This document shows, piece by piece, positions 1 through 64,000 of a stretch of DNA of 64,000 nucleotides. Under the pieces are notes generated by a model. The model did no database searches. It was not told the DNA's origin and worked only from the letters and a program-made list of their open reading frames with translations. The translations under genes were made by a program, and so were the position numbers. The first letter of the stretch is position 1, and every line of letters starts with the position of its first letter. Source of the DNA: an uncultured Verrucomicrobiae bacterium (lineage in GTDB: Bacteria > Verrucomicrobiota > Verrucomicrobiia > Limisphaerales > AAA164-E04); NCBI GenBank assembly GCA_951813855.1, contig OX638380.1, positions 4,618,518-4,682,517 of the forward strand, written 5' to 3'.

Positions 1-95
1 CTGAAGAGTTGTTGTCCTTGGACCTTCGCGGACATCAAGGCACCGGCCACCGCCAAGGCGAAGCAGGGGAGTTTCATTCGGGAAAGGATTGTCAT
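1..95 (-). CDS. N-terminus of a secreted protein, cut by window edge
   Basis: An open frame runs from ATG at 95 (in-frame alternative ATG at 77) to the left edge without a stop. From the second ATG it reads MKLPCFALAVAGALMSAKVQ: a basic start, a hydrophobic stretch and small residues near a plausible signal-peptidase site. Only about 31 codons are visible, so the function cannot be told. The gene is divergent from the aldo/keto reductase gene downstream. Confidence 0.5.
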   Translation of the reverse strand, partial: MTILSRMKLPCFALAVAGALMSAKVQGQQLF

Positions 96-599
96 GGAGC
101 GTGGCTCAAAGTTCTAGGGTAAAGCAGATAGACCGGTTTTCGTCTCATCAACTTATTCTGACTTGTCGAGCCTAGGGAAGATCCGGTCGGATTTCAAGTT
201 CGTTAGGGAAAACTTTCGGTTTTCATTCGGCGAGTCGCGTTTTAGACTGGCCGCCCGGAAGGACCGGGGCCGGTGAACCGGAAGCCGCGGCCAAGGCGGC
301 GAGGAGCAGGGAGAATTTCCTCGCTTCGGCGGAGCGGCTTTATCGCCTCCCGAATCGGTTCCGCTTTTTCGGCGGGGCGGTAGGCGTCGATAATCGTTCG
401 TCGTGGAGGCACGCCTCCGGAACGAGACGGCGCCGGCCGTTGGTTCCCTGAGGTTTCCGGATTGCCCGAACCAATTTGGCTCGGCGCTTCGGTCTCGTCA
501 GGGGAAACGGATCGATCACGGACTGAATTCGGACGGCAGGATGAGCGAAGCGAAGGCAATCGTTTCGGCCGGCGCTGAAGAGGGGGAATAACTAAACTG
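96..599. other. Intergenic region between divergent genes
   Basis: About 500 bases with no convincing gene. Open frames exist on both strands, but their composition is biased (Arg/Pro/Ser-rich) and they look like the GC-driven open frames seen antisense to real genes elsewhere in the window. Promoters for both flanking divergent genes should lie here; I see no clear -35/-10 pair. Confidence 0.4.
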
Positions 600-1733
600 A
601 TGCAACCGACCCGCACCGCTTACGGAATCTGGAACGGGGGACGATATATGCACTTCGGCCAGATGCTGGACGAAGCTCGAATCGAGGCCTTGATCCGGCA
701 GGCTTGGCAGGAGGGAGTCCGCACCTTCGTGACGGCCGACGTTTACGACCAGGGCGGAGCCGATCGGATGATCGGAAAGGCGTTGGCCGAATTTCCGCGC
801 GAGAGCTATTGTTTGGTCGGGGCGGTCGGACACGACTGGTATCAGGGGAAGCGGGAAGGCTCCAAAGGATTTCCCCGGTTTTCGGACGCCCGGTTGCGGC
901 CGCTGGAACGGTTTTCCGATTATTTGAAATTCGCCGCCGAGAGTTCCTTGCAACGATGCGCCGTCGATCGTTTCGATTTGTTGTTGCTGCATAATCCCGA
1001 TGCCGTCGGCTTCGCGAGCGAGGCCGTCTGGAAGGCGATGCGATCGGTGCGGGAAGAAGGGATGACGGAATCGCTCGGCGTCGCTCCGGGGCCGGCCAAC
1101 GGCTACACGTTGGACTTGATCCTCTGTTTCGAACGGTTCGGCGAATGGATCGATTGGGCGATGATTATCCTGAATCCGTTCGAACCTTGGCCGGGCAAAC
1201 TTGGATTGCCCGCCGCCGAACGATTCGACGTCAAGTTGATAACTCGGGTGGTGGATTACGGCGGCCTGTTTCATGACGACGTACGCCCCGGCCATGTCTT
1301 CGGCGAAAAGGATCACCGTAAGTTTCGTCCCGACGGATGGGTCGAGGCGGGCAACGAAAAACTGGATCGCTTACGGGAGTGCGCCGAGCGGCATCATTTG
1401 ACGATGTTGCAACTGGCCTGCCTGTGGAACCTGTCGCACGCCTCCGTAAAGACCGTCGTGCCGACCTTGATTCAGGAACAGGGAGACCAAGCCAAATCGA
1501 TCGAAGCCAAATTGCAGGAGTTAAGTAGACTTCCCGAACTTGAATTGGACCTGGAAACCGTCGCCATGATCGAATCGATCGGCGATAACCAAGGATGCAT
1601 GATGCTCAAGGGCGGCAATCCTGATTATTCCGGCGAGGCGCAGGCCGATCGCTGGGAGATGAATTCGGACCTCAAGGGAGTCGCGGAGCGTTGGAATATT
1701 CGGCCTCAGGAGGAACTGACTTATCACGGATGA
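600..1733 (+). CDS. Aldo/keto reductase-family protein lacking the catalytic lysine
   Basis: A 377-residue TIM-barrel protein of the aldo/keto reductase superfamily. The N-terminal half carries the family pattern TADVYDQGGADRMIGKAL, with Asp47 and Tyr49 of the catalytic tetrad, and LLLLHNPD with His131. The strand that normally ends in the catalytic Lys ('TK') reads YCLVGAVGHDW (residues 70-80) with no Lys. Known AKRs use Asp-Tyr-Lys-His to reduce carbonyls with NADPH, so this may be a divergent or non-reductase member. The C-terminal helical part (AERHHLTMLQLACLWNLSH) is also family-typical. No operon partner is visible. The superfamily is confident; substrate and activity are unknown. Confidence 0.8.
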   Translation: MQPTRTAYGIWNGGRYMHFGQMLDEARIEALIRQAWQEGVRTFVTADVYDQGGADRMIGKALAEFPRESYCLVGAVGHDWYQGKREGSKGFPRFSDARLRPLERFSDYLKFAAESSLQRCAVDRFDLLLLHNPDAVGFASEAVWKAMRSVREEGMTESLGVAPGPANGYTLDLILCFERFGEWIDWAMIILNPFEPWPGKLGLPAAERFDVKLITRVVDYGGLFHDDVRPGHVFGEKDHRKFRPDGWVEAGNEKLDRLRECAERHHLTMLQLACLWNLSHASVKTVVPTLIQEQGDQAKSIEAKLQELSRLPELELDLETVAMIESIGDNQGCMMLKGGNPDYSGEAQADRWEMNSDLKGVAERWNIRPQEELTYHG

Positions 1734-3020
1734 TTTCGGGTTACCGGACGAAATCGTCGGCAACCGCTCTAATCCCTTAGCCTTACCGGTAGTTAGCCTG
1801 ATTTGGAGCGATCGTTACCGATCGGGACCGGCAATGAATTTATGGATTAGGCTTAAAGCGACGCGTCTCACTTGAAACGGGACTACCTTACAACTCCGGA
1901 AATGCGGTCTCGGCGACCGGCACTATGGTCGGTGAAACGACCATGATGCCAGGCAACAGATCTTTGACGTGAAAGGGTTGCTAGTCGAGCGGTCGAAACC
2001 ATTTTGGAAACCGATAGTGGGCAAATGACAGATGGCATCGGCGAGATGCCGCTCGTCACTGGCTGGACAAGACAACTGTTGCGCTTGCGATTTCTGCCAG
2101 TAGGCGGTAAGGAATCTCGACAGAATGTTTCCGGTTAATCTCTTCCTTGAACGAATGCCGAAACGAGGCTTGCAGGGCATGGCTGGCGCTTATCGTGAAA
2201 TCCGGAAATCTTGCCGGGAAACTACCACCTGATGTTTGACTAGCACCGTTACTGAATGGGAAAGTTCGGTTCGAGGCGGCTGGAAAACCGAGACGAAATC
2301 AAAGCGATTGATTCGTGAAAGTCGACCGCTACCTAAAATAATTCGAAAAAACGTTGCCCAATGCTTAGGACTAAGGCATGTTCCAGGTAGATGCGGATCT
2401 TCGGGACAGGAACGCTTCCGAGGTGAAGCGGGCCGTATTTTATGGGCCGGTAGCGGTCGAAAGACGGGACGGAGGGTAGGCCAAGAATATCCGGGGACTC
2501 GCGCCGCTGAAGATTTGGGGGTTGAGGCCGACCTTTGGGAACAGTTTTTACGGATGGAAGTCTCGTATCAGATTATTGACTTCGATAGAAGTCGGGGAGG
2601 TTCGCCTCCCGTTGAGTCCTCAGCGGAGCGTGAGCCTGAGTTCAGGAAGGCAGGCGAGGGCGACAGCACCGGTTTTTGGTCCGAACGGCTTGAGTTTGAC
2701 TGGGAACGAATTGAGGGTCACGAGGTTCTTCCCGGGGGCTTGGAAATGTCTTCTCTCGGGAGGACTCCGGCAGTTTCCCCTCGATTCAGGGGCGATTGGT
2801 CCAATCCGAACTCAAAGTGGCGCCATTGATTTTAATTCGTTCATGAAAAGGTAATATCGAGGTTTTACCCTTTACTAAATATAGAATCATTTCTTATCAT
2901 TGCCGGATGCTTGCCTCCTTTAGAACGCTTTTTCGATTAATCGTTCCCTGTTCCCTGCAGCGCATAAAAGATGATCGGATCGACCGAATTCATAAAGGCT
3001 TGGAACTATCAGGAAGCTAA
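1734..3020. other. Gene-poor 1.3-kb stretch
   Basis: No recognisable gene. On the plus strand an open frame of 197 codons (2236-2829) has no family I recognise and a low-complexity Arg/Gly/Glu-rich composition. On the minus strand, about 2060-2190, a short segment can be read as a plausible peptide in one frame but is interrupted by stops. The stretch may hold decayed mobile DNA, since an insertion-sequence remnant follows at 3838. The last 150 bases are more AT-rich and lead into the next gene. Confidence 0.35.
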
Positions 3021-3875
3021 ATGAATAAGGTGATTACGAAATCTCGAGTCATCATGGCAGGTGGTGCGATAGTCATGGTTAGTTTGGGAGCTGTAGTTTG
3101 GCTGAATCATGCTGACCGGACTTCGTTTCTAAAATCAAATTTCGGGGCGAGCGGCTTGATTGATAATAAATCGAATCACCTCGAACTTGATTCCGGACGG
3201 ATGCAATCGGTTACTGAAGCAACTGATTCGAATAATCGCGAAAAATGGATTGATGAATTTCCCTGGTCGCCGACCCATGATCCGGCATACGATCTGGCTA
3301 GAATCAAAAAGATACTCAATGCGAAAAAAGATTTCCGTGAAATAATTGACAACCACCAAATACTGACCCTTTTCTTTAACGACAGATATCGCTTTTCTCC
3401 TCAGTTTGAACAAACTTACCGGGTGCTCGAAAAACATGACTTGGGTCAAAACCCAATTCTTGCAATTAAACTGTTTAATCCATTAAGACACTACGCAGAG
3501 ACGTCAGAGCGTTCCCCGGATCAAATGTTGTCGGAAGACGGCCTGTTCTACTATTTCGTCGCACGCAAGGATGAACAGGATTATTCCTTAGGATTGATAG
3601 AATGGTATATCCTTGATGATTCCGGGTGGTTGTATAATGCTGACACTTCTGAAGAATATAGAAAAAAAGCCCGGGCAATCGCTCGGGAGTTGATAGCTTC
3701 CGTAACAAACATGCTTGATCTTCCACGCGACGTTATGGGTTATGTCCAATTAAGATACCGGACAACCCAAATTCCAGATGAAGCACAGTTGTTATCAGGT
3801 CAAAAACGGTTTTTAGTGCCTTACGAAGGTTGGAAAAGCTGGAGGGGGACGGAAATCAATAACCGAACACGATAA
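3021..3875 (+). CDS. Membrane-anchored hypothetical protein, 3' end replaced by IS sequence
   Basis: 284 residues. Residues 1-28 form a basic N-terminus and one hydrophobic segment (VIMAGGAIVMVSLGAVVWL), so a signal anchor is likely. The rest is soluble, charged and unrecognised. The gene is AT-rich compared with its GC-rich neighbours, suggesting recent acquisition. The last dozen codons (from about 3838) overlap DNA homologous to the interior of the ISAzo13 transposase at 33.3-34.6 kb, read in another frame. The native C-terminus has therefore been lost and the present end is chimeric. Function unknown; the product may be non-functional. Confidence 0.55.
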   Translation: MNKVITKSRVIMAGGAIVMVSLGAVVWLNHADRTSFLKSNFGASGLIDNKSNHLELDSGRMQSVTEATDSNNREKWIDEFPWSPTHDPAYDLARIKKILNAKKDFREIIDNHQILTLFFNDRYRFSPQFEQTYRVLEKHDLGQNPILAIKLFNPLRHYAETSERSPDQMLSEDGLFYYFVARKDEQDYSLGLIEWYILDDSGWLYNADTSEEYRKKARAIARELIASVTNMLDLPRDVMGYVQLRYRTTQIPDEAQLLSGQKRFLVPYEGWKSWRGTEINNRTR

Positions 3876-4877
3876 GACTCTTTTGTCAGATCTGGATAAA
3901 CTTCTCGAACCCGAGACTCGAGGTGATCCTGAAAATCCGTTGCGTTGGACCTGCAAAAGTGCTGAACAAATCAAAACCACATTAAATGAAATGGGACATC
4001 AAATAAGTGAATGCACCGTAAATAATTTGCTCCATGAAATGGGATACAGCCTTCAAGGCAATCAGAAAACCCTAGAAGGCAAACAGCATCCCGATCGAAA
4101 CCAGCAATTTCGACATATTGAACGGAAATCCCGGAAATTCTTGAAGAAAAACCAACCAGTGATTTCGGTTGACACGAAAAAAAGGAACTGGTGGGACAGC
4201 ACAAAAATATGGGGAACGAATGGCATCCGAAAGGAAATCCCGAACTAGTCAAAGTGCATGATTTCCCCGATCCAAATCTACCGAAAGCAAGTCCATATGG
4301 CGTGTATGATCTGAGCACCAATACGGGTTGGGTAAGTGTAGGCACTGACCACGATACTGCGGAATTTGCGGTAGAAACTATTCGTCGATGGTGGCTATCA
4401 ATGGGACGAAAAAATCATCCCAATGCCAAGAAGCTATTAATTATGGCTGATGGAGGTGGTTCAAATGGTAGTCGTAATAAATTATGGAAAACCGAGTTGC
4501 AAAAACTGGCAGATGAACTTAATATGGAAATATCAGTTTGTCATTTTCCTCCGGGTACGAGCAAGTGGAATAAAATTGAACATCGAATGTTTTCATGCAT
4601 TTCGATGAATTGGCGGGGACGCCCATTAACCAATTATGAAACCATAGTTAATTTGATTAGCAATACAACGACTAAAAATGGGTTGAAAATAAATTGCATG
4701 TTAGATAAATCCAAATATCAGACTGGCATAAAAATTACTGATGAACAAATGCAAAATTTGCGCTTAACTAAAGAGAAGTTTCATGGTGAATGGAATTATA
4801 AATTAAAGCCCCATGATTGTAAATAATACGTTTGATACGCACACAAAAAACGACAGTTTAATTATGCGAGAACCCTT
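3838..4877 (+). pseudogene. ISAzo13-family insertion sequence remnant (5'-truncated, frameshifted transposase)
   Basis: Homologous to the near-complete element at 33289-34828, in opposite orientation. Transposase similarity starts about 3838, so the N-terminal third and the left end are missing. The frame is open to 4175, then a run of seven A (4170-4176) stands where the other copy has eight; the missing base shifts the frame. The C-terminal part continues at 4191-4826 and includes the DDE-domain signature ADGGGSNGSRNKLWK and HFPPGTSKWNKIEH. The element's right end is recognisable at about 4867-4877 (GCGAGAACCC, a diverged form of the intact inverted repeat). The remnant is inactive and has disrupted the gene before it. 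Confidence 0.9.
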
Positions 4878-4899
4878 GGGTAACTGAGGGGTCTTTTTT
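4872..4899 (+). terminator. Possible intrinsic terminator after the IS remnant
   Basis: ACCCTT (4872-4877) can pair with AGGGGT (4887-4892) with one G-U pair, followed by six T (4894-4899). The stem is short and overlaps the old insertion-sequence end, so the assignment is tentative. Confidence 0.4.
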
Positions 4900-4922
4900 C
4901 ATTTGAATGTTGATTTTGTGCG

Positions 4923-5614
4923 ATGAATGAGGTAAGTTTTCAGTTTGCGGGTTTTTGGAGGCGTTTGGTCGCTCAATTGATTGATTTTGGGATCCTTTGT
5001 GCCATTGGATTTCCTTTGTTTACTATCTTAATGAGCAGTCTAGATTTTGGACAAATCGTTGCGCCGCCGAATGCTCGCGGTGGAGAAGTTAAAATAAAAT
5101 TAAAATTTGCACTTGCGCATCGGATCGAAGTGCAAACCGAAGTGTACACTAACGAATCGAAAAAACGGGTTAGTTTTTCGGAATTTGTGTCGGCTGTCTC
5201 GCAAATCACTCCCGATCAATGGTTGAATTCGATTATCCTTCCAGGACTTTCACTCGATAATTCAATTAATTTCTTCATCAACTGGTTTCTCATGGCTTGT
5301 CTCATCGTCTTTTTTTGGAGGACTTGGCAGGCGACCCCGGGAAAATGATCATGAGACTTGTCATAGTCGATGCCGGCTCCGGCCTGAAACCCACTTCAGC
5401 TCAATTGTTGGTTCGCTATTTGGGTTACTTTCCTTCTAAAGCGATTTTCTTGCTTTTTTTTATCATTGGCATTCATCCGAGAAAGCAGGGACTCCATGAC
5501 ATGCTGGCCAATACGGTCGTGGTCCGGAAAGGCATGATCGCCCAAAACGACGGTGTGCGTGACGAAACTTCGGTTCCCGATCAAGAATTAAAACTTTCGT
5601 CAAGCTCGGAATAA
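4923..5614 (+). pseudogene. RDD-family membrane protein gene, one frameshift
   Basis: Two overlapping frames make one RDD protein. The first (4923-5348) starts MNEVSFQFAGFWRRLVAQLI, has the Arg/Asp-bearing first transmembrane helix, a soluble insert, a second helix, and ends at ATPGK. The second (5297-5614) resumes with MIMRLVIVDAGSGLKPT and a third helix (FPSKAIFLLFFIIGI), then HDMLANTVVV. In the family the ATPGK motif continues directly into this sequence, so one A is missing near 5342-5346 in an AAAA run. RDD proteins are multi-pass inner-membrane proteins of mostly unknown role. AT-rich like the preceding segment. Either a real one-base lesion or a sequencing error. Confidence 0.75.
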
Positions 5615-5856
5615 ACCTTCGAATACTTCAAAACGATCGGATTTCGATCCTGGAGATTGTTCTTTCGTCATTTAATCCCGGTAAGTCGCTCGTTGATTAA
5701 GATGACGGCTCCATTTACCGTATCGGCACTGTCTTGAGGTATTCGTAAACGATTGCGACCTTCGCATCTTGTTTGTCGTTGTAGCGCCTTGACCGTTCAT
5801 CACCTGTTAAATTCCCTGATTTTGAGGCTGCCGGAACCGGTGCCAAAACCATGGTG
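5615..5856. other. Intergenic, convergent genes
   Basis: Spacer between the plus-strand RDD gene and the minus-strand gmhB gene. I see no gene, and no clear terminator hairpin. Confidence 0.4.
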
Positions 5857-6444
5857 TCAGGCGTTTAGCTTTTCATGCCGTCGGCGATCAGTCATGCTTG
5901 ACGAATCAGACAGAATATATTCTGCCGCTTCGGTGAGGTTTTCGGCGATCTGGGCGCGTGACAAATCGATATCCGGCCGGCTCAACAATTGGCTCCCATA
6001 GCCGGTTTTGACCAAAATGCTTTTGCGAACTCCCGCATTCCAGCCGCATTGTAAATCGCTTAATTTATCTCCGATCATGTAGGAACGCGACAGTTCGATC
6101 CGGTAAATTTTGCTGGCATTGAGCAAGAACCGGGGAGAAGGTTTGCGGCCGCAAGTCGGTTCGTCCGGAGTTTCCGGAGCATAATAAATCCGGCGGAAAA
6201 CCACTCCCGATTCGGCGGCTAGGGCGACTAGTCGATCATGAACCGCTTTCAACTCGCGCTCGGTGTAAAAGCCTCGGCCGATGCCCGATTGATTGGTAAC
6301 GACGAACAGCAGAAAGCCGTGATCCTGCAACGACCGGAGCGCCTCGGGAACGCCGTTCAGTAATTCCAGGGCCTCGGGCTCGGCCAGATAACTTTTTTCC
6401 CGGTTGATAGTTCCGTCGCGATCGAGAAAAACGGCCCGATTCAT
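5857..6444 (-). CDS. gmhB: D-glycero-beta-D-manno-heptose 1,7-bisphosphate 7-phosphatase (GmhB-like)
   Basis: 195 residues, HAD superfamily type IIIA. The nucleophile motif is at the very N-terminus (FLDRDGT, Asp8 and Asp10), followed by VVTNQSGIGRG, a conserved Lys in GRKPSP, and the acidic motif MIGDKLSDLQCGWNAG. The enzyme removes the 7-phosphate of heptose bisphosphate in ADP-heptose synthesis for LPS. The start overlaps the stop of the heptose kinase gene by four bases, supporting translational coupling and the assignment. The zinc-binding loop of E. coli GmhB (Cys-x-His and Cys-x-Cys) is reduced here to one Cys (DEPTCGRKPSP). The family also contains HisB-type phosphatases, but the neighbour argues for GmhB. 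Confidence 0.85.
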   Translation of the reverse strand: MNRAVFLDRDGTINREKSYLAEPEALELLNGVPEALRSLQDHGFLLFVVTNQSGIGRGFYTERELKAVHDRLVALAAESGVVFRRIYYAPETPDEPTCGRKPSPRFLLNASKIYRIELSRSYMIGDKLSDLQCGWNAGVRKSILVKTGYGSQLLSRPDIDLSRAQIAENLTEAAEYILSDSSSMTDRRRHEKLNA

Positions 6445-7454
6445 CTTGAATGGAGAAAACTGTCGAGCATCTCTTTTTCGGTGACGATGGAAGTTCCTCG
6501 TTTCTTGATGACGAGGCCGGCCGCCCGGTTGGCGAATACGGCCGCTTCCAAGGGATTCGTTCCGGTCGAGACGGCTAACATGAACGAGGCGATAGCCGTG
6601 TCCCCGGCGCCGGAAACGTCGAATACCTCTCTCGACCCGGTGGGTACGTGGACGGTGGGCTTTCCGCGTTGACTAAGCAACATGCCTAATTCTCCCAAGG
6701 TAACGAGAAGAACGTCGGGATCCAGGCGGCGGCGCAAGCGCTTGACCGACTTGCACAATTGGTCGTCCGCCAACGGGTTATCGTTCCGGGTCCGATCGTC
6801 CAGACCGGCCAACTCGAAAACTTCCTTGCGATTGGGCGTCAGGAGCGAAAGGCCCGAAAGATCCAAGCGGTGAATCGGTTTAGGATCCATTCCCAACCAA
6901 AGCTGGCGTTTCCGGCATTCGGTCTTGAGAGCCGTAAGCAGGGAATCGGTGATCGTGCCTTTGCCGTAATCGCCGACGACGACTCCCTTGACCCGCGCCA
7001 AGCTTTCTCGAATTTTTTCGAGGAGAGTTCGTTCTTCTTGGGAGTCGAGGTTCTGGACGCGTTCTTGATCGATGCGAACGATTTGTTGTTGTTTGGTTGC
7101 GACTCGGGTTTTCACGCTCGTGGTCCGATCGGCGATCGAAAATAAACCGCGGCAGTCGACTCGTTCGGCTTTCAATAAGCGTCGCAGGCGAACGCTTTCC
7201 CGGTCCTTGCCGACCGGAGCGCACAGCAGGGTAGGGGCTCCCAGGGCCGTAAGATTTCGAGCCACGTTGGCGGCTCCGCCCGGCATGTAGGATTCACGTT
7301 CCAATTTGAGAACCGGCACCGGCGCTTCCGGCGAGATTCGAGCTACGGAGCCGGTAAGAAAACAATCGAGCATGACGTCGCCCACCACCAGCATCGGGGT
7401 GCGGTTGCCGGCTTCCAGGATATGGCGAACCTGCTGCGGAGTCAACGGTGACAC
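6441..7454 (-). CDS. rfaE1: D-glycero-beta-D-manno-heptose 7-phosphate kinase (RfaE domain I)
   Basis: 337 residues, PfkB/ribokinase fold. N-terminal MLVVGDVMLDCFLTGSVARI and PGGAANVARNLTALGA are the substrate-binding signatures; near the C-terminus DVSGAGDTAIASFML holds the catalytic Asp and anion hole. It phosphorylates heptose 7-phosphate at C1 in the ADP-heptose pathway. In enterobacteria it is fused to an adenylyltransferase (HldE); here only the kinase part is present and the partner is not in the window. Overlaps gmhB by four bases. The thiG stop lies just upstream, so the three genes may be cotranscribed. Confidence 0.9.
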   Translation of the reverse strand: MSPLTPQQVRHILEAGNRTPMLVVGDVMLDCFLTGSVARISPEAPVPVLKLERESYMPGGAANVARNLTALGAPTLLCAPVGKDRESVRLRRLLKAERVDCRGLFSIADRTTSVKTRVATKQQQIVRIDQERVQNLDSQEERTLLEKIRESLARVKGVVVGDYGKGTITDSLLTALKTECRKRQLWLGMDPKPIHRLDLSGLSLLTPNRKEVFELAGLDDRTRNDNPLADDQLCKSVKRLRRRLDPDVLLVTLGELGMLLSQRGKPTVHVPTGSREVFDVSGAGDTAIASFMLAVSTGTNPLEAAVFANRAAGLVIKKRGTSIVTEKEMLDSFLHSR

Positions 7455-7456
7455 TT

Positions 7457-8236
7457 TCAGTCGAGGAATGCGGTCAAGGGACTAGTGGCTTCGGCATGTT
7501 CGGAACTTCTACCGCTACCGATTTCATGGGCGGTACGGCCGGCCTTAACCGCTTGGGCGAATGCGGTCGCCATTCGAAGAGGGTCGGAAGCTACGGCGAT
7601 TGCTGTGTTGACCAGTACGGCGTCGGCTCCCAGTTCCATGGCTTCGGCCGCATGACTCGGCGCTCCCAGCCCGGCGTCGACGACTACCGGAACGCTGGCC
7701 TGTTCGACAATGATGCGAAGTTGATCCCGGGTTTTGAGTCCTTGATTGGAGCCGATCGGCGACCCGAGAGGCATGACTGTCGCCGTTCCGACTTCTTCCA
7801 ATCGTCGAGCGAGGATCGGATCGGCATTAATGTAGGGCAGTACGGTGAATCCTTCTTTGACCAAAACCTTGGCGGCGGCTAAGGTTTCGATCGGGTCGGG
7901 TAGGAGATAACGGGGGTCCGGATGGATTTCGAGTTTGATCCATCGAGGAAGTCCGGCACTGGCCGCTAGCTTGGCCAATCGGACGGCCTCTTCGCAGTCT
8001 CGGGCCCCGCTAGTGTTCGGTAACAGCAGAAAACGACTGGAGTCGATGTATTCGAGGATGTCGGTATGGGGCGAATCGTTTTCGGTCAGTTCGACCCGCC
8101 GCAAGGCGACCGTGACGATTTCAGTACCGCTGGCGTCCAGCGCATCCCTCATGACTTCGGGCGAACTGAATTTACCCGTGCCCACAAGTAATCGGGAATG
8201 AAACTGACGTTCGGCGATGGTGAATGTGTCCTTCAA
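7457..8236 (-). CDS. thiG: Thiazole synthase
   Basis: 259 residues, full-length ThiG. It forms the thiazole phosphate of thiamine from deoxyxylulose 5-phosphate, dehydroglycine and ThiS thiocarboxylate. Visible family blocks are [11 protein letters not shown] near the start, [19 protein letters not shown], the Schiff-base Lys101 in [29 protein letters not shown] and [24 protein letters not shown]. No ThiS, ThiO or ThiH gene is adjacent; the next gene downstream, two bases away, is the heptose kinase. The only ubiquitin-like carrier in the window is in another operon (18651-18938) and is not an obvious ThiS. Confidence 0.95.
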
Positions 8237-8412
8237 AATATCGATGCGGCCCCATGATAGTTAATTCGGTTTCCCAACGTCGAGAAGGGAATCTATGATC
8301 GGAGGATTCGTCCCCGAGACGGGAGGGACGACGTTCGATTCGGTTTCGAGTCGCGCTTCCGAAAAGGATGAAGTTGACTTGAACCAACGATGTACTATCT
8401 CTTTAGCCTAAC

Positions 8413-10884
8413 ATGACGAGTTTTATGCTGTCGTCGCCTCTCGGTCGTATGACCGCTCTGGCCGGTATTGCCGCGTTCGGGCTGCTCACCGCTCTTGCCC
8501 AGGACGCCAAGCCCGCGGAATTCGCCGAACAGGTCGCCGAGAATTGGCATCAATGGCGGGGACCGGACGCCAACGGCGTCTCCGATACCGCCCGCCCGGT
8601 GTTGCATTGGAGCGAAAACCGCAACGTGCAATGGAAGAAAGCCATCGACGGCAAGGGCAGTTCGACTCCCATCGTCTGGAGAGATAAAATCTTCCTGTTG
8701 ACCGCAGTGGACACCGGGGTGGTCGATCCGTCCTTGCCTCGTCCCGAAGATCAACCTCGCAGGATCTTCGGCATCACGCATCCTAACACCCAATACGAAT
8801 TCGTCGTCTTGTGCTTGGACCGGAACGACGGCCGGGAATTGTGGCGCCGGACCGCTAACCGGAAAATACCCCATGAAGGTCATCACGGGGACAATAATTT
8901 CGCTTCCGCTTCCCCGGTGACCGACGGTTCCCGGCTGTATTGCTGGTTCGGTTCGGCCGGTTTGTATTGTTACGATTTGGCGGGAAACAAGCATTGGGAT
9001 CTCGACCTGGGACCGGCAGTGATGGGCGCCAGTTTGGGGGAAGGCTCTTCTCCGGTTTGGCATGACGGTCGTTTGGTGATCGTGCGGGATCATCAGGGAC
9101 AATCTTTCATTTACGCCCTGGATGCTTCCACCGGAGAAATCCTCTGGAAACGGGCTCGAGACGAAGATAATTCCTGGGCGACTCCTCGGGTCGTAGCGAA
9201 AGATGGTTTGGTCCAGGTAATCGCCAGCGGGTCGAAGGCGATCGTCAGTTACAATCTGGCTAACGGGGATACGATCTGGCATTGCCGAGGCCTGACGGAC
9301 AATCCGATACCGTCACCGGTCGGCGACAGCAATTCGATCTACTTTATGACCGGTTATCGTGGCTACGCGCTTCTGGCCTTGCCGCTCGGTCGCACCGGCG
9401 ATCTTGCGGATACCGGTGCCGTTCTCTGGCGGAAAAACCGGGGAACTCCCTATACGCCTTCGCCCGTGCTGGCTCAGGATCTCCTGTTTTTCAATCAGTC
9501 TAATCAGGCGCTCTGGTCTTGTCTGGACGCTCGAACCGGCGAGGTTTACGTCGATCGAGAAAGATTGCCTGGGCTCGCCACCGTTTATGCGTCACCGGTC
9601 GCTTCGAAGCGTCATCTCTTCGTGACCGGGCGCAACGGCAAGACGGTGGTGCTGGACCGGGCCAAACGGCTCCAAGTGGTGGCGACCAATCAACTAGACG
9701 ACGTTTTCGACGCCTCTCCGGCTTTGGCAGGCGATCAGATTTTGTTGCGGGGCAACCGGTATCTTTATGCCATAGCCGAATCCGGCGGCGAGCGTTCGGA
9801 ATCGACCGGATTGTCGCGCTCCGAGGCTTCGGCCGCGTTGGCACGGGTGTGGGCCGAATCTCGCCAAAAGCTGCGAGAGGAACGCCGGGACGAGATGACT
9901 GCCAAGATCTTGAGGGAAGACGAATTGACCATGCGGTTCCAGGAACGGGTGTTCGGCTCGGAACCCGAGGACGGGCATTCGTTATGGATTTCGATGCACG
10001 GCGGAGGCGGAACGGCTTCCGTGGTCAACGATCGGCAATGGCAAAATCAAATCGGACTCTATCAACCCGCCGAAGGCATCTATGTCGCCCCGCGTGCTCC
10101 GACCGACACCTGGAATCTTTGGCATCGCAGCCACATCGACGAGTTTTTCGATCGGTTGATCGAAAACTACGTGGCTCTGCGAGGGGTCAATCCGAATCGG
10201 GTGTATCTTATGGGCTATTCGGCTGGCGGCGACGGCGTTTACCAACTCGGTCCGCGCATGGCGGATCGCTGGGCGGCGGTAGCGATGATGGCCGGTCATC
10301 CTAACGACGCCCGCCCGGATAATTTGCGGAACCTCGGATTCGGTTTGTTCATGGGGGCGAACGATAACGGTTACGGGCGGAACAAAGTCGCGGAGCAATG
10401 GCGGGTGAAATTAGCGCAACTGAGTCGAGATCATCCCGAAGGTTATCGGCACCTGGTCCGCATCTATCCGGATACCGGTCATTGGATGAATCGGAAGGAT
10501 GCCGAAGCTCTGCCGTGGATGGCCAAATTCACGCGGAACCCTTGGCCGGAAACCGTCGTCTGGAATCAAGCTAAAGGGATTAACTCGCGCCTCTATTGGT
10601 TGGCGATTCCCCGGGACGCCTTGGTAAAGGGGCAACGGATCCGGGCCGAGGTCGAGGATCAGACGATTCGCATAACAGCGGAGAAGATCACGAAATTGAC
10701 GGTTCGATTATCCGACCGGTTACTCGATCTGGACCGGCCCGTCACCGTGATCGTCAACGGACAGGAAAAATTCTCCGGGATCGTTCCGCGCACCGAACAG
10801 GCCATCCGTGATTCCTTGTCGCAAAGGGCCGATCCGGCGTCGGCGGCCACGGCGACGATATCCTTCGAGGATTTGTCGGATTAG
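8413..10884 (+). CDS. Secreted PQQ-like beta-propeller fused to an alpha/beta-hydrolase (esterase) domain
   Basis: 823 residues. The N-terminus has a hydrophobic signal segment (MTALAGIAAFGLLTALAQ). Residues about 45-455 are a PQQ-like propeller: NWHQWRGPDANGVS at the start, then repeated strands such as LDASTGEILWKR and LDARTGEVYVDR. After a charged helical linker (about 460-510), residues about 520-720 are a hydrolase: HGGGG oxyanion region, nucleophile Ser603 in GYSAGG, and His690 in DTGHWMNRKDAEALPW, resembling polyhydroxybutyrate depolymerase or feruloyl-esterase-type enzymes. A C-terminal beta-rich region follows. Such propellers occur in PVC bacteria as secreted sugar- or alcohol-related proteins; the fusion suggests one exported hydrolytic module. 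Substrate unknown. Confidence 0.8.
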   Translation: MTSFMLSSPLGRMTALAGIAAFGLLTALAQDAKPAEFAEQVAENWHQWRGPDANGVSDTARPVLHWSENRNVQWKKAIDGKGSSTPIVWRDKIFLLTAVDTGVVDPSLPRPEDQPRRIFGITHPNTQYEFVVLCLDRNDGRELWRRTANRKIPHEGHHGDNNFASASPVTDGSRLYCWFGSAGLYCYDLAGNKHWDLDLGPAVMGASLGEGSSPVWHDGRLVIVRDHQGQSFIYALDASTGEILWKRARDEDNSWATPRVVAKDGLVQVIASGSKAIVSYNLANGDTIWHCRGLTDNPIPSPVGDSNSIYFMTGYRGYALLALPLGRTGDLADTGAVLWRKNRGTPYTPSPVLAQDLLFFNQSNQALWSCLDARTGEVYVDRERLPGLATVYASPVASKRHLFVTGRNGKTVVLDRAKRLQVVATNQLDDVFDASPALAGDQILLRGNRYLYAIAESGGERSESTGLSRSEASAALARVWAESRQKLREERRDEMTAKILREDELTMRFQERVFGSEPEDGHSLWISMHGGGGTASVVNDRQWQNQIGLYQPAEGIYVAPRAPTDTWNLWHRSHIDEFFDRLIENYVALRGVNPNRVYLMGYSAGGDGVYQLGPRMADRWAAVAMMAGHPNDARPDNLRNLGFGLFMGANDNGYGRNKVAEQWRVKLAQLSRDHPEGYRHLVRIYPDTGHWMNRKDAEALPWMAKFTRNPWPETVVWNQAKGINSRLYWLAIPRDALVKGQRIRAEVEDQTIRITAEKITKLTVRLSDRLLDLDRPVTVIVNGQEKFSGIVPRTEQAIRDSLSQRADPASAATATISFEDLSD

Positions 10885-11028
10885 TTATCGCCGCCGGCAG
10901 GCCGCGAACCGCGGCGACCGAAGCGTCTCAGAGCGTGCGGTTTGCGGATCGATCGGCAGCCGGACCGGCGCACTCGTCTTTCGTGAGTCGAAGTCCCGGG
11001 AAACGACCGGAAACGGCCTCGGCCCGGA

Positions 11029-12633
11029 TTAGCGGGTTCCCGGACGAACCTGCCGCTTCCACGAATCGGGTTTTTCGGAGACATCGCTGTCGTCTTCATA
11101 ATGCCGTTGCAGAGCGAACAACTGGCGTTTGAGCCCCGAGGTGAGACTCTCCAGTCTGGCAAGGCCGTAAAGGTTGGTGAGTTCGTCCGGGTCGGTTTTC
11201 AAGTCGTACATTTCCCATTCGTCTCCGAACTCATAGAAATGCATCAGCTTGTGACGTTCGGTACGGATGCCGTAATGCCGGGGAACCATGTGGTAACTGG
11301 GGTATTCGTAGTAGTGGTAATAGATGCTTCGGCGCCAGTCGGCGGGAGACTTTCCTTCGATCAAGGGCACGAGCGACCGTCCCTGCATGTCTTCGGGAAT
11401 CGGCGCGCCGGCTATTTCCAGGAAGGTTTCAGCGTAGTCCAGATTCTGAATCAAATGCCGGTTGCGGGAGCCGGGTTCGGCGACTTCGGGCCATTTGACG
11501 ATGAAAGGCATCTTCAACGATTCCTCGTACATCCAACGTTTGTCGTACCATCCGTGGTCGCCGATATAGAAGCCTTGATCCGAGCTGTAGACGACTACCG
11601 TATTATCCGATAACCCCAGTTCTTCCAAAGTGGCTTGCAAGCGGCCCACGCTTTCGTCGACTCCCTTGACGCACCGCAGGTAGTTTTTGGCGTAACGCTG
11701 AAATTTCCAGCGCACCAAATCCGGCCCGGTGAGTTTGGCTTGATGGAACGCCCGGTCTTTGGGGCCGTAGGCGGCTCGCCAGGTCCGGAGTTGTTCGGGG
11801 GTCATTCGTTTCATGTTATGCCAAGCCGATTTGTCTTGGCGTTGTTGCGAGGCCGGTTGATTGAACTCGGGCGTCAAATCGACGAACAGGTCGTAATTCA
11901 GGTCCATATGGCGGTCGATCTCCAATTCCTGATGGCGAGCGGGAGGCGCGTTGTCTTCGTACTTATCGAAAAGGGTAGGAGGTTCCGGCATCGAAATGTC
12001 GTCGTAGAGCTTGAGATGACGAAGAGCCGGCATCCAGTTGCGATGGGGAGCCTTGTGTTGCACCATTAGCAGGAAGGGTTTGCCGGCGGTGCGTTTTTCC
12101 TTCAGCCATTGGACGGCGAGATCGGTCACGACGTCGGTGCAATGGCCGTCGATGCGCCGCCGTCCGTCGGGAAAGATCAGGTCCGGATTGTAATACAGCC
12201 CTTGGCCGGGCAGCACGGCCCAGTCGTCGAATCCTTGGGGGTGTCCGCGAAGATGGCTTTTGCCGTACAAGGCGGTTTGGTATCCTGCCTGCCTCAGGAG
12301 TTTGGGAAAGATTTGCTGATTCCAATCGAAGGTATTGCCGTTGTTCATGAAGCCGTTCTTGTGGCTGTGTTTGCCCGTAAGGATGACCGCCCGGCTGGGG
12401 CCGCAAATCGAGTTGGAGCAAAAACTGTTTTCGAACAGGATGCCTTCCTCGGCCAACTGATCGATGTGGGGAGTGGGGTTGACCGATTTCAGCCAGCCGT
12501 CGTAGGCCCCGATGGCGTGAGTGGCGTGATCGTCGGAAAACACGAACAGGATGTTGGGGGGAGAATTCTCGGTTTGAACCGTGAGGACCGACAACGCCGG
12601 GACGAGCGATAACAACGCAACGAGGTATTTCAT
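11029..12633 (-). CDS. Secreted sulfatase (formylglycine-dependent)
   Basis: 534 residues with an N-terminal signal peptide (MKYLVALLSLVPALSVLTVQ). It has the sulfatase metal site NILFVFSDDHATHAIGAY and the maturation motif Cys77-Gly-Pro-Ser-Arg followed by AVILTGKHSHKNG, where Cys is converted to formylglycine by a separate enzyme. Further family blocks are YGKSHLRGHPQGFDDW, VVYSSDQGFYIGDHGWYDKRWMYEESLKMPFIVKWP and a C-terminal DUF4976-like part (YDLKTDPDELTNLYG). It likely cleaves sulfate from a polysaccharide. It converges with the PQQ-esterase gene. No maturase gene is visible in the window. Confidence 0.93.
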   Translation of the reverse strand: MKYLVALLSLVPALSVLTVQTENSPPNILFVFSDDHATHAIGAYDGWLKSVNPTPHIDQLAEEGILFENSFCSNSICGPSRAVILTGKHSHKNGFMNNGNTFDWNQQIFPKLLRQAGYQTALYGKSHLRGHPQGFDDWAVLPGQGLYYNPDLIFPDGRRRIDGHCTDVVTDLAVQWLKEKRTAGKPFLLMVQHKAPHRNWMPALRHLKLYDDISMPEPPTLFDKYEDNAPPARHQELEIDRHMDLNYDLFVDLTPEFNQPASQQRQDKSAWHNMKRMTPEQLRTWRAAYGPKDRAFHQAKLTGPDLVRWKFQRYAKNYLRCVKGVDESVGRLQATLEELGLSDNTVVVYSSDQGFYIGDHGWYDKRWMYEESLKMPFIVKWPEVAEPGSRNRHLIQNLDYAETFLEIAGAPIPEDMQGRSLVPLIEGKSPADWRRSIYYHYYEYPSYHMVPRHYGIRTERHKLMHFYEFGDEWEMYDLKTDPDELTNLYGLARLESLTSGLKRQLFALQRHYEDDSDVSEKPDSWKRQVRPGTR

Positions 12634-13165
12634 GGATGAAACGAAATAGGAAAGAAATTGGAGCCGGCGTCAATCATAATCATAGCCGCCGAAGCGCACC
12701 CAGTTGGCGCTCGCCCGCCGCTTGGTTCCCTTTAGCGGTGTCAGATGGGATTTTCAGAGAATCCAGGATTTTGAGTGACCGGTCGGCCTCAATGACTTTC
12801 GACAGATTGGAGTAATCGCCTAACCCTGAAGGAACCCTTGAGGTTGAACGATGAGAACTACCCGAAACCGGATGATCTTAATTTAGCCGGCAGCCCAAAG
12901 CTGCTTCGGGAAAAGATTCGCCATCGTGGCAATTGGACATGCTCCATTCTTGAGAAGCCTTGGTGTTTCCGATTCCGTTGGAGACCTGAAAAACGCGTTC
13001 GATGCGTCTGGCTACCGGTGGCCGCGGAGCTCGCAAAACGGATGCTCCCGGTGCCGAAGAAAAGCCCGGGGTTTTTCAATTGGTGATTCGGAAAACATCC
13101 CGGAGCCGTTCACGGGCGCCGAGCAATACGCCGGCCCGGCCGGAGGTAATCTGCCGCTGCGAAGT
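12634..13165. other. Intergenic, no gene seen
   Basis: Roughly 530 bases between two minus-strand genes. Open frames on both strands overlap each other and have no recognisable family. The sulfatase promoter should lie near the left end. Confidence 0.35.
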
Positions 13166-14371
13166 TCAGTCCGGGCGGAGCGGGGGATTGGCGTGGTACA
13201 GGGCCTGAGGGCGATACCGAGAGAGGATGCCGAACGGCAAGTAATCCGTTGCTCGAAAAGGACGGTGCGGAGAGAAATTGCGGGATACTTTCGGCGCCTC
13301 GACGATTTCGTTCAAAAATTCCCGGAACCGGGCGTGGTAGGATTCCGGAGAATGCCGCCGGCTGATTTGCCGACAGCGGTCGCGAATCGCGCACCATGCC
13401 GCAAACGGTTTCGCTTGCCAGTTTTTGAGCGTTTCCGCGACGCCGCGCCAATCGCCGGGAGCGTAGCGCAAGCCGGGATCTACCGCCTCGGCCAAGGCGT
13501 CGCCGCCGCTGCCGATTTTCGGAAAGAGCGGCACGTTGCCTAAGCTCAGAGATTCGATCAAAGCCAAGGGCGATCCTTCGTGGTCGCTGGTGGAAATCAC
13601 GAAATCCCACCGGGCCATGGTCCGCCAGTAGCTCTCCCCGGATTGCCGTCCCCAAAATCGTACCGGCGCATCGGCCGGAAAACTCGTGCTCAATCGTTTC
13701 CGGGCCGCCCCGTCGCCGAGAATTTGCAATTCGCAGGGGACGTTTTCCTCGCGCAGCGTCTGGAGTAGTTCGGGCAGCCGGTCGACTCGCTTTTGAGCGT
13801 AGTCCAGACGCCCGACGTAACCGACGATCAAGGGCCGGCCGGCCAACGGCGAAGGCGGTTCGAGACTAGTTTCGGGAGCGACTTGAGCGGGAACGGGCAA
13901 ATGCCTGATGCGAGTCGGCGCCAAGCCGTCGGGGCTGGCTCTGAGTTGTTCGGCGATCGATTCGCTATCGGTGAAGATGCCGTCCAGGCCGTCGCGAACT
14001 TGCGCCAGCTGATAATCCAGGTAAGGCCATTGCGAATGGACCGCGCCGAGCCGGCGAAACGAGCGATCGTCCCGATCGCCGAAAAAGGCCAGTCCCCAGA
14101 GATCGTGATAAATCGGAATGTCGTAGGCTCGGCCGCTTTCGTGACGGCGAAATTTCTTCCGGGCGCTTCGGATCGAATCCCAACCGGTCAATCCCAGGCC
14201 GGTTACCGAGGGGTGGGCTTGGACGGCGTTTGCGGAATCGAAAAAGGCCAGCAGGGAACTCGGAAGGTTATGCCGGTTGTCTAACCGAAGATGGGTAGCG
14301 AGGATGGACTGAACTCCCCCCAAGGTCGCGAAGCGGGTAAAGTAGTGACGCAGGCGCAGGGGACCGGACAT
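13166..14371 (-). CDS. Glycosyltransferase, GT4-like (GT-B fold)
   Basis: 401 residues. The N-terminal domain starts with a 'GGVQSILATH' glycine-rich loop typical of GT4 acceptor domains. The donor domain has PLIVGYVGRLDYAQKRVDRLPELL and the nucleotide-sugar region STSDHEGSPLALIESLSLGNVP, where the second Glu of the E-x7-E motif binds the sugar nucleotide. Such enzymes transfer hexoses to LPS, exopolysaccharide or glycolipids. It lies 13 bases after nadA on the same strand, but the functional link is unclear. Acceptor and donor are not predictable. Confidence 0.85.
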   Translation of the reverse strand: MSGPLRLRHYFTRFATLGGVQSILATHLRLDNRHNLPSSLLAFFDSANAVQAHPSVTGLGLTGWDSIRSARKKFRRHESGRAYDIPIYHDLWGLAFFGDRDDRSFRRLGAVHSQWPYLDYQLAQVRDGLDGIFTDSESIAEQLRASPDGLAPTRIRHLPVPAQVAPETSLEPPSPLAGRPLIVGYVGRLDYAQKRVDRLPELLQTLREENVPCELQILGDGAARKRLSTSFPADAPVRFWGRQSGESYWRTMARWDFVISTSDHEGSPLALIESLSLGNVPLFPKIGSGGDALAEAVDPGLRYAPGDWRGVAETLKNWQAKPFAAWCAIRDRCRQISRRHSPESYHARFREFLNEIVEAPKVSRNFSPHRPFRATDYLPFGILSRYRPQALYHANPPLRPD

Positions 14372-14384
14372 GTCGCCGCGCAGG

Positions 14385-15380
14385 TCAGGCGGAAAGCCGC
14401 AACATCCGGTCGATCGGCAGTCGCGCTCGCTCGATCAACTCCGGCTCCAACTGAATTTCCGGACCCAGACTATCCAGGCAATCGTGCAACTTGGACAAGG
14501 TGTTTCGCTTCATGTACTTGCATTCGTTGCAACGGCAAGTATCGGTGGGCGCGGGGATGAATTCCTTGTCGGGACATTCCTTTTTAAGCCGGTGCAAGAT
14601 GCCGGATTCGGTGGCGATAATGAAAGCGCGGTCCGACGAATTCCGGCAGTAGCCGATCATTTTTTCCGTAGAGCAGATCTCGTCGGCCAAGAGCCTGACG
14701 GATTTGGTGCACTCCGGATGGGCGACCACCGGAGCTTGGGGGAAGGAACTGCGGATCTTCAGAATGCTGTCGCGAGTGAATTCGACATGGGCATAGCAAT
14801 TGCCGGGCCAGAGTACCATCGGCCGACCGGTTTGCTCGGTGACCCAGGCACCGAGATTTTCGTCGGGCACGAATAAAATATCCTGATTCTCGGGTGCCGC
14901 TTCGACGATCCGTTGGGCGTTGCCGCTGGTGCAAATTACGTCGCTCAAGGCTTTGACTTGGGCGCTGCAGTTGATGTAGGCGATCGTGTAGAGCCCGGGA
15001 CGGTCGGCTTGAAATTTTCGGAGCCGGTCCGAGGGACAGCTTTGTTCCAAGGAGCAGCCGGCGTCGAGATCGGGCAACACGACCTTCTTGCCGGGATTGA
15101 TGATTTTAGCCGTTTCCGCCATGAAGTGAACGCCGCAAAAGACGATGATTTCCGCCTCGGTTTGAGCGGCCTGTTGCGACAGGCCCAGGGAATCCCCGAC
15201 GTAATCGGCGACGTCCTGAATTTCGGGCACTTGGTAGTTGTGAGCGAGAATGACCGCGTTCCGCTCCCGTTTCAGTTGGACGATTCGTTGCGACAGGCGA
15301 TCGAAATGACGGACCGGGCCAGGTCGCCGGACGGTCAAGTCCGGACCTCCCCGCTGCGCCAGTTGTTCGACACTGTCCAC
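14385..15380 (-). CDS. nadA: Quinolinate synthase A
   Basis: 331 residues. NadA condenses iminoaspartate with dihydroxyacetone phosphate to quinolinate for NAD synthesis, using a 4Fe-4S cluster. Visible family blocks are AVILAHNYQVPEIQDVADYV, FCGVHFMAETAKI with Cys82, YINCSAQVKALSDVICTSGNA, WPGNCYAHVEF with Cys195, and the C-terminal TCRCNECKYMKRNTL that supplies the third ligand. Length and motifs indicate an intact enzyme. nadB and nadC are not in the window. Confidence 0.95.
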   Translation of the reverse strand: MDSVEQLAQRGGPDLTVRRPGPVRHFDRLSQRIVQLKRERNAVILAHNYQVPEIQDVADYVGDSLGLSQQAAQTEAEIIVFCGVHFMAETAKIINPGKKVVLPDLDAGCSLEQSCPSDRLRKFQADRPGLYTIAYINCSAQVKALSDVICTSGNAQRIVEAAPENQDILFVPDENLGAWVTEQTGRPMVLWPGNCYAHVEFTRDSILKIRSSFPQAPVVAHPECTKSVRLLADEICSTEKMIGYCRNSSDRAFIIATESGILHRLKKECPDKEFIPAPTDTCRCNECKYMKRNTLSKLHDCLDSLGPEIQLEPELIERARLPIDRMLRLSA

Positions 15381-15435
15381 CGAATCATCCTATCCCGATA
15401 ATTGGAAAAAAACAATCCGATAGTTGGCGGCGGCA

Positions 15436-15951
15436 TTAATCTCGGGCCGGGGATTCGCCCGTTTCGGAATTGGACGGCAGGTTCGCGTTCGTTTGCCGCA
15501 AGCGATCGAAAAACTCTTCGGCGACCATGTACCCCACGCAATTTTTCGCTCGGCAGCGGCACGGGAAGAGCCGGTAATTATCCAGATCGTAGCCGTAATT
15601 GATGGTGAGTTCTTCGCCGGGAGCGACCGCTCTCAAGGTGAAGATGCCGATGTGCCCGTTGCGCCAACGAGATTCGCAGTTGGCGTCGCAACTGTGGTTG
15701 AGGTATTTGCAGAGATTGTCCGCCCGGTCGCCGTCCAGATCGAACTGCTCGTTCAAATAAAAAATGAACCGGTTCCCTTCTTGGAGCCGGCGCCGGGAAA
15801 CGTCCTTGGCGATGCGTTCGCCGGTATAGCGACCGATCTCGGTGTCGCTCGGAATGCGCTTGCGAGCGAACGCTCCCATGCCATCGATGCCCGAGGGCGC
15901 GATACGCAGCCACCGGTTTTTCGGCGAACGAGAGAATGCGAACAGGCTCAT
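15436..15951 (-). CDS. SET-domain lysine methyltransferase-like protein with post-SET motif
   Basis: 171 residues, essentially one SET domain. GIDGMGAFARKRIPSDTEIGRYTGE is the SAM-binding start, YLNHSCDANCE (Asn85-His-Ser-Cys88) and GEELTINYGYD form the knot-like active site, and FPCRCRAKNCVGYM (Cys131, Cys133, Cys138) is a post-SET zinc motif. Eukaryotic relatives methylate histone lysines; bacterial ones modify proteins, mostly with unknown targets. The stop overlaps nothing, but the start overlaps the glycosylase gene end by four bases, so the two are probably cotranscribed. Active-site residues are present, so it is likely active; the target is unknown. Confidence 0.88.
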   Translation of the reverse strand: MSLFAFSRSPKNRWLRIAPSGIDGMGAFARKRIPSDTEIGRYTGERIAKDVSRRRLQEGNRFIFYLNEQFDLDGDRADNLCKYLNHSCDANCESRWRNGHIGIFTLRAVAPGEELTINYGYDLDNYRLFPCRCRAKNCVGYMVAEEFFDRLRQTNANLPSNSETGESPARD

Positions 15952-16643
15952 GGACGGTCCGGCGAAACCGCCGCAGGCGGACGATCGTCGTCAGGCAAGA
16001 GGCCGTTCAGGGGGCAAAGGTCGCACAGCGGCGTTTTCTTGCGGCAATAGTGTTTGCCCACGTGAACTATCTGGGCATGAAAATCCTGCCAGTAATCGAT
16101 GACGTCGGAAGCGGCCGCCAATGCCGTTTCGCACAGCTTCTTGACGCTATCGTAGTCGGCTTCGGCATCGATCCACCGGTGCCGGGCGAAGATCCTCATG
16201 GTATAGGCGTCCACCACGAACGAAGGGTGGTTGCCCGCGTAGAGCAACATGCTGTCGGCGGTTTCGGGGCCGATTCCCTTAATGGCGAGCAACTCTCGGC
16301 GCAGGACGGCGGTGTCTTGCCGCAACAACGAATCGAGGGAGCCGTGATGGCGGTGGAAGACAGCGGCGAAAAAGGCCTTCAGCCTTCGAGCTTTGACGTT
16401 GAAATAACCGGCAGGACGGATGAACTCGGCCAGAGTCTCTACGGGTAACGATTGAAGATCCGGCAGGTTGAGCACTCGATTCGCTTTCAAGGCGTTGATG
16501 GCCCGCTCGACGTTTTGCCAGTTGGTGTTCTGAGTCAGAATGGCTCCGAGGCAGATTTCCAGTGGGGTCTCGCCCGGCCACCAGCGCTGATGACCGGCGT
16601 GACGACGCATCAAAAGATAGGCTTCGGGGAGTGGCGGATTCAT
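15948..16643 (-). CDS. HhH-GPD DNA glycosylase (endonuclease III/MagIII-like), incomplete Fe-S motif
   Basis: 231 residues. It has the fold of base-excision glycosylases: ILTQNTNWQNVERAI near the start, the helix-hairpin-helix IKGIGPETADSMLLYA and the catalytic Asp145 in FVVDAYTMRIF. Endonuclease III has a catalytic Lys in the hairpin helix; here Glu127 occupies that region, which points to a monofunctional glycosylase like MagIII (3-methyladenine). The C-terminal cluster loop has Cys200-x6-Cys207-x2-Cys210, but the fourth ligand position (about 216) is Leu. It overlaps the SET gene by four bases. The repair role is likely; the lesion specificity is inferred. Confidence 0.85.
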   Translation of the reverse strand: MNPPLPEAYLLMRRHAGHQRWWPGETPLEICLGAILTQNTNWQNVERAINALKANRVLNLPDLQSLPVETLAEFIRPAGYFNVKARRLKAFFAAVFHRHHGSLDSLLRQDTAVLRRELLAIKGIGPETADSMLLYAGNHPSFVVDAYTMRIFARHRWIDAEADYDSVKKLCETALAAASDVIDYWQDFHAQIVHVGKHYCRKKTPLCDLCPLNGLLPDDDRPPAAVSPDRP

Positions 16644-17115
16644 GCGGCGTTAATCGCGAGCGGTAAAAGCGCGCTTCCGGGACACCGGCAAAGCTTCCGT
16701 GCGAAGTGCCGCCGCCGGAGTTATCGTGAGGCGACCTTCCGGTCGATCGCGGGCTCGGGTAACGGTATGCCGCTCGAGAACCGGTTCACTGTCTGGCAAT
16801 ATCATTTTTCGGTAATCCCCGCATTACCGGCCGGTCCGCTTCGGGGCGCCGGAGCCGGAGTCCGAGGTCGTTCCCGTAAACTCGATCCAGCATAAATCAA
16901 ACGGCGAGAACAGGGCTACGAAATACGGTCCCGAATCGTCGTTCGATCCCGGCGCCGATTTAACCGTTCGTCGGGAGCGGCAGGCCGTCGGCGCCGAACC
17001 GATCCGGAGCTACGCCCTAACGGAACGGAATGGTTGCGTCGCCGCAGGGGATGACCGGACCGCCGAACCCGTTCGGGTACCGTCGTTCGATCCCGGATAA
17101 TTATTTAAAAGGTGA
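16644..17115. other. Intergenic region between divergent operons
   Basis: About 470 bases separating the minus-strand glycosylase gene from the plus-strand riboswitch operon. I see no gene; the open frames present are short and GC-biased. Confidence 0.4.
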
Positions 17116-17145
17116 TTGACTTTCGGGCGTGGCTTCGGTTACTTT
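17116..17145 (+). promoter_or_regulatory. Candidate sigma-70 promoter of the riboswitch operon
   Basis: TTGACT (17116-17121) and TACTTT (17140-17145) are 18 bases apart. Transcription from about 17152 would begin just before the SAM-I aptamer. The -35 box is good, the -10 box weak; the position relative to the aptamer is the main support. Confidence 0.4.
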
Positions 17146-17169
17146 CGGTCTATCCGTCGAACCGACGGT

Positions 17170-17291
17170 CTCATAAAGAGTGGCGGAGGGACTGGCCCTA
17201 TGATGCCACGGCAACCGGTCGAAGTGCGTGCTTCGGTGTTTAGGTGCCAAATCCAGCTTGACCCCGGCGATAGTCGGGTTGGGAAGATGAG
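17170..17291 (+). promoter_or_regulatory. SAM-I (S-box) riboswitch aptamer
   Basis: The order of conserved blocks matches the S-box aptamer: P1 5' strand CTCAT (17170-17174), AGAGTGGCGGAGGGACTGGC, then CCCTATGATGCCACGGCAAC, a variable P3 hairpin (CGAAG/CTTCG), GGTGCCAAATCCAGC, P4, and the P1 3' strand ATGAG (17287-17291). In the family, SAM binding stabilises P1, which prevents the antiterminator and allows the terminator that follows here. Expression of the downstream genes should therefore fall when SAM is plentiful, indicating a role in methionine, cysteine or SAM supply. Confidence 0.95.
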
Positions 17292-17312
17292 AAAAAGCGC
17301 GGAAAATCTTTC

Positions 17313-17347
17313 GACTCTTCTCGATTACCGGGAAGGGTCTTTTTTTT
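17313..17347 (+). terminator. Riboswitch-controlled intrinsic terminator
   Basis: GACTCTTC (17313-17320) pairs with GAAGGGTC (17332-17339) with one G-U pair, followed by eight T (17340-17347). It sits about 20 bases after the aptamer and 45 before the coding start. Sequence around P1's 3' strand (GATGAGAA) can compete for TTCTC in the 5' arm, giving a plausible antiterminator. This is the expected expression platform of a SAM-I switch. Confidence 0.88.
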
Positions 17348-17391
17348 AACTTACATCGCAACAACGGTATCCCATGAGCAAAGGAAACGGT

Positions 17392-18630
17392 ATGATGAGA
17401 GCCTTGAAGTGTCGCGAGTGCGGCCGCCAATATCCGCTCGAGGCTCTTCATGTCTGTGATTTCGATTTCGGGCCTCTCGAAGTAGTCTACGACTACGAAC
17501 GCATCCAGGGAGTCATGACTCGGGATCTGATCGTTTCCCGGCCCCAAACCATGTGGCGGTATCGCGAACTCTTGCCCGTGGTCGACGATCCTACGGTCGG
17601 ATTCGAGGTCGGCTTCACGCCTTTGATCAAGGCGGACCGGTTAGCCGAGCGGCTCGGCGTGCGGGAACTCTGGGTCAAGAACGATACGGTCAACTATCCT
17701 TCGTTGTCGTTCAAGGACCGGGTGGTGAGCGTCGCCCTGAGTCGTTCGCGGGAACTCGGCTTCGACACGGTCGCCTGCGCGTCGACCGGCAATCTGGCTA
17801 ACTCGGTGGCGGCCAACGCGGCGGCGGCCGGGTTGAAAGCCTACGTCTTTATTCCGGCGGATCTGGAACAAGGGAAAGTGCTCAACTCGCTGGTTTATCA
17901 GCCGCAGGTGATCGGGATTCAGGGGCATTACGATCAAGTCAATCGGCTGTGCGCCGAAATCGCCGGCAAGTACGGTTGGGCCTTCGTGAACGTGAACATG
18001 CGGCCTTACTACGCGGAGGGTTCCAAGAGCATGGGGTTCGAAATCGTCGAACAACTCGGATGGCGCGTGCCGCAGCATACGGTCATTCCCATGGCTTCGG
18101 GTTCCCTGTTGACCAAGATTCACAAGAGCTACCGGGAGCTGAGCGATTTGGGGTTGGTCGAGGCTTCGGGATGGCGGATTCACGGAGCGCAGGCGGGCGG
18201 CTGTTCGCCGATTTCACAGGCGCAGAAAGCGGGCCTGGATTTTTTCAAACCGGTCAAACCCGAGACGATCGCCAAATCGTTGGCTATTGGTACGCCGGCG
18301 GACGGCTTCTACGCCTTGCGCGTAATGAAAGACACCGGCGGGGCGGCCGACGACGTTACCGACGACGAGATTCGCGAAGGCATCAAGTTGTTGGCCGAAT
18401 GCGAAGGCATTTTCGCCGAAACGGCCGGGGGAGTCACCGTGGGCGTGGCGAAGAAACTGATTGCCAGCGGGAAGATTTCCGCGGAAGATTCCGCCGTTCT
18501 TTGTGTCACCGGACATGGACTGAAAACTTTGGACGCCGTTCAGGGTTGCGTAGGAAAAGCGCGGGAGATTAAACCGAGCCTTCGCGAATTTGAATCCGCG
18601 TTGACGGGCGACGGGCAACTGACCCGTTAG
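17392..18630 (+). CDS. Threonine synthase-like PLP enzyme under SAM-I control
   Basis: An upstream ATG exists at 17374, but AAAGGA (17380-17385) is well placed as ribosome site for ATG at 17392, so I start there. The protein has an N-terminal zinc-ribbon-like segment (LKCRECGRQYPLEALHVCDF) and a fold-type II PLP domain. The PLP Lys is in LSFKDRVVS (residue 114 counted from 17374), followed by ACASTGNLANSVAANAAAAG and the phosphate-binding GGC region; CVTGHGLK is near the C-terminus. The family converts O-phosphohomoserine to threonine. Riboswitch control and the downstream sulfur-carrier and NIL genes suggest instead (or also) a sulfhydrylation giving homocysteine or cysteine. Family certain, reaction inferred. 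Confidence 0.85.
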   Translation: MMRALKCRECGRQYPLEALHVCDFDFGPLEVVYDYERIQGVMTRDLIVSRPQTMWRYRELLPVVDDPTVGFEVGFTPLIKADRLAERLGVRELWVKNDTVNYPSLSFKDRVVSVALSRSRELGFDTVACASTGNLANSVAANAAAAGLKAYVFIPADLEQGKVLNSLVYQPQVIGIQGHYDQVNRLCAEIAGKYGWAFVNVNMRPYYAEGSKSMGFEIVEQLGWRVPQHTVIPMASGSLLTKIHKSYRELSDLGLVEASGWRIHGAQAGGCSPISQAQKAGLDFFKPVKPETIAKSLAIGTPADGFYALRVMKDTGGAADDVTDDEIREGIKLLAECEGIFAETAGGVTVGVAKKLIASGKISAEDSAVLCVTGHGLKTLDAVQGCVGKAREIKPSLREFESALTGDGQLTR

Positions 18631-18650
18631 CCGGAGAATCACCGATTATT

Positions 18651-18938
18651 ATGGCAGTACACATTCGAGTCCCGACCCCCTTGAGAAAATTCACCGACGA
18701 CTCCGAGGTGGTCGAAGTAGAGGCTGAGAGCATCGCGAGCGCCATTCAAGCTTTGCAGGCCAAATTTCCGGGCATCGGCGAACGGTTGATCGACGAATCC
18801 GGCGAGGTGCGGCGGTTCGTCAACGTTTACGTCAACGGCGAGGATATCAGATTCCTGAAGAATCGCGAAACGGCGCTGAAGGACGGCGACGAAATTAGTA
18901 TCATTCCGGCGATAGCCGGCGGGCAAAACGAAAGTTGA
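18651..18938 (+). CDS. MoaD/ThiS-family sulfur carrier protein with residues after Gly-Gly
   Basis: 95 residues, ubiquitin-like beta-grasp fold: VHIRVPTPLRKFT at the start, FVNVYVNGEDIRFLKN in the middle, LKDGDEISIIPAIAGG at the end. In this family the terminal Gly-Gly is adenylated and converted to a thiocarboxylate that donates sulfur. Here Gly90-Gly91 is followed by four more residues (QNES), so processing by a JAMM-type protease would be needed first, as for QbsE or HcyS. It lies 20 bases after the threonine-synthase-like gene and 6 before the NIL gene. CysO/HcyS-like use in amino-acid sulfhydrylation is more likely than molybdopterin synthesis; inference. Confidence 0.88.
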   Translation: MAVHIRVPTPLRKFTDDSEVVEVEAESIASAIQALQAKFPGIGERLIDESGEVRRFVNVYVNGEDIRFLKNRETALKDGDEISIIPAIAGGQNES

Positions 18939-18944
18939 ACGGCT

Positions 18945-19268
18945 ATGGCGACGACCTCGTCTCGCAAACGCGTCCCTAAGAAGACGGTGAAGAAGGCGGC
19001 GAAGAAGGCCGCCGGCCAGGATAAGGTCGAGCGGCGCCGGCTTTGGTTGATGTATCCTTCCCGTTTGATCAAGGAACCGGTCGTTTGGAAACTCGGGGTC
19101 AAGTTCGAGTTGATTCCCAACGTGCGGCAAGCGAGCGTCACGGACGAATTGGGCATCGTTTGCCTGGAATTGTCCGGTCGCCGCGAGAAATTGAAAGCGG
19201 CGGTCGCGTGGCTGGAAAAGCAGGGAATCCGAGTCGATCCGGTCGAAATCAACGTGATGGAAAGTTGA
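18945..19268 (+). CDS. NIL-domain protein with Lys/Ala-rich N-terminal tail
   Basis: 107 residues. Residues about 1-30 are rich in Lys and Ala (KRVPKKTVKKAAKKAAGQ), resembling histone H1-like tails. Residues about 32-105 are a NIL domain: LWLMYPSRLIKEPVVWKLG, ELIPNVRQASVTDELGIVCL and LEKQGIRVDPVE. NIL domains occur as methionine-responsive modules of MetN transporters and in a methanogen protein needed for homocysteine formation. The third gene of the riboswitch operon, it is probably cotranslated with the carrier (6-base gap). It could be a methionine sensor or a sulfur-transfer partner; the basic tail may bind nucleic acid or be a flexible linker. Confidence 0.85.
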   Translation: MATTSSRKRVPKKTVKKAAKKAAGQDKVERRRLWLMYPSRLIKEPVVWKLGVKFELIPNVRQASVTDELGIVCLELSGRREKLKAAVAWLEKQGIRVDPVEINVMES

Positions 19269-19356
19269 TTCGGGGGAACGTTCTTGCGGCGTTCCGGTTG
19301 CTTTTTCCGGGAAATGTGCTATTGGTACATCCTGAGTAACACCTAGTTGGGGTAGG

Positions 19357-19653
19357 ATGACGAAGCACGAGTTGGTAGCGCGTATCGAGAAAGAGACGCA
19401 TCTCAGTCACAATATGGTCCGCAATGTTGTGCAGCGAACTCTCGATCACATCAGGGATGCGGTAACCCAAGGGCAAACGGTCGAACTGCGGAATTTCGGC
19501 ACGTTCGAATTGCAACCTTGGCGCGGCAGGATCGGGCGCAATCCCAAGGCGCCGCACGAGGAGATCATGATTCCGCCTCGGGTCGTGGTGAAATTCAGGC
19601 CTGGCAAAAAAATGCGTCAGGAAGTGCTCCAGTTGGACCCCGGCAATTATTGA
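19357..19653 (+). CDS. HU/IHF-family DNA-binding protein
   Basis: 98 residues, single HU fold. MTKHELVARIEKETHLSHNM starts the helical dimer part; VELRNFGTFELQPWRGRIGRNPKAP is the beta-arm with the conserved RNP tip that intercalates DNA; PPRVVVKFRPGKKMRQ closes the domain. It acts as a nucleoid protein bending DNA. It stands between the riboswitch operon and hisS; whether it is cotranscribed is unclear (about 90-base gap). Confidence 0.95.
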   Translation: MTKHELVARIEKETHLSHNMVRNVVQRTLDHIRDAVTQGQTVELRNFGTFELQPWRGRIGRNPKAPHEEIMIPPRVVVKFRPGKKMRQEVLQLDPGNY

Positions 19654-19718
19654 ACTCGGAGCCGCTCACGATTTTTCTTTCCTTCGCGGTTTCCGACTGG
19701 CTTTCGGTCTGAATATCG

Positions 19719-20978
19719 ATGGACCGTTTGCCCGGCTTTCGGGATTTCTTCCCTAGTCCGTCGCCTTCCCAGGAGCGGTGGACGATGGAGGCTCGCACCC
19801 ATCTTTTCGCTTCCTGGCGGCGAACGATGCGGGCTTACGCGTTTCGCGAATACGACGGTTCGCCTCTGGAGCACCTCGATTTGTACCTCAAGAAAAGCGG
19901 AGAAGAAATTCTGGGGCAAATCTATCAATTAGAGGATCGCAGCGGTCGGCAAATCGCCTTGCGTCCCGAAATGACGCCGACCTTGGCTCGGATGATCCTT
20001 TCCGGTCAAAGGCATTACCGCAAGCCGATCAAATGGTTTTCCGTTCCGCAACTTTTTCGCTACGAACGGCAGCAAAAGGGGAGGCTGCGCGAGCACTTTC
20101 AACTGAACGCCGATCTGATCGGCGAATCCGGACCGGCCGCAGACGCGGAAGTGATCGCCCTGTTGATCGACACGCTTCGAGATTTAGGTCTGACGGCTCG
20201 TGATTTCACGATCCGCTTGAGCAGTCGCCAGGCGTGGACGGAATTCTTCGTCGAACATCACGGGAGAGCGTCGGATCAATACCGTTTTTTTCAAGCGGTG
20301 GACAAACTCGATCGGGTACCGGAAGAGGTGACGGCGCAGCAGCTGGAACCGGTCGGGATTCCGGTGGAGCGCATCCGGCGCTTTATCCGGGAGGCCCAGC
20401 CGACTCCCCAGTTGATCGCCGTTCAGGATAATCTGGCCGCTCGCGGTTTGACTGAATACGTACAGATCGATTACGGGATCGTTCGTGGGTTGGCTTATTA
20501 TGACGGCGTCGTGTTCGAAGCCTTCGATCGGCAAGGAGAATTCCGCGCTATCGCCGGCGGCGGCCGGTACGACGGGCTGATCGGCAAACTGTCGGGCGGC
20601 AAGACCGAGTTGCCCGCCTTGGGTTTTGGCATGGGAGACGTAGTCTTACTGGAACTGCTTCGCGCCCGAAAGTTGTTGCCCGAACCGAAAACCGGAGTCG
20701 ACGCCTATTGCCTGATCGAGGAGGAATCCCGGCGCCCGCGGTGCCTGGAATTGGTGCAGCGACTCCGGGAAGCCGGCATCCGAACCGATTACGGTTTGAG
20801 TTCCAGTAATTCCAACAAGCAGTTCCGTCAGGCCAGGGAACTCGAGGCGACTTATCTGATTACTCCTCAGGGCGACGAACCGCCGACGATTCAATTGAAA
20901 CGGCTGGCCGATCGCCAAGTCGAAACGGTGGCCTGGGCCGATTGCGTTTCGGTATTGCGAAACCGGCTAGCCAGCTGA
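19719..20978 (+). CDS. hisS: Histidyl-tRNA synthetase
   Basis: 419 residues, class II synthetase. LPGFRDFFPSPSPSQERW begins the catalytic domain, ALRPEMTPTLARM and KWFSVPQLFRYERQQKGRLREH (split motif 2) follow, then the histidine-specific region DYGIVRGLAYYDGVVFE and motif 3 GFGMGDVVLLELL. A C-terminal anticodon-binding domain (YCLIEEESRRPRCLELVQRL) is present, which argues against the regulatory paralogue HisZ. The histidine motif has LAYY where LDYY is usual. It overlaps the following phosphatase frame. Confidence 0.92.
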   Translation: MDRLPGFRDFFPSPSPSQERWTMEARTHLFASWRRTMRAYAFREYDGSPLEHLDLYLKKSGEEILGQIYQLEDRSGRQIALRPEMTPTLARMILSGQRHYRKPIKWFSVPQLFRYERQQKGRLREHFQLNADLIGESGPAADAEVIALLIDTLRDLGLTARDFTIRLSSRQAWTEFFVEHHGRASDQYRFFQAVDKLDRVPEEVTAQQLEPVGIPVERIRRFIREAQPTPQLIAVQDNLAARGLTEYVQIDYGIVRGLAYYDGVVFEAFDRQGEFRAIAGGGRYDGLIGKLSGGKTELPALGFGMGDVVLLELLRARKLLPEPKTGVDAYCLIEEESRRPRCLELVQRLREAGIRTDYGLSSSNSNKQFRQARELEATYLITPQGDEPPTIQLKRLADRQVETVAWADCVSVLRNRLAS

Positions 20979-21652
20979 AAGTTTTGAAGGGTTATTCCGC
21001 GGTCCTGTTCGATCTCGACGGCACCTTGCTGGATACGTTGCGGGAAATCGCTGCGGCGACCAACCAAGCGTTGCAAGGTTTAGGTTATCCGAGCCATCCG
21101 GTATCGGACTATCGCCGCTTCGTGGGACAGGGAGTTCGTCGTTTGGCGCGGCGGGTGCTGCCTCGTTCCCATCGCTCCGATCAGGATATCGAATGCTTTC
21201 TCGACGCCTTGGCTGCCGAGAATCGGCGGTGCTCCCACGCCTTGACCGAGATCTATCCGGGGATCGCCGAATTGCTGACGGCCCTCGAACGGCTCGGGAT
21301 ACCGAAGGCTATCGTATCCAACAAACCCCAGACCTTGATCGTAGAGTGCGTCGACCGTTTTTTGGGGCGGTGGTCCTTCCGTCCCATATTGGGGCAAGGG
21401 GGAGATCTGCCTCCCAAACCGGATCCGGCGGGCGCTTTGTTGGCGGCTCGGCAACTGGCCGTGCCGCCGGAGGCCGTGCTGTTCGTGGGCGATTCTGACG
21501 TGGACATGCAAACCGCTCTCGCCGCGGGAATGAGTCCGGCGGGCGTGTCGTGGGGATTTCGTTCCGTTGAGGAATTGCAAGCGAACGGAGCCCGTTATTT
21601 GATTGAACGCCCCGAGCAAATTCTGTCCCTCGGGTTACCGGAATCCGGTTAA
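20942..21652 (+). CDS. gph: HAD-family phosphatase, phosphoglycolate phosphatase-like
   Basis: 236 residues as the longest frame, which overlaps hisS by 37 bases; a TTG start at 20984 just after the hisS stop would remove the overlap and is also plausible. HAD motifs are FDLDGTLLDT (nucleophile Asp), AIVSNKP (motif II), KPDPAGALLAARQL (Lys) and FVGDSDVDMQTALAAG (acidic motif). The helical cap type fits Gph, which hydrolyses 2-phosphoglycolate from DNA repair; pyrophosphatase PpaX or a sugar phosphatase is possible. Coupled to hisS. Confidence 0.85.
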   Translation: MRFGIAKPASQLKVLKGYSAVLFDLDGTLLDTLREIAAATNQALQGLGYPSHPVSDYRRFVGQGVRRLARRVLPRSHRSDQDIECFLDALAAENRRCSHALTEIYPGIAELLTALERLGIPKAIVSNKPQTLIVECVDRFLGRWSFRPILGQGGDLPPKPDPAGALLAARQLAVPPEAVLFVGDSDVDMQTALAAGMSPAGVSWGFRSVEELQANGARYLIERPEQILSLGLPESG

Positions 21653-21857
21653 TCGCCGACCGCGATCGGTACCGGTCGGCGCGGAATGGCTCAGGATGAT
21701 CCCTCCAATCGAATCTCGACGGCCCGGCCACTGCGACGGCTGAAGCGACCGCTTTGCCGGGAGGCGTTTACCCGTTCAGGCCGGAATCTGTCATGGGCCG
21801 GGAAAAACATTGCCACCTTCGGTCTTTTTGTGTTACCTTTGGCGCGGATGGTTTGAG

Positions 21858-21935
21858 CGAGACGTAGCGCAGTCTGGCTAGCGCGCGTGGATCGGGACCA
21901 CGAGGTCGGGAGTTCGAATCTCCCCGTCTCGACCA
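21858..21935 (+). tRNA. tRNA-Pro (anticodon CGG)
   Basis: Complete cloverleaf of 78 bases with encoded CCA. The acceptor arms CGAGACG (21858-21864) and CGTCTCG (21925-21931) pair perfectly. The D arm contains AGTCTGGCTA, the anticodon stem is CGTGG/CCACG around the loop ATCGGGA, giving anticodon CGG (reads CCG), and the T arm is GGGAG-TTCGAAT-CTCCC. The sequence closely follows the bacterial proline tRNA pattern. Confidence 0.95.
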
Positions 21936-21994
21936 TCTTGGCTTTTTCTGACTTCATCGATCTCTGATGTCCCGGCAGGGATCGGGAAACCTTC

Positions 21995-22756
21995 ATGACG
22001 ATCGACCCGCCCGAACCTTGTGTGGTACTGGTCGCTCCAACCCTCGCGGAAAACGTCGGAGCGGCGGCCCGGGTCATGGGAAATTTCGGTTTGTCGGATC
22101 TTCGGTTGGTCGGCGAACGGGATTTTCGCCGTGACGAAACGGCGGGACGGGTCGCTTCTCATTCGGTCGAAGTGTTGCGGCAGGCTCGGGTGTTTCCCAG
22201 TTTGCCGGCGGCGATCTCCCGTTCCCGTTTCGTCGTAGGCAGCACGGCTCGGACCCGGGATAAATTGACCGCTCTGGTCAACCTTCCGAACTTGCGGCGC
22301 CATCTTCCGGAAGGGGGTAGCGGAGTAGCTTTGGTGTTCGGCCGGGAAAGCAGCGGCTTGACCAATCGGGAATTATCCTGTTGCGACCTCAGCGTCCAGA
22401 TTCCGGCCTGCGGCGCCCATCGATCTTTCAACCTTTCCCAAGCGGTCGCTCTGGTGTTGTACGAATGGCGGCGCAACCCCGGGACGGAGCGGGAGAATGG
22501 ACCGAACCCGACGGATTTGGCCACCTCGGGAGAACTCGAGGGACTCAAAGAGCATTGGTTCGACACGCTGCAGGCGATCGGTTTTCTGAAACCGGCGCAG
22601 GATGATTCCTTGCGGCAGCAGTTCTCCGACCTGGCCGCTCGAGTACGGTTGCGTCCGGCGGACGTCAGTTTGCTGCGCGGTTTGTTGCACCGGACCCAAC
22701 TGTCGCTAGCGAGGTCGCGGGAACGAGCCCGGACCGGACCCGCGAAAGAAGCGTAA
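21995..22756 (+). CDS. trmJ: tRNA (Cm32/Um32) 2'-O-methyltransferase, TrmJ-like
   Basis: 253 residues of the SpoU/TrmH (SPOUT) superfamily. PCVVLVAPTLAENVGAAARV (motif 1 with the catalytic-site Asn and Arg), ALVFGRESSGLTNRELSCCD (motif 2) and QIPACGAHRSFNLSQAVALVLYE (motif 3) form the knotted SAM site. The C-terminal extension RLRPADVSLLRGLLHRTQ is characteristic of TrmJ. It methylates the ribose of residue 32 in the anticodon loop of several tRNAs. It lies directly after a tRNA gene and converges with the next gene. Confidence 0.88.
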   Translation: MTIDPPEPCVVLVAPTLAENVGAAARVMGNFGLSDLRLVGERDFRRDETAGRVASHSVEVLRQARVFPSLPAAISRSRFVVGSTARTRDKLTALVNLPNLRRHLPEGGSGVALVFGRESSGLTNRELSCCDLSVQIPACGAHRSFNLSQAVALVLYEWRRNPGTERENGPNPTDLATSGELEGLKEHWFDTLQAIGFLKPAQDDSLRQQFSDLAARVRLRPADVSLLRGLLHRTQLSLARSRERARTGPAKEA

Positions 22757-22761
22757 CTTTT

Positions 22762-23190
22762 CTAGGAGTCGACAGTCTTCCCGGCCGGCCGTCTTTTTTT
22801 CGGATTCCGGGATCTGCCGAAAATCGATCGACGCAGCCGGTGAAAGAACCGTTCGAGCGCGTCGAAGAGGCGAGCGGCTAATTTGGAACGGGAGCAAATA
22901 ATGACGAACCCGGGAATGCCGACCAAAAAACCGGGGACTATCGGGACCGGCCAGAGGATTAACCCGATCAACATCAGCACCAGGCCGACACTGATCATCA
23001 ACCCATGTTTGAGGGCTGACTCGTTGGTGCGCAACTTGCGCGACTGATAGTAGTCGACGAACCGCCGTCCTTTGCGGCCATAACGGATTTTGCGCGCGGA
23101 GTCTCGAAAGTTTTTCGAAAAGCTCGATGCCCGGAATCGTCGCCACAGGGATTGGGGAGGACCTGGAACAGGGGTCTTGGGATCGGGCAT
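22762..23190 (-). CDS. Small inner-membrane protein, PGPGW-like family
   Basis: 142 residues. A basic N-terminal region (about 1-60, many Arg/Lys) precedes two closely spaced hydrophobic segments (GLMISVGLVLMLIGLILWPV and PGFLVGIPGFVIICS) with the family's 'PxPIVPGFLVGIPG' turn, then a basic C-terminal tail. The function of this family is unknown. The C-terminus converges with trmJ, leaving a five-base gap. Confidence 0.7.
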   Translation of the reverse strand: MPDPKTPVPGPPQSLWRRFRASSFSKNFRDSARKIRYGRKGRRFVDYYQSRKLRTNESALKHGLMISVGLVLMLIGLILWPVPIVPGFLVGIPGFVIICSRSKLAARLFDALERFFHRLRRSIFGRSRNPKKRRPAGKTVDS

Positions 23191-23339
23191 CGACTATTCG
23201 CTGAGAGTTACCCGTCCGACGATTCGAGATTCATTCTTGGTTGTCGTAACACTTTCCTTTGGAGTGAATAGTTCGATTTGATCGAGTCGGCGATAATCGA
23301 ACGGCCGGCAGCGGAGGCTGACAGAAATGAGCTTTCTTG

Positions 23340-25145
23340 TCATTGGGCCAGATCGCCGCCGGGTTCGAACCAATCGTTGCGAAGCCAATCGGCGACGAGA
23401 TCGACGGCCCGGTCGGTAAGGATTCCGTCTCTGAGAAACGACGGCATGCGATCGTTCTTGTCGCCGTAAAAACGGCGATGCTCAGGGTCGCCGATCATGT
23501 CGACCAGCCAGGATTTGGAACCGTATCCGGTGAGGTCGGGGGCCGTCAGATCTTCATCTTCGAAATGAAACTGATGGCAATCGGCGCACCCCACGTCGTC
23601 CAACAGATGGTTTTTGCCGGCCTCGATCGTTCCGGCGTCGTTCCGGTCCATGGTACGTTGCGCCGGAAGTTGCGCTTCGGCCGACAAGGCGATCAATGCC
23701 TTGCTCAGTTGGTCCTTTTCGGCCTCGTCGAAATTGGCGACCTTGCGTTGTACGAAACTGACCATTTTGCCTTCCTTGAATTCCGTGTTGCCGAAGAATT
23801 TGTCGGTGGCGATGTGCTCTACGCTGACCAGGCGACTCAGCCAGTCGCGGGAGGCGAATCCGGCTAAGTCGGCTGCCGAGGGAGCTTCCTCCGGTTTGTT
23901 GCCCAGACCGTCGTGGCCGTCGTAACGATGGCAACTCGCGCAATGCTCCGCGAAAATCTTCGGGCCTTGGGTCAAGGAATCGTTACGCAACAGTTCTAAC
24001 GCCCCCTGAGCCGGAATGCCTTGCCCCTCGGGTGGCGCCTGAGCCAGAACTTTGACTCTCGCGGCGGTTTCCCGCGCCTGCTGCAAGTTTTTGGCGTATT
24101 GAGGATTGCTGTCTTCGTAAATCGCCAAGCTGGTCAAGGCGCCGACGCCCAACAGCAAGGCGAAGAGCACGGCGAGATTGAAACGATGCCCCAGTTGCCA
24201 CCGGCCGATAAAGGGCATGAGGCCAATCAGCAAGACCACCGCTCCCGGAATCACGAGAGTGCCGTAGATTTCCAGTTCGCCCGGAAAATACTTCAAGAGT
24301 TGAAACAGAAAGAGAAAATACCATTCCGGCCGCGCGTCGAACGGTTGGGTCGGATCAGCCGGGGCTCCCAGCGGGGCGCCGAGTTCGCCTTGGCCCCAAA
24401 TCCAGGTATCCAATGACAGGTAGAGCACGACGGCGATCACCGCGAGGCAGGCCACCGTATCCTTTAAAAATTGATCCGGCCAAAACCAACCGTCAGGCTT
24501 CCTGAGAGGTTTTTTCGCCGTGATGCCGTGACGGCGGAACAGATAGACGTGACCTACGATCAAAGCGATCATGGCACCGGGGAGCACTCCGGCGTGCAGG
24601 GCGAAAAACCGGCTCAGGGTATGATGGCCGTATTCCGATCCGCCGATCGCCAGTTGTTCCACTTCCTTGCCGACGCCCGGGATTTGATTCATCAGGCTGG
24701 TGGTGACTTTGGTGGCCCAGTATCCTTTTTGGTCCCAAGGCAGCAAATAGCCGGTCAGCGACAAAGCCAGCACCAGCATAAGCAGGCCGATGCCGAACCA
24801 GAAATTGACTTCCCTCGGAGCCCGGTAGGCTCCGTCGATCACGACCTGCATGAGATGCAGCGCCAACAACACGATCATTGCGTTGGCGGTGTAATGGTGC
24901 ACGGCCCGAAGCAACCACCCCAGAGTCATTTCGTTCTGGATATAGTACACGCTTTCCCAAGCCGTTTGCGTGCTGGGGTTGTAGGCCATCCAGAGGAAGA
25001 TGCCGGTGATTATCTGGACGAAAAACGTGAAGGTGAGAGTGCTGCCCCAGACGTAGCGCCAACGCGCTCCGCCCGGAATGTTCTCGAACAAGGCACCCCG
25101 AAGCAAAGTCCCGAGTCCGGTTCGTTCTTCGATCCACTTGAGCAT
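23340..25145 (-). CDS. Cytochrome b (bc/b6f type) fused to two c-type haem domains
   Basis: 601 residues. Residues about 1-370 are cytochrome b: two pairs of haem-ligand His (HHYTANAMIVLLALH and the segment ending GHVYLFRRHG), the Qo-site motif PEWYFLFLFQLLKYFP, and at least eight membrane helices. Residues about 370-601 are periplasmic, with two CXXCH haem sites (Cys402-His406 and Cys520-His524) and Met-bearing candidate ligand segments. Together with the Rieske gene four bases upstream it forms a quinol:acceptor oxidoreductase (complex III) where haem c is carried on the b subunit rather than a separate c1. Such fusions are known in PVC and related bacteria. Confidence 0.9.
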   Translation of the reverse strand: MLKWIEERTGLGTLLRGALFENIPGGARWRYVWGSTLTFTFFVQIITGIFLWMAYNPSTQTAWESVYYIQNEMTLGWLLRAVHHYTANAMIVLLALHLMQVVIDGAYRAPREVNFWFGIGLLMLVLALSLTGYLLPWDQKGYWATKVTTSLMNQIPGVGKEVEQLAIGGSEYGHHTLSRFFALHAGVLPGAMIALIVGHVYLFRRHGITAKKPLRKPDGWFWPDQFLKDTVACLAVIAVVLYLSLDTWIWGQGELGAPLGAPADPTQPFDARPEWYFLFLFQLLKYFPGELEIYGTLVIPGAVVLLIGLMPFIGRWQLGHRFNLAVLFALLLGVGALTSLAIYEDSNPQYAKNLQQARETAARVKVLAQAPPEGQGIPAQGALELLRNDSLTQGPKIFAEHCASCHRYDGHDGLGNKPEEAPSAADLAGFASRDWLSRLVSVEHIATDKFFGNTEFKEGKMVSFVQRKVANFDEAEKDQLSKALIALSAEAQLPAQRTMDRNDAGTIEAGKNHLLDDVGCADCHQFHFEDEDLTAPDLTGYGSKSWLVDMIGDPEHRRFYGDKNDRMPSFLRDGILTDRAVDLVADWLRNDWFEPGGDLAQ

Positions 25146-25148
25146 GGG

Positions 25149-25694
25149 CTAGATCGCTAGCTTTTCCGGCTTGCCGGCCTGGAATTTTTGATATCGGATC
25201 CAGATTTCTTGCTCTTGCCGCAGCTTCTCGGCATCGACTTCCAAGGCGTCCAGTCCTCGGGGACTGGGGCTGCTGGGATCCTGAATCGAGCCGTCGATGC
25301 CGAATTCGCTGTTATGGCAGGGACAAAGGTAGTTGTGCTTGGTGCGACGGTATTCCACGAAACAGCCGGCGTGGGGACAGTTCACGCTGAATGCTTCCAC
25401 CGAGAATTCTCCGGTCCTTCTGAGGTAGACCGCGCCGATCGGGACGTTGGCACGATGGTTCCAGGCGTTCACCTGATCGGTGATGACATCGAATCTTCGG
25501 GGCACGCCGTCGTCGGGCAAAGCCGAAAGCGAGGCGATCCGCACTAACCGTCCGGCCTCGTTCGATTTGCGGCGTAACGGGTCCAATAAAACGCCCAACC
25601 CGGCCAAGAGCGGAAACAACCCGGTCAACGCCGCGAGACCGGCGGCGAAAAATCCCCGCCGGTCGGAAATGGAAGGACTGTTGTTGCGGGTCAT
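25149..25694 (-). CDS. Rieske iron-sulfur protein (QcrA/PetC type)
   Basis: The frame opens at 25763, but the start at 25694 gives MTRNNSPSISDRRGFFAAGL, a short basic N-terminus with a twin-arginine (SDRRGFF) signal anchor, as usual for Tat-exported Rieske subunits. Cluster motifs are CPHAGC and CPCHNSEF, followed by GLDALEV. The protein transfers electrons from quinol to the c haems. Its stop is four bases from the cytochrome b start, so the two form an operon. Confidence 0.93.
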   Translation of the reverse strand: MTRNNSPSISDRRGFFAAGLAALTGLFPLLAGLGVLLDPLRRKSNEAGRLVRIASLSALPDDGVPRRFDVITDQVNAWNHRANVPIGAVYLRRTGEFSVEAFSVNCPHAGCFVEYRRTKHNYLCPCHNSEFGIDGSIQDPSSPSPRGLDALEVDAEKLRQEQEIWIRYQKFQAGKPEKLAI

Positions 25695-25879
25695 AGAAGT
25701 CCAGGAAGATCGACGGTAATCGCCACGATCCGATTTGCGGCCATTTTCACTGATCGCACGCAAAAATGCAACCCGGAATCATCGTTCGTTCGGCGGTTCG
25801 AGGATCGGGCCGAAGGTTTCGGCCCCGGTGCCGACTTCGAATCCTTGCCTATTCGAGAATAAGATGAAAAAATCCCGGC

Positions 25880-26821
25880 GTGCTTTCGAAGTTAATGAAT
25901 GCTGACGGATGGCGTCGATTCTTCGACTGTCGAACGGCGGTCGCAGGACTGCTGTACCTGGCCGTTTTGCTCGTTGGTATGGCCGCGGTTCATTTTTTCG
26001 TAGCGCATTCGTCGACCGCGGTTTCCGACAATCAACTTTCGCCCCCCTCGATCGAGCATTGGTTCGGCACCGATTATAACGGCCGGGATTTGCTGACGCG
26101 GACGGCTTTCGGGTTGCGCATTTCCATCTTCGTCGGCGTTTGCGGAGCCATTGTCAGTCTGATGATCGGTACGGTTTGGGGAAGTGTCGCCGCTTGGTTC
26201 GGTGGATGGATCGACGCCGCCTTGATGCGGACGGTGGACATTCTCTACGCTATGCCGTCCATTTTGTTCGTGATCGTGCTGATGGCCGGATACGACGGGA
26301 TTTTCGATTCCAAAGTGCAAAGCCTGTTGCAATCCCTGTTCGAGGAAGACATGTCGGAGATCTCCGGTTACTTCCGGCTGTTTCTCCTGTATCTGGGATT
26401 GGGGGCGGTGTCTTGGCTGACGGTCGCCCGGATCGTCAGAGGGGAAGTGCTGGCGCTCAAGCAGCGCACCTATATTTTAGCGAGCCGGATTCTGGGCGGA
26501 TCTTCAGTTCATATGTTGCGCCGTCATATCCTCCCCAATCTGACCGGAACTTTGATCGTCTATCTGACGCTGACCGTTCCCACCGTAATCCTGTACGAAT
26601 CGTTCCTCAGTTATCTCGGATTGGGGATTAAGCCGCCGTTCGCCAGCGTCGGCAGTTTGATTGCCGAAGGGGCGCAGCAGATCAACCCGGTTCGAATTTC
26701 GTGGTGGGTTATTTTGTTTCCGGCCGGGGCGTTGGTGACGACTCTGATGGCCTTCAATTTCATCGGCGACGGACTGCGCGAAGTTTTCAATCTCAGTCAA
26801 TCGGCCACCAAGCGGCGCTAG
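25880..26821 (+). CDS. ABC transporter permease, DppC/OppC type
   Basis: 313 residues. It has the OppC layout: one N-terminal membrane helix, HWFGTDYNGRDLLTRTAFG at the start of the permease core, several helices, and the EAA-like loop ARIVRGEVLALKQRTYILASRILGGS that contacts the ATPase, ending with NFIGDGLREVFN. It would import (oligo)peptides or related substrates with OppB, OppD/F and a binding protein, none of which is adjacent. The gene is orphan here; upstream is a divergent promoter region shared with the Rieske operon. Confidence 0.88.
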   Translation: MLSKLMNADGWRRFFDCRTAVAGLLYLAVLLVGMAAVHFFVAHSSTAVSDNQLSPPSIEHWFGTDYNGRDLLTRTAFGLRISIFVGVCGAIVSLMIGTVWGSVAAWFGGWIDAALMRTVDILYAMPSILFVIVLMAGYDGIFDSKVQSLLQSLFEEDMSEISGYFRLFLLYLGLGAVSWLTVARIVRGEVLALKQRTYILASRILGGSSVHMLRRHILPNLTGTLIVYLTLTVPTVILYESFLSYLGLGIKPPFASVGSLIAEGAQQINPVRISWWVILFPAGALVTTLMAFNFIGDGLREVFNLSQSATKRR

Positions 26822-27276
26822 GCGAAGTTCCGGGAACGCGAGCGGTTGCCTTTCCTTCGAGTCCAGCCGAGGAGTAAGCGTCACGGAATCGAATCCATCT
26901 TGAGGGAATGCGGGGATGGTTTTCAAATACGTTTTCGTTAGTCGAATCGGAACTGAGGGCCACCGGACGCAAACCGTTGATAGCGGAGCAAAGTAATCTC
27001 GTCGCTTTCTGCCCGGTCCAACGCCCTTCGTGGCTCGGCGGGCGGCAGAATACGCTAATCAAGGGAGTTGCAGATCGAGAATAGGAGAGACGATACAATC
27101 ACGTCCGATGCGTCTGGCGCCATCGAAACGGGAAAGGATGACGGATTCCGCCAATCCAAACACGGTCGAAGCGAGTGAAGCGTGAATTACCGTTCGCTTC
27201 CTGCCGGTTCTGTTACTTTTCCGATTAAAGTAGCCTGTCACGAGTCGATTAAATATATTTGAGGCCCGTTTTCTGA
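26822..27276. other. Intergenic, no gene seen
   Basis: 455 bases after the permease gene. GC-rich at first and AT-rich at the end. Antisense open frames here have no recognisable content. It forms the border between the ordinary backbone and the decayed island. Confidence 0.35.
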
Positions 27277-27657
27277 TTTAGACTTAAGGGAAGATTTGTT
27301 AAAAGAAAATTTGAGGTTGAAGATATCGCTAGTAGGATTCACCGGGAAGTTCATGCGGATGATTATTGGGAGACCGGGAGAATCGCATACAAGGCGAAAT
27401 ATAAATTAAATCGTGAATTAGATGCATTCAAAGAGTATGATAAAGTTGTACCCGTTCATAATTATGTAAAATGATTTTTTGATAATGATATAATTTACAC
27501 CAATGAATTCGAAGAAATGCACCATATATTATTAGAAGTGGGAGCAAGTGCCGTTTTGACCTTAGACAATACGGTTAACACACTCGTAACTTATCGTTCC
27601 ATTAATGAAGAAAACACTCGTCTAGTCATGCCTGATGTCCTGCTGCCGCTGTGCTAG
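27277..27657 (+). pseudogene. Broken AT-rich coding remnant, unrecognised
   Basis: One reading frame from 27277 to the TAG at 27655 is interrupted by a single TGA (27472-27474). It reads plausibly as protein on both sides: RIHREVHADDYWETGRIAYK before and EEMHHILLEVGASAVLTLDN after the stop. No start codon or ribosome site is evident, so the 5' part is probably missing. Base composition differs sharply from the flanks, as expected for acquired DNA. I do not recognise the family. Confidence 0.4.
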
Positions 27658-28056
27658 TTTCGTTCTGGGCTCACCTAAGGTCTTGAGAGCAGCGTTTTAA
27701 TGGATGAGTTTAAAAGTCAACTCGGCTAGGATCATAAAAGCTACTCCGGGAGCTTTTTGGGCTAGTTTCAATAGCTCAAGATTCCAGATTCTGTGGGCCG
27801 GAAACCATAGGAAACGTTGAGTTTTCGAGAGGGGTGGCTTTTTGCCTGCGATCCGGCGGGACAATCCAACTCCGGGGTGCATGACTCTCGATGGGGAACA
27901 CTTCGGTGCGTGGCGGTCTCCCATTCCGCAATGCGCTCTTTAGCCCTTGATACTACTTGAAAAAACTACTTGGAGAATAAGTTCCTTGAAACACGCCTTC
28001 CAAGGAAAGGAACCCGAGAGTGCGGGCAATCTCAGCGATCCTGTGATTGACGGTGG
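27658..28056. other. Degenerate stretch before an IS remnant
   Basis: 400 bases without a supportable gene. A minus-strand open frame (27697-27924) ends ELLKLAQKAPGVAFMILAEL, which may be a decayed piece of mobile DNA, but I cannot name it. Confidence 0.3.
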
Positions 28057-28720
28057 CTAAGCACCCGTCTGCGACGATTGATCATGCGCCGGTGACGATT
28101 TGTCGAATCGTCCCGGGAACCAAGTAGTTTTTCGTTTGACCACTGGTCGTTTTGCTGCGGGAACAAAACGACCATGAGGCGCGAAGGATCGAGTCGACAT
28201 TGGGAAAGACGCCCACGGCATCCGTGCGTCGCTTGATTTCTCGGTTGAGTCGTGAGATCGGATTAGTGTTGTGAAGTTGGTTCTGCAAAGCGAGGGGAAA
28301 CTGCTGATAAGCCAAGACATTGTTTTGAACCTGATTCATCGTTTCCGAGACCTTGGGATATTGAACTGTCACGTGTCGCCTACAGCATTGGGATTCGCTC
28401 CTTCGATTCGCCCCGGAAGGGGCGGGACTCGTCAGGATTTCAGGTGATTCCCGAGCTGGTTCGGCCTCGTCCGTTCGAAAGGCGGATCTGGCCAGTTCGG
28501 TACCCCGGGATTAATCTCTCCGGGGGACATGCACCAACAAGGGTTACCTGAAATGCACCCGGCAACGTTGATGCCTTCGTCTTCGTCGGAGATGATCTGC
28601 CGGACTGGTTTTAAACCATGGTTTTGGAACGATCGGAGGAACTTGTACCAAGAGAGAGCGAGGGTTTCGAGATTCCGGTGCTGGAGCTGAGGCGACAAAT
28701 TAAAGCGCAGGAAAAATGAA
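28057..28720 (-). pseudogene. IS256 (Mutator)-family transposase remnant
   Basis: Two minus-strand pieces in the right order belong to one transposase. The central piece (about 28698-28500) has WYKFLRSFQNHGLKPVRQII followed by SDEDEG, matching the IS256 segment with the second catalytic Asp. The C-terminal piece (28372-28082) has YPKVSETMNQVQNNVLAYQQ and NPISRLNREIKRRTDAVGVF, the highly conserved IS256 motif with the catalytic Glu. The pieces are separated by frame breaks and the N-terminal third is absent. Not functional. Confidence 0.85.
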
Positions 28721-28759
28721 CGCCGTTTTTCGGAATATTGCGACTCGAACCGGTTGAAT

Positions 28760-29641
28760 TTACGAGGCGAAGGGATCTGCTTTTGACGATGTTTTCCGCT
28801 TTTTCGTCAGCTGCTGTTTCGGCAACCGGAATGCGGCGCCGATGGCCAGCACGCCACTCGGAAGCAACTGAAGAGGTAACATCAGGGCGAAAACGACTAA
28901 GCCGAACAAGCCCAAGGCATAAGCGACCAAGGTGATGAACAGGATCGTGGCGCCAGGCATTAAACTGCCTGAGGCTATTCCCCAAGCCGTTCTGAAGGAG
29001 GAAGGCCGCCTCAAAATCGTCGTCATCGCTTGGACCGCCAAACCGCCAATCAGAGAGAATATCAGCCAGAACAAAAACAACCCCAGCGAGAAAATGACGA
29101 AATTCACTCCGGCTAACCATATCTTTCTCGCATTCCACCAAGGCATCAGGAATTCGGCATTGACGGGGAAATTAGCGTCCTCGGCCCAGGGAATCGTCGT
29201 CGAACCGAAAAAGGAATCCAGGCGGATGCCTTCCGCTTCTAATCGCAAGCGAATATCCGACGAAGTTTGCTGCGTTGTTTCCGATTTCGTGGCATATTCC
29301 AGCGAGAGGAATCGGTTTTGTTGCAAATAGACCGTATCGGTTTCGATCGGCACCAATCGTCCCTCGCGAACTTGCAATTTCTCGGGAAAAGACTGGACGG
29401 ACGATTCCAGGACTGGAATCCAGTGCCGATGTACAATGCTGAAGAGTCCTGCGATCATCAGGCAAGACAAGCCCACCCAGAATAGCAACGGCCAGTAGAT
29501 CGGTTTTCGGGAAAGAGCGCAGACGCCCAAAAAACTCAAGGGCAGGGGGGTGGCTTTCGCTATCTTGGCATGGAACTTTTCGTTGGACTCCTTCGTAGTT
29601 TCGATGGTCGACGAAGGGGAGAACGGGTCCGAATCGTTCAT
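28760..29641 (-). CDS. Hypothetical multi-pass membrane protein
   Basis: 293 residues. A soluble N-terminus (about 1-50) is followed by one helix (YWPLLFWVGLSCLMIAGLFS), an extracytoplasmic domain of about 100 residues, then three to four helices (about 170-270) and a basic Lys/Arg-rich tail. I do not recognise a family by motif. It overlaps the next upstream gene (DUF6941) by four bases, so the two are translationally coupled. Confidence 0.65.
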   Translation of the reverse strand: MNDSDPFSPSSTIETTKESNEKFHAKIAKATPLPLSFLGVCALSRKPIYWPLLFWVGLSCLMIAGLFSIVHRHWIPVLESSVQSFPEKLQVREGRLVPIETDTVYLQQNRFLSLEYATKSETTQQTSSDIRLRLEAEGIRLDSFFGSTTIPWAEDANFPVNAEFLMPWWNARKIWLAGVNFVIFSLGLFLFWLIFSLIGGLAVQAMTTILRRPSSFRTAWGIASGSLMPGATILFITLVAYALGLFGLVVFALMLPLQLLPSGVLAIGAAFRLPKQQLTKKRKTSSKADPFAS

Positions 29642-30060
29642 GGCGCTGGTTTCGAAGTCGGCGGAGACGGCGGCACCTGAATGACGACCGGGAATCTCAA
29701 TTTCATCATTTCCTCGATCATGATCTCGACATAATAAGTGCCGATTTCCGGAAAGTTGATCTGTCTGAAGACGGCGATGTTGGTCGCGTGGCGATTAGTA
29801 TCCTTGAGTTGGAAAGACACTTCGACCTGTTGCAGAATCGACGTTTGATCCGGCCTGAGGATCCGGGCCGTTTCCTTGAATTTTCCGATGCCGGCCGTCC
29901 AGCGATTGAAGAGACACAACCGCATGGCGGTTACGGGTACGCGAGGAACCCGGATGCGGTCGACCACTCCGATGATGATGAATTTTCCCGACGATTCCTG
30001 GCGGACATCTTCGCACAGGAGCGAACACTGGAGATCCGGGATGATGTGGCTAGATTCCAT
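29638..30060 (-). CDS. DUF6941-like protein
   Basis: 140 residues, soluble, no signal peptide. The N-terminal LLCEDVRQESSGKFIIIGVV and later QVEVSFQLKDTNRHATNIAV and INFPEIGTYYVEIMIEE match the layout of a small family common in Planctomycetota and other bacteria ('DUF6941'), whose role is unknown. It ends with a Pro-rich tail. Part of a four-gene minus-strand block with folD and an SH3 protein. Confidence 0.65.
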   Translation of the reverse strand: MESSHIIPDLQCSLLCEDVRQESSGKFIIIGVVDRIRVPRVPVTAMRLCLFNRWTAGIGKFKETARILRPDQTSILQQVEVSFQLKDTNRHATNIAVFRQINFPEIGTYYVEIMIEEMMKLRFPVVIQVPPSPPTSKPAP

Positions 30061-30088
30061 GAGTCGCGATTAATCGAAAATGAAAGCG

Positions 30089-30982
30089 TCAGACGTTTTT
30101 GTCAGCGGTGATTCGGTCGGCGGCGATCCGGGTGTTGTACATGAGCATAGCCACGGTCATGGGACCCACTCCGCCTGGATTGGGGGTGATTCGGCCGGCG
30201 ATCTTCTGGACCTCTTCGAAATGAACATCGCCGACTAATCGGTAACCTGATTTGGCCTGAGGGTCCGGCTGGCGATTGACGCCGACATCGATGACGACGG
30301 CGCCGGGCTTGACCATATCGGCTTTGACGAATTGCGGCACTCCCATGGCTGCGATTAAGATATCGGCGCTTCGGCAGTAGGATTCAATATCCCGAGTCCG
30401 AGAATGGCACAGCGTGACGGTGGCGTTGGCTTCGACTTGATTCCGAGCCAGCAACGCGGCCAGCGGTTTTCCGACGAGATTGCCTCTACCGAGTATGACC
30501 GCGTGAGCTCCTTCGGTAGGTGTATTAGAACTAACTAGAAGTTCCAGAATGCCGAGCGGAGTACAGGGGACGAACCCGGTCAGGTCGCCCAGCAATAGCT
30601 TGCCCATGTTCCCGGGGTGAAATCCGTCCACGTCTTTGTCCGGGGTGATGGATCGATAGACGACCGAAGCTCGAATATGCGGCGGAAGCGGCAATTGAAC
30701 GAGGATACCGTGAATCGCAGGATTCCGATTCAATTCATCCAATCTTTCCTGCAGCTGAGATTTGGTCGTCTCTTCGGGCAAGACTTCGGTTTGGGACTCG
30801 ATCCCTACGCGGGCGGCCACCCGTTCCTTTTTGCCGACGTAAACCTTCGACGCCGGGTCGTTGCCGACCCGAACGAATGCCAGCCGAGGTCGAATGCCGC
30901 GATCGAGCAGCTTCGATACTTCTTTTTTGGTGCGTTGGTTTAGCCGTTCGCTGATTTGGCGGCCGTCGATGAGATTGTCCAC
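30089..30982 (-). CDS. folD: Methylenetetrahydrofolate dehydrogenase/cyclohydrolase
   Basis: Bifunctional one-carbon enzyme. The frame opens at 31042 inside the upstream gene; GTG at 30982 gives the usual FolD start (DNLIDGRQISERL) 9 bases after that gene ends. Motifs are LAFVRVGNDPASKVYVGKKE with the catalytic Lys, GILVQLPLPPHI, DKDVDGFHPGNMGKLLLG, VILGRGNLVGKPLAALL (NADP site) and GGVGPMTVAMLM. It interconverts methylene-, methenyl- and formyl-tetrahydrofolate. Complete. Confidence 0.94.
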   Translation of the reverse strand: MDNLIDGRQISERLNQRTKKEVSKLLDRGIRPRLAFVRVGNDPASKVYVGKKERVAARVGIESQTEVLPEETTKSQLQERLDELNRNPAIHGILVQLPLPPHIRASVVYRSITPDKDVDGFHPGNMGKLLLGDLTGFVPCTPLGILELLVSSNTPTEGAHAVILGRGNLVGKPLAALLARNQVEANATVTLCHSRTRDIESYCRSADILIAAMGVPQFVKADMVKPGAVVIDVGVNRQPDPQAKSGYRLVGDVHFEEVQKIAGRITPNPGGVGPMTVAMLMYNTRIAADRITADKNV

Positions 30983-30990
30983 CCTGAATG

Positions 30991-32082
30991 CTATTGCAGA
31001 ACCCGAAGCCTCTCGACTTCGATAACCGGAATATGAGGCCATCGGCTGTCGATGGATTCCACCCCCTGCACTCTGATTTTGCTACCCTCGTAATCCTTCA
31101 ATACATCCCGGGATTCTTTCCCCAACTCCAATTTGAAATCTTCCACATAAAGGTAATTGATGATCGTTCCGGTACGGTGGTCCATTAGTCGGTGATAGGT
31201 AGGCGCTTGGATGCTTCGGGTGCGTCGGACGATACCGTCGCGGGTGATGACGCGGCGCAACCGCCGGGTTTCGTTTTCCGGCAATTCTGGAACGGTTCGC
31301 GAAGGGAGAAACGAAGAATTCAGCAGTTCCGGGGGTTCGATCTTGATTCCGGGAGAAGGTTCGATTGGAGAAATGGGATTGGAATTTTCGATCGGAGGTG
31401 GCCGATTGTTCGAAGTCGGATTTTCGGCCGACGCTTCGGGATTCGGAATGATTTTCTCGGGGAGTACCACCGGTTCGGAATTCTGGGGTGACGGCTGTTG
31501 ATTGTCGTCGACGATGACGGGAGGCAATGGATTGGTTTCTTGGGGCTTTCCTGCAATCTCGGGTTTCGTCGGGGAGGTGTCTTCCGGTTCCGGATTGGCA
31601 TCCGGCTGCACCTGATTGACGAATTCGGCAGCGATATAGGCGGCTGTTCCCGGCACAGGGCGAATCGCCGTCCAACCGGCAGAGGTTCGCAGAGGGTGGA
31701 CGATTACGTTCTTATCGATTCGTCCGACCACGGTGTAATTCTGACCCTTGCCGGCACGTACGTTCAGCCGGGAGGCGATGACCGCTTTGGTCTCCGGATC
31801 GATATATTGGGAGGCAATCCAAAGCTGGACCTGTTCCGGAATTTCGATCTTGAACCATTCCCTGGGTTCGCCCGTTTGAACTTCGGTCAGCCGTTCGAAA
31901 CCGAGGATAACCACCTTGTCACCGGTATTGAGCTGGTGAATCACTTCACTCGAAATACTGGGGCGGGTACGGAGGTTGACCCGTTCATTCTGAACGATCC
32001 CTTGTCTTTCTGCGGCAGCCGGTTCCGGGACTATGAGCGGGCACCAGACCAATAATGATAAAATCCAGAATAAGCGCATCAT
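30991..32082 (-). CDS. Secreted protein with two bacterial SH3 domains
   Basis: The longest frame starts at 32118; the Met at 32082 gives a compact signal peptide (MMRLFWILSLLVWCPLIVPE). Two SH3_3-like domains follow: VQNERVNLRTRPSISSEVIH and SRLNVRAGKGQNYTVVGRID. A long Pro/Asn/Glu-rich low-complexity linker (about 170-270) leads to a C-terminal domain (THR-LMDHRTGTIINYLYVEDF region). SH3-type domains bind peptidoglycan or proteins in the envelope. The protein probably spans periplasm to wall; exact role unknown. Confidence 0.75.
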   Translation of the reverse strand: MMRLFWILSLLVWCPLIVPEPAAAERQGIVQNERVNLRTRPSISSEVIHQLNTGDKVVILGFERLTEVQTGEPREWFKIEIPEQVQLWIASQYIDPETKAVIASRLNVRAGKGQNYTVVGRIDKNVIVHPLRTSAGWTAIRPVPGTAAYIAAEFVNQVQPDANPEPEDTSPTKPEIAGKPQETNPLPPVIVDDNQQPSPQNSEPVVLPEKIIPNPEASAENPTSNNRPPPIENSNPISPIEPSPGIKIEPPELLNSSFLPSRTVPELPENETRRLRRVITRDGIVRRTRSIQAPTYHRLMDHRTGTIINYLYVEDFKLELGKESRDVLKDYEGSKIRVQGVESIDSRWPHIPVIEVERLRVLQ

Positions 32083-32329
32083 CAGTCTATTGTATGGCAT
32101 AACCGGAAGGTAGGTCAACCCAAGAGTTCAGCGAATTCAGGGATTTATTCGGCGCGATCAATTCCGAAAAACGGCCCAGAAGCGGCGGTCGCACCTCAGA
32201 CCGGAAATTCGATTTCGGTCGGTCACCGGAAGAACGAAACTGGTTTGGATCTCTGGTTTTCGGAAACATTGGAACAAAACGAGCTTGCTGTAACTGGTAA
32301 AATCACGATTCGAGAAAATCGAATCGCCA

Positions 32330-33052
32330 GTTCAAACCCGCGAATTCACGCTGACCTCATATTTGATGTCGGCTATGGCGATGTTTCTACTCAAATACCC
32401 GTCTCTCCTGAAATTCGATCGGGACACTCGCCAAAATAACCCGATTCGCGCCAACAGGGAGCCGCAGTTCGGGGTCCTTAAGATGCCTGGTGACACGGCC
32501 ATACGGAAGGTTCTCGACTTGCAGGCACCCGCTCAGTTACGCCTCCTTTTTAAAGACCTGCTGGCCTTCGTGCACCGAGAAACGATTTGAGAAGCTTATC
32601 AGAATCTCAAGGGGGCGTATTTGATGAGGATTGACGGCATGAAAGTGTTTCCTTCGGAATCCGTCCACTGTGATAACTGTTGCCAAATCAAGCATCGGAA
32701 TGGCAAGGTTAGTTTTATTCATCAGTTATGAGCCGCGGCAATCGTCCATCCGGCGAAAAAACAAGTGATTCCTCTGGCTCCCGAACCGATCCAGCAACCA
32801 GACGGTACGAACCAAAACGACGGTGAACTCAGGGCGATCGAAAGACTCCTCGCTGAGTTACGTCGCGAACACCCTCCTAGGAAGATCATCGTGCTGCTGG
32901 ATGGGCTTTATGCCGACGGACCAGTGATGGAACTGTAGCGGGATTTCGATAGGGAATATATCATGGTGGCCAAGCGTAAAAAGCTCTCGAAATTATTCAA
33001 AAAACTGGACCCCAGTTCCCCAGTCAAACAACATGAGATCATCGATAAGTAG
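32330..33052 (+). pseudogene. Decayed DDE transposase (IS4-like/ISNCY type)
   Basis: A single plus-strand frame reads through in-frame stops TGA (32588), TGA (about 32728), TAG (about 32936) and ends at TAG (33050). Translation matches a well-known DDE transposase family: MSAMAMFLLKYPSLLKFD, MPGDTAIRKVLDLQAPAQLR, YLMRIDGMKVFPSESVHC, IVHPAKKQVIPLAPEPIQ and IVLLDGLYADGP (catalytic Asp region). The C-terminal part is missing. It borders, head to tail, a second broken gene on the other strand. Confidence 0.75.
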
Positions 33053-33288
33053 AATATTCGTATTCGTCAATCTGGCCCACCTGCTCCTCCAATTGTTCTC
33101 GAGGCGGTTTCTCCCCTGAAACCCTGCCGGCGACCCGTTCGGAGGTTGCCGATTCGGAAGAGAAAGTCGGAGTGCCGTCCAGAACAGTTATCGCGGTGAA
33201 AAGATTCTCTAGTCGGAACTTTTCCGCCTCTAATTTGATGATCAGATCCTTCTGTCGCTGGACCAAGAGATTAGTTTCTCGATGCTTA

Positions 33289-33299
33289 GGGCTCTCGCC
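33289..33299. repeat. Left terminal inverted repeat of ISAzo13 element
   Basis: GGGCTCTCGCC, the exact reverse complement of 34818-34828. It is preceded by TTA (33286-33288), one copy of the probable target duplication. Confidence 0.9.
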
Positions 33300-33338
33300 A
33301 AAATAAACTATCTGTTTTCCGTGTATGTATCAAATGTA

Positions 33339-34550
33339 TTATTTACATTCATGGGGCTTTAATTTATAATTCCATTCACCATGAAATTTCTCTTTAGTTA
33401 AACGCAAATCTTGCATTTGTTCGTCAGTAATTTTTATGCCCGTCTGATATTTGGATTCATCTAGATCACAGTTTATTTTCAACCCATTTTTAGTTGTTGT
33501 ATTGCTAATCAAATTAACTATGGTTTCATAATTGGTTAATGGGCGTCCCCGCCAATTCATTGAAATATATGAAAACATTTGATGTTCAATTTTATTCCAC
33601 TTGCTCGTACCAGGTGGAAAATGACAAACTGATATTTCCATACTAAGTTCATCAGCCAGTTTTTGTAACTCGTTTTTCCATAATTTATTACGACTACCAT
33701 TTGAACCTCCTCCATCAGCTGTAATTAATAGCTTCTTGGCCTTGGGATGTTTTTTTTGTCCCATTGCTAGCCACCATCGACGAATAGTTTCTACCGCAAA
33801 TTCCGCAGTATCGTGATCAGTGCCTATACTTACCCAACCCGTATTGGTGTTAATATCAAACACGCCATAGGGATTTGCTTTAGGTAGTTTTGGATCAGGG
33901 AAATCATGCATTTTGACTAGTTCAGGATTTCCATTCGGATGCCATTCTTTCCCCATATTTTTGTGCTGTCCCACCAATTCCTTTTTTTTGGTGTCAACCG
34001 AAATCACGGGTTCATTTTCCTTCAGGAATTTCCGGGATTTGCGTTCAATTTATCGAAATTGCTGGTCTCGATCGGGATGCTGGTTGCCTTCTAGCGTCTT
34101 CTGGTTGCCTTGAAGGCTGTATCCCATTTCATGGAGCAAACGATTTACGGTGCGTTCACTTATCTGATGTCCCATTTTATTTAATTTGGTTTTGATTTGT
34201 TCAGCACTTTTGCAAGTCCAACGCAACGGATTTTCAGAATCACCTTGAGTTTCGGGTTCGATAAGATTATTCAGATCTGACAAAGGAGTCTTGTCGTGTT
34301 TGGCTAATAATTTCCGTTCCCCTCCTGCTTTCCTTTGGCGATTTTTCTCCGAAATTGCTCCCGTTTTTAATTCATTAATTCCCGCTCGAATCGTAGTGCA
34401 GCTAGCACCCGTAGCTTTGTGAACTATTTCTATTCCACCCCTACCAATGGCTATTGCCTCGGATGCTAGCCAATGACGCTTAATCAATTCTTGGAAGTTT
34501 GGCTCCAAGCTCAGATATTTTTTTCTGATAACGGCAACCTGATCGCTCAC
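33339..34550 (-). pseudogene. ISAzo13 transposase gene with one in-frame stop
   Basis: The frame from ATG 34550 to 33339 spans 404 codons, the expected family length, with one TAA at 34050-34052. The N-terminal part has a helix-turn-helix region (KATGASCTTIRAGINELKTG). The C-terminal DDE domain starts VISVDTKKKELVGQHKN and includes WVSIGTDHDTAEFAVETIRR, ITADGGGSNGSRNKLWK and HFPPGTSKWNKIEHQMFSYI. In the remnant at 3838-4877 the codon at the stop position is CAT (His), so the TAA is a later mutation. Probably inactive unless the stop is read through. Confidence 0.92.
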
Positions 34551-34817
34551 GCTTAATCATATCATACATATTTCATTTTTTCAACCTTTAAAAGTAATTA
34601 ATTCTAATTCGTTGGTTGTCAAAGGATTGGAAACTAAGATTTACCGTCATCAAGCCTCTCAAAAACCATTGAATCGACCTAAATGGGTTGATAACTTCCA
34701 GCTTTAAATAAACCATGGAAATCAGTTTTTAGATTACCAGAGAGATTATCCGTCCATTAACATGTCAGAATGAAATTCTGATAAAAGATTTAATCATTTG
34801 AACAAATATGTTATTTA

Positions 34818-34828
34818 GGCGAGAGCCC
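34818..34828. repeat. Right terminal inverted repeat of ISAzo13 element
   Basis: GGCGAGAGCCC, the exact reverse complement of 33289-33299. It is followed by TTA (34829-34831), the second copy of the target duplication. Confidence 0.9.
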
Positions 34829-35144
34829 TTACGACGAAGTTCCTGATTCTGCTGCCGCAATTCCTTGACCATTAATTGCAGCAGAGAGAACTGCTGAATG
34901 AAAAGGATAAAGAACTTGATCCGTTTGGATTTTCACGTTTGGAAATTGCTGGAAGCCGATTCTGTTCGATTTGTTCGATCTGCAGAAACGCTCGGCGCGG
35001 TGCATAATCGAATGGTTCAAGCACTTTCGCAAGGAATATTTGATTTTTGGATACGTAGGCAGCTACGATTTAGGGGTTGACGCGGGTGCCGGAAGGCATT
35101 TGAATCGAGAGCGATATTATACCAATCCTCGCACTGACGACAAT

Positions 35145-36036
35145 ATGAAACATTACTGTTCAGTTCCCGGAATTATCGCGACGCCGCTCGTGGCGCTGCT
35201 AGCGGCAGCTGTGCCGGGGCGCGCCGTCGATTATGGAATCGAAGGGGCACCCCTAATGGTGAACCGCTTGTTAAATCCAGCGCATTACTCATTCTATATT
35301 AAAACGGGCCTCTGGAATGTCCCCACACCCAATTATTTCCAATCCCATCCCATTAGCGACTTTTTGCCTTGCCCATACGAGGCAAGGGCGGCAACACGCC
35401 GCTTCACGTGGCGACTCACCCGGACGAAGACTGGTTGTTGTCGGGCGCCGGAATTAAGATCCTGATCGAATCTGCCGGCGGCCCGACGATCGGCATGGAT
35501 CCGTCTTTGACGAACGACGTGGGCGATACGGCGCTGCATCACGCCGCGCGGCATAAGGAGACTAACATCGGAAGCGTCAAGTCGTTGCTGGCCGGCGGCG
35601 CCGAAGCGAACGCCCGCAATAATGAAGGGGAAACGGCGCTGCATGACATTGTCAGGAACAAGTCGCCCGGGCATTGATCAACGCCGGAGGCGATCTGACG
35701 ATAACGAACGGCATGGGCAAAACGCCGGCGGACCTGGCAGAGGAGGTCGGCAATGACAGTCTTGCCGCCGAGTTGCGCCCCCCGGACGGAACTTCGCCAC
35801 CGAAGTTGGTAATCCGAAAGGACTTTGCCCGAAAGGACTTAACGCTGGCGTTGTTCCATGTCGAAGGAACGGAATACACCGCCGAAGAACGGGACCGTTT
35901 TGCGTTGCAAATGCGGGAATGTTTCTTTTCCGTCAACGAACCCGGTTGCGAAACCGGTTGGAAAACGATTTCGTGGGACGATTCGCTGCAGGCTCTTTCG
36001 TCTCACGTTTTTTTTCGGGCGATCGAGCGCCGGTAA
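35145..36036 (+). pseudogene. Secreted ankyrin-repeat protein gene with two frameshifts
   Basis: ATG at 35145 begins a clear signal peptide (GIIATPLVALLAAAVPGRAV). After about 80 codons the frame breaks near 35380 and continues as GKGGNTPLHVATHPDEDWLL, then GDTALHHAARHKETNIGSVK and NNEGETALHDIV, typical ankyrin repeats. A second break near 35660 leads to ALINAGGDLTITNGMGKTPA. The C-terminal region (to TAA at 36034) is a separate, unrecognised domain (LTLALFHVEGTEYTAEERDR). Ankyrin repeats mediate protein binding; a secreted form could act outside the cell. Two single-base lesions make it a pseudogene unless they are sequence errors. Confidence 0.75.
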
Positions 36037-37264
36037 CTGATCCGAGGCTTTCTTATGATCAGGTCTCTCGATTCCATTGCGGCGCCACCTGCGCCTTGAA
36101 CTGCAGCATGGCTTCATAACGAAATCTGTTGAAGCCGCAAGAAATCGAGGCGATCAAGGTGCGCCTGAACCATGAAATGGGGCCGGCGCTCTTGGCAGAA
36201 CCTCCCACTAGCAGAATTTCCAGGGCGTTACAACAGGTCACACGAGATTATCATTGACGTGACTTGAGGAGAATCAAGTTGTTTTTGGTATCAAACGATG
36301 AAAATACACCGAATTTTGATTTCCTAGTGGTTATCGTTAGGAAGTTTCAAGTGAGAAGGATATCGCGGTGACGTTTCGACTATTTTCCTAAAGAAACCGA
36401 CGGTTTATCGACGTATTTATGTAACTGTTAAGGTGCTCCAAATCCTTTTTTTCAACTTCGAGTAATTATGGCGCTACGGTTCGTTTAGGCTAGAAGTTCT
36501 GCAAGTCGCATGAATTCGACTTCCTGCAATTCCGGTGCCGCCAGCCTGAAACCCGTGGGGAACGGAATTCAACTTGGATTCACCTGTTCGTCGGACCCGC
36601 CGAGTGTGCTGTCAGCGAAGACGGAATCTTAGGTTGCTTGGGGAACTGGTCCCAACTCAGCGACGGCCAGCCGACATCGCCTTCGTCAACAGTCTGAGCG
36701 CTCGTTGGTTCCAACCATGAACCGTTGGTTCTCGGCACCACAACAACCGCATGGTTTGGATTACTTTACGCGTCTTTTTCGGCACGTCGAGGAACTCAGC
36801 CATCACGGAGTTGATTTCACGTCTCGTTTTATCCGCGTAAATCAGACAGGCCGGCAAAAGTCTGAGGCAGTTTGAGCTTGAAAAATTTTTAGACCGGTCA
36901 AATTGACAAACTTGGGCTAGAAATTCTGCCAGTGGGAGGAGGTCCTGAGGTTTTTATTGATTTAATTCTGAAAATTGGGAGTTAATGTTCCGCCTAGGAA
37001 ACGCGGCCCCTAGGGACCGCAGGCGAGCCCTGAACGGAGCAAGTGCAGCAGCACCCCGTCATGCATGCCCCACCCCAAGGTGTATTTCGGCCCACCAAAA
37101 AAGCCTTGTCTAAGATCCAGATTTCTTCATGATGTCCTGAAATCCCAACGCGAGTCAGGGTGATGAAAGGGAGCGATACGAAATTCGCCGATGAACTAGA
37201 TTATAACTGATCCGTCGAAAGGATGGTTACACCGCTATCTGGGACGCTAACGAGAAGGGACCAC
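36037..37264. other. Long region without a supportable gene
   Basis: 1.2 kb. At about 36120-36260 a short plus-strand frame reads LLKPQEIEAIKVRLNHEMGP and looks like the tail of a lost gene. The rest shows only short or biased frames. A GC-rich segment near 36990-37090 could fold, but I cannot match it to a known RNA. The last 50 bases lead into the RCC1-repeat gene. Confidence 0.3.
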
Positions 37265-39666
37265 ATGAGGACGAAATCGCGGCACATCACGGCCGCTTTA
37301 GGAACGGCCGCCATCATAGTCGCTACGATTGCTTTGGAATTTGATATCAAGGCGTTGGATACCGACAAAAACGAAGACAACTCAGAAGTTACCCATGATG
37401 AGTTCAAGGCCGTTGCGGCGGGATCTGATCACTCAATGGCCTTGAGAACGGACGGTTCTGTGGTCGCTTGGGGGGCTAACTCTTCCGGTGAAACGGATGT
37501 GCCGAATGGCCTGAAGGACGTGACGGCCATTGCGGCGGGATGGAGTCACACCGTGGCCATGAGAACGGACGGTTCCGTGGTCGCTTGGGGGGATAACCAA
37601 GACGGTCAAACGGATGTGCCGAATGGATTGAAGGACGTGACGGCCGTTGCGGCAGGATTTGGTCACACCGTGGCCTTGAGAACGGACGGTTCTGTGGTCG
37701 CTTGGGGGGATAACGACTACGGTCAATCGGATGTGCCGAATGGTCTGAAGGACGTGACGGCCGTTGCGGCGGGAGGCTGGCATACCGTGGCCTTGAGAAC
37801 GGACGGTTCTGTGGTCGCTTGGGGGGATAACGATTACGGTCAAACGGATGTGCCGAATGGCCTGAAAGACGTGACGGCCATTGCGGCCGGAGACGAGCAC
37901 ACCGTGGCCTTGAGAACGGACGGTTCCGTGGTCGCTTGGGGGGATAACGATCAAACGGATGTGCCGAATGGCCTGAAGGACGTGACGGCCATTGCGGCGA
38001 GAAGCCGGGACACCGTGGCCTTGAAAACGGACGGTTCCGTGGTCGCTTGGGGGGATAACAGTCTAACGGATGTGCCGAATGGCCTGAAGTACGTGGCGGC
38101 TATTGCGGCGGGATTAGGTCACACCGTGGCCTTGAGAACGGATGGTTCCGTGTTCGCTTGGGGAAGTAACTTTTACGGTCAAACGAATGTGCCGAATGGC
38201 CTGAAGGACGTGACGGTCATTGCGGCGGGGGACTATCACACCGTGGCCTTGAAAACGGACGGTTCTGTGGTCGCTTGGGGGTATAACGAATACGGTCAAA
38301 CGGATGTGCCGAATGGCCTGAAGGACGTGACGGCCGTTGCGGCGGGAGGCTATCACACCGTGGCCTTGAGAACGGATGGTTCCGTGGCTGCTTGGGGGGC
38401 TAACAGATTCGGTCAAACGGATGTGCCGAATGGCCTGAAGGACGTGACGGCCATTGCGGCGGGAAGACGTCACACCGTGGTCTTGAGAACGGACGGTTCC
38501 GTGGTCGCTTGGGGGCGGAACGAAGGCGGTCAAACGGATGTGCCGAATGGCCTGAAGGATGTGACAGCCGTTGCGGCGGGAACGTGCACACCGTGGCCTT
38601 GAGAACGGACGGTTCCGTGGCCGCTTGGGGGTGGAACAGACACGGTCAAACGGATGTGCCGGATGGCCTGAATGACGTGACGGCCATTGCGGCGGGATTA
38701 GGTCACACCGTGGCCTTGAGAACGGACGGTTCCGTGGTCGTTTGGGGGTATTACGAATACGGTCAAACGGATGTGCCGAATGGTCTGAAGGACGTGACGG
38801 CCATTGCAGCGGGATATGCTCACACCGTGGCCTTGAGAACGGACGGTTCCGTGGTCGCTTGGGGGAGGAACGAATACGGTCAAAGGGATGTGCCGAATGG
38901 GCTGAAGGACGTGACGGCCATTGCGGCGGGAGACTTACACACCGTGGCTTTGAAATTTGACGATTCCGTGGTCGCTTGGGGGGATAACGATTACGGTCAA
39001 ACGGATGTGCCGAATAGACTGAAGTACGTGACGGCCATTGCGGCGGGAGACTTACACACCGTGGCCTTGAGAACGGACGGTTCCGTGGTCGCTTGGGGGA
39101 GGAACGGAGACGGTCAAACGGATGTGCCGAAAGGCCTGAAGGACGTGACGGCCATTGCAGCGGGAGACTTACACACCGTGGCTTTGAAATCTGACGGTTC
39201 CGTGGTCGCTTGGGGGGATAACGAAGAGGGTCAAACGGATGTGCCGAAAGGCCTGAAGGACGTGACGGCCATTGCGGCGGGAGACTTACACACCGTGGCC
39301 TTGAGAACGGACGGTTCCGTGGTCGCTTGGGGGTGGAACAAAGACGGTCAAACGGATGTGCCGAAAGGCCTGAAGGACGTGACGGCCATTGCGGCGGGAT
39401 ATGATCACACCGTGGCTTTGAGAACGGACGGTTCCGTGGTCGCTTGGGGGGCTAACGAAAAGGGTCAAACGGATGTGCCGAATGAACTAAAGGACGTGAC
39501 GGCCATTGTGGCGGGATTTGGTCACACCGTGGCTTTGAAATCTGACGGTTCCGTGGTCGCTTGGGGGTGGAACTCTTTCGGTCAAACGGATGTGCCGAAT
39601 GACCTGAAGGACGTGACGGCCATTGCGGCGGGAGCCTTTCAATGTGATCGAACACCGGGCGTTTGA
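37265..39666 (+). pseudogene. RCC1-repeat protein gene, frameshifted and 3'-truncated by IS66
   Basis: Start ATG 37265 (an upstream ATG at 37223 lacks a signal-like start) gives MRTKSRHITAALGTAAIIVA, a signal peptide or anchor. About 19 nearly identical 39-residue RCC1-like units follow, each with HTVALRTDGSVVAWG and GQTDVPNGLKDV. A one-base deletion near 38580-38583 (AACGTGCAC where the pattern requires AAACGTGCAC) breaks the frame after the tenth unit; repeats resume at once in the next frame. The twentieth unit stops at about 39634, where IS66 sequence begins. RCC1 units form beta-propeller blades used in binding. Probably exported; function unknown. Confidence 0.85.
37403..39634 (+). repeat. 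Tandem array of ~117-base coding repeats
   Basis: About 19 full units and one partial unit. Most are 117 bases; the fifth and sixth are shorter by two codons. Unit-to-unit DNA identity is high, with changes concentrated at two places: the two or three codons before HTVAL and the three or four codons between WG and GQTDVP. Such homogenised arrays expand and contract by recombination. Confidence 0.9.
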
Positions 39667-40664
39667 AGAGCATTGTCCTTGTTGCCAAGGAATAACTCGG
39701 GCCCAATATCCGGAATCGGTGAGAGCTCTGGTACCGTATGGGCCAGAGTTCATGGCGATGGTCTGCATCTTGCACCCGGAGATTCAGCTGCCCGTCAACA
39801 AGATCGTGAGAATCCTGGAGCTCTTCCTCAAGATCAGGATATCCGAGGGCACGGTAATGACGATGTGCCGCAAGATGGCTCAACGCTTGGAACCCGTAGT
39901 CGAGAAACTCGAGCAAAAGGTCTGCCGGGACAGCAAGGTCAAGAATCGGGACGAGACTGGGTTTCGGGTGAACGGCAGACTCCATTGGTTTCACGTGGCC
40001 GCCACTTGGTGCCTGACGGTTTATCGGATATCCGAAAAACGCGGAGCAATGTTCCCGAAACTTGGGGGTTGCCTGGTGCACGACCACTGGAAACCGTATT
40101 ACCAGGTCGAGGGAGTGAAGCATGCCCTGTGCAACGCTCATCACCTGAGAGAACTTCAGCTGGTGTCGGACCTTAATCCGAAAGATAAATGGGCGGGACG
40201 GATGCAACAACTTATGGTCCGGATGAATCGGTGGAAAATGAAGAAAAAAAAGGAGATCCAGACAATTTCCCGGAACTGCGTGGGATGCTGGATGAAACGA
40301 TCGAATCCTGGATCAAGCGATTCAGCACAATGAATCCCTTCCACCGCTGAAACAGAAAAGCCGAGGCAAGCAGAAGAAACGGAAAGGGCACAATCTAGCG
40401 GTGAGGCTACCAGAGTACTAGGAAGACACCTCGCGATTCTTGACGGATCCGGAGGTACCCTTCACGAACAATCAAGCGGAAAACGATTGGCGCCTGATGA
40501 AAGTTCGTCAGAAAATTTCTGGGTGTTTTCGCATGAGTCAAGGGGACAAGGATTATGCCGTGTTGCGCCGTTTCGTGAACCCGGCGAAAAAGCAGAGTTT
40601 GGAACTTGTCGAAACGGTCATGTCATCTCCTGATCAGTTGCTGGCGAAGTTTGGATTGAAATAG
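39635..40664 (+). pseudogene. IS66-family transposase remnant
   Basis: Starts abruptly inside the last RCC1 unit. The first frame (to 40333) has the IS66 zinc-finger segment (EEHCPCCQG), the core (PYGPEFMAMVCILHPEIQLP, EGTVMTMCRKMAQRL), the catalytic region RDETGFRVNGRLHWFHVAAT and VHDHWKPYYQVEGVKHALCN followed by AHHLREL. Frame breaks occur at about 40210-40440, after which the C-terminal part resumes (TNNQAENDWRLMKVRQKISG) to 40664. The N-terminal coiled-coil part and the left end are missing. Inactive. Confidence 0.88.
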
Positions 40665-40934
40665 AATCAGGTCGGTACGTTCAGATAATTCAACCTTTTA
40701 CGGTGCCTGAGCGGTTACCTTTTATCCTGAATCGGATTCTTGATCCGTTGACGGCACCATCTTCGGACCCAAGGAACGCCCGATTGAGGATTCTCCGCCT
40801 TCGGATGTTCCTGACCTTTCGCATCAAGAAGTACCTCTCGACGGATTTGTGCGCCATTCGGGGTTTGTCTGACCCCCAACGGTCGGATCTGATGCGTCAA
40901 ATCAGGAGATCACGGTACCTGAATAGTTACGTCC
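40665..40934. other. Degenerate sequence after IS66 remnant
   Basis: 270 bases, probably including the right end of the IS66 element. A plus-strand open frame (40703-40942) has no recognisable family and I do not call it a gene. Confidence 0.3.
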
Positions 40935-42359
40935 TCATTTAGGTTCTTTTCTCCTAACGTTGTTCATAAACTTATAAAAAGTGATTATGCTGATAAAAGC
41001 TACTGCCAAAACGCCGATCATAACAATACGAACCACCGTCCGTGGTATGTTTTCAAAACTCCTCGTATTTTTGGGATGATTCCTCGAATTTCTGGGATGA
41101 AGAGGATCGTCAAGCCCCACTATCTTAACTGTTTGTGTTTCTCCATTGCTTTTATACAATGTTGCTTCACTTTCACTAACATTTACAAGGTCCAGATAAC
41201 TCCACCTATCCGGCACTATAAACTTAAACACATCAGACGTAGGATTCACATGTAAAAGTTCAGTCAAAAATGTCATCAAGCGTACCTTTATTTTGTTGCG
41301 ATTTTCCTTTTTTAAAAGAGCATAATGGCACACTTCGCCGTTATCATAGTAGCTTCTCAACGAACAATGGTTGATTGTTGAATCTGGATCTCTACGTACG
41401 ACAATATAAGGTTTGGTAATGTTGTCCTTACCGAAGACCATAGATAAAAAAGCACTGCCATTGGTAGCATTACGATATAAGAAATCAATCAGGATCACAT
41501 TCTCGTCTGCTCCCACCGTACTAGCCCGCACTAATACATCATCGTGGGTGCCGTCGATCAATTGTTCTATTTTCTCGTCATTTACAAGAAAATCGCTTTC
41601 CGAAAATGGTGCTTGTTTACGTATTAATTTTCTTAGTGATTTTGGTATCCAAACATTTGTTTCCGTTGTATCTGCAACCAACCACATCAATGACTGCATC
41701 ACTTCATTATCCATACGAAACGCTCTCCATTCCATAAACCCCATGATTTGTTTCTTGCTGGGACGTATTGAAGCATATCGATCTATGTAATCTTTATCCC
41801 ATTGTCTATACATCATGTTTTCGTCGTAATAATATCCAGTGGATTTGATCCAACCGTATGCTTCCGGGTCTATCCTTCCATGTAGGTACATATCAGGAAC
41901 ACTATCCAGACGGTAATTGTCTCCATTTCTCCGGACACGGTATACGCCCGTTCTAACCTTTTTTGCTGGCACCATACCGTTGTACTTTTCCATTACTTCA
42001 CCACTTTCCATAATACTCCTAATACGCTCGATTTCACTGTCCGCTATGCTAAGTAATTCGGAATGCATATCATCAATACACGAGTTCAATAAATCCGTCG
42101 AGTATTTGCCAGCTATTACGTTGCTGAAAAGATTGCTGGCATTGTTAATGCACCAATTTCCTATATCAGAATCACCAGTTACTATATTGGAAATAGTGTA
42201 GTCATATACTTCCGGCTCTCCGGAAACAAAATAATCAAACATTTCTCTGAGGCCAGGATTAAGTGTATCTAACGTAACAACATTATCAGAATGAACCGAC
42301 CCACCGAAACACATAGACGCAACCACTGCAGCTGTAGTTTTCAGAAGTTTGATTTGCAT
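40935..42359 (-). CDS. Exported hypothetical protein with C-terminal membrane anchor, AT-rich
   Basis: The frame opens at 42689, but the Met at 42359 starts a good signal peptide (MQIKLLKTTAAVVASMCFGG), so I prefer 474 residues. The body is soluble and rich in Asp, Tyr and Arg, without motifs I recognise. Near the C-terminus a hydrophobic helix (RIVMIGVLAVAFISIITFYK) is followed by a basic tail (NNVRRKEPK), typical of a type I membrane topology. The gene is intact and strongly AT-rich, between an IS66 remnant and an ExeA remnant, so probably acquired. Function unknown. Confidence 0.65.
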   Translation of the reverse strand: MQIKLLKTTAAVVASMCFGGSVHSDNVVTLDTLNPGLREMFDYFVSGEPEVYDYTISNIVTGDSDIGNWCINNASNLFSNVIAGKYSTDLLNSCIDDMHSELLSIADSEIERIRSIMESGEVMEKYNGMVPAKKVRTGVYRVRRNGDNYRLDSVPDMYLHGRIDPEAYGWIKSTGYYYDENMMYRQWDKDYIDRYASIRPSKKQIMGFMEWRAFRMDNEVMQSLMWLVADTTETNVWIPKSLRKLIRKQAPFSESDFLVNDEKIEQLIDGTHDDVLVRASTVGADENVILIDFLYRNATNGSAFLSMVFGKDNITKPYIVVRRDPDSTINHCSLRSYYDNGEVCHYALLKKENRNKIKVRLMTFLTELLHVNPTSDVFKFIVPDRWSYLDLVNVSESEATLYKSNGETQTVKIVGLDDPLHPRNSRNHPKNTRSFENIPRTVVRIVMIGVLAVAFISIITFYKFMNNVRRKEPK

Positions 42360-42963
42360 TCTTAAGAGCAGCGATCTGATAGGGCGAAGGTGAATGGCAC
42401 GTATCGACACCCGAAAACACGCTGAGGTCGCACTGAACAGCGGCGTGATATATGCCCGCATAAAGGTGCTGATGTTGCTGATCACCATAATCAGGGAGAT
42501 GATCCAGATACTGCACTCAACAAAGATCTCGGGTAACTGCCTACGTGCAGAAATTGCTCGTTTCATGTCAATTCTTGTCCTTCCTAAATTCCCGTTGTTC
42601 GAATCGTCGTCCGTAGTGTCTCGAAAGAACCTGACCGCGATAACACTCCTGATGCCGACGAACCTGCCAAATCCCTCGCCGCAAGTCAATAATATTAACC
42701 TCTTTTTCTGTCACTACCAACATGCTGAATCAACAAATCAAGTAATTGCCTAGGTACCCGGCTTCTCCCTTTTTTCCAGTAAAAACGAAACAACCTGCGT
42801 ATGTAAATTGTCTTTTGATGCCAACAACTTTCGTTCCCGAATTTCCCTTTGCCCGTATCATCGCATCCGGCGACGGTTCCAGTTTCGACGTCGGCAAGCC
42901 TGCGGGATCGTCCGCCGCAAAGTCAAGGCTTATCGTTCTTTAATTGTAAATTCGCTCGATTAG
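42360..42963. other. Upstream region of the AT-rich gene, no further gene
   Basis: 600 bases. The frame of the preceding gene stays open to 42689, but its translation there has no family features, so I treat it as non-coding. Composition changes from AT-rich to GC-rich near 42800. Confidence 0.35.
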
Positions 42964-43347
42964 CTGCGCCTGCTCCTTACTTTCGAAATGTACGCCACCA
43001 ATCGGCTGGCCTTGATTTTGGTCGGCCTTTCCGAACTCGACCGCCGCCTCACCATGGCCAGACACCAATTCCTCGCGCAGCGACTCATCGTGCGTCATCA
43101 AATGGCACTCTTTACCGCCGACGAAATCTGGTCCTACGTCACCCATCGCCTGACCGTGGCCGGGGTCGCTAAACAAAGCGTCTTCTTCCTTTCGCCCGCC
43201 ATGGAAGCGATTCGTCTCTGCTCCAAGGGAATCCCGCGATTGGTCAATCACCTCGCTCATTTTTCCCTGTTGGCCGCCGCTCAACAAAACAGCCCGCAGG
43301 TCACCCCGCAACATATCGAACTCCACGCCGGAGAACTTAATATCTGA
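42964..43347 (+). pseudogene. C-terminal fragment of an ExeA/GspA-like (TniB-type) AAA ATPase
   Basis: The frame is preceded by a stop at 42961 and begins inside a conserved block: LRLLLTFEMYATNRLALILV, then QFLAQRLIVRHQMALFTADE and CSKGIPRLVNHLAHFSLLAA. These are the sensor-1, arginine-finger and sensor-2/lid parts of ExeA-like ATPases that accompany transposases and secretion genes. The Walker A and B halves are missing, so the gene is truncated at its 5' end. It lies eight bases before the TOPRIM gene; in mobile elements the ATPase activates target DNA for a transposase. Confidence 0.8.
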
Positions 43348-43355
43348 TCCCGATC

Positions 43356-44234
43356 ATGATTCGACGACCGGTCATAACCGACCTAACCCGGCTGCGAGAA
43401 TTGCCGCTGATCCACTTAGTTTACCGACTCGGATATCAACCGGATCCCCGAGATCTTAAACGCTGGAAAAGTCATGACTCGATCCTCAGGACCAACGGCC
43501 AGAAATTCTTCGATCACCAAGACCAAGCCGGAGGTTATGGCGCTATCGATTTGGTCATTCATGCCCGCTCTTGCTCTTGCCATGACGCCATCCGTTTCCT
43601 GACGGACCCCACTCCCGAGCGAGCACCGAACGTTACCCCTCGTCCCGAGCTAGTCAACCCTCGTTCCCAAGCCGATCGCTGGCCCGTGGTCAGAGATTAC
43701 TTGACCTCGATTCGAGCCCTGCCCGAACCACTGGTCTCCCGGTGTCATCAATTGGGACTGATCTTCGCCGACTCCTATCGCAACGCCGTCTTCTGGTGAA
43801 CCGACGACCAACGCCAACCCTCCGGCGTCGAAGTCGTCGGCACTCGCCCGCGTCCCGACTGTTCTCGGTTCCGAGCCCTGTCTCGAGGTTCTTGCAAGCA
43901 TCGCGGCAGCTTCTGGTTAGCGGTCGATCGCTCTCCGCCTCACACCGCCTGCCTCACGGAAAGTCCCCTCGATACGCTTTCCGCTTGGCTCTTGCTTCCC
44001 GAATGGCGCCCCGGTGGGGTCGTCTTCGTCTCCACCGCCGGGGTAACCCAACGCCTCCCCGCTTGGCTCCAACGATGGCACCTGAAACGACTCTTTTGTG
44101 CCTTCGATGCCGATGACTGTGGCGATCACTGCGCCGCCCGTTTCTTACTCAACTACCCGAACGCCCAACGCCTGAAACCGCCGGGCGCCAAGGATTGGAA
44201 CGAGCTGCTCCAACAGCAAAACTCTCGGCTCTAG
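43356..44234 (+). pseudogene. DUF3991/TOPRIM primase-like gene with one in-frame stop
   Basis: 293 codons in one frame with a single TGA at 43797-43799. The N-terminal part resembles the zinc-less start of TOPRIM primases: KRWKSHDSILRTNGQKFFDH and GGYGAIDLVIHARSC, followed by VRDYLTSIRALPEPLVSRCH and LIFADSYRNAVFW before the stop. After it come GSCKHRGSFWLAV, the TOPRIM Glu region (CLTESPLDTLSAWLLL) and CAFDADDCGDHCAARFL (Asp-x-Asp). Such proteins occur on plasmids and mobile elements and may prime or bind DNA. Directly after the ExeA fragment, so the pair was probably one operon of a mobile element. Confidence 0.7.
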
Positions 44235-45284
44235 CTTCCCTCCCTGTTCCCAAACGACTAGTCGATTTTTCTTTTCCAAGCAGTTTTTTATCGCCGCCAT
44301 GGTCAATTTCAGCTGGCGTTCGATTCAGCGACAACTCTCTTTTCAAGGCGCCCGGATTAAAGTGGAAAATTTCGCCCGAAATAATGTGGTAAATAACAAT
44401 AATGTCGAGGGACGGATAAGACCTGGGTCAACTACCGAATAAATCTTCAGTTCGATTGTATATCGAGGAGCAAGTCCCAGGCGGTTTAGTCGTGACTTGA
44501 CAGTCCAGATTCGACTTTTCACCGATCGGAAGCAGCAACGGAAACCGGAAATCCGGAGACGATCAGCCGGGTTCTGATTGAATCGTTGTTTCTATTTCCG
44601 TTGGATTCATCGGTTTCGTGAACGGGGCTTGAAGGCCGGGGATTGTTTACCGTTCGGAACCTTCGCCCGACCTCAGAACTTTGAAGGCCAAACGCAGACC
44701 GTGTCCAGCTGACCAGTCGAAACCCAAGGGATTTTTCCAGCTAACGAGCCATCTCCAGACCTGAAATACAGGATCGTGATTCGTTCGGAGCTCCATCAGT
44801 TTGAACTTGATTTAATCATGTCCGAGGAGTCGATGCCCCAGCTGACGAAATCGAGTCAGTTGGATTGAACCGATGAGAATGGGCTACGGCACTTTCCGAA
44901 TCGTGGAAGATTGGAAATGAACCGGGCAGAGAAAACAATCCGTCGCCGAGGGACGATTTATTCGGGGTAGGGGATAATCGCAGGTTCGGTCGTTGCGATG
45001 CCAGACGGGCGAAGGTCGCTTGTCCGTCGGGTTCCCTTGATCCATCGAAACCCGAGTCGTCGTGGAAAGCTTCGGTAACTCGGGCCGTTGCGATAACCTG
45101 TCATGCTGCCGCCTGATTCGTTTCTCTGACGGCATCGGAAGTGCCCCCGCAATTTTCGAAGATAACGGTTAATATTCCGGCGCCTGCTAAACCCCGGGTT
45201 TCGTCGCTGGCGGCGAATCCGATCGGTTCGCCCAGGCAGGAACGGAAACTTGTCCTTTTCGACGACGGTGCTAAACTGATTGCC
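44235..45284. other. Intergenic kilobase containing a mobile-element-like motif
   Basis: No gene is supportable. The segment begins with the tail of the TOPRIM remnant and contains the motif listed separately at 44375-44398. Further on, about 45141-45284 is open in frame with the next gene but precedes its signal peptide, so I treat it as leader. Confidence 0.35.
44375..44398 (+). repeat. 24-base motif shared with 53636-53659 (site A)
   Basis: Begins CCCGAAATAATGTGGTAAAT. It matches the copy at 53636-53659 at 21 of 24 positions in the same orientation; similarity extends a few bases upstream (TTTC). It lies 140 bases after the TOPRIM remnant. Multiple GAAATAA-like units at the other site suggest transposase-binding repeats at an element end. 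Confidence 0.6.
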
Positions 45285-46181
45285 ATGAAAGTGAAAACGC
45301 TCTTGGCCTTGGGGACTTGGGCTTTGCTTTGTCCCAGTTGGGGGCAGGTGACTGTCGATCTGAAATTCGATAAGGAATTCTTCATTCCCGACGAACCGAT
45401 GATGGCCAGCGTACGCATCACGAATTTCTCGGGGCGAACCCTGGTGTTTGGAGAGGACAATCAATGGCTTCAATTCGGGGTGGAGATGAAAAACGGTTTT
45501 TTGGTCGACCGCACGGGCGACCCTTCGGTTATCGGCCGTTTCGAAATACCCAACGCCTCCCAGGGAACCAGGCGAGTCAATCTTGCGCCCTATTTCCGAA
45601 TGACCACTCCCGGTCGTTACAAAATGATCGCGACGGTGTTTTCGGAACAACTGAATCAGGCCCTGCAGAGTTCCGAAGTGATCGTCAATATCGTTAAGGC
45701 GGCGATTCTTTGGCAGCGCGAATTCGGAGTTCCGACGTCGGACGGAGAGGGTTTCGAAGTCCGGAAATATGTCCTGATTCGGGCACTCAACAATAACCGT
45801 CTGGAACTGTATATCCGGGTCGCCAGCCAAGACGATGCCAAGATCTTGGCAGTATTTTCCGTGGGCAACTTGGTAGCCTTCGGAGCGCCGGAAGCTCAGG
45901 TGGACCGATTGAGTCGGTTGCATCTGTTGCAGCAATACGGAGCGCGGAGTTTTCGCTATTTGGTCGTTACCGCCGACGGAGAACTCATGGTGCGGCAACG
46001 TTACGATTATGCCGGTAATCGTCCTCGCCTCGCCATCAAAGAGGAGCGGCTGATCGGAGTGTCCGGGGGAGTAAGGGTGGTGACCGCTAACGATCTCCCT
46101 CCCAAAGTCGCCTTAGCTCCGACGCCTCCCGAGACGCCCTTCGAAACGCTTCCCGACACCGAACCGGCGAAGGGGCCTTAG
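45285..46181 (+). CDS. Exported hypothetical protein, beta-rich
   Basis: The frame is open from 45141, but ATG 45285 begins a signal peptide (MKVKTLLALGTWALLCPSWG), giving 298 residues. The mature protein is beta-rich (VTVDLKFDKEFFIPDEPMMA, then TNFSGRTLVFGEDNQWLQFG), suggesting an Ig-like N-terminal domain, followed by a domain with YVLIRALNNNRLELYIRVAS. The C-terminus is Pro/Thr-rich. No enzymatic motif is visible. It converges with the next gene, leaving a three-base gap. Confidence 0.7.
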   Translation: MKVKTLLALGTWALLCPSWGQVTVDLKFDKEFFIPDEPMMASVRITNFSGRTLVFGEDNQWLQFGVEMKNGFLVDRTGDPSVIGRFEIPNASQGTRRVNLAPYFRMTTPGRYKMIATVFSEQLNQALQSSEVIVNIVKAAILWQREFGVPTSDGEGFEVRKYVLIRALNNNRLELYIRVASQDDAKILAVFSVGNLVAFGAPEAQVDRLSRLHLLQQYGARSFRYLVVTADGELMVRQRYDYAGNRPRLAIKEERLIGVSGGVRVVTANDLPPKVALAPTPPETPFETLPDTEPAKGP

Positions 46182-46184
46182 CCG

Positions 46185-47207
46185 TTATTGGAACAGGTCG
46201 GACCAATTCAGGACTTCGGCTTGCATCAGCTTGACGACCGGTTGGCAGCGAGCGATCGCGCTTTGCCGGTCTGCGGCGAAAAAGCGGGATTTCAACTCGA
46301 TGCGGCAAGCCGCGATGCCTTCGCCGTTGCGGTCACGAAGGGGCAGGGTCACGAACAGGGATTTTTCCTGTTTTGCGAAGTAGATTTTCCGTCGAACGAT
46401 GACGTCCAGCACGGCCTCGTCTCCTGCCTTGCCGAGATTCTTTTCGTCGTGACTGGCGATTACGGTCGGATGCTCGCCCGGTCGCGGTCGCGCGTACAGG
46501 GAGATACCGAGTAGCCGGTTGAAATGGGCCATGGCGCGGTCGACCAGTCGTTGCGCGAGGATGACTTTCGGTCGATATTTGACGACCGGATCGCGGAAGT
46601 GCGCTGTCGTGTCCGCACCGGTCCAGTAACCGATTTTACCCGAATTGAATTGAGTGTCGGTCAGGGCGGGCAGCGGTGTTTCCGAATCGAGTCGCAACGT
46701 AATTTGGGGGCCCGAACACACGACGTTCAGAGTGTACCACTTTCCGGTTTGGACGGGATAACGGTTGCCGATCGGTTCCTGTTCCTCGCCGTTGACCACC
46801 TTGCGGAACACCAACCAACCCCCCGAGGCGTCGAGGCGGGCCGAATAGTAATTGAGCTCGTCTTGCCAGCGAAACACGATGCCGGCCGTCTGAGCCTTGC
46901 TGCCTTCCAGCAGGCGGACGCTAGCGGTCCATTCAAAATCATCGAACGAGCGATCGGCGTAAAGCAGCATGGCTCGGCGGTCTGCTTCGGCATTTTCGGA
47001 AAGTTGTCCGATGGCCGGCTGTTCGGATTTTATCGCCGATTCGACGAGTTGCCATTGAGCGGGGTCGCCTTCGCCGGTTTGGGCGGATTCGAAGCGCCGT
47101 TCGGTACCTTGCAGGCTCGCTTGCGAATGCTCCAGGCGTAGTTCGTCCGCTCGGAAATTCAGACCGGTCGATAAGACCAGCCCCAGGCTCAGCACCAATT
47201 TCTGCAT
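46185..47207 (-). CDS. Exported protein with a LamG/DUF1080-like domain
   Basis: 340 residues with a short signal peptide (MQKLVLSLGLVLSTGLNFRA). Residues about 40-210 form a concanavalin-like sandwich: DFEWTASVRLLEGSKAQTAG, FRWQDELNYYSARLDASGGW and GKIGYWTGADTTAHFRD, as in family-16/DUF1080 secreted proteins of PVC bacteria. A C-terminal domain (about 225-340; HPTVIASHDEKNLGKAGDEA) is unrecognised. It may bind or cleave polysaccharide. Confidence 0.7.
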   Translation of the reverse strand: MQKLVLSLGLVLSTGLNFRADELRLEHSQASLQGTERRFESAQTGEGDPAQWQLVESAIKSEQPAIGQLSENAEADRRAMLLYADRSFDDFEWTASVRLLEGSKAQTAGIVFRWQDELNYYSARLDASGGWLVFRKVVNGEEQEPIGNRYPVQTGKWYTLNVVCSGPQITLRLDSETPLPALTDTQFNSGKIGYWTGADTTAHFRDPVVKYRPKVILAQRLVDRAMAHFNRLLGISLYARPRPGEHPTVIASHDEKNLGKAGDEAVLDVIVRRKIYFAKQEKSLFVTLPLRDRNGEGIAACRIELKSRFFAADRQSAIARCQPVVKLMQAEVLNWSDLFQ

Positions 47208-47265
47208 CCCCCGAATATACCCCGCAACTCGGGAAAAGTCGAAATCATCCCGTCGGAACTTTGAC

Positions 47266-47293
47266 TTGCCAAACGCTCGAACCGGCTTAGATT
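47266..47293 (+). promoter_or_regulatory. Candidate promoter of yajC-secDF
   Basis: TTGCCA (47266-47271) and TAGATT (47288-47293) are 16 bases apart, about 30 bases before the yajC start. An alternative -35, TTGACT, is at 47261-47266. Supported only by position and partial match. Confidence 0.3.
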
Positions 47294-47323
47294 CTCATCC
47301 TTTATTTGCTCGGTTTAACTAGC

Positions 47324-47704
47324 ATGGATTTTCCCGGAAACGAATTTTTGGCCTTCGGCGCTCCTACTGACCCCGAAAAGGGGCCGCCACCGGGGTGGAC
47401 GCAATTCGTGCCGTTCGCTGTTATATTGTTCATCTTCTACCTGATCCTGATTCGTCCGAGCCAAAAGAAGGCGAAGGAGCATGCCGCCTTGATCGCGAAA
47501 CTGAAAGTCGGGGACCGGGTCACGACTTCGGGTGGGATAATCGGGGTGGTCGTCAGCCTGAAGGACAAGAGCGTCGCGATCCGTTCGGCCGATACCAAAC
47601 TCGACGTCTTGCGCAGCGCGGTTTCGGAAGTGGACGCCTCGAATGAGAAACGGCAAGACTCCGGAGCGGTCGCCGCGGCCCAAAAGCCCGCGGCCCGGAA
47701 ATGA
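47324..47704 (+). CDS. yajC: Sec translocase accessory subunit YajC
   Basis: ATG at 47324 is preferred over an upstream TTG at 47306. 126 residues: a short periplasmic N-terminus with Pro-rich spacer, one membrane helix (VPFAVILFIFYLILIRPSQK) and the cytoplasmic domain LIAKLKVGDRVTTSGGIIGV. It binds SecDF and assists preprotein translocation. It is followed by secDF on the same strand, the usual operon. Confidence 0.95.
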   Translation: MDFPGNEFLAFGAPTDPEKGPPPGWTQFVPFAVILFIFYLILIRPSQKKAKEHAALIAKLKVGDRVTTSGGIIGVVVSLKDKSVAIRSADTKLDVLRSAVSEVDASNEKRQDSGAVAAAQKPAARK

Positions 47705-47779
47705 CGCCGCAACGGACTTATCGCCGAACCCGCTTGACTTCAATCGATACTCTACTGACCGGCCTCACAGGCTGAATAC

Positions 47780-50305
47780 ATGAAATCGGAATACTACTGG
47801 AAATGGTTTTTCGTAGCCTTCGTCGTCGCTTGGGCCATTTGGGAGGTCACGCCCCCGCAGTCCCGGAATCTGGTCGAATACTTCGCTGAACAAATCGACC
47901 GAAGCGACGCAGCGGTTGGGGAGCAAGCCGACGCTATTCTTGCCGAAGCCAGGAAACTCGAAGAGGCCAACCCCGGTCGGAATTACGCAAATCTGTTCGA
48001 CGCCGTCGGGACGAACGATCTGCAGAAGCTATTTCCGTTCATCAATACTTCCGACGCCAAGGACCCGAACCGGAAGATCCTCAATCAGTTGCAAGAAGAG
48101 TCTACCGGTCAAATCCGTTTGGGGTTGGATCTGCAGGGCGGTATCTCGTTCATGGTCCAGCTGGAAACGTCGGTGTTACGGGAAGATCAGGACCGGGAGG
48201 TGGTGGTGATTCAGGCGATCGAAGTGCTTCGTTCGCGAGTGGACGCGTTCGGGGTGGCCGAACCGACCCTGCAACCAGTCGGCGACGATCGGATTCTCAT
48301 TCAATTGCCGGGACTTTCCGAAGTGGATCATGCGAACGCCAGAGCGACCCTGACCCGGCCGGCGTTTCTGGAATTCCGGATGGTGCACGAAAACAGCGAA
48401 CAACTCTTGCTGCAAAACGCCATCGTGCCGGGTTACGAAGTTCTGTACGAACGAACGGAAGACGAAACCGAACAAGGACGCCCGTTCTTGGTCCGTAAAA
48501 AGCCGGAGCAGGGTTTGACCGGAGCGCATTTGGACCGGGCGAGCGTGTCCGAAGATCCCATGACCGGCCAGTTGAAAATCAACTTTCAGATGACTTCCGA
48601 GGGGGCGAGCCTGTTCGCGAACGTAACCCGTCAAAACGTCGGACGGCAGCTGGCTATCGTCTTGGACGGAGTCTTGCAATCCGCGCCTAATATCAACAGT
48701 CCCATTTTGGCGGGCCGCGGAGAAATTTCCGGCCAATTCACCTTCAAGGAAGCCTTTCAACTGGTCAACGTGCTGGAAAATCCCTTGGAAGCTCCGGTGT
48801 CGATCATCGAAGAACAGACGGTGGAGCCGACCTTGGGCCGCGACTCGATTCGATCGGGGATCAAGGCTTCGCTGATCGGTTTGATTTTGGTAGTGGTATT
48901 CATGGCGGGTTATTATTTGCTGGCCGGGGCCGTCGCCAATTTCGCGCTGCTGCTCAATCTCGTCATCTTGCTCGGCGTGCTCTGTTCGATAGACGCAACC
49001 CTGACCTTACCCGGGATCGCCGGCGTCGTCTTGACCATCGGTATGGCCGTGGACGCGAACGTACTGATTCTGGAACGCATCCGGGAAGAACTGTCTTCGG
49101 GCAAATCGACGAAAGGCGCCGTCGACGCCGGCTACCGCCGGGCGTTCGGAACGATTTTCGACGCCAACGTCACTACGCTGATAGCTTCGATCATTTTGAT
49201 CAACTTGGGCAAGGGGCCGGTGCAGGGATTCGGGGTGACGCTGACCATCGGAATCATCGCCAGCATGTTCACGGCGCTCGTCGTTACCAGGTTGGTCATC
49301 CGGGGATTTTTGGAAACGGGCTGGATGAAGACGGTTTCCATGTTCGAGTTGGGATTCCTGCATAACCGCCAATTCGATTTCATGCGGCTGTGGAAGCAGG
49401 GGTTCGCCATTTCCTGGGCCTTGATCCTGATCGGGGTCGGCTACGGTCTGACCCGGGATGCCCGGGCGGTATTGGGAGTCGATTTCATGGGCGGCGATTC
49501 GCAAGTTTTCGCCTTCCAGCAATCAGTGGAATTGGCGGAGTTGCGGGATACCGTGGAGTCGGTCGAAGGAGCAGGGGGGGCCGGAATTCAATACCAACGG
49601 GATTTAGGCAGCGGTACTCAAACGTTGAAGATTACCAGCGCCTTGGGCACCAGCGGGGCGATCGCCGCGAAACTGCAGGAAACGTACCCGGAGAGCGATT
49701 TCGAGTTGCTGACCTCCAACACCATCGGCGGCTCGGTCGGCAAAGAGATTCAGAAATCGGCTCTGATCGCCGTGACTCTGGCGTTGTTCGGGATTCTGGT
49801 TTACGTCGCTCTGCGGTACGAATTCTCCTTCGCGATCGGGGCGGTTCTGGCCGTCGTTCACGATGTCCTGATGACGCTCGGCTGGTTCTTTTTGACGGGA
49901 CGGGAATTGAACGCCACCATGATTGCCGCCATCCTCACCGTGATCGGGTTTTCGATCAACGATACCATCGTGATCTTCGACCGCATCCGGGAAGATTTGC
50001 GGATGGGCGTTCGGGGCAGTTTCCGGGACATCATGAACTCAGCCATCAATAAATGTCTGAGCCGTACGATCATCACGTCGGGCACGACGCTGATGGCTGC
50101 CTGTTCCCTGTTCGTTTTCGGCGGGAGCGTCATCAATGATTTCTCGTTCACCTTTCTGATCGGTGTCATCACGGGCACTTATTCGAGTATCTACATCGCC
50201 TCGTCGATCGTGTTGTGGTGGACCAAGGGAGAGAAACCGGCCCTTACCGAAGTCGCTCCGGAAGTCATGCTCGACTCGACCTCCGATTCCCCGCAGGTAA
50301 CCTGA
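47780..50305 (+). CDS. secDF: Protein translocase subunits SecD and SecF fused in one chain
   Basis: 841 residues. The SecD half has a first helix, a large periplasmic domain (IRLGLDLQGGISFMVQLE; GRQLAIVLDGVLQSAPNINS) and helices with GMAVDANVLILERIREEL. The SecF half starts about residue 520 (MRLWKQGFAISWALILIGVG; LGVDFMGGDSQVF) and ends with helices containing GFSINDTIVIFDRIREDLRM. Twelve membrane helices are expected. It uses the proton gradient to pull exported proteins through SecYEG. Fused SecDF is found in many PVC bacteria and some Firmicutes. Intact. Confidence 0.95.
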   Translation: MKSEYYWKWFFVAFVVAWAIWEVTPPQSRNLVEYFAEQIDRSDAAVGEQADAILAEARKLEEANPGRNYANLFDAVGTNDLQKLFPFINTSDAKDPNRKILNQLQEESTGQIRLGLDLQGGISFMVQLETSVLREDQDREVVVIQAIEVLRSRVDAFGVAEPTLQPVGDDRILIQLPGLSEVDHANARATLTRPAFLEFRMVHENSEQLLLQNAIVPGYEVLYERTEDETEQGRPFLVRKKPEQGLTGAHLDRASVSEDPMTGQLKINFQMTSEGASLFANVTRQNVGRQLAIVLDGVLQSAPNINSPILAGRGEISGQFTFKEAFQLVNVLENPLEAPVSIIEEQTVEPTLGRDSIRSGIKASLIGLILVVVFMAGYYLLAGAVANFALLLNLVILLGVLCSIDATLTLPGIAGVVLTIGMAVDANVLILERIREELSSGKSTKGAVDAGYRRAFGTIFDANVTTLIASIILINLGKGPVQGFGVTLTIGIIASMFTALVVTRLVIRGFLETGWMKTVSMFELGFLHNRQFDFMRLWKQGFAISWALILIGVGYGLTRDARAVLGVDFMGGDSQVFAFQQSVELAELRDTVESVEGAGGAGIQYQRDLGSGTQTLKITSALGTSGAIAAKLQETYPESDFELLTSNTIGGSVGKEIQKSALIAVTLALFGILVYVALRYEFSFAIGAVLAVVHDVLMTLGWFFLTGRELNATMIAAILTVIGFSINDTIVIFDRIREDLRMGVRGSFRDIMNSAINKCLSRTIITSGTTLMAACSLFVFGGSVINDFSFTFLIGVITGTYSSIYIASSIVLWWTKGEKPALTEVAPEVMLDSTSDSPQVT

Positions 50306-50395
50306 GCCGAACGGTCCTATTCGCCCGGCGGCGGGGATAATGACCTTGTTTTTTGCGAGCGATCGTGACACCGTGCGAACGACTACCGTCGTTTC

Positions 50396-52123
50396 ATGGA
50401 TTTCCGTTGGGCCATCTTACCTCAGCGCCCCGCTACAGCTAAATTGCTGGCTCGGGAACTTGGGGTTTCGACCATGTTCGCCCAATGCCTGATCAATCGG
50501 GGACTGGACACTACCGAGAAAGCCCAGCGGTTTCTTGATCCCCAATTCGAGTATTTGGCTTCTCCGCTGGAGATTCCCAACATGACCCGGGCGGTCGAGC
50601 GATTGATCGCCGCTCGGGAAACGGGCGAGACCATAGTGATTTTCGGCGACACCGACGTGGACGGTCTGACCTCCACGGCGTTGTTGATCGAAGTCATGGA
50701 AGAATTGGGGTGGCGGCTGGACTATTATCTTCCTCGGCGGGAACAAAAGGGGTACGGCCTGAGTCGTGCGGCGGTAGAGCACTGTTGCGAGCAGTTTGCT
50801 CCCGACGTCATTTTGGCCGTCGATTGCGGTTCGACCTCCTGGGAAAGCATCCAGTGGCTTAAGGAACGGGGCGTCGACGTGATCGTGCTGGACCATCACC
50901 AGCTTTTCGAGCCGGTTCCTCCGGCAGTGGCCCTGGTCAATCCATTGCTCAACGGCGGCAAGTTCAGCGAACTCAGTTCGGTGGGACTGGCCTATAAGCT
51001 GGCTCAGGCGTTGGTCGCGCAGTGTCAGCAACTCAATCGGCCGCCCTCCGCCAAGGATTTCGATCTGATTTCCTTGCTGGAATTGGTCGCCTTGGGAACG
51101 GTAGCCGATTTGGTACCCTTGGTCAGAGAAAATCGCATCATGGTGGCCTTGGGCTTGAACCGGCTCAACCAAACCCGCCGGGCGGGTTTGCTGGCGCTGA
51201 TGGAAGTAGCCCAGGTTCGGCATCAGATCGACGTGTTCGACATCAGTTCGGTGCTCGGTCCGCGAATCAACGCTTCCGGGCGAATCGAAGATCCCGCCGC
51301 CTCTCTGGAATTGATCCGGTGCGTCGACGACATGGAATCGGCCAAGGAACAGGCTCTTAATCTGGAAGCTTGCAATCGAAGACGCCAATCGATCGAAAAG
51401 GAAATCCTCGAGGATGCGATTGCCGAATTGCGCCGCCGCTTCGACGCTCAACGCGATTTCGTGATCGTGGTCGGCAATCGCGATTGGCATATCGGAGTGG
51501 TCGGTATCGTGGCCGTCAAGGTCTTGCGGGAGTTTTATCGGCCGACCATTATTCTCGGCGGCGGAGAAAACGGCAATCTTCGGGGCTCCGGACGAAGCGT
51601 GGCCGGTTTCGACCTGGCGGCCGCACTCCGGGAATGCGACGACTTGCTGGAAGATCACGGCGGTCATGCCATGGCCGCCGGGTTATCGATCGATCCCCGG
51701 AAGCTGTCCGATTTCAGGCAGCGCATCAATCTTTACGCCAAAGGCCGTTTATCGCGGGATAGCTTGGTTCAAAAGCTTCGCTTGGATTTGGAAGTGACGC
51801 CTTCGGCCATGTCGCTGGCGCAGGTCGAAGAACTCTCTGGGCTGCGGCCGTTCGGGGTCGGTAACGATTCCATGCAATTCTCGTTCCGGAACGTCAGGTT
51901 GAAAGGGCAACCGCATCGCATGGGCAAGGATAACCAGCACGTGAAATTCTGGGTGACCGACAGCGACGGCACCAACGAAGTCTTATGGTGGAATTGCGGC
52001 GACCGTCCGTTGCCTACCGGGAGATTCCACCTGGCTTTCACGCCCCAGATCAACGAAGTGAACGGTCATCGCCTCCTTCAGTTGAAGCTGTTGCACTGGC
52101 GGCCCAGCGGAAAAAAAGGGTAG
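50396..52123 (+). CDS. recJ: Single-stranded-DNA-specific exonuclease RecJ
   Basis: 575 residues, full length. DHH phosphoesterase motifs are GDTDVDGLTSTALL, ILAVDCGSTSW, VIVLDHHQ and the DHHA1 region GRINASGRIEDPAAS, NRDWHIGVVGIVAVKVLREF and DHGGHAMAAGLSI; an OB-type C-terminal domain follows (ELSGLRPFGVGNDSMQFSFR). The enzyme degrades single-stranded DNA 5' to 3' in recombination and mismatch repair. Family enzymes usually show DxDxDG; here the motif is DTDVDG, also common. Located after secDF, possibly a separate unit. Confidence 0.94.
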   Translation: MDFRWAILPQRPATAKLLARELGVSTMFAQCLINRGLDTTEKAQRFLDPQFEYLASPLEIPNMTRAVERLIAARETGETIVIFGDTDVDGLTSTALLIEVMEELGWRLDYYLPRREQKGYGLSRAAVEHCCEQFAPDVILAVDCGSTSWESIQWLKERGVDVIVLDHHQLFEPVPPAVALVNPLLNGGKFSELSSVGLAYKLAQALVAQCQQLNRPPSAKDFDLISLLELVALGTVADLVPLVRENRIMVALGLNRLNQTRRAGLLALMEVAQVRHQIDVFDISSVLGPRINASGRIEDPAASLELIRCVDDMESAKEQALNLEACNRRRQSIEKEILEDAIAELRRRFDAQRDFVIVVGNRDWHIGVVGIVAVKVLREFYRPTIILGGGENGNLRGSGRSVAGFDLAAALRECDDLLEDHGGHAMAAGLSIDPRKLSDFRQRINLYAKGRLSRDSLVQKLRLDLEVTPSAMSLAQVEELSGLRPFGVGNDSMQFSFRNVRLKGQPHRMGKDNQHVKFWVTDSDGTNEVLWWNCGDRPLPTGRFHLAFTPQINEVNGHRLLQLKLLHWRPSGKKG

Positions 52124-52128
52124 GGGTC

Positions 52129-52929
52129 TCAGGGAAGAGTCAGTCCATTCCGTTGCGCGAGCCGGGGCGCTTTCGGTTCGTCGGCGAACTGGACGATTAC
52201 CCGGTTGAACCGGTCGTCGCGCCAATGATCTTCCCGCAACAACCAGCTGTGAACGAAGTCGGCTACGGTCTTTCGGGCGAGCTCGCGAATCAAAGCCACG
52301 CGTTCGGGGCTGTCGGCAAACTCGGTCAGTTTTTCGGTGATGGATTTTTCCAGTTCGGTCAATTGATCGTCGGCATTGAACCGGGCCCAGCCGTTACGCG
52401 AATTTTTGACGATGTTGCCCGTGTCGATGCCGGGAGGCAGACTGGGGCGGATGCGAGGCGCTACTACCAGGCAGGTTCGGTTGGAGACGCTTAATTCCCA
52501 CGGGTCGGTCAACTTGATGTGATAACGGTAGATCACCGGCACGGTGATTTCCGACACCGTGGTGCCCAAGGACACGTAGTTCCACCAAATGCGCAAGTTG
52601 TCTTCGGCCCGGAGGGATTCGGTCGAGTGCAGGGTGGCTAATTCCAGCAAGCCGCCATCGGCATCGCCGATCGTCGGCAGGGAGGCGAGGAAGGTTTCGG
52701 TAATGGTGCCTTGACGAAAGCCTTGGGCGAAACTTTCCGTTTTTTCGACGATTTCCTCCAACCCGGTTTTCAGGCCGGTTTGCGCCTGATGCAAGAAGAA
52801 AAACGCAGCCGCGATCATCATGCTCGCCAGTGCCAGCAGGGTCAGAGGCCAGCGCCAAGCGGTGAGTGCCGTCATCCCCGCAGCTTTGGGGTTAGGCGCG
52901 GACGAATCGTTATCGGGCAAGGAATTCAT
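52129..52929 (-). CDS. Membrane-anchored hypothetical protein
   Basis: 266 residues. A short cytoplasmic N-terminus is followed by one helix (WPLTLLALASMMIAAAFFFL) and an extracytoplasmic domain with a helical stalk (GLKTGLEEIVEKTESFAQGF) and a beta-rich core (VSEITVPVIYRYHIKLTDPW). The C-terminal region is helical. The layout resembles DUF4230-like proteins, but I am not certain. It converges with recJ, leaving a five-base gap. Confidence 0.65.
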   Translation of the reverse strand: MNSLPDNDSSAPNPKAAGMTALTAWRWPLTLLALASMMIAAAFFFLHQAQTGLKTGLEEIVEKTESFAQGFRQGTITETFLASLPTIGDADGGLLELATLHSTESLRAEDNLRIWWNYVSLGTTVSEITVPVIYRYHIKLTDPWELSVSNRTCLVVAPRIRPSLPPGIDTGNIVKNSRNGWARFNADDQLTELEKSITEKLTEFADSPERVALIRELARKTVADFVHSWLLREDHWRDDRFNRVIVQFADEPKAPRLAQRNGLTLP

Positions 52930-53602
52930 GGTTCGGCTACCGGGTGTTTTCCGTTACCGAATAGTCCCGTAAAACTAAGGCAATTTGAACGGAATCGCAA
53001 GCTTTGGAATGAACCCGGCCAAGCTGGGCAGGAGTCGTGAAACCATCCTGACCGGCATTGTTCTCCGGAAAACGCCGTGGTTTTGCCGTGGTTGCGTGGG
53101 GAGCGGGAAACTCGCTCCCTCACGATTTCACTTGGGCGTTTTGATGCAAGAGGCGAGGGCGGCAGGCTCGCAAGATCGCGGAACCAAGTCAATGAAACCG
53201 GTTAGTCGCCTGTTATTCGCCACGTTATTTCGGGCGAATTTTCTCACATTAATCCGAGTGCTAATTGGGGTGGGTCAGCTAGGAGTGACGACCGATTTTC
53301 AACGGCCAATGGTTTTATTAATTGACTGCTTGGAAAAGACAATTCGGGTGGGATTCGGGGAGCGGGTCATTGGCTTCGCAGCAGGTCGTTCCAGTCTTTA
53401 GCCCCTGGAGGCCTCAGTCGTTGGGCGTTGGGATGACGCTATCATAACCGAGCGGCGGAATGTTCGCCATTTTCACCGGCGTCGAAAGCGTAAGGGATCC
53501 GCTGGAAGTTCCAACGGCAAGATCATGGGGGGAGTTGGAGAGTCGTTGACGGCCAAAGAACACCACTATGGGGCAGCCGACCGCCGGATCAGAGCGTTTA
53601 TG
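52930..53602. other. Intergenic, no gene seen
   Basis: 670 bases upstream of the membrane-protein gene. Plus-strand open frames (for example 52985-53401) show no recognisable content. The right end leads into a repeat-bearing site. Confidence 0.35.
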
Positions 53603-53659
53603 TCCGAAATAATGCGAAATAAAAACGCACGATTTCCCGAAATAACATGGTAAGTAACA
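53603..53659 (+). repeat. GAAATAA-type repeat cluster (site B), shared with site A
   Basis: TCCGAAATAATGCGAAATAA (53603-53622) is followed by a second unit at 53636-53659 that begins CCCGAAATAACATGGTAAGT and matches site A at 44375-44398. Three GAAATAA cores lie within 57 bases. Clustered short repeats of this type resemble the transposase-binding sites at ends of Tn7- or Tn5053-like elements. It is immediately followed by a decayed ATPase gene copy. Confidence 0.55.
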
Positions 53660-53706
53660 GCAGGTCTGCTGAGGGCAATGCCGGAAACCGGCATGAGGCG
53701 GGCTCA

Positions 53707-54049
53707 GGTGGTGGACATCATAAGAGAATAGGAAGTTTCCGATGGACCTGAAAGCTGGCGGTTACCAAAAGGGACGGATGCCGTAGACTTCCTGGATCAT
53801 CTGATTCACCAAGGAGTTTTGCAGCCTGATAGAACCAAAAGGCTGTCCTCTCCGATTCCGAGCTTGCGAACTTGGCTCACTAATCAAGCCGATGTCGGAA
53901 ACCGGGAAAGAGCTGTTCCGGAGTCGCAGCCTTTGACACAAGGAAACCGGGGCGCTCTCGAAACTGCGGTGAAAAAGGCGCCGGAACAATTCGAACCGGA
54001 TCAAAAGCACCACAACGGACAGGATCAAGACAGCGGTGCCGAGCGGTAG
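53707..54049 (+). pseudogene. Decayed 3' end of a second ATPase gene copy
   Basis: DNA homologous to the 3' end and flank of the ATPase gene at 54151-55398 (compare 55195-55535). Readable pieces include DFLDHLIHQGVLQPD and LSSPIPSLRTWLTNQADV, matching the intact gene's C-terminus. The frame continues past the intact gene's stop into a Gln/Lys-rich tail (ALETAVKKAPEQFEPDQ) ending at 54049. The 5' part is lost; only about 100 codons remain. It shows that the gene was tandemly duplicated. Confidence 0.75.
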
Positions 54050-54150
54050 AATCACCATCCAATCCTGGTCAAACCGAGTTTCCTGCCATTCGTTTTGGAT
54101 AGTGGCCTCTCTGAATCGGCAGTAAGATCGGATTAGAAGGCGGAGTTTCT

Positions 54151-55398
54151 ATGTCTTGTTCCACTAAAAAAACAAATGGTCCCGATTTGGCGCTGATTGA
54201 AGAATTCACCACGCCCTGGGATCGGCAGTATCCTCCGGTCTTCGTGGGGCGGGAGGCGGAATTTGAGATTGTGGAAGAGAATTGTAGGCGGGCCCTTGAT
54301 CTTTGTCGGCAAGGCGAGCAGACAGCCGATCACATCGTAGTCTTCCGGGGAGCGCCTGGAGCCGGCAAGTCTTCGCTACTGGCGCACATCAGAAAATTCT
54401 GGATCGGGGAAAACGATCCATTGGTTGTATCCGTTCCAGTAAGGATTCTGAAAAATACCGGCGCACTCGTTCGGATAATTGGGGAACACGTCCTTCCGTC
54501 CGAAGTGAAGGAGCTCGACCAGAAGACAGTGTCGACCACACGCGGCGGGACTGGAGGCGTATGGCCTATCGAAATCGATCAATCTCAGACCAGAGAAACC
54601 GGCCCGATGCAATCGGAATTTAATGTTCTTGAGAAATCGATGCCGGCGAAAAAATGGAAACGTCCGGTATGCCTTCTGGTGGACGAGATCCAGACGGTCA
54701 CGAAAGAACACGGAGACTGCCTTCTTAAACTTCATCTGGGCGAGCACGGTCTGCCGATCGTCCTGGTCTGTGCCGGCCTGGCCAATTCTGCCGAGAAGCT
54801 GCAACAAGCTATGTCGCCGCGTCTGACAATCGGCAATATGTGCACCCTCGCCGCCTTACCGCCCGCGGAGGTGCAATCCTGCGTCAAGCAAATGTTCGAC
54901 CGGTGCCGAATCAATTATAATTCCGATCAGCTGGAGGGGATCGGCGGCGAGATAGCAACGCGTTCGGAGGGATGGCCGCAGCATGTTCGAACCGCGACTG
55001 CGGCATTGTTCGGCGGCTTGGTCGAAACCCGAGGCGATCTGGGGACGGTGGATTTCGCCGCTGTCGAGCAGCAGGCCGTTGCCTACCGGGAAAATAGCTA
55101 CTTGGCGAGGCAGAGCAAAGAGATGGGGCGCTCCGTCCGCTTGGTGGCGAATGTGCTGAAAATGATACCGGAAGGTGGTGCTCCGGCGGACCATGTGGTG
55201 GACATCATCAAGGCAAAAGCGGATCCAATGGGGCAAAGAGCGGGCCGTCTTCCAAAAGGAATGGATGCTGAAGACTTTTTGGATCATTTGATCCATTATG
55301 GAATTTTGCAGCCCGATGAAGACGGCATGCTGTCCTGTCCGATTCCGAGCCTGAGAACTTGGCTCATTGATCGAGCCGTGCCGATTACTAAGAAATAG
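54151..55398 (+). CDS. AAA/STAND-like ATPase of unknown function
   Basis: 415 residues. An N-terminal segment (TTPWDRQYPPVFVGREAEFE) resembles the sequence before the P-loop in ORC/CDC6-like and STAND ATPases. Walker A is GAPGAGKSS (67-75), Walker B is VCLLVDEIQTV (Asp178, Glu179), a sensor-1-like region is VLVCAGLANSAEKLQQAMSP, and a C-terminal winged-helix-like part ends PIPSLRTWLIDRA. Comparison with the decayed copy suggests that the TAG at 55396 may be premature and that a Gln-rich tail has been lost. Related ATPases serve transposition, replication or regulation; the motif cluster at 53603-53659 favours a mobile origin. Confidence 0.75.
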   Translation: MSCSTKKTNGPDLALIEEFTTPWDRQYPPVFVGREAEFEIVEENCRRALDLCRQGEQTADHIVVFRGAPGAGKSSLLAHIRKFWIGENDPLVVSVPVRILKNTGALVRIIGEHVLPSEVKELDQKTVSTTRGGTGGVWPIEIDQSQTRETGPMQSEFNVLEKSMPAKKWKRPVCLLVDEIQTVTKEHGDCLLKLHLGEHGLPIVLVCAGLANSAEKLQQAMSPRLTIGNMCTLAALPPAEVQSCVKQMFDRCRINYNSDQLEGIGGEIATRSEGWPQHVRTATAALFGGLVETRGDLGTVDFAAVEQQAVAYRENSYLARQSKEMGRSVRLVANVLKMIPEGGAPADHVVDIIKAKADPMGQRAGRLPKGMDAEDFLDHLIHYGILQPDEDGMLSCPIPSLRTWLIDRAVPITKK

Positions 55399-55898
55399 CC
55401 GATCCGGAAGTGTGGCCTTCGACACCGGAAAAACAGGGTGTTCTCGAAATGGCGGTGTAAAAGGTGGTGAAACAGTCCAAGACGGACCGAGCGCAACGGG
55501 CTGGGCGGGATCAAGACGACAGCGTCGAGCGGTAGGACCGCTGTCCAACCCCGATATCCGGCGCCGCGAACAACCGTTGCGTCGGCCGCCAAAAACCATG
55601 CTTTCGAGTGTCCGCGTTTGCGTGTGTCACCCGCGTGCATCAGATCACGGACGCGCAAGTTAAACGAAGGTCAACTAAACGAACGCCAATCTATCCGCGA
55701 CGGGGGATTATAACGAAATATCGAATTCTACCAAATATCCCGGCGTCTGTTGCATCACATGGCAAAAGCTGTGTATTCAACTGATCCCGCAACGGAAAAG
55801 GCTATCGTCTCATATTATCTCGGTCGATCGTCTTTATTCTGAGGAATAACCTTTGATGAAGGCATGACGAAACCTGCTGGTGAAGAGTCGGTTCGCCT
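55399..55898. other. Intergenic, includes ATPase 3' tail homology
   Basis: The first 140 bases match the tail of the decayed copy at 53900-54049, with frame breaks. The rest has no supportable gene. Confidence 0.4.
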
Positions 55899-57705
<1,807 letters not shown>

Positions 57706-58361
57706 GAATGTCAGGATAACTGGATGTCCGTCGGTCGGAACGAAAGCTCGGATCCTCTCGATTCTCAAAACGGTCCGCTCACCGGGGATCTTTTGGCTTC
57801 GACAGCGATCTGTTTACCGGTAAACGGATCATCCCGCAATTATATTTACCGGAAGTGGAATCGGAGCGGATTCGAACCGGGCGGGCCGGAATGCCACGGG
57901 CGATAGCTATCGCTTTCCGGCCGCAAACGGTTGAACTCGAAACGCTCGCCTCAGCAATCCGGCCGCGGCCGGCATTCATTGGAATCATGAAGGTCGCAAG
58001 TGTCGGTGCGAAGATACCGTGGCCGAGGCTAACGCTCGAGAAACGGTCCCATCGGATCGGTGAAAAGGGCAGGACGGTTTAAGACCGTAATCGACGAAAA
58101 TGATCATCGGGACGATTCGGCAGCGTCTGGAGCGAAAGGACGATCGTCGGAACTGGAGCTATCCATTACGAAAAACACCTCGACGAAGCTTGTGCGGAGG
58201 CGGGGAATTCGAGAGGGTGCGGGATGTCGAGCCGTCTCGCCTCAGTGATTGGAACGCGCTGGCGAACCGGTTCGGGGAGAGAGTTTTCGTTCGCGAGCGG
58301 CGGTGCGAGAACTGCCGCTCGCGGATAACAATGCGGAGCGCTTTTTGAGCAGCTATCGGGC
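57706..58361. other. Intergenic with a strong hairpin
   Basis: 650 bases without a supportable gene. A nearly perfect inverted repeat at 58292-58323 has 10-base arms (CGCGAGCGGC / GCCGCTCGCG) extended by three more pairs around a six-base loop. No T-tract follows, so it is not a classical terminator. Its nature is unknown. Confidence 0.5.
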
Positions 58362-59081
58362 GTGTCGGCTAATTCAAGCATCGAGTGGCCCGACGTCACC
58401 TGGAATCCGGTGACCGGATGCACCAAGATCAGCGACGGTTGTCGGCATTGCCACGCCGAACGGATGGCTCTGAGATTGCAGAGAATGGGGGTCGAAAAGT
58501 ATCACGAAGGATTTTCCGTCGCGGTGCACGAATCGGCTCTCGGCCAACCGGCGGCCTGGAAAAAACCTCGGCTGGTTTTTGTCAATTCGATGTCCGATCT
58601 TTTTCATCGGGCGGTTCCGGGGCCATTTATCGAACGGGTATTCGAGGTGATGAATCGCTTCCCTCGGCATACGTTTCAAGTATTGACCAAACGGCTTGGC
58701 CGCGCGGTTCAACTGGCCGGCCGCTTGGATTGGACCCCCAACATCTGGTTCGGGGTCAGCGTCGAGTCCCGGCGATGGCTCGGTCGGCTTCCGCTCCTGA
58801 AAAAGACGGGAGCTCACGTGAGATATCTCTCGCTGGAACCCTTGCTCGGGCCGTTGCCGGTCCTGGAGTTGAACGGGATCGATTGGGTTATCGCCGGCGG
58901 AGAATCAGGTCCGGGCGCCCGGCCCATGGCCGCCGAGTGGGTGCGGGCAACTCGCGACCGATGCACGCGACTCGGCGTGCCGTTTTTTTTTCAAGCAGTG
59001 GGGTGGAGCATTCAAGAAAAAGACCGGTCGGACGCTCGATGGCCAGGTTTGGAACCAGATGCCGGGGAGGTCGTGACCTAG
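58362..59081 (+). pseudogene. DUF5131 (phage Gp37/Gp68-like) protein gene with a homopolymer frameshift
   Basis: GTG start at 58362 (SANSSIEWPDVTWNPVTGCT). The family's Cys pattern GCTKISDGCRHCHAERMA (Cys20, Cys27, Cys30) may bind a metal cluster, and SMSDLFH, FQVLTKRLGR, WFGVSVES and VIAGGESGPGARPM are conserved blocks. At 58982-58990 nine T occur. With eight T the frame would read FFFKQWGGAFKKKTGRTLDG and end at TGA (59071-59073), exactly the family C-terminus; with nine it reads an unrelated tail to TAG at 59079. So the frame is shifted by one inserted T, or the run is miscalled. Confidence 0.8.
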
Positions 59082-59098
59082 GCGAATTCGGACAGTGC

Positions 59099-60445
59099 TT
59101 ACCCCCGAGATTTCGGACTGGTGTTGGGGAAAAGGGCTGATACGGGTACTTTAGGCAGAGGGTTGCCGGTGAAATCGTGACAAACTTTTACTGAAGCCAC
59201 GCTCCCGTCGATTACCGGAGGGCGGGCCGCTGGCAAAGTGATCTTCAGTTCTCGACCGCTGATCAGTTCAACACTGGGACGCTGGCCGCAAAGCGCAAAA
59301 GTTTTATCCTCGAAGATGGGTATGCCCTCACCCCGCCGTTCGACAAAATACTGACGGCCATTGGCTCCGGGGACGTAGCCCACGTAGCATGGTCCGAGTC
59401 GCGAAAACAAAAATTCGTTGCGTCGGTATTGGTTCGTGCGCAGGTCGTCCGGAGACATAGAGCCGCTCAGATTTCCCGGAGAATTTAATTCCAACCGACC
59501 GTCGAACATGAATAGGCGAATGCTTGCCCCAAATGCGGCGTAATCCCGTTGTGCCACGGCGTTTACTACGGCTTCGAAAACGGCGTGGACGCTGTATTGC
59601 GGAATTTCGACACGGTGAGGAGCTTGGTATGCCGCCACGCGTAGATACGTTTCCACAAAGCGTACCGCCTCGCGAATCTGACGATCTGACGGGCCGCCTG
59701 TTTCGCGTGCCTTCAACTGGCGGTTTCCGTGGTGGCACACTGCCATGATGTAAGCGCTCGGGAGCCATTCGCGAGGATTATCGGAAGCCAGCAAGGCGCC
59801 GCCGACGGTAGCCCGCAATAGTCCGTTCGCATCGAATTTCGCAAAACGAAGTTTGGTTAAAGCGACATTCGCGGAATCGGTCGTTCGGGAACTCGGCTAC
59901 CTTCGCCAGAGATCGGGTTGAAGACTGTTGATTCCGGTGTCACGAATCACCTGCGTATCGGCCGAAGTGGAGCCGGATAGGCCTCTTGCGCGAGACAGCC
60001 TGCGAATGGTGTCCGAATCCATCGGCAATTTGGCGGCTCCGTGGCGCCGAAAGTAACCGCCAGGCGATCGATGTACCGTCACGCCTTCGGGAATCTCGAC
60101 GACTGGGATGCCGCCGGTCTCCGGTGCCGGCACCGGAATTCGAAATAATATGAATGGTAGCGGAGGATCGATGCAATCCAGACAGATTTCACGGACGGTT
60201 CGAACTAATACGTCGAGTTGTTCCGGGGTAAGTGATGGCGGCCGTCTTTTGTAGGTGACGCCCAGTACCAGCTGTCCGCCGCCGGTGTTTCCGAACGCCG
60301 CCAGTTCGTCGGCGAGAGCATCTCTCCGGGGACGATTTAGTTTTTCGCCTGGGATTTCGACCGCTTTCAATTCGAAACGACGGTCCTCACCGAGCTGAGC
60401 CGTTTTCCAGAGCCAAGAGTGGTCAAACGACACCATAGCTATCAT
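59099..60445 (-). pseudogene. AlbA_2/Schlafen-like ATP-binding regulator gene with an in-frame amber stop
   Basis: One minus-strand frame of 449 codons from ATG 60445 to 59099 contains a single TAG at 59897-59899. The first part is an AlbA_2 domain (FELKAVEIPG, LADELAAFGNTGGGQLVLGV, GGYFRRHGAAKL). After the stop, the frame continues NVALTKLRFAKFDANGLLRA and TVGGALLASDNPREWLPSAY, then the HATPase_c_4-like region (VHAVFEAVVNAVAQRDYAAF and PGNLSGSMSPDDL). Such proteins are putative DNA-binding regulators or helicase-like factors. Only one lesion separates it from an intact gene; the downstream part alone is unlikely to be translated from the TTG at 59818. Confidence 0.75.
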
Positions 60446-60773
60446 CGGTCATTCGCTGGGGGAGAGCTTTACGGATTAGAAGCCATCTTCCATCTTTTCT
60501 TGAACGGTATCACCTAACGCCCGTGTCGTTTTTTCCATCCTGGTTTTTCGGGGCGGCTTCTCACGTTGACGTTTCGTTCCGGATCGACGTAGCGAACTCG
60601 CGGAAATGATTGCCTGAATTCGGGAACCGAATTACGTTGAAGACCGCTGGGATACCGGGAAAGCGGCGTCGGCTTTCCCGTGAACCGGACGCATTAAGGG
60701 TCAACGGCAATCCGGAGGTAATCGTCCGGTCGCTCGGAAGGCCTGATCACTGGGAAACACCTGAGACTCGAAC
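60446..60773. other. Intergenic between divergent genes
   Basis: 330 bases, no gene. It should hold promoters for both flanking genes; I see no clear boxes. Confidence 0.35.
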
Positions 60774-61415
60774 ATGAAGCGGGATATAATCGCGCGAAAG
60801 GAACGTTGGGCGAGAACTCAGGGCCAACGACCGCAAGATGAGAAGATTGCCGACCGCCGCTTGCCTCCCGGACAACGCGAAGTCCCGAATTTTCCGGTGC
60901 TCGATTTGGGATGGCACCCGGACATCGAGCTCGGCCGGTGGCGCCTTCGGTTATTGGGCAGAGTTGACCATCCGGTGACGCTTGATTGGGAACGATTTCA
61001 GAGTTTGCCTCAGATCGAAAGCACCAGCGACTTTCATTGCGTCACCGCTTGGAGCCGTTTGAACCTGACGTGGCGCGGCGTCCCGTTTTCCGCAATCGTC
61101 GAACTCGCGAAACCTCACTCCGAGGCCAAGTACGTATTTTTCAAGGGCTACGACGGTTACACCACCAACAGTCCGTTGGCGGTCTGCGCCGCCGGCGACG
61201 TGTTGCTCGCTCATTCCTGGAACGGCCAGCCCCTCACTGCCGAACACGGCGGCCCCGCCCGAGTTATCATTCCCAGCCGCTACGCCTGGAAAGGAACCAA
61301 ATTCGTTCGGGAAATCGTGTTTCTGAAACGTGACGTCCCGGGCTTTTGGGAGTTGCGGAGATACTCTAATTCCGCCGATCCCTGGAAGGCCGAACGCTTC
61401 GCCTCCTCTGACTGA
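60774..61415 (+). CDS. Sulfite oxidase-like molybdopterin-binding protein
   Basis: 213 residues, a single oxidoreductase molybdopterin domain without haem or dimerisation domain and without a signal peptide, so probably cytoplasmic. Family blocks are WRLRLLGRVDHPVTLDWERF, the molybdenum-ligand Cys89 in SDFHCVTAWSRLNLTWRGV, FFKGYDGYTTNSPLAVC and PARVIIPSRYAWKGTKFVRE. It resembles the soluble YedY/YuiH-like group, whose substrate is unknown; sulfite or protein methionine sulfoxide are candidates. Preceded by a divergent gene, followed by a DUF1080 gene. Confidence 0.9.
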   Translation: MKRDIIARKERWARTQGQRPQDEKIADRRLPPGQREVPNFPVLDLGWHPDIELGRWRLRLLGRVDHPVTLDWERFQSLPQIESTSDFHCVTAWSRLNLTWRGVPFSAIVELAKPHSEAKYVFFKGYDGYTTNSPLAVCAAGDVLLAHSWNGQPLTAEHGGPARVIIPSRYAWKGTKFVREIVFLKRDVPGFWELRRYSNSADPWKAERFASSD

Positions 61416-61460
61416 ACATTGAAGCTTCCCTTCGTGGCGATCGCCGTTTAGTCTGGCGGG

Positions 61461-62132
61461 ATGGACGCTCCGATTGCTTCGTTTCGCTTCCTGGCCGTAG
61501 TCTTGCCTTCGTTATTGCTGGCTTGTTCGCTCGGAGCCTTGGCGGACGAAAACGATTTTCCGGACCTCAAGGCCAAGGACTGGGAACCGCTGTTCGACGG
61601 GAAAAGCCTGAAGGGGTGGCGCGTGACCGAATTCGCGGGGCACGCCGTGCCGGTAGTCAAGCAAGGGGCGATCGAAATCCCGGCCGGTTTGGCGCTCAGC
61701 GGGATCAATGTTACCAACAAGCCGCCGAAGATGAATTTCGAGTTGACGCTCGAAGCGCAGAAAATCGAAGGCAACGATTTTTTCTGTTGTCTGACGTTTC
61801 CTTACGCGGAAAGTCATTGCAGTTTCGTGGTCGGCGGCTGGGGCGGGGGAGTCGTCGGCATTTCGAGCATTGACGGCATGGACGCTTCCGAGAACGAAAC
61901 CGCGGACTACCTGGCTTTCGAAACCGGTCGTTGGTATCGAGTAACCGTGCGCGTGACTCCCGAGAAAATCGAAGCCTGGATCGATCGGGCCAAGATGGTG
62001 GATCTGGAAACCGAAGATCGCAAGATAGCCATGCGGTTCGGGGAGATCGAGGACTCCGTACCGTTAGGCATCGCCACCTGGATAACGACGGCTCAGGTGC
62101 GTGATATCCGGTTTCGGAAAATCGGAAAGTAG
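61461..62132 (+). CDS. Secreted DUF1080 (3-keto-disaccharide hydrolase-type) protein
   Basis: 223 residues with an N-terminal signal peptide (FLAVVLPSLLLACSLGALAD). The family start WEPLFDGKSLKGWRVTEFAG is clear, followed by NFELTLEAQKIEGNDFFCCL and ETGRWYRVTVRVTPEKIEAW, a concanavalin-like sandwich. DUF1080 proteins are abundant in PVC bacteria and some hydrolyse 3-keto-glycosides. Converges with the next gene, four-base gap. Confidence 0.9.
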   Translation: MDAPIASFRFLAVVLPSLLLACSLGALADENDFPDLKAKDWEPLFDGKSLKGWRVTEFAGHAVPVVKQGAIEIPAGLALSGINVTNKPPKMNFELTLEAQKIEGNDFFCCLTFPYAESHCSFVVGGWGGGVVGISSIDGMDASENETADYLAFETGRWYRVTVRVTPEKIEAWIDRAKMVDLETEDRKIAMRFGEIEDSVPLGIATWITTAQVRDIRFRKIGK

Positions 62133-62136
62133 CCTT

Positions 62137-63561
62137 TCAGCCGGAAGCCGAAATGGTTTTCAAGTCGGCCCGCACTTCCCGGTAGGAAACCCGATAATTG
62201 AGAACCGCCTCGTCCGGTTCGACTTGCCGTCGGCGGCAAGCTTCCCGATACAGGTCGGGCCACCAATTGCGGTGTTCGGTCAACCCGTCCTTTTGCCAGC
62301 GCTCCCAATCCATGAGTACTTTCGACCAGCAACGATCGCCGTAAGCGACCGCTTGCTGAGGATCGGTCATTTGGGAGAGGTACCAGTCGCGGCCGATCCG
62401 GGCATGGAGCACTTCGTCCGCCCAATCGTAATCCTGAAACAGGGCTGATAGCGGATTGCCGGAGGCTTGAGCCACTTCCCATTCGAAGCGCTTCCCGGTT
62501 TTGGCCATCAAACCCTGTTCGATAAAGTACAGTACGGCGTGACGTTCGAGCGGAGTCAATTGGGTGTTGAGCGCCAACGACCAAGTGAAATTGACCATCG
62601 CATGGCGCCAGTCCACTCCTAGTTGCGCGAACCCGACTTCGCCCATCATCGCGTGCCGGGCTTCGTCCCATAGTTGCCGCGTCATGTCGCGGTAGTAAAG
62701 CCACGAGCGGTCCGGAGTCTCCACGATAATGCTGGCCATCATTTCGGGCACGTCGATTTCCCTGAGCCGTTTAAAAAACATCATCAACGTCTTGGGTTCG
62801 GCTGAGAAGGAGTCGTCGTACAAAAAAGCTTCGGCGTTGACGGCCATGTTGTAGGGATCCGGAAACCGGCTATCCCGGCGGGGGCGGGGGTCGTAGCGCC
62901 AAGGCTTTCGGGAATGACATCTCTCCTTGAGAGTGTTCTCGGTCGGCGAAATGCCGTCCAGGCCGCCGGCCGCTTGCAGGTATTCGTCAAGCCGGTCGAG
63001 CCAAGGTTCGGCTCGGCTGCGGCAATCTTCGGCGACCAACGAAGCCACGGCTTCGCGACCGAAGTTTTCCATCTGGAGCAGATCTTGCCGGGCGAACTTG
63101 AGTGCGCGGGTCGAGGGATAATCCGCCAGGGGATTGGTGTCTTCCAGGTGGCGAGCCATCGCTCGGGAGAGTTCCGGAATCGCCTTTTGATAGAGCGCCG
63201 TCAGCCGTTCCTCCGTAGTCGGAGCGCTGCGGATCTCGTCGAAATAGATCTCCAGATGAGGATCGGGTATTTTGTCCAAACCCAGCGGAGGTTCCCGCAT
63301 TTCGGAAATGCGGTCGCGGAGGGAAGTGACGATTTCGGCGCACAAGTAGGCGTGCAGCGAAAAGGCCGATTTCAATTCGTAGATCGGTTCGGAAGTGATC
63401 TGCGCGGTGAAGATGCCGTGCAACCGTTTGCCGGCGTAATGGAACCGCTTGAGGCGCGCGACGCACTCTTTGACCGTCAACCCTTTTTTGGCCGCCTCTT
63501 CGAAACTGCAGATTCCGCCCAGCGGCGGCAGGTTTCGGTAACTGGAGTACGACTGAGTCAT
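62137..63561 (-). CDS. Ferritin-like helical protein of unknown function
   Basis: The frame is open from 63660, but ATG 63561 gives MTQSYSSYRNLPPLGGICSF and avoids a low-complexity start; 474 residues. It is helical throughout. YRDMTRQLWDEARHAMMGEV and the later DYDWADEVLHARIGRDWYLS look like the E-x2-H metal-binding pairs of ferritin-like or DUF455-type di-iron proteins. Downstream helices are Trp-rich. It may be an oxidase or oxygenase; substrate unknown. It lies 35 bases after the JAMM gene on the same strand. Confidence 0.65.
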   Translation of the reverse strand: MTQSYSSYRNLPPLGGICSFEEAAKKGLTVKECVARLKRFHYAGKRLHGIFTAQITSEPIYELKSAFSLHAYLCAEIVTSLRDRISEMREPPLGLDKIPDPHLEIYFDEIRSAPTTEERLTALYQKAIPELSRAMARHLEDTNPLADYPSTRALKFARQDLLQMENFGREAVASLVAEDCRSRAEPWLDRLDEYLQAAGGLDGISPTENTLKERCHSRKPWRYDPRPRRDSRFPDPYNMAVNAEAFLYDDSFSAEPKTLMMFFKRLREIDVPEMMASIIVETPDRSWLYYRDMTRQLWDEARHAMMGEVGFAQLGVDWRHAMVNFTWSLALNTQLTPLERHAVLYFIEQGLMAKTGKRFEWEVAQASGNPLSALFQDYDWADEVLHARIGRDWYLSQMTDPQQAVAYGDRCWSKVLMDWERWQKDGLTEHRNWWPDLYREACRRRQVEPDEAVLNYRVSYREVRADLKTISASG

Positions 63562-63596
63562 CGGGCCGTTATACCGGATAACGAACGGAAACGGAA

Positions 63597-64000
63597 TCAG
63601 CCGTTGCGGGAACCGCCGCCGTTCCCCAGTTCCGGAAACGCTCGCCGGTCGGGATCCCATCCGAATTGTTTTTGCGCCGCCACGATCGGTTTTCCTTCGC
63701 TCCGTCTCACGGAGAGCACCAGATAGACGGTGCCGGGATATAGCGGCTCGGGCGGTTCGCCGAAGGTGGCGCGACGAAAATCTTCGTCGGAAAAATAGGC
63801 GTCCGTATCGATATGGGAATGATAGATCAGAGCGATCCGTTCCTCGCGGTCGCGCAATTCCTGTTCGATCGCGAACAGTTCCTGGGGCGCCATGGCGTAG
63901 GCGGTTTTCGCCGTGCGGGGGAACCGAACGGGGTCGCGGCGGTGCAAGGAATCCTGCACGTTTTCGCAGGCGCGAATCCTGGTTAGCCGGGACGTATTCC
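63597..64000 (-). CDS. JAMM/Mov34 metalloprotease (Mec-like), cut by window edge
   Basis: The frame is open to the right edge and a GTG at 63959 lies inside a conserved block (RACENVQDSLHRRDPVRFPR), so the true start is beyond the window. The JAMM zinc motif is complete on its His side: HSHIDTDAYFSDED fits His-x-His-x7-Ser-x2-Asp. Further blocks are YPGTVYLVLSVRRSEGKPIV and a short C-terminal tail. Mec-type JAMM enzymes cleave amino acids or C-terminal extensions from ubiquitin-like sulfur carriers (CysO, QbsE, HcyS). The catalytic Glu should lie in the missing N-terminal part. It may serve the carrier encoded at 18651-18938. Confidence 0.88.
   Translation of the reverse strand, partial: NTSRLTRIRACENVQDSLHRRDPVRFPRTAKTAYAMAPQELFAIEQELRDREERIALIYHSHIDTDAYFSDEDFRRATFGEPPEPLYPGTVYLVLSVRRSEGKPIVAAQKQFGWDPDRRAFPELGNGGGSRNG

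Follow-up and report, generated by a model that had tools for sequence, protein, structure and literature searches.

A tailed MetO/CysO-type sulfur carrier and a distant, CysM-paired JAMM protease in a Verrucomicrobiae bacterium

Results

The window analyzed here is a 64,000-nucleotide stretch (C1:4618518-4682517) of the single 4.89-Mb contig that makes up the genome of an uncultured Verrucomicrobiae bacterium. It contains a three-gene operon on the forward strand, preceded by a SAM riboswitch aptamer (RF00162; 17168-17293; Rfam 71.8 bits against a gathering score of 44.4) and, between the riboswitch and the first gene, by an intrinsic terminator hairpin of 11 pairs plus T8 (17313-17347). The three genes encode a 418-residue MetM-like PLP enzyme that is a threonine-synthase paralogue (17374-18630; TIGR00260, 268.8 bits), a 95-residue sulfur carrier of the MetO/CysO type (18651-18938), and a 107-residue NIL-domain protein (18945-19268; PF09383, 34.8 bits). 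The order metM–carrier–NIL is kept across relatives, with the NIL gene as conserved third member, and a search of 19 further loci from relatives found the SAM riboswitch at 12. The folding z-score of the riboswitch leader is not significant, whereas its covariance-model match is; a simple scan found no sigma-70-type promoter.

Several features connect this operon with homocysteine synthesis. The host encodes CysK, TrpB, and a separate threonine synthase whose gene adjoins that of aspartokinase elsewhere in the genome; because of this latter arrangement, the ThrC-like neighbor of the carrier is unlikely to serve as the threonine maker. Moreover, the operon appears to stand in place of MetB/MetY/MetZ. 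The match of the host to PF01053, the MetB/MetC/MetY/MetZ family, is weak (E 6e-7), and among 196 genomes of the order a strong PF01053 match was absent from 97 of the 133 with an operon-type carrier versus 15 of the 63 without one (p 8e-11). In fifteen genomes of the order sample, both a metM-type operon and a strong PF01053 gene are lacking. The ThrC-family enzyme beside a carrier, the threonine synthase encoded separately, the upstream SAM riboswitch, and the replacement of PF01053 enzymes match, at the level of sequence, the MetM/MetO pathway to homocysteine known from Streptomyces (Hasebe et al. 2024, doi 10.1128/aem.01247-24, as cited and described in PMC12172450), and homocysteine is predicted to be formed from O-phosphohomoserine.

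The carrier belongs to the ThiS/MoaD family (PF02597, 65.5 bits), and SAMP1/MoaD_arch models match it as well. It is homologous to CysO of Mycobacterium tuberculosis (3DWG, E 4.8e-20), its closest solved relative, while its named relatives are Verrucomicrobia, chiefly Limisphaerales/Pedosphaera kin. Since its gene lies in a SAM-riboswitch operon with MetM-like and NIL partners, the protein is predicted to be a MetO-type homocysteine carrier. As the original prediction had it, four residues follow the Gly-Gly: the open reading frame ends AIAGG-QNES, with terminal codons GGC GGG CAA AAC GAA AGT TGA, the GG at 18918-18923, and the tail at 18924-18935, where congeners have TAA or CGG-TAA. The matching profiles stop at the second Gly, and the alignment with chain C of 3DWG spans residues 2-91, up to the terminal GG. 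The other two ThiS/MoaD proteins of the host have GG termini and no tail, and no second CysO-like carrier was found in its genome. A 298-residue frame of the same genome (L003:832-1728, approximately C1:2678088-2678984) combines a hypoxanthine-type phosphoribosyltransferase with a C-terminal MoaD domain ending VQGG, and a MoaE frame overlaps its end. Tandem carriers also occur among relatives: G021 (L151:1507-2083) has the order metM, carrier, carrier, NIL, and similar arrangements are present in G005, G006, G017, G064, G095, G137, G155, and G180, the second copy being 48-55% identical to the window carrier.

The Mec-like JAMM protein noted earlier at the right edge of the window (63597-64000, reverse strand) is a genuine member of its family. 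The gene is cut by the window edge; in full (C1:4682114-4682620) it encodes a 168-residue Prok-JAB metalloprotease with a complete E...HxHx7SxxD motif, in which 20 homologues show no variation at E26, H95, H97, S105, and D108. An AlphaFold model reaches a pLDDT of 91 with these 20 homologues and is poor without an alignment; the predicted fold is closest to Pyrococcus furiosus JAMM1 (PfJAMM1) bound to the ubiquitin-like SAMP2 (Z 15.4, rmsd 2.2, 129 aligned residues). Just outside the window, the first 4 bases of the JAMM gene overlap the end of a CysM-like gene (TIGR01138, 355 bits, under the cut-off of 394), an adjacency retained in four of four congeners and shared with the CysO/Mec/CysM system, and the two products are predicted to constitute a Mec/CysM pair. 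On its other side, the JAMM gene is followed by that of a 507-residue protein (62137-63660, reverse strand) with only a weak DUF455 match. This is the only Prok-JAB gene in the single-contig genome; a weak, RadC-level Prok-JAB match present in most relatives is absent from the host. The ThiF family is likewise represented by one gene, which encodes a MoeZ-type E1-rhodanese matching the PRK07878 MoeZ model over its full length (511 bits, below the cut-off of 647). The carrier gene lies 45 kb from the JAMM gene and is thus in a different operon from mec and cysM; its own operon consists of metM, carrier, and NIL only, with no JAMM gene of the kind that accompanies QbsE or HcyS.

Tails and JAMM proteases were compared in three samples (the order, named genomes of several phyla, and the phylum), which partly overlap, so that a pooled p should not be used. 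JAMM matches were counted as strong from about 45 bits upward, or when similar to the host JAMM, which separates them from the RadC-like background; Prok-JAB matches of only 20-30 bits in frames of ~240 residues were excluded as RadC-like by size and score. Across all samples, 14 tailed carriers (tails of 1-21 residues) and one carrier-E1 fusion were found, all of them in genomes that encode a strong JAMM; no tail was present among about 160 carriers of JAMM-less genomes. A search for tailed relatives lacking JAMM, which would have spoken against the original prediction, returned none. The order sample covers 137 carrier ends; the tails among them are QNES in the host (G000), R in G123, TR in G059, and C in G111; these four genomes and that of the fusion, G108, all have a strong JAMM (5/5). 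With the fusion left out, tails occur in 4 of 11 JAMM genomes versus 0 of 125 others (p 2.4e-5). JAMM genomes are clustered in few families, so that genomes are not independent; counted by family, tails are present in three of four JAMM families versus none of 42 others (p 2.6e-4). A lax JAMM count that includes many intermediate Prok-JAB matches still gives p 4e-4. The named genomes have tails in 9 of 14 JAMM genomes versus 0 of 31 others (p 2.3e-6), the nine being F, I, S, R, RR, AA, IE, SEV, and one of 21 residues, with JAMM matches of 56-88 bits; conversely, JAMM accompanies 9/9 tailed but 5/36 GG-ended carriers tested in that sample. In the phylum sample, where the tailed carriers were found by pattern, JAMM is present with both of them (G000, and G361 with tail ITEKFQI) and with none of nine stop-terminated ones.

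In G108 (L134:2204-3634) the carrier is fused in one frame before a MoeB/ThiF-rhodanese E1, and JAMM and CysM genes lie directly upstream. In G111 (L277:3-188, a fragment at a contig edge) the carrier ends GG-Cys, which is a genetically encoded copy of CysO-Cys, the normal substrate of Mec. Yet most JAMM genomes of the order sample carry untailed carriers. As JAMM genomes so often still end their carriers in GG, the protease appears to permit tails rather than to exist for them. An acquisition of JAMM for processing the tail was considered and rejected, since carriers end at GG in relatives that share this JAMM-CysM pair.

The tail of the host carrier appears to be lineage-specific. Among the 80 orthologues first fetched from named genomes, 71 end exactly at GG, including every one from Verrucomicrobia at 62-75% identity. 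The nearest species in a FastTree tree (G020, support 0.94) is untailed, with the codons GGC GGT TAA, as is G158 with the same codons, while the congener G123 reads GGA GGT CGG TAA. Stop-codon loss is the simplest origin of the tail, judging from the TAA that the nearest species has where the host has CAA (Q92). With QNES, R, and a plain GG-stop all occurring among congeners, tails within the genus look young and unconserved.

Discussion

The present study suggests that a carrier of the methionine pathway is made as a precursor and matured by a protease of the cysteine pathway. Specifically, the carrier would be synthesized in an inactive form ending GG-QNES, and the only JAMM protease of the host, the one paired with CysM, would hydrolyze the Gly-Gln bond. 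The exposed Gly carboxylate would then be adenylated and thiocarboxylated by the single MoeZ-type E1-rhodanese, and the thiocarboxylate would feed MetM for the conversion of O-phosphohomoserine to homocysteine. It probably also feeds CysM, whose substrate would be O-phosphoserine or O-acetylserine, yielding carrier-Cys, from which the same JAMM would free cysteine by the same Gly-X peptide cleavage. Removal of QNES is thus most likely a by-product of this cysteine-releasing reaction, and the tail would have arisen by stop-codon loss and been tolerated since the protease was already present. We consider this account, taken as a whole, probable. Of its elements, the anatomy of the genes, the riboswitch, the gene pairing, the catalytic residues, and the confinement of tails to JAMM genomes are observed, while we infer the cleavage itself, the use of one carrier by both pathways, and the neutrality of the tail. 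The 45 kb between the two genes, the untailed carriers of most JAMM genomes of the order, and the clustering of JAMM genomes in few families speak against it.

The chemistry of the CysO system offers a rationale for such tolerance. The CysO-cysteine adduct rearranges to a peptide bond after the GG. CysM adds cysteine to the CysO thiocarboxylate, and Mec hydrolyzes the CysO-cysteine adduct (PMC3227635). A tail made by the ribosome is attached through just this kind of bond, and the tailed carrier of G111 is that very molecule. Loss of the carrier stop codon can therefore be tolerated in a genome that has Mec, whereas without Mec the carrier should cease to function, since the E1 requires a C-terminal Gly that is free. 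The model accounts for the variability of tails, their occurrence only with JAMM, and their frequent absence from JAMM genomes. The use of a single carrier by MetM and CysM in the host we infer from the lack of another CysO-like carrier in its genome and from two loci of other genomes (L073, L075) in which metM, carrier, and cysM lie side by side. More tentatively, and with slightly less than even confidence, we propose that a single carrier serves MetM and the CysM-JAMM pair, and that acquisition of JAMM lifted the strict GG-stop constraint, with tails, including ribosome-made carrier-Cys, arising repeatedly. If so, bacteria would possess a route to ubiquitin-like precursors that require processing.

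Other explanations must accommodate the same distribution. The tail might be a selected, regulated pro-sequence that keeps the carrier inactive until it is cut by JAMM, coupling methionine synthesis to the status of the cysteine pathway; in its favor are the SAM control of the operon and the occurrence of tails only alongside JAMM. However, tails are not conserved, ranging over QNES, R, and none within one genus and from 1 to 21 residues with differing first residues elsewhere, and the nearest species in the tree has none; we therefore regard this as unlikely. Bacteria possess other peptidases, and tail cleavage by JAMM is a prediction, so that a general peptidase might remove the tail and the JAMM correlation merely mark lineages with the Mec/CysM pathway. 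Such a peptidase would permit tails without JAMM too, contrary to their absence from the JAMM-less carriers surveyed, which makes this quite improbable. Finally, a single base change turns the stop of the congeners into Gln, as a TAA-to-CAA sequencing error would. The presence of tails in 13 other genomes, one of them a congener and all with JAMM, together with the clean short tail given by the next TGA ahead of the NIL gene, renders an artefact very improbable. The tolerated, JAMM-trimmed tail remains our preferred reading. The proposal that carrier and JAMM form a processing pair despite their distance is, at the level of comparative genomics, supported by the confinement of tails to JAMM genomes and by the host JAMM being its only one.

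Although the parts are of known kinds, we found no description in the open literature of an unlinked carrier-JAMM pairing in a MetM/MetO carrier or of short tails being strictly confined to genomes with JAMM. The old proposal that ubiquitin-like carriers with tails or fusion partners are matured in bacteria by JAMM proteases is here given a clean comparative-genomic test, in a family of carriers of which the most familiar, CysO, terminates at GG. The survey also suggests a way in which precursors needing processing, like those of eukaryotic ubiquitin, may evolve: a protease serving another reaction is in place beforehand, and loss of the stop codon is then tolerated. Furthermore, the MetM/MetO methionine route is placed in Verrucomicrobiota under a SAM riboswitch, with most operon-bearing genomes lacking the usual PF01053 enzymes.

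Several known systems resemble this one in part. In QbsE/QbsD and HcyS/HcyD, the carrier has residues after the GG that the JAMM protein is thought to remove, and the two are co-encoded. The original prediction likened the present carrier to QbsE and HcyS; the likeness holds for the residues after GG and the JAMM in the genome, with cleavage after GG predicted, but the carrier is of the MetO/CysO type, and here carrier and JAMM are unlinked and JAMM is associated with CysM. The JAB/ThiS-MoaD/E1/cysteine synthase neighborhoods of Iyer et al. 2006 (PMC1779556, classes 4b-4d), in which JAB was proposed to free fused carriers, hold the same parts list; in the passages of that paper considered here, short tails and a tail-JAMM association are not described. 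As in Streptomyces MetM/MetO (Hasebe et al. 2024, as cited in PMC12172450), a ThrC-like enzyme lies beside the carrier under a SAM riboswitch, whereas here the carrier bears a tail, a NIL gene lies downstream, and a CysM-JAMM pair is present as well. The closest parallel is CysO-CysM-Mec of M. tuberculosis (PMC3227635), with its homologous carrier, CysM-like synthase and JAMM pair, and MoeZ-type E1-rhodanese. In contrast to CysO, which ends exactly at GG and is encoded with mec and cysM, the verrucomicrobial carrier has a C-terminal extension and is encoded 45 kb away, within a methionine operon.
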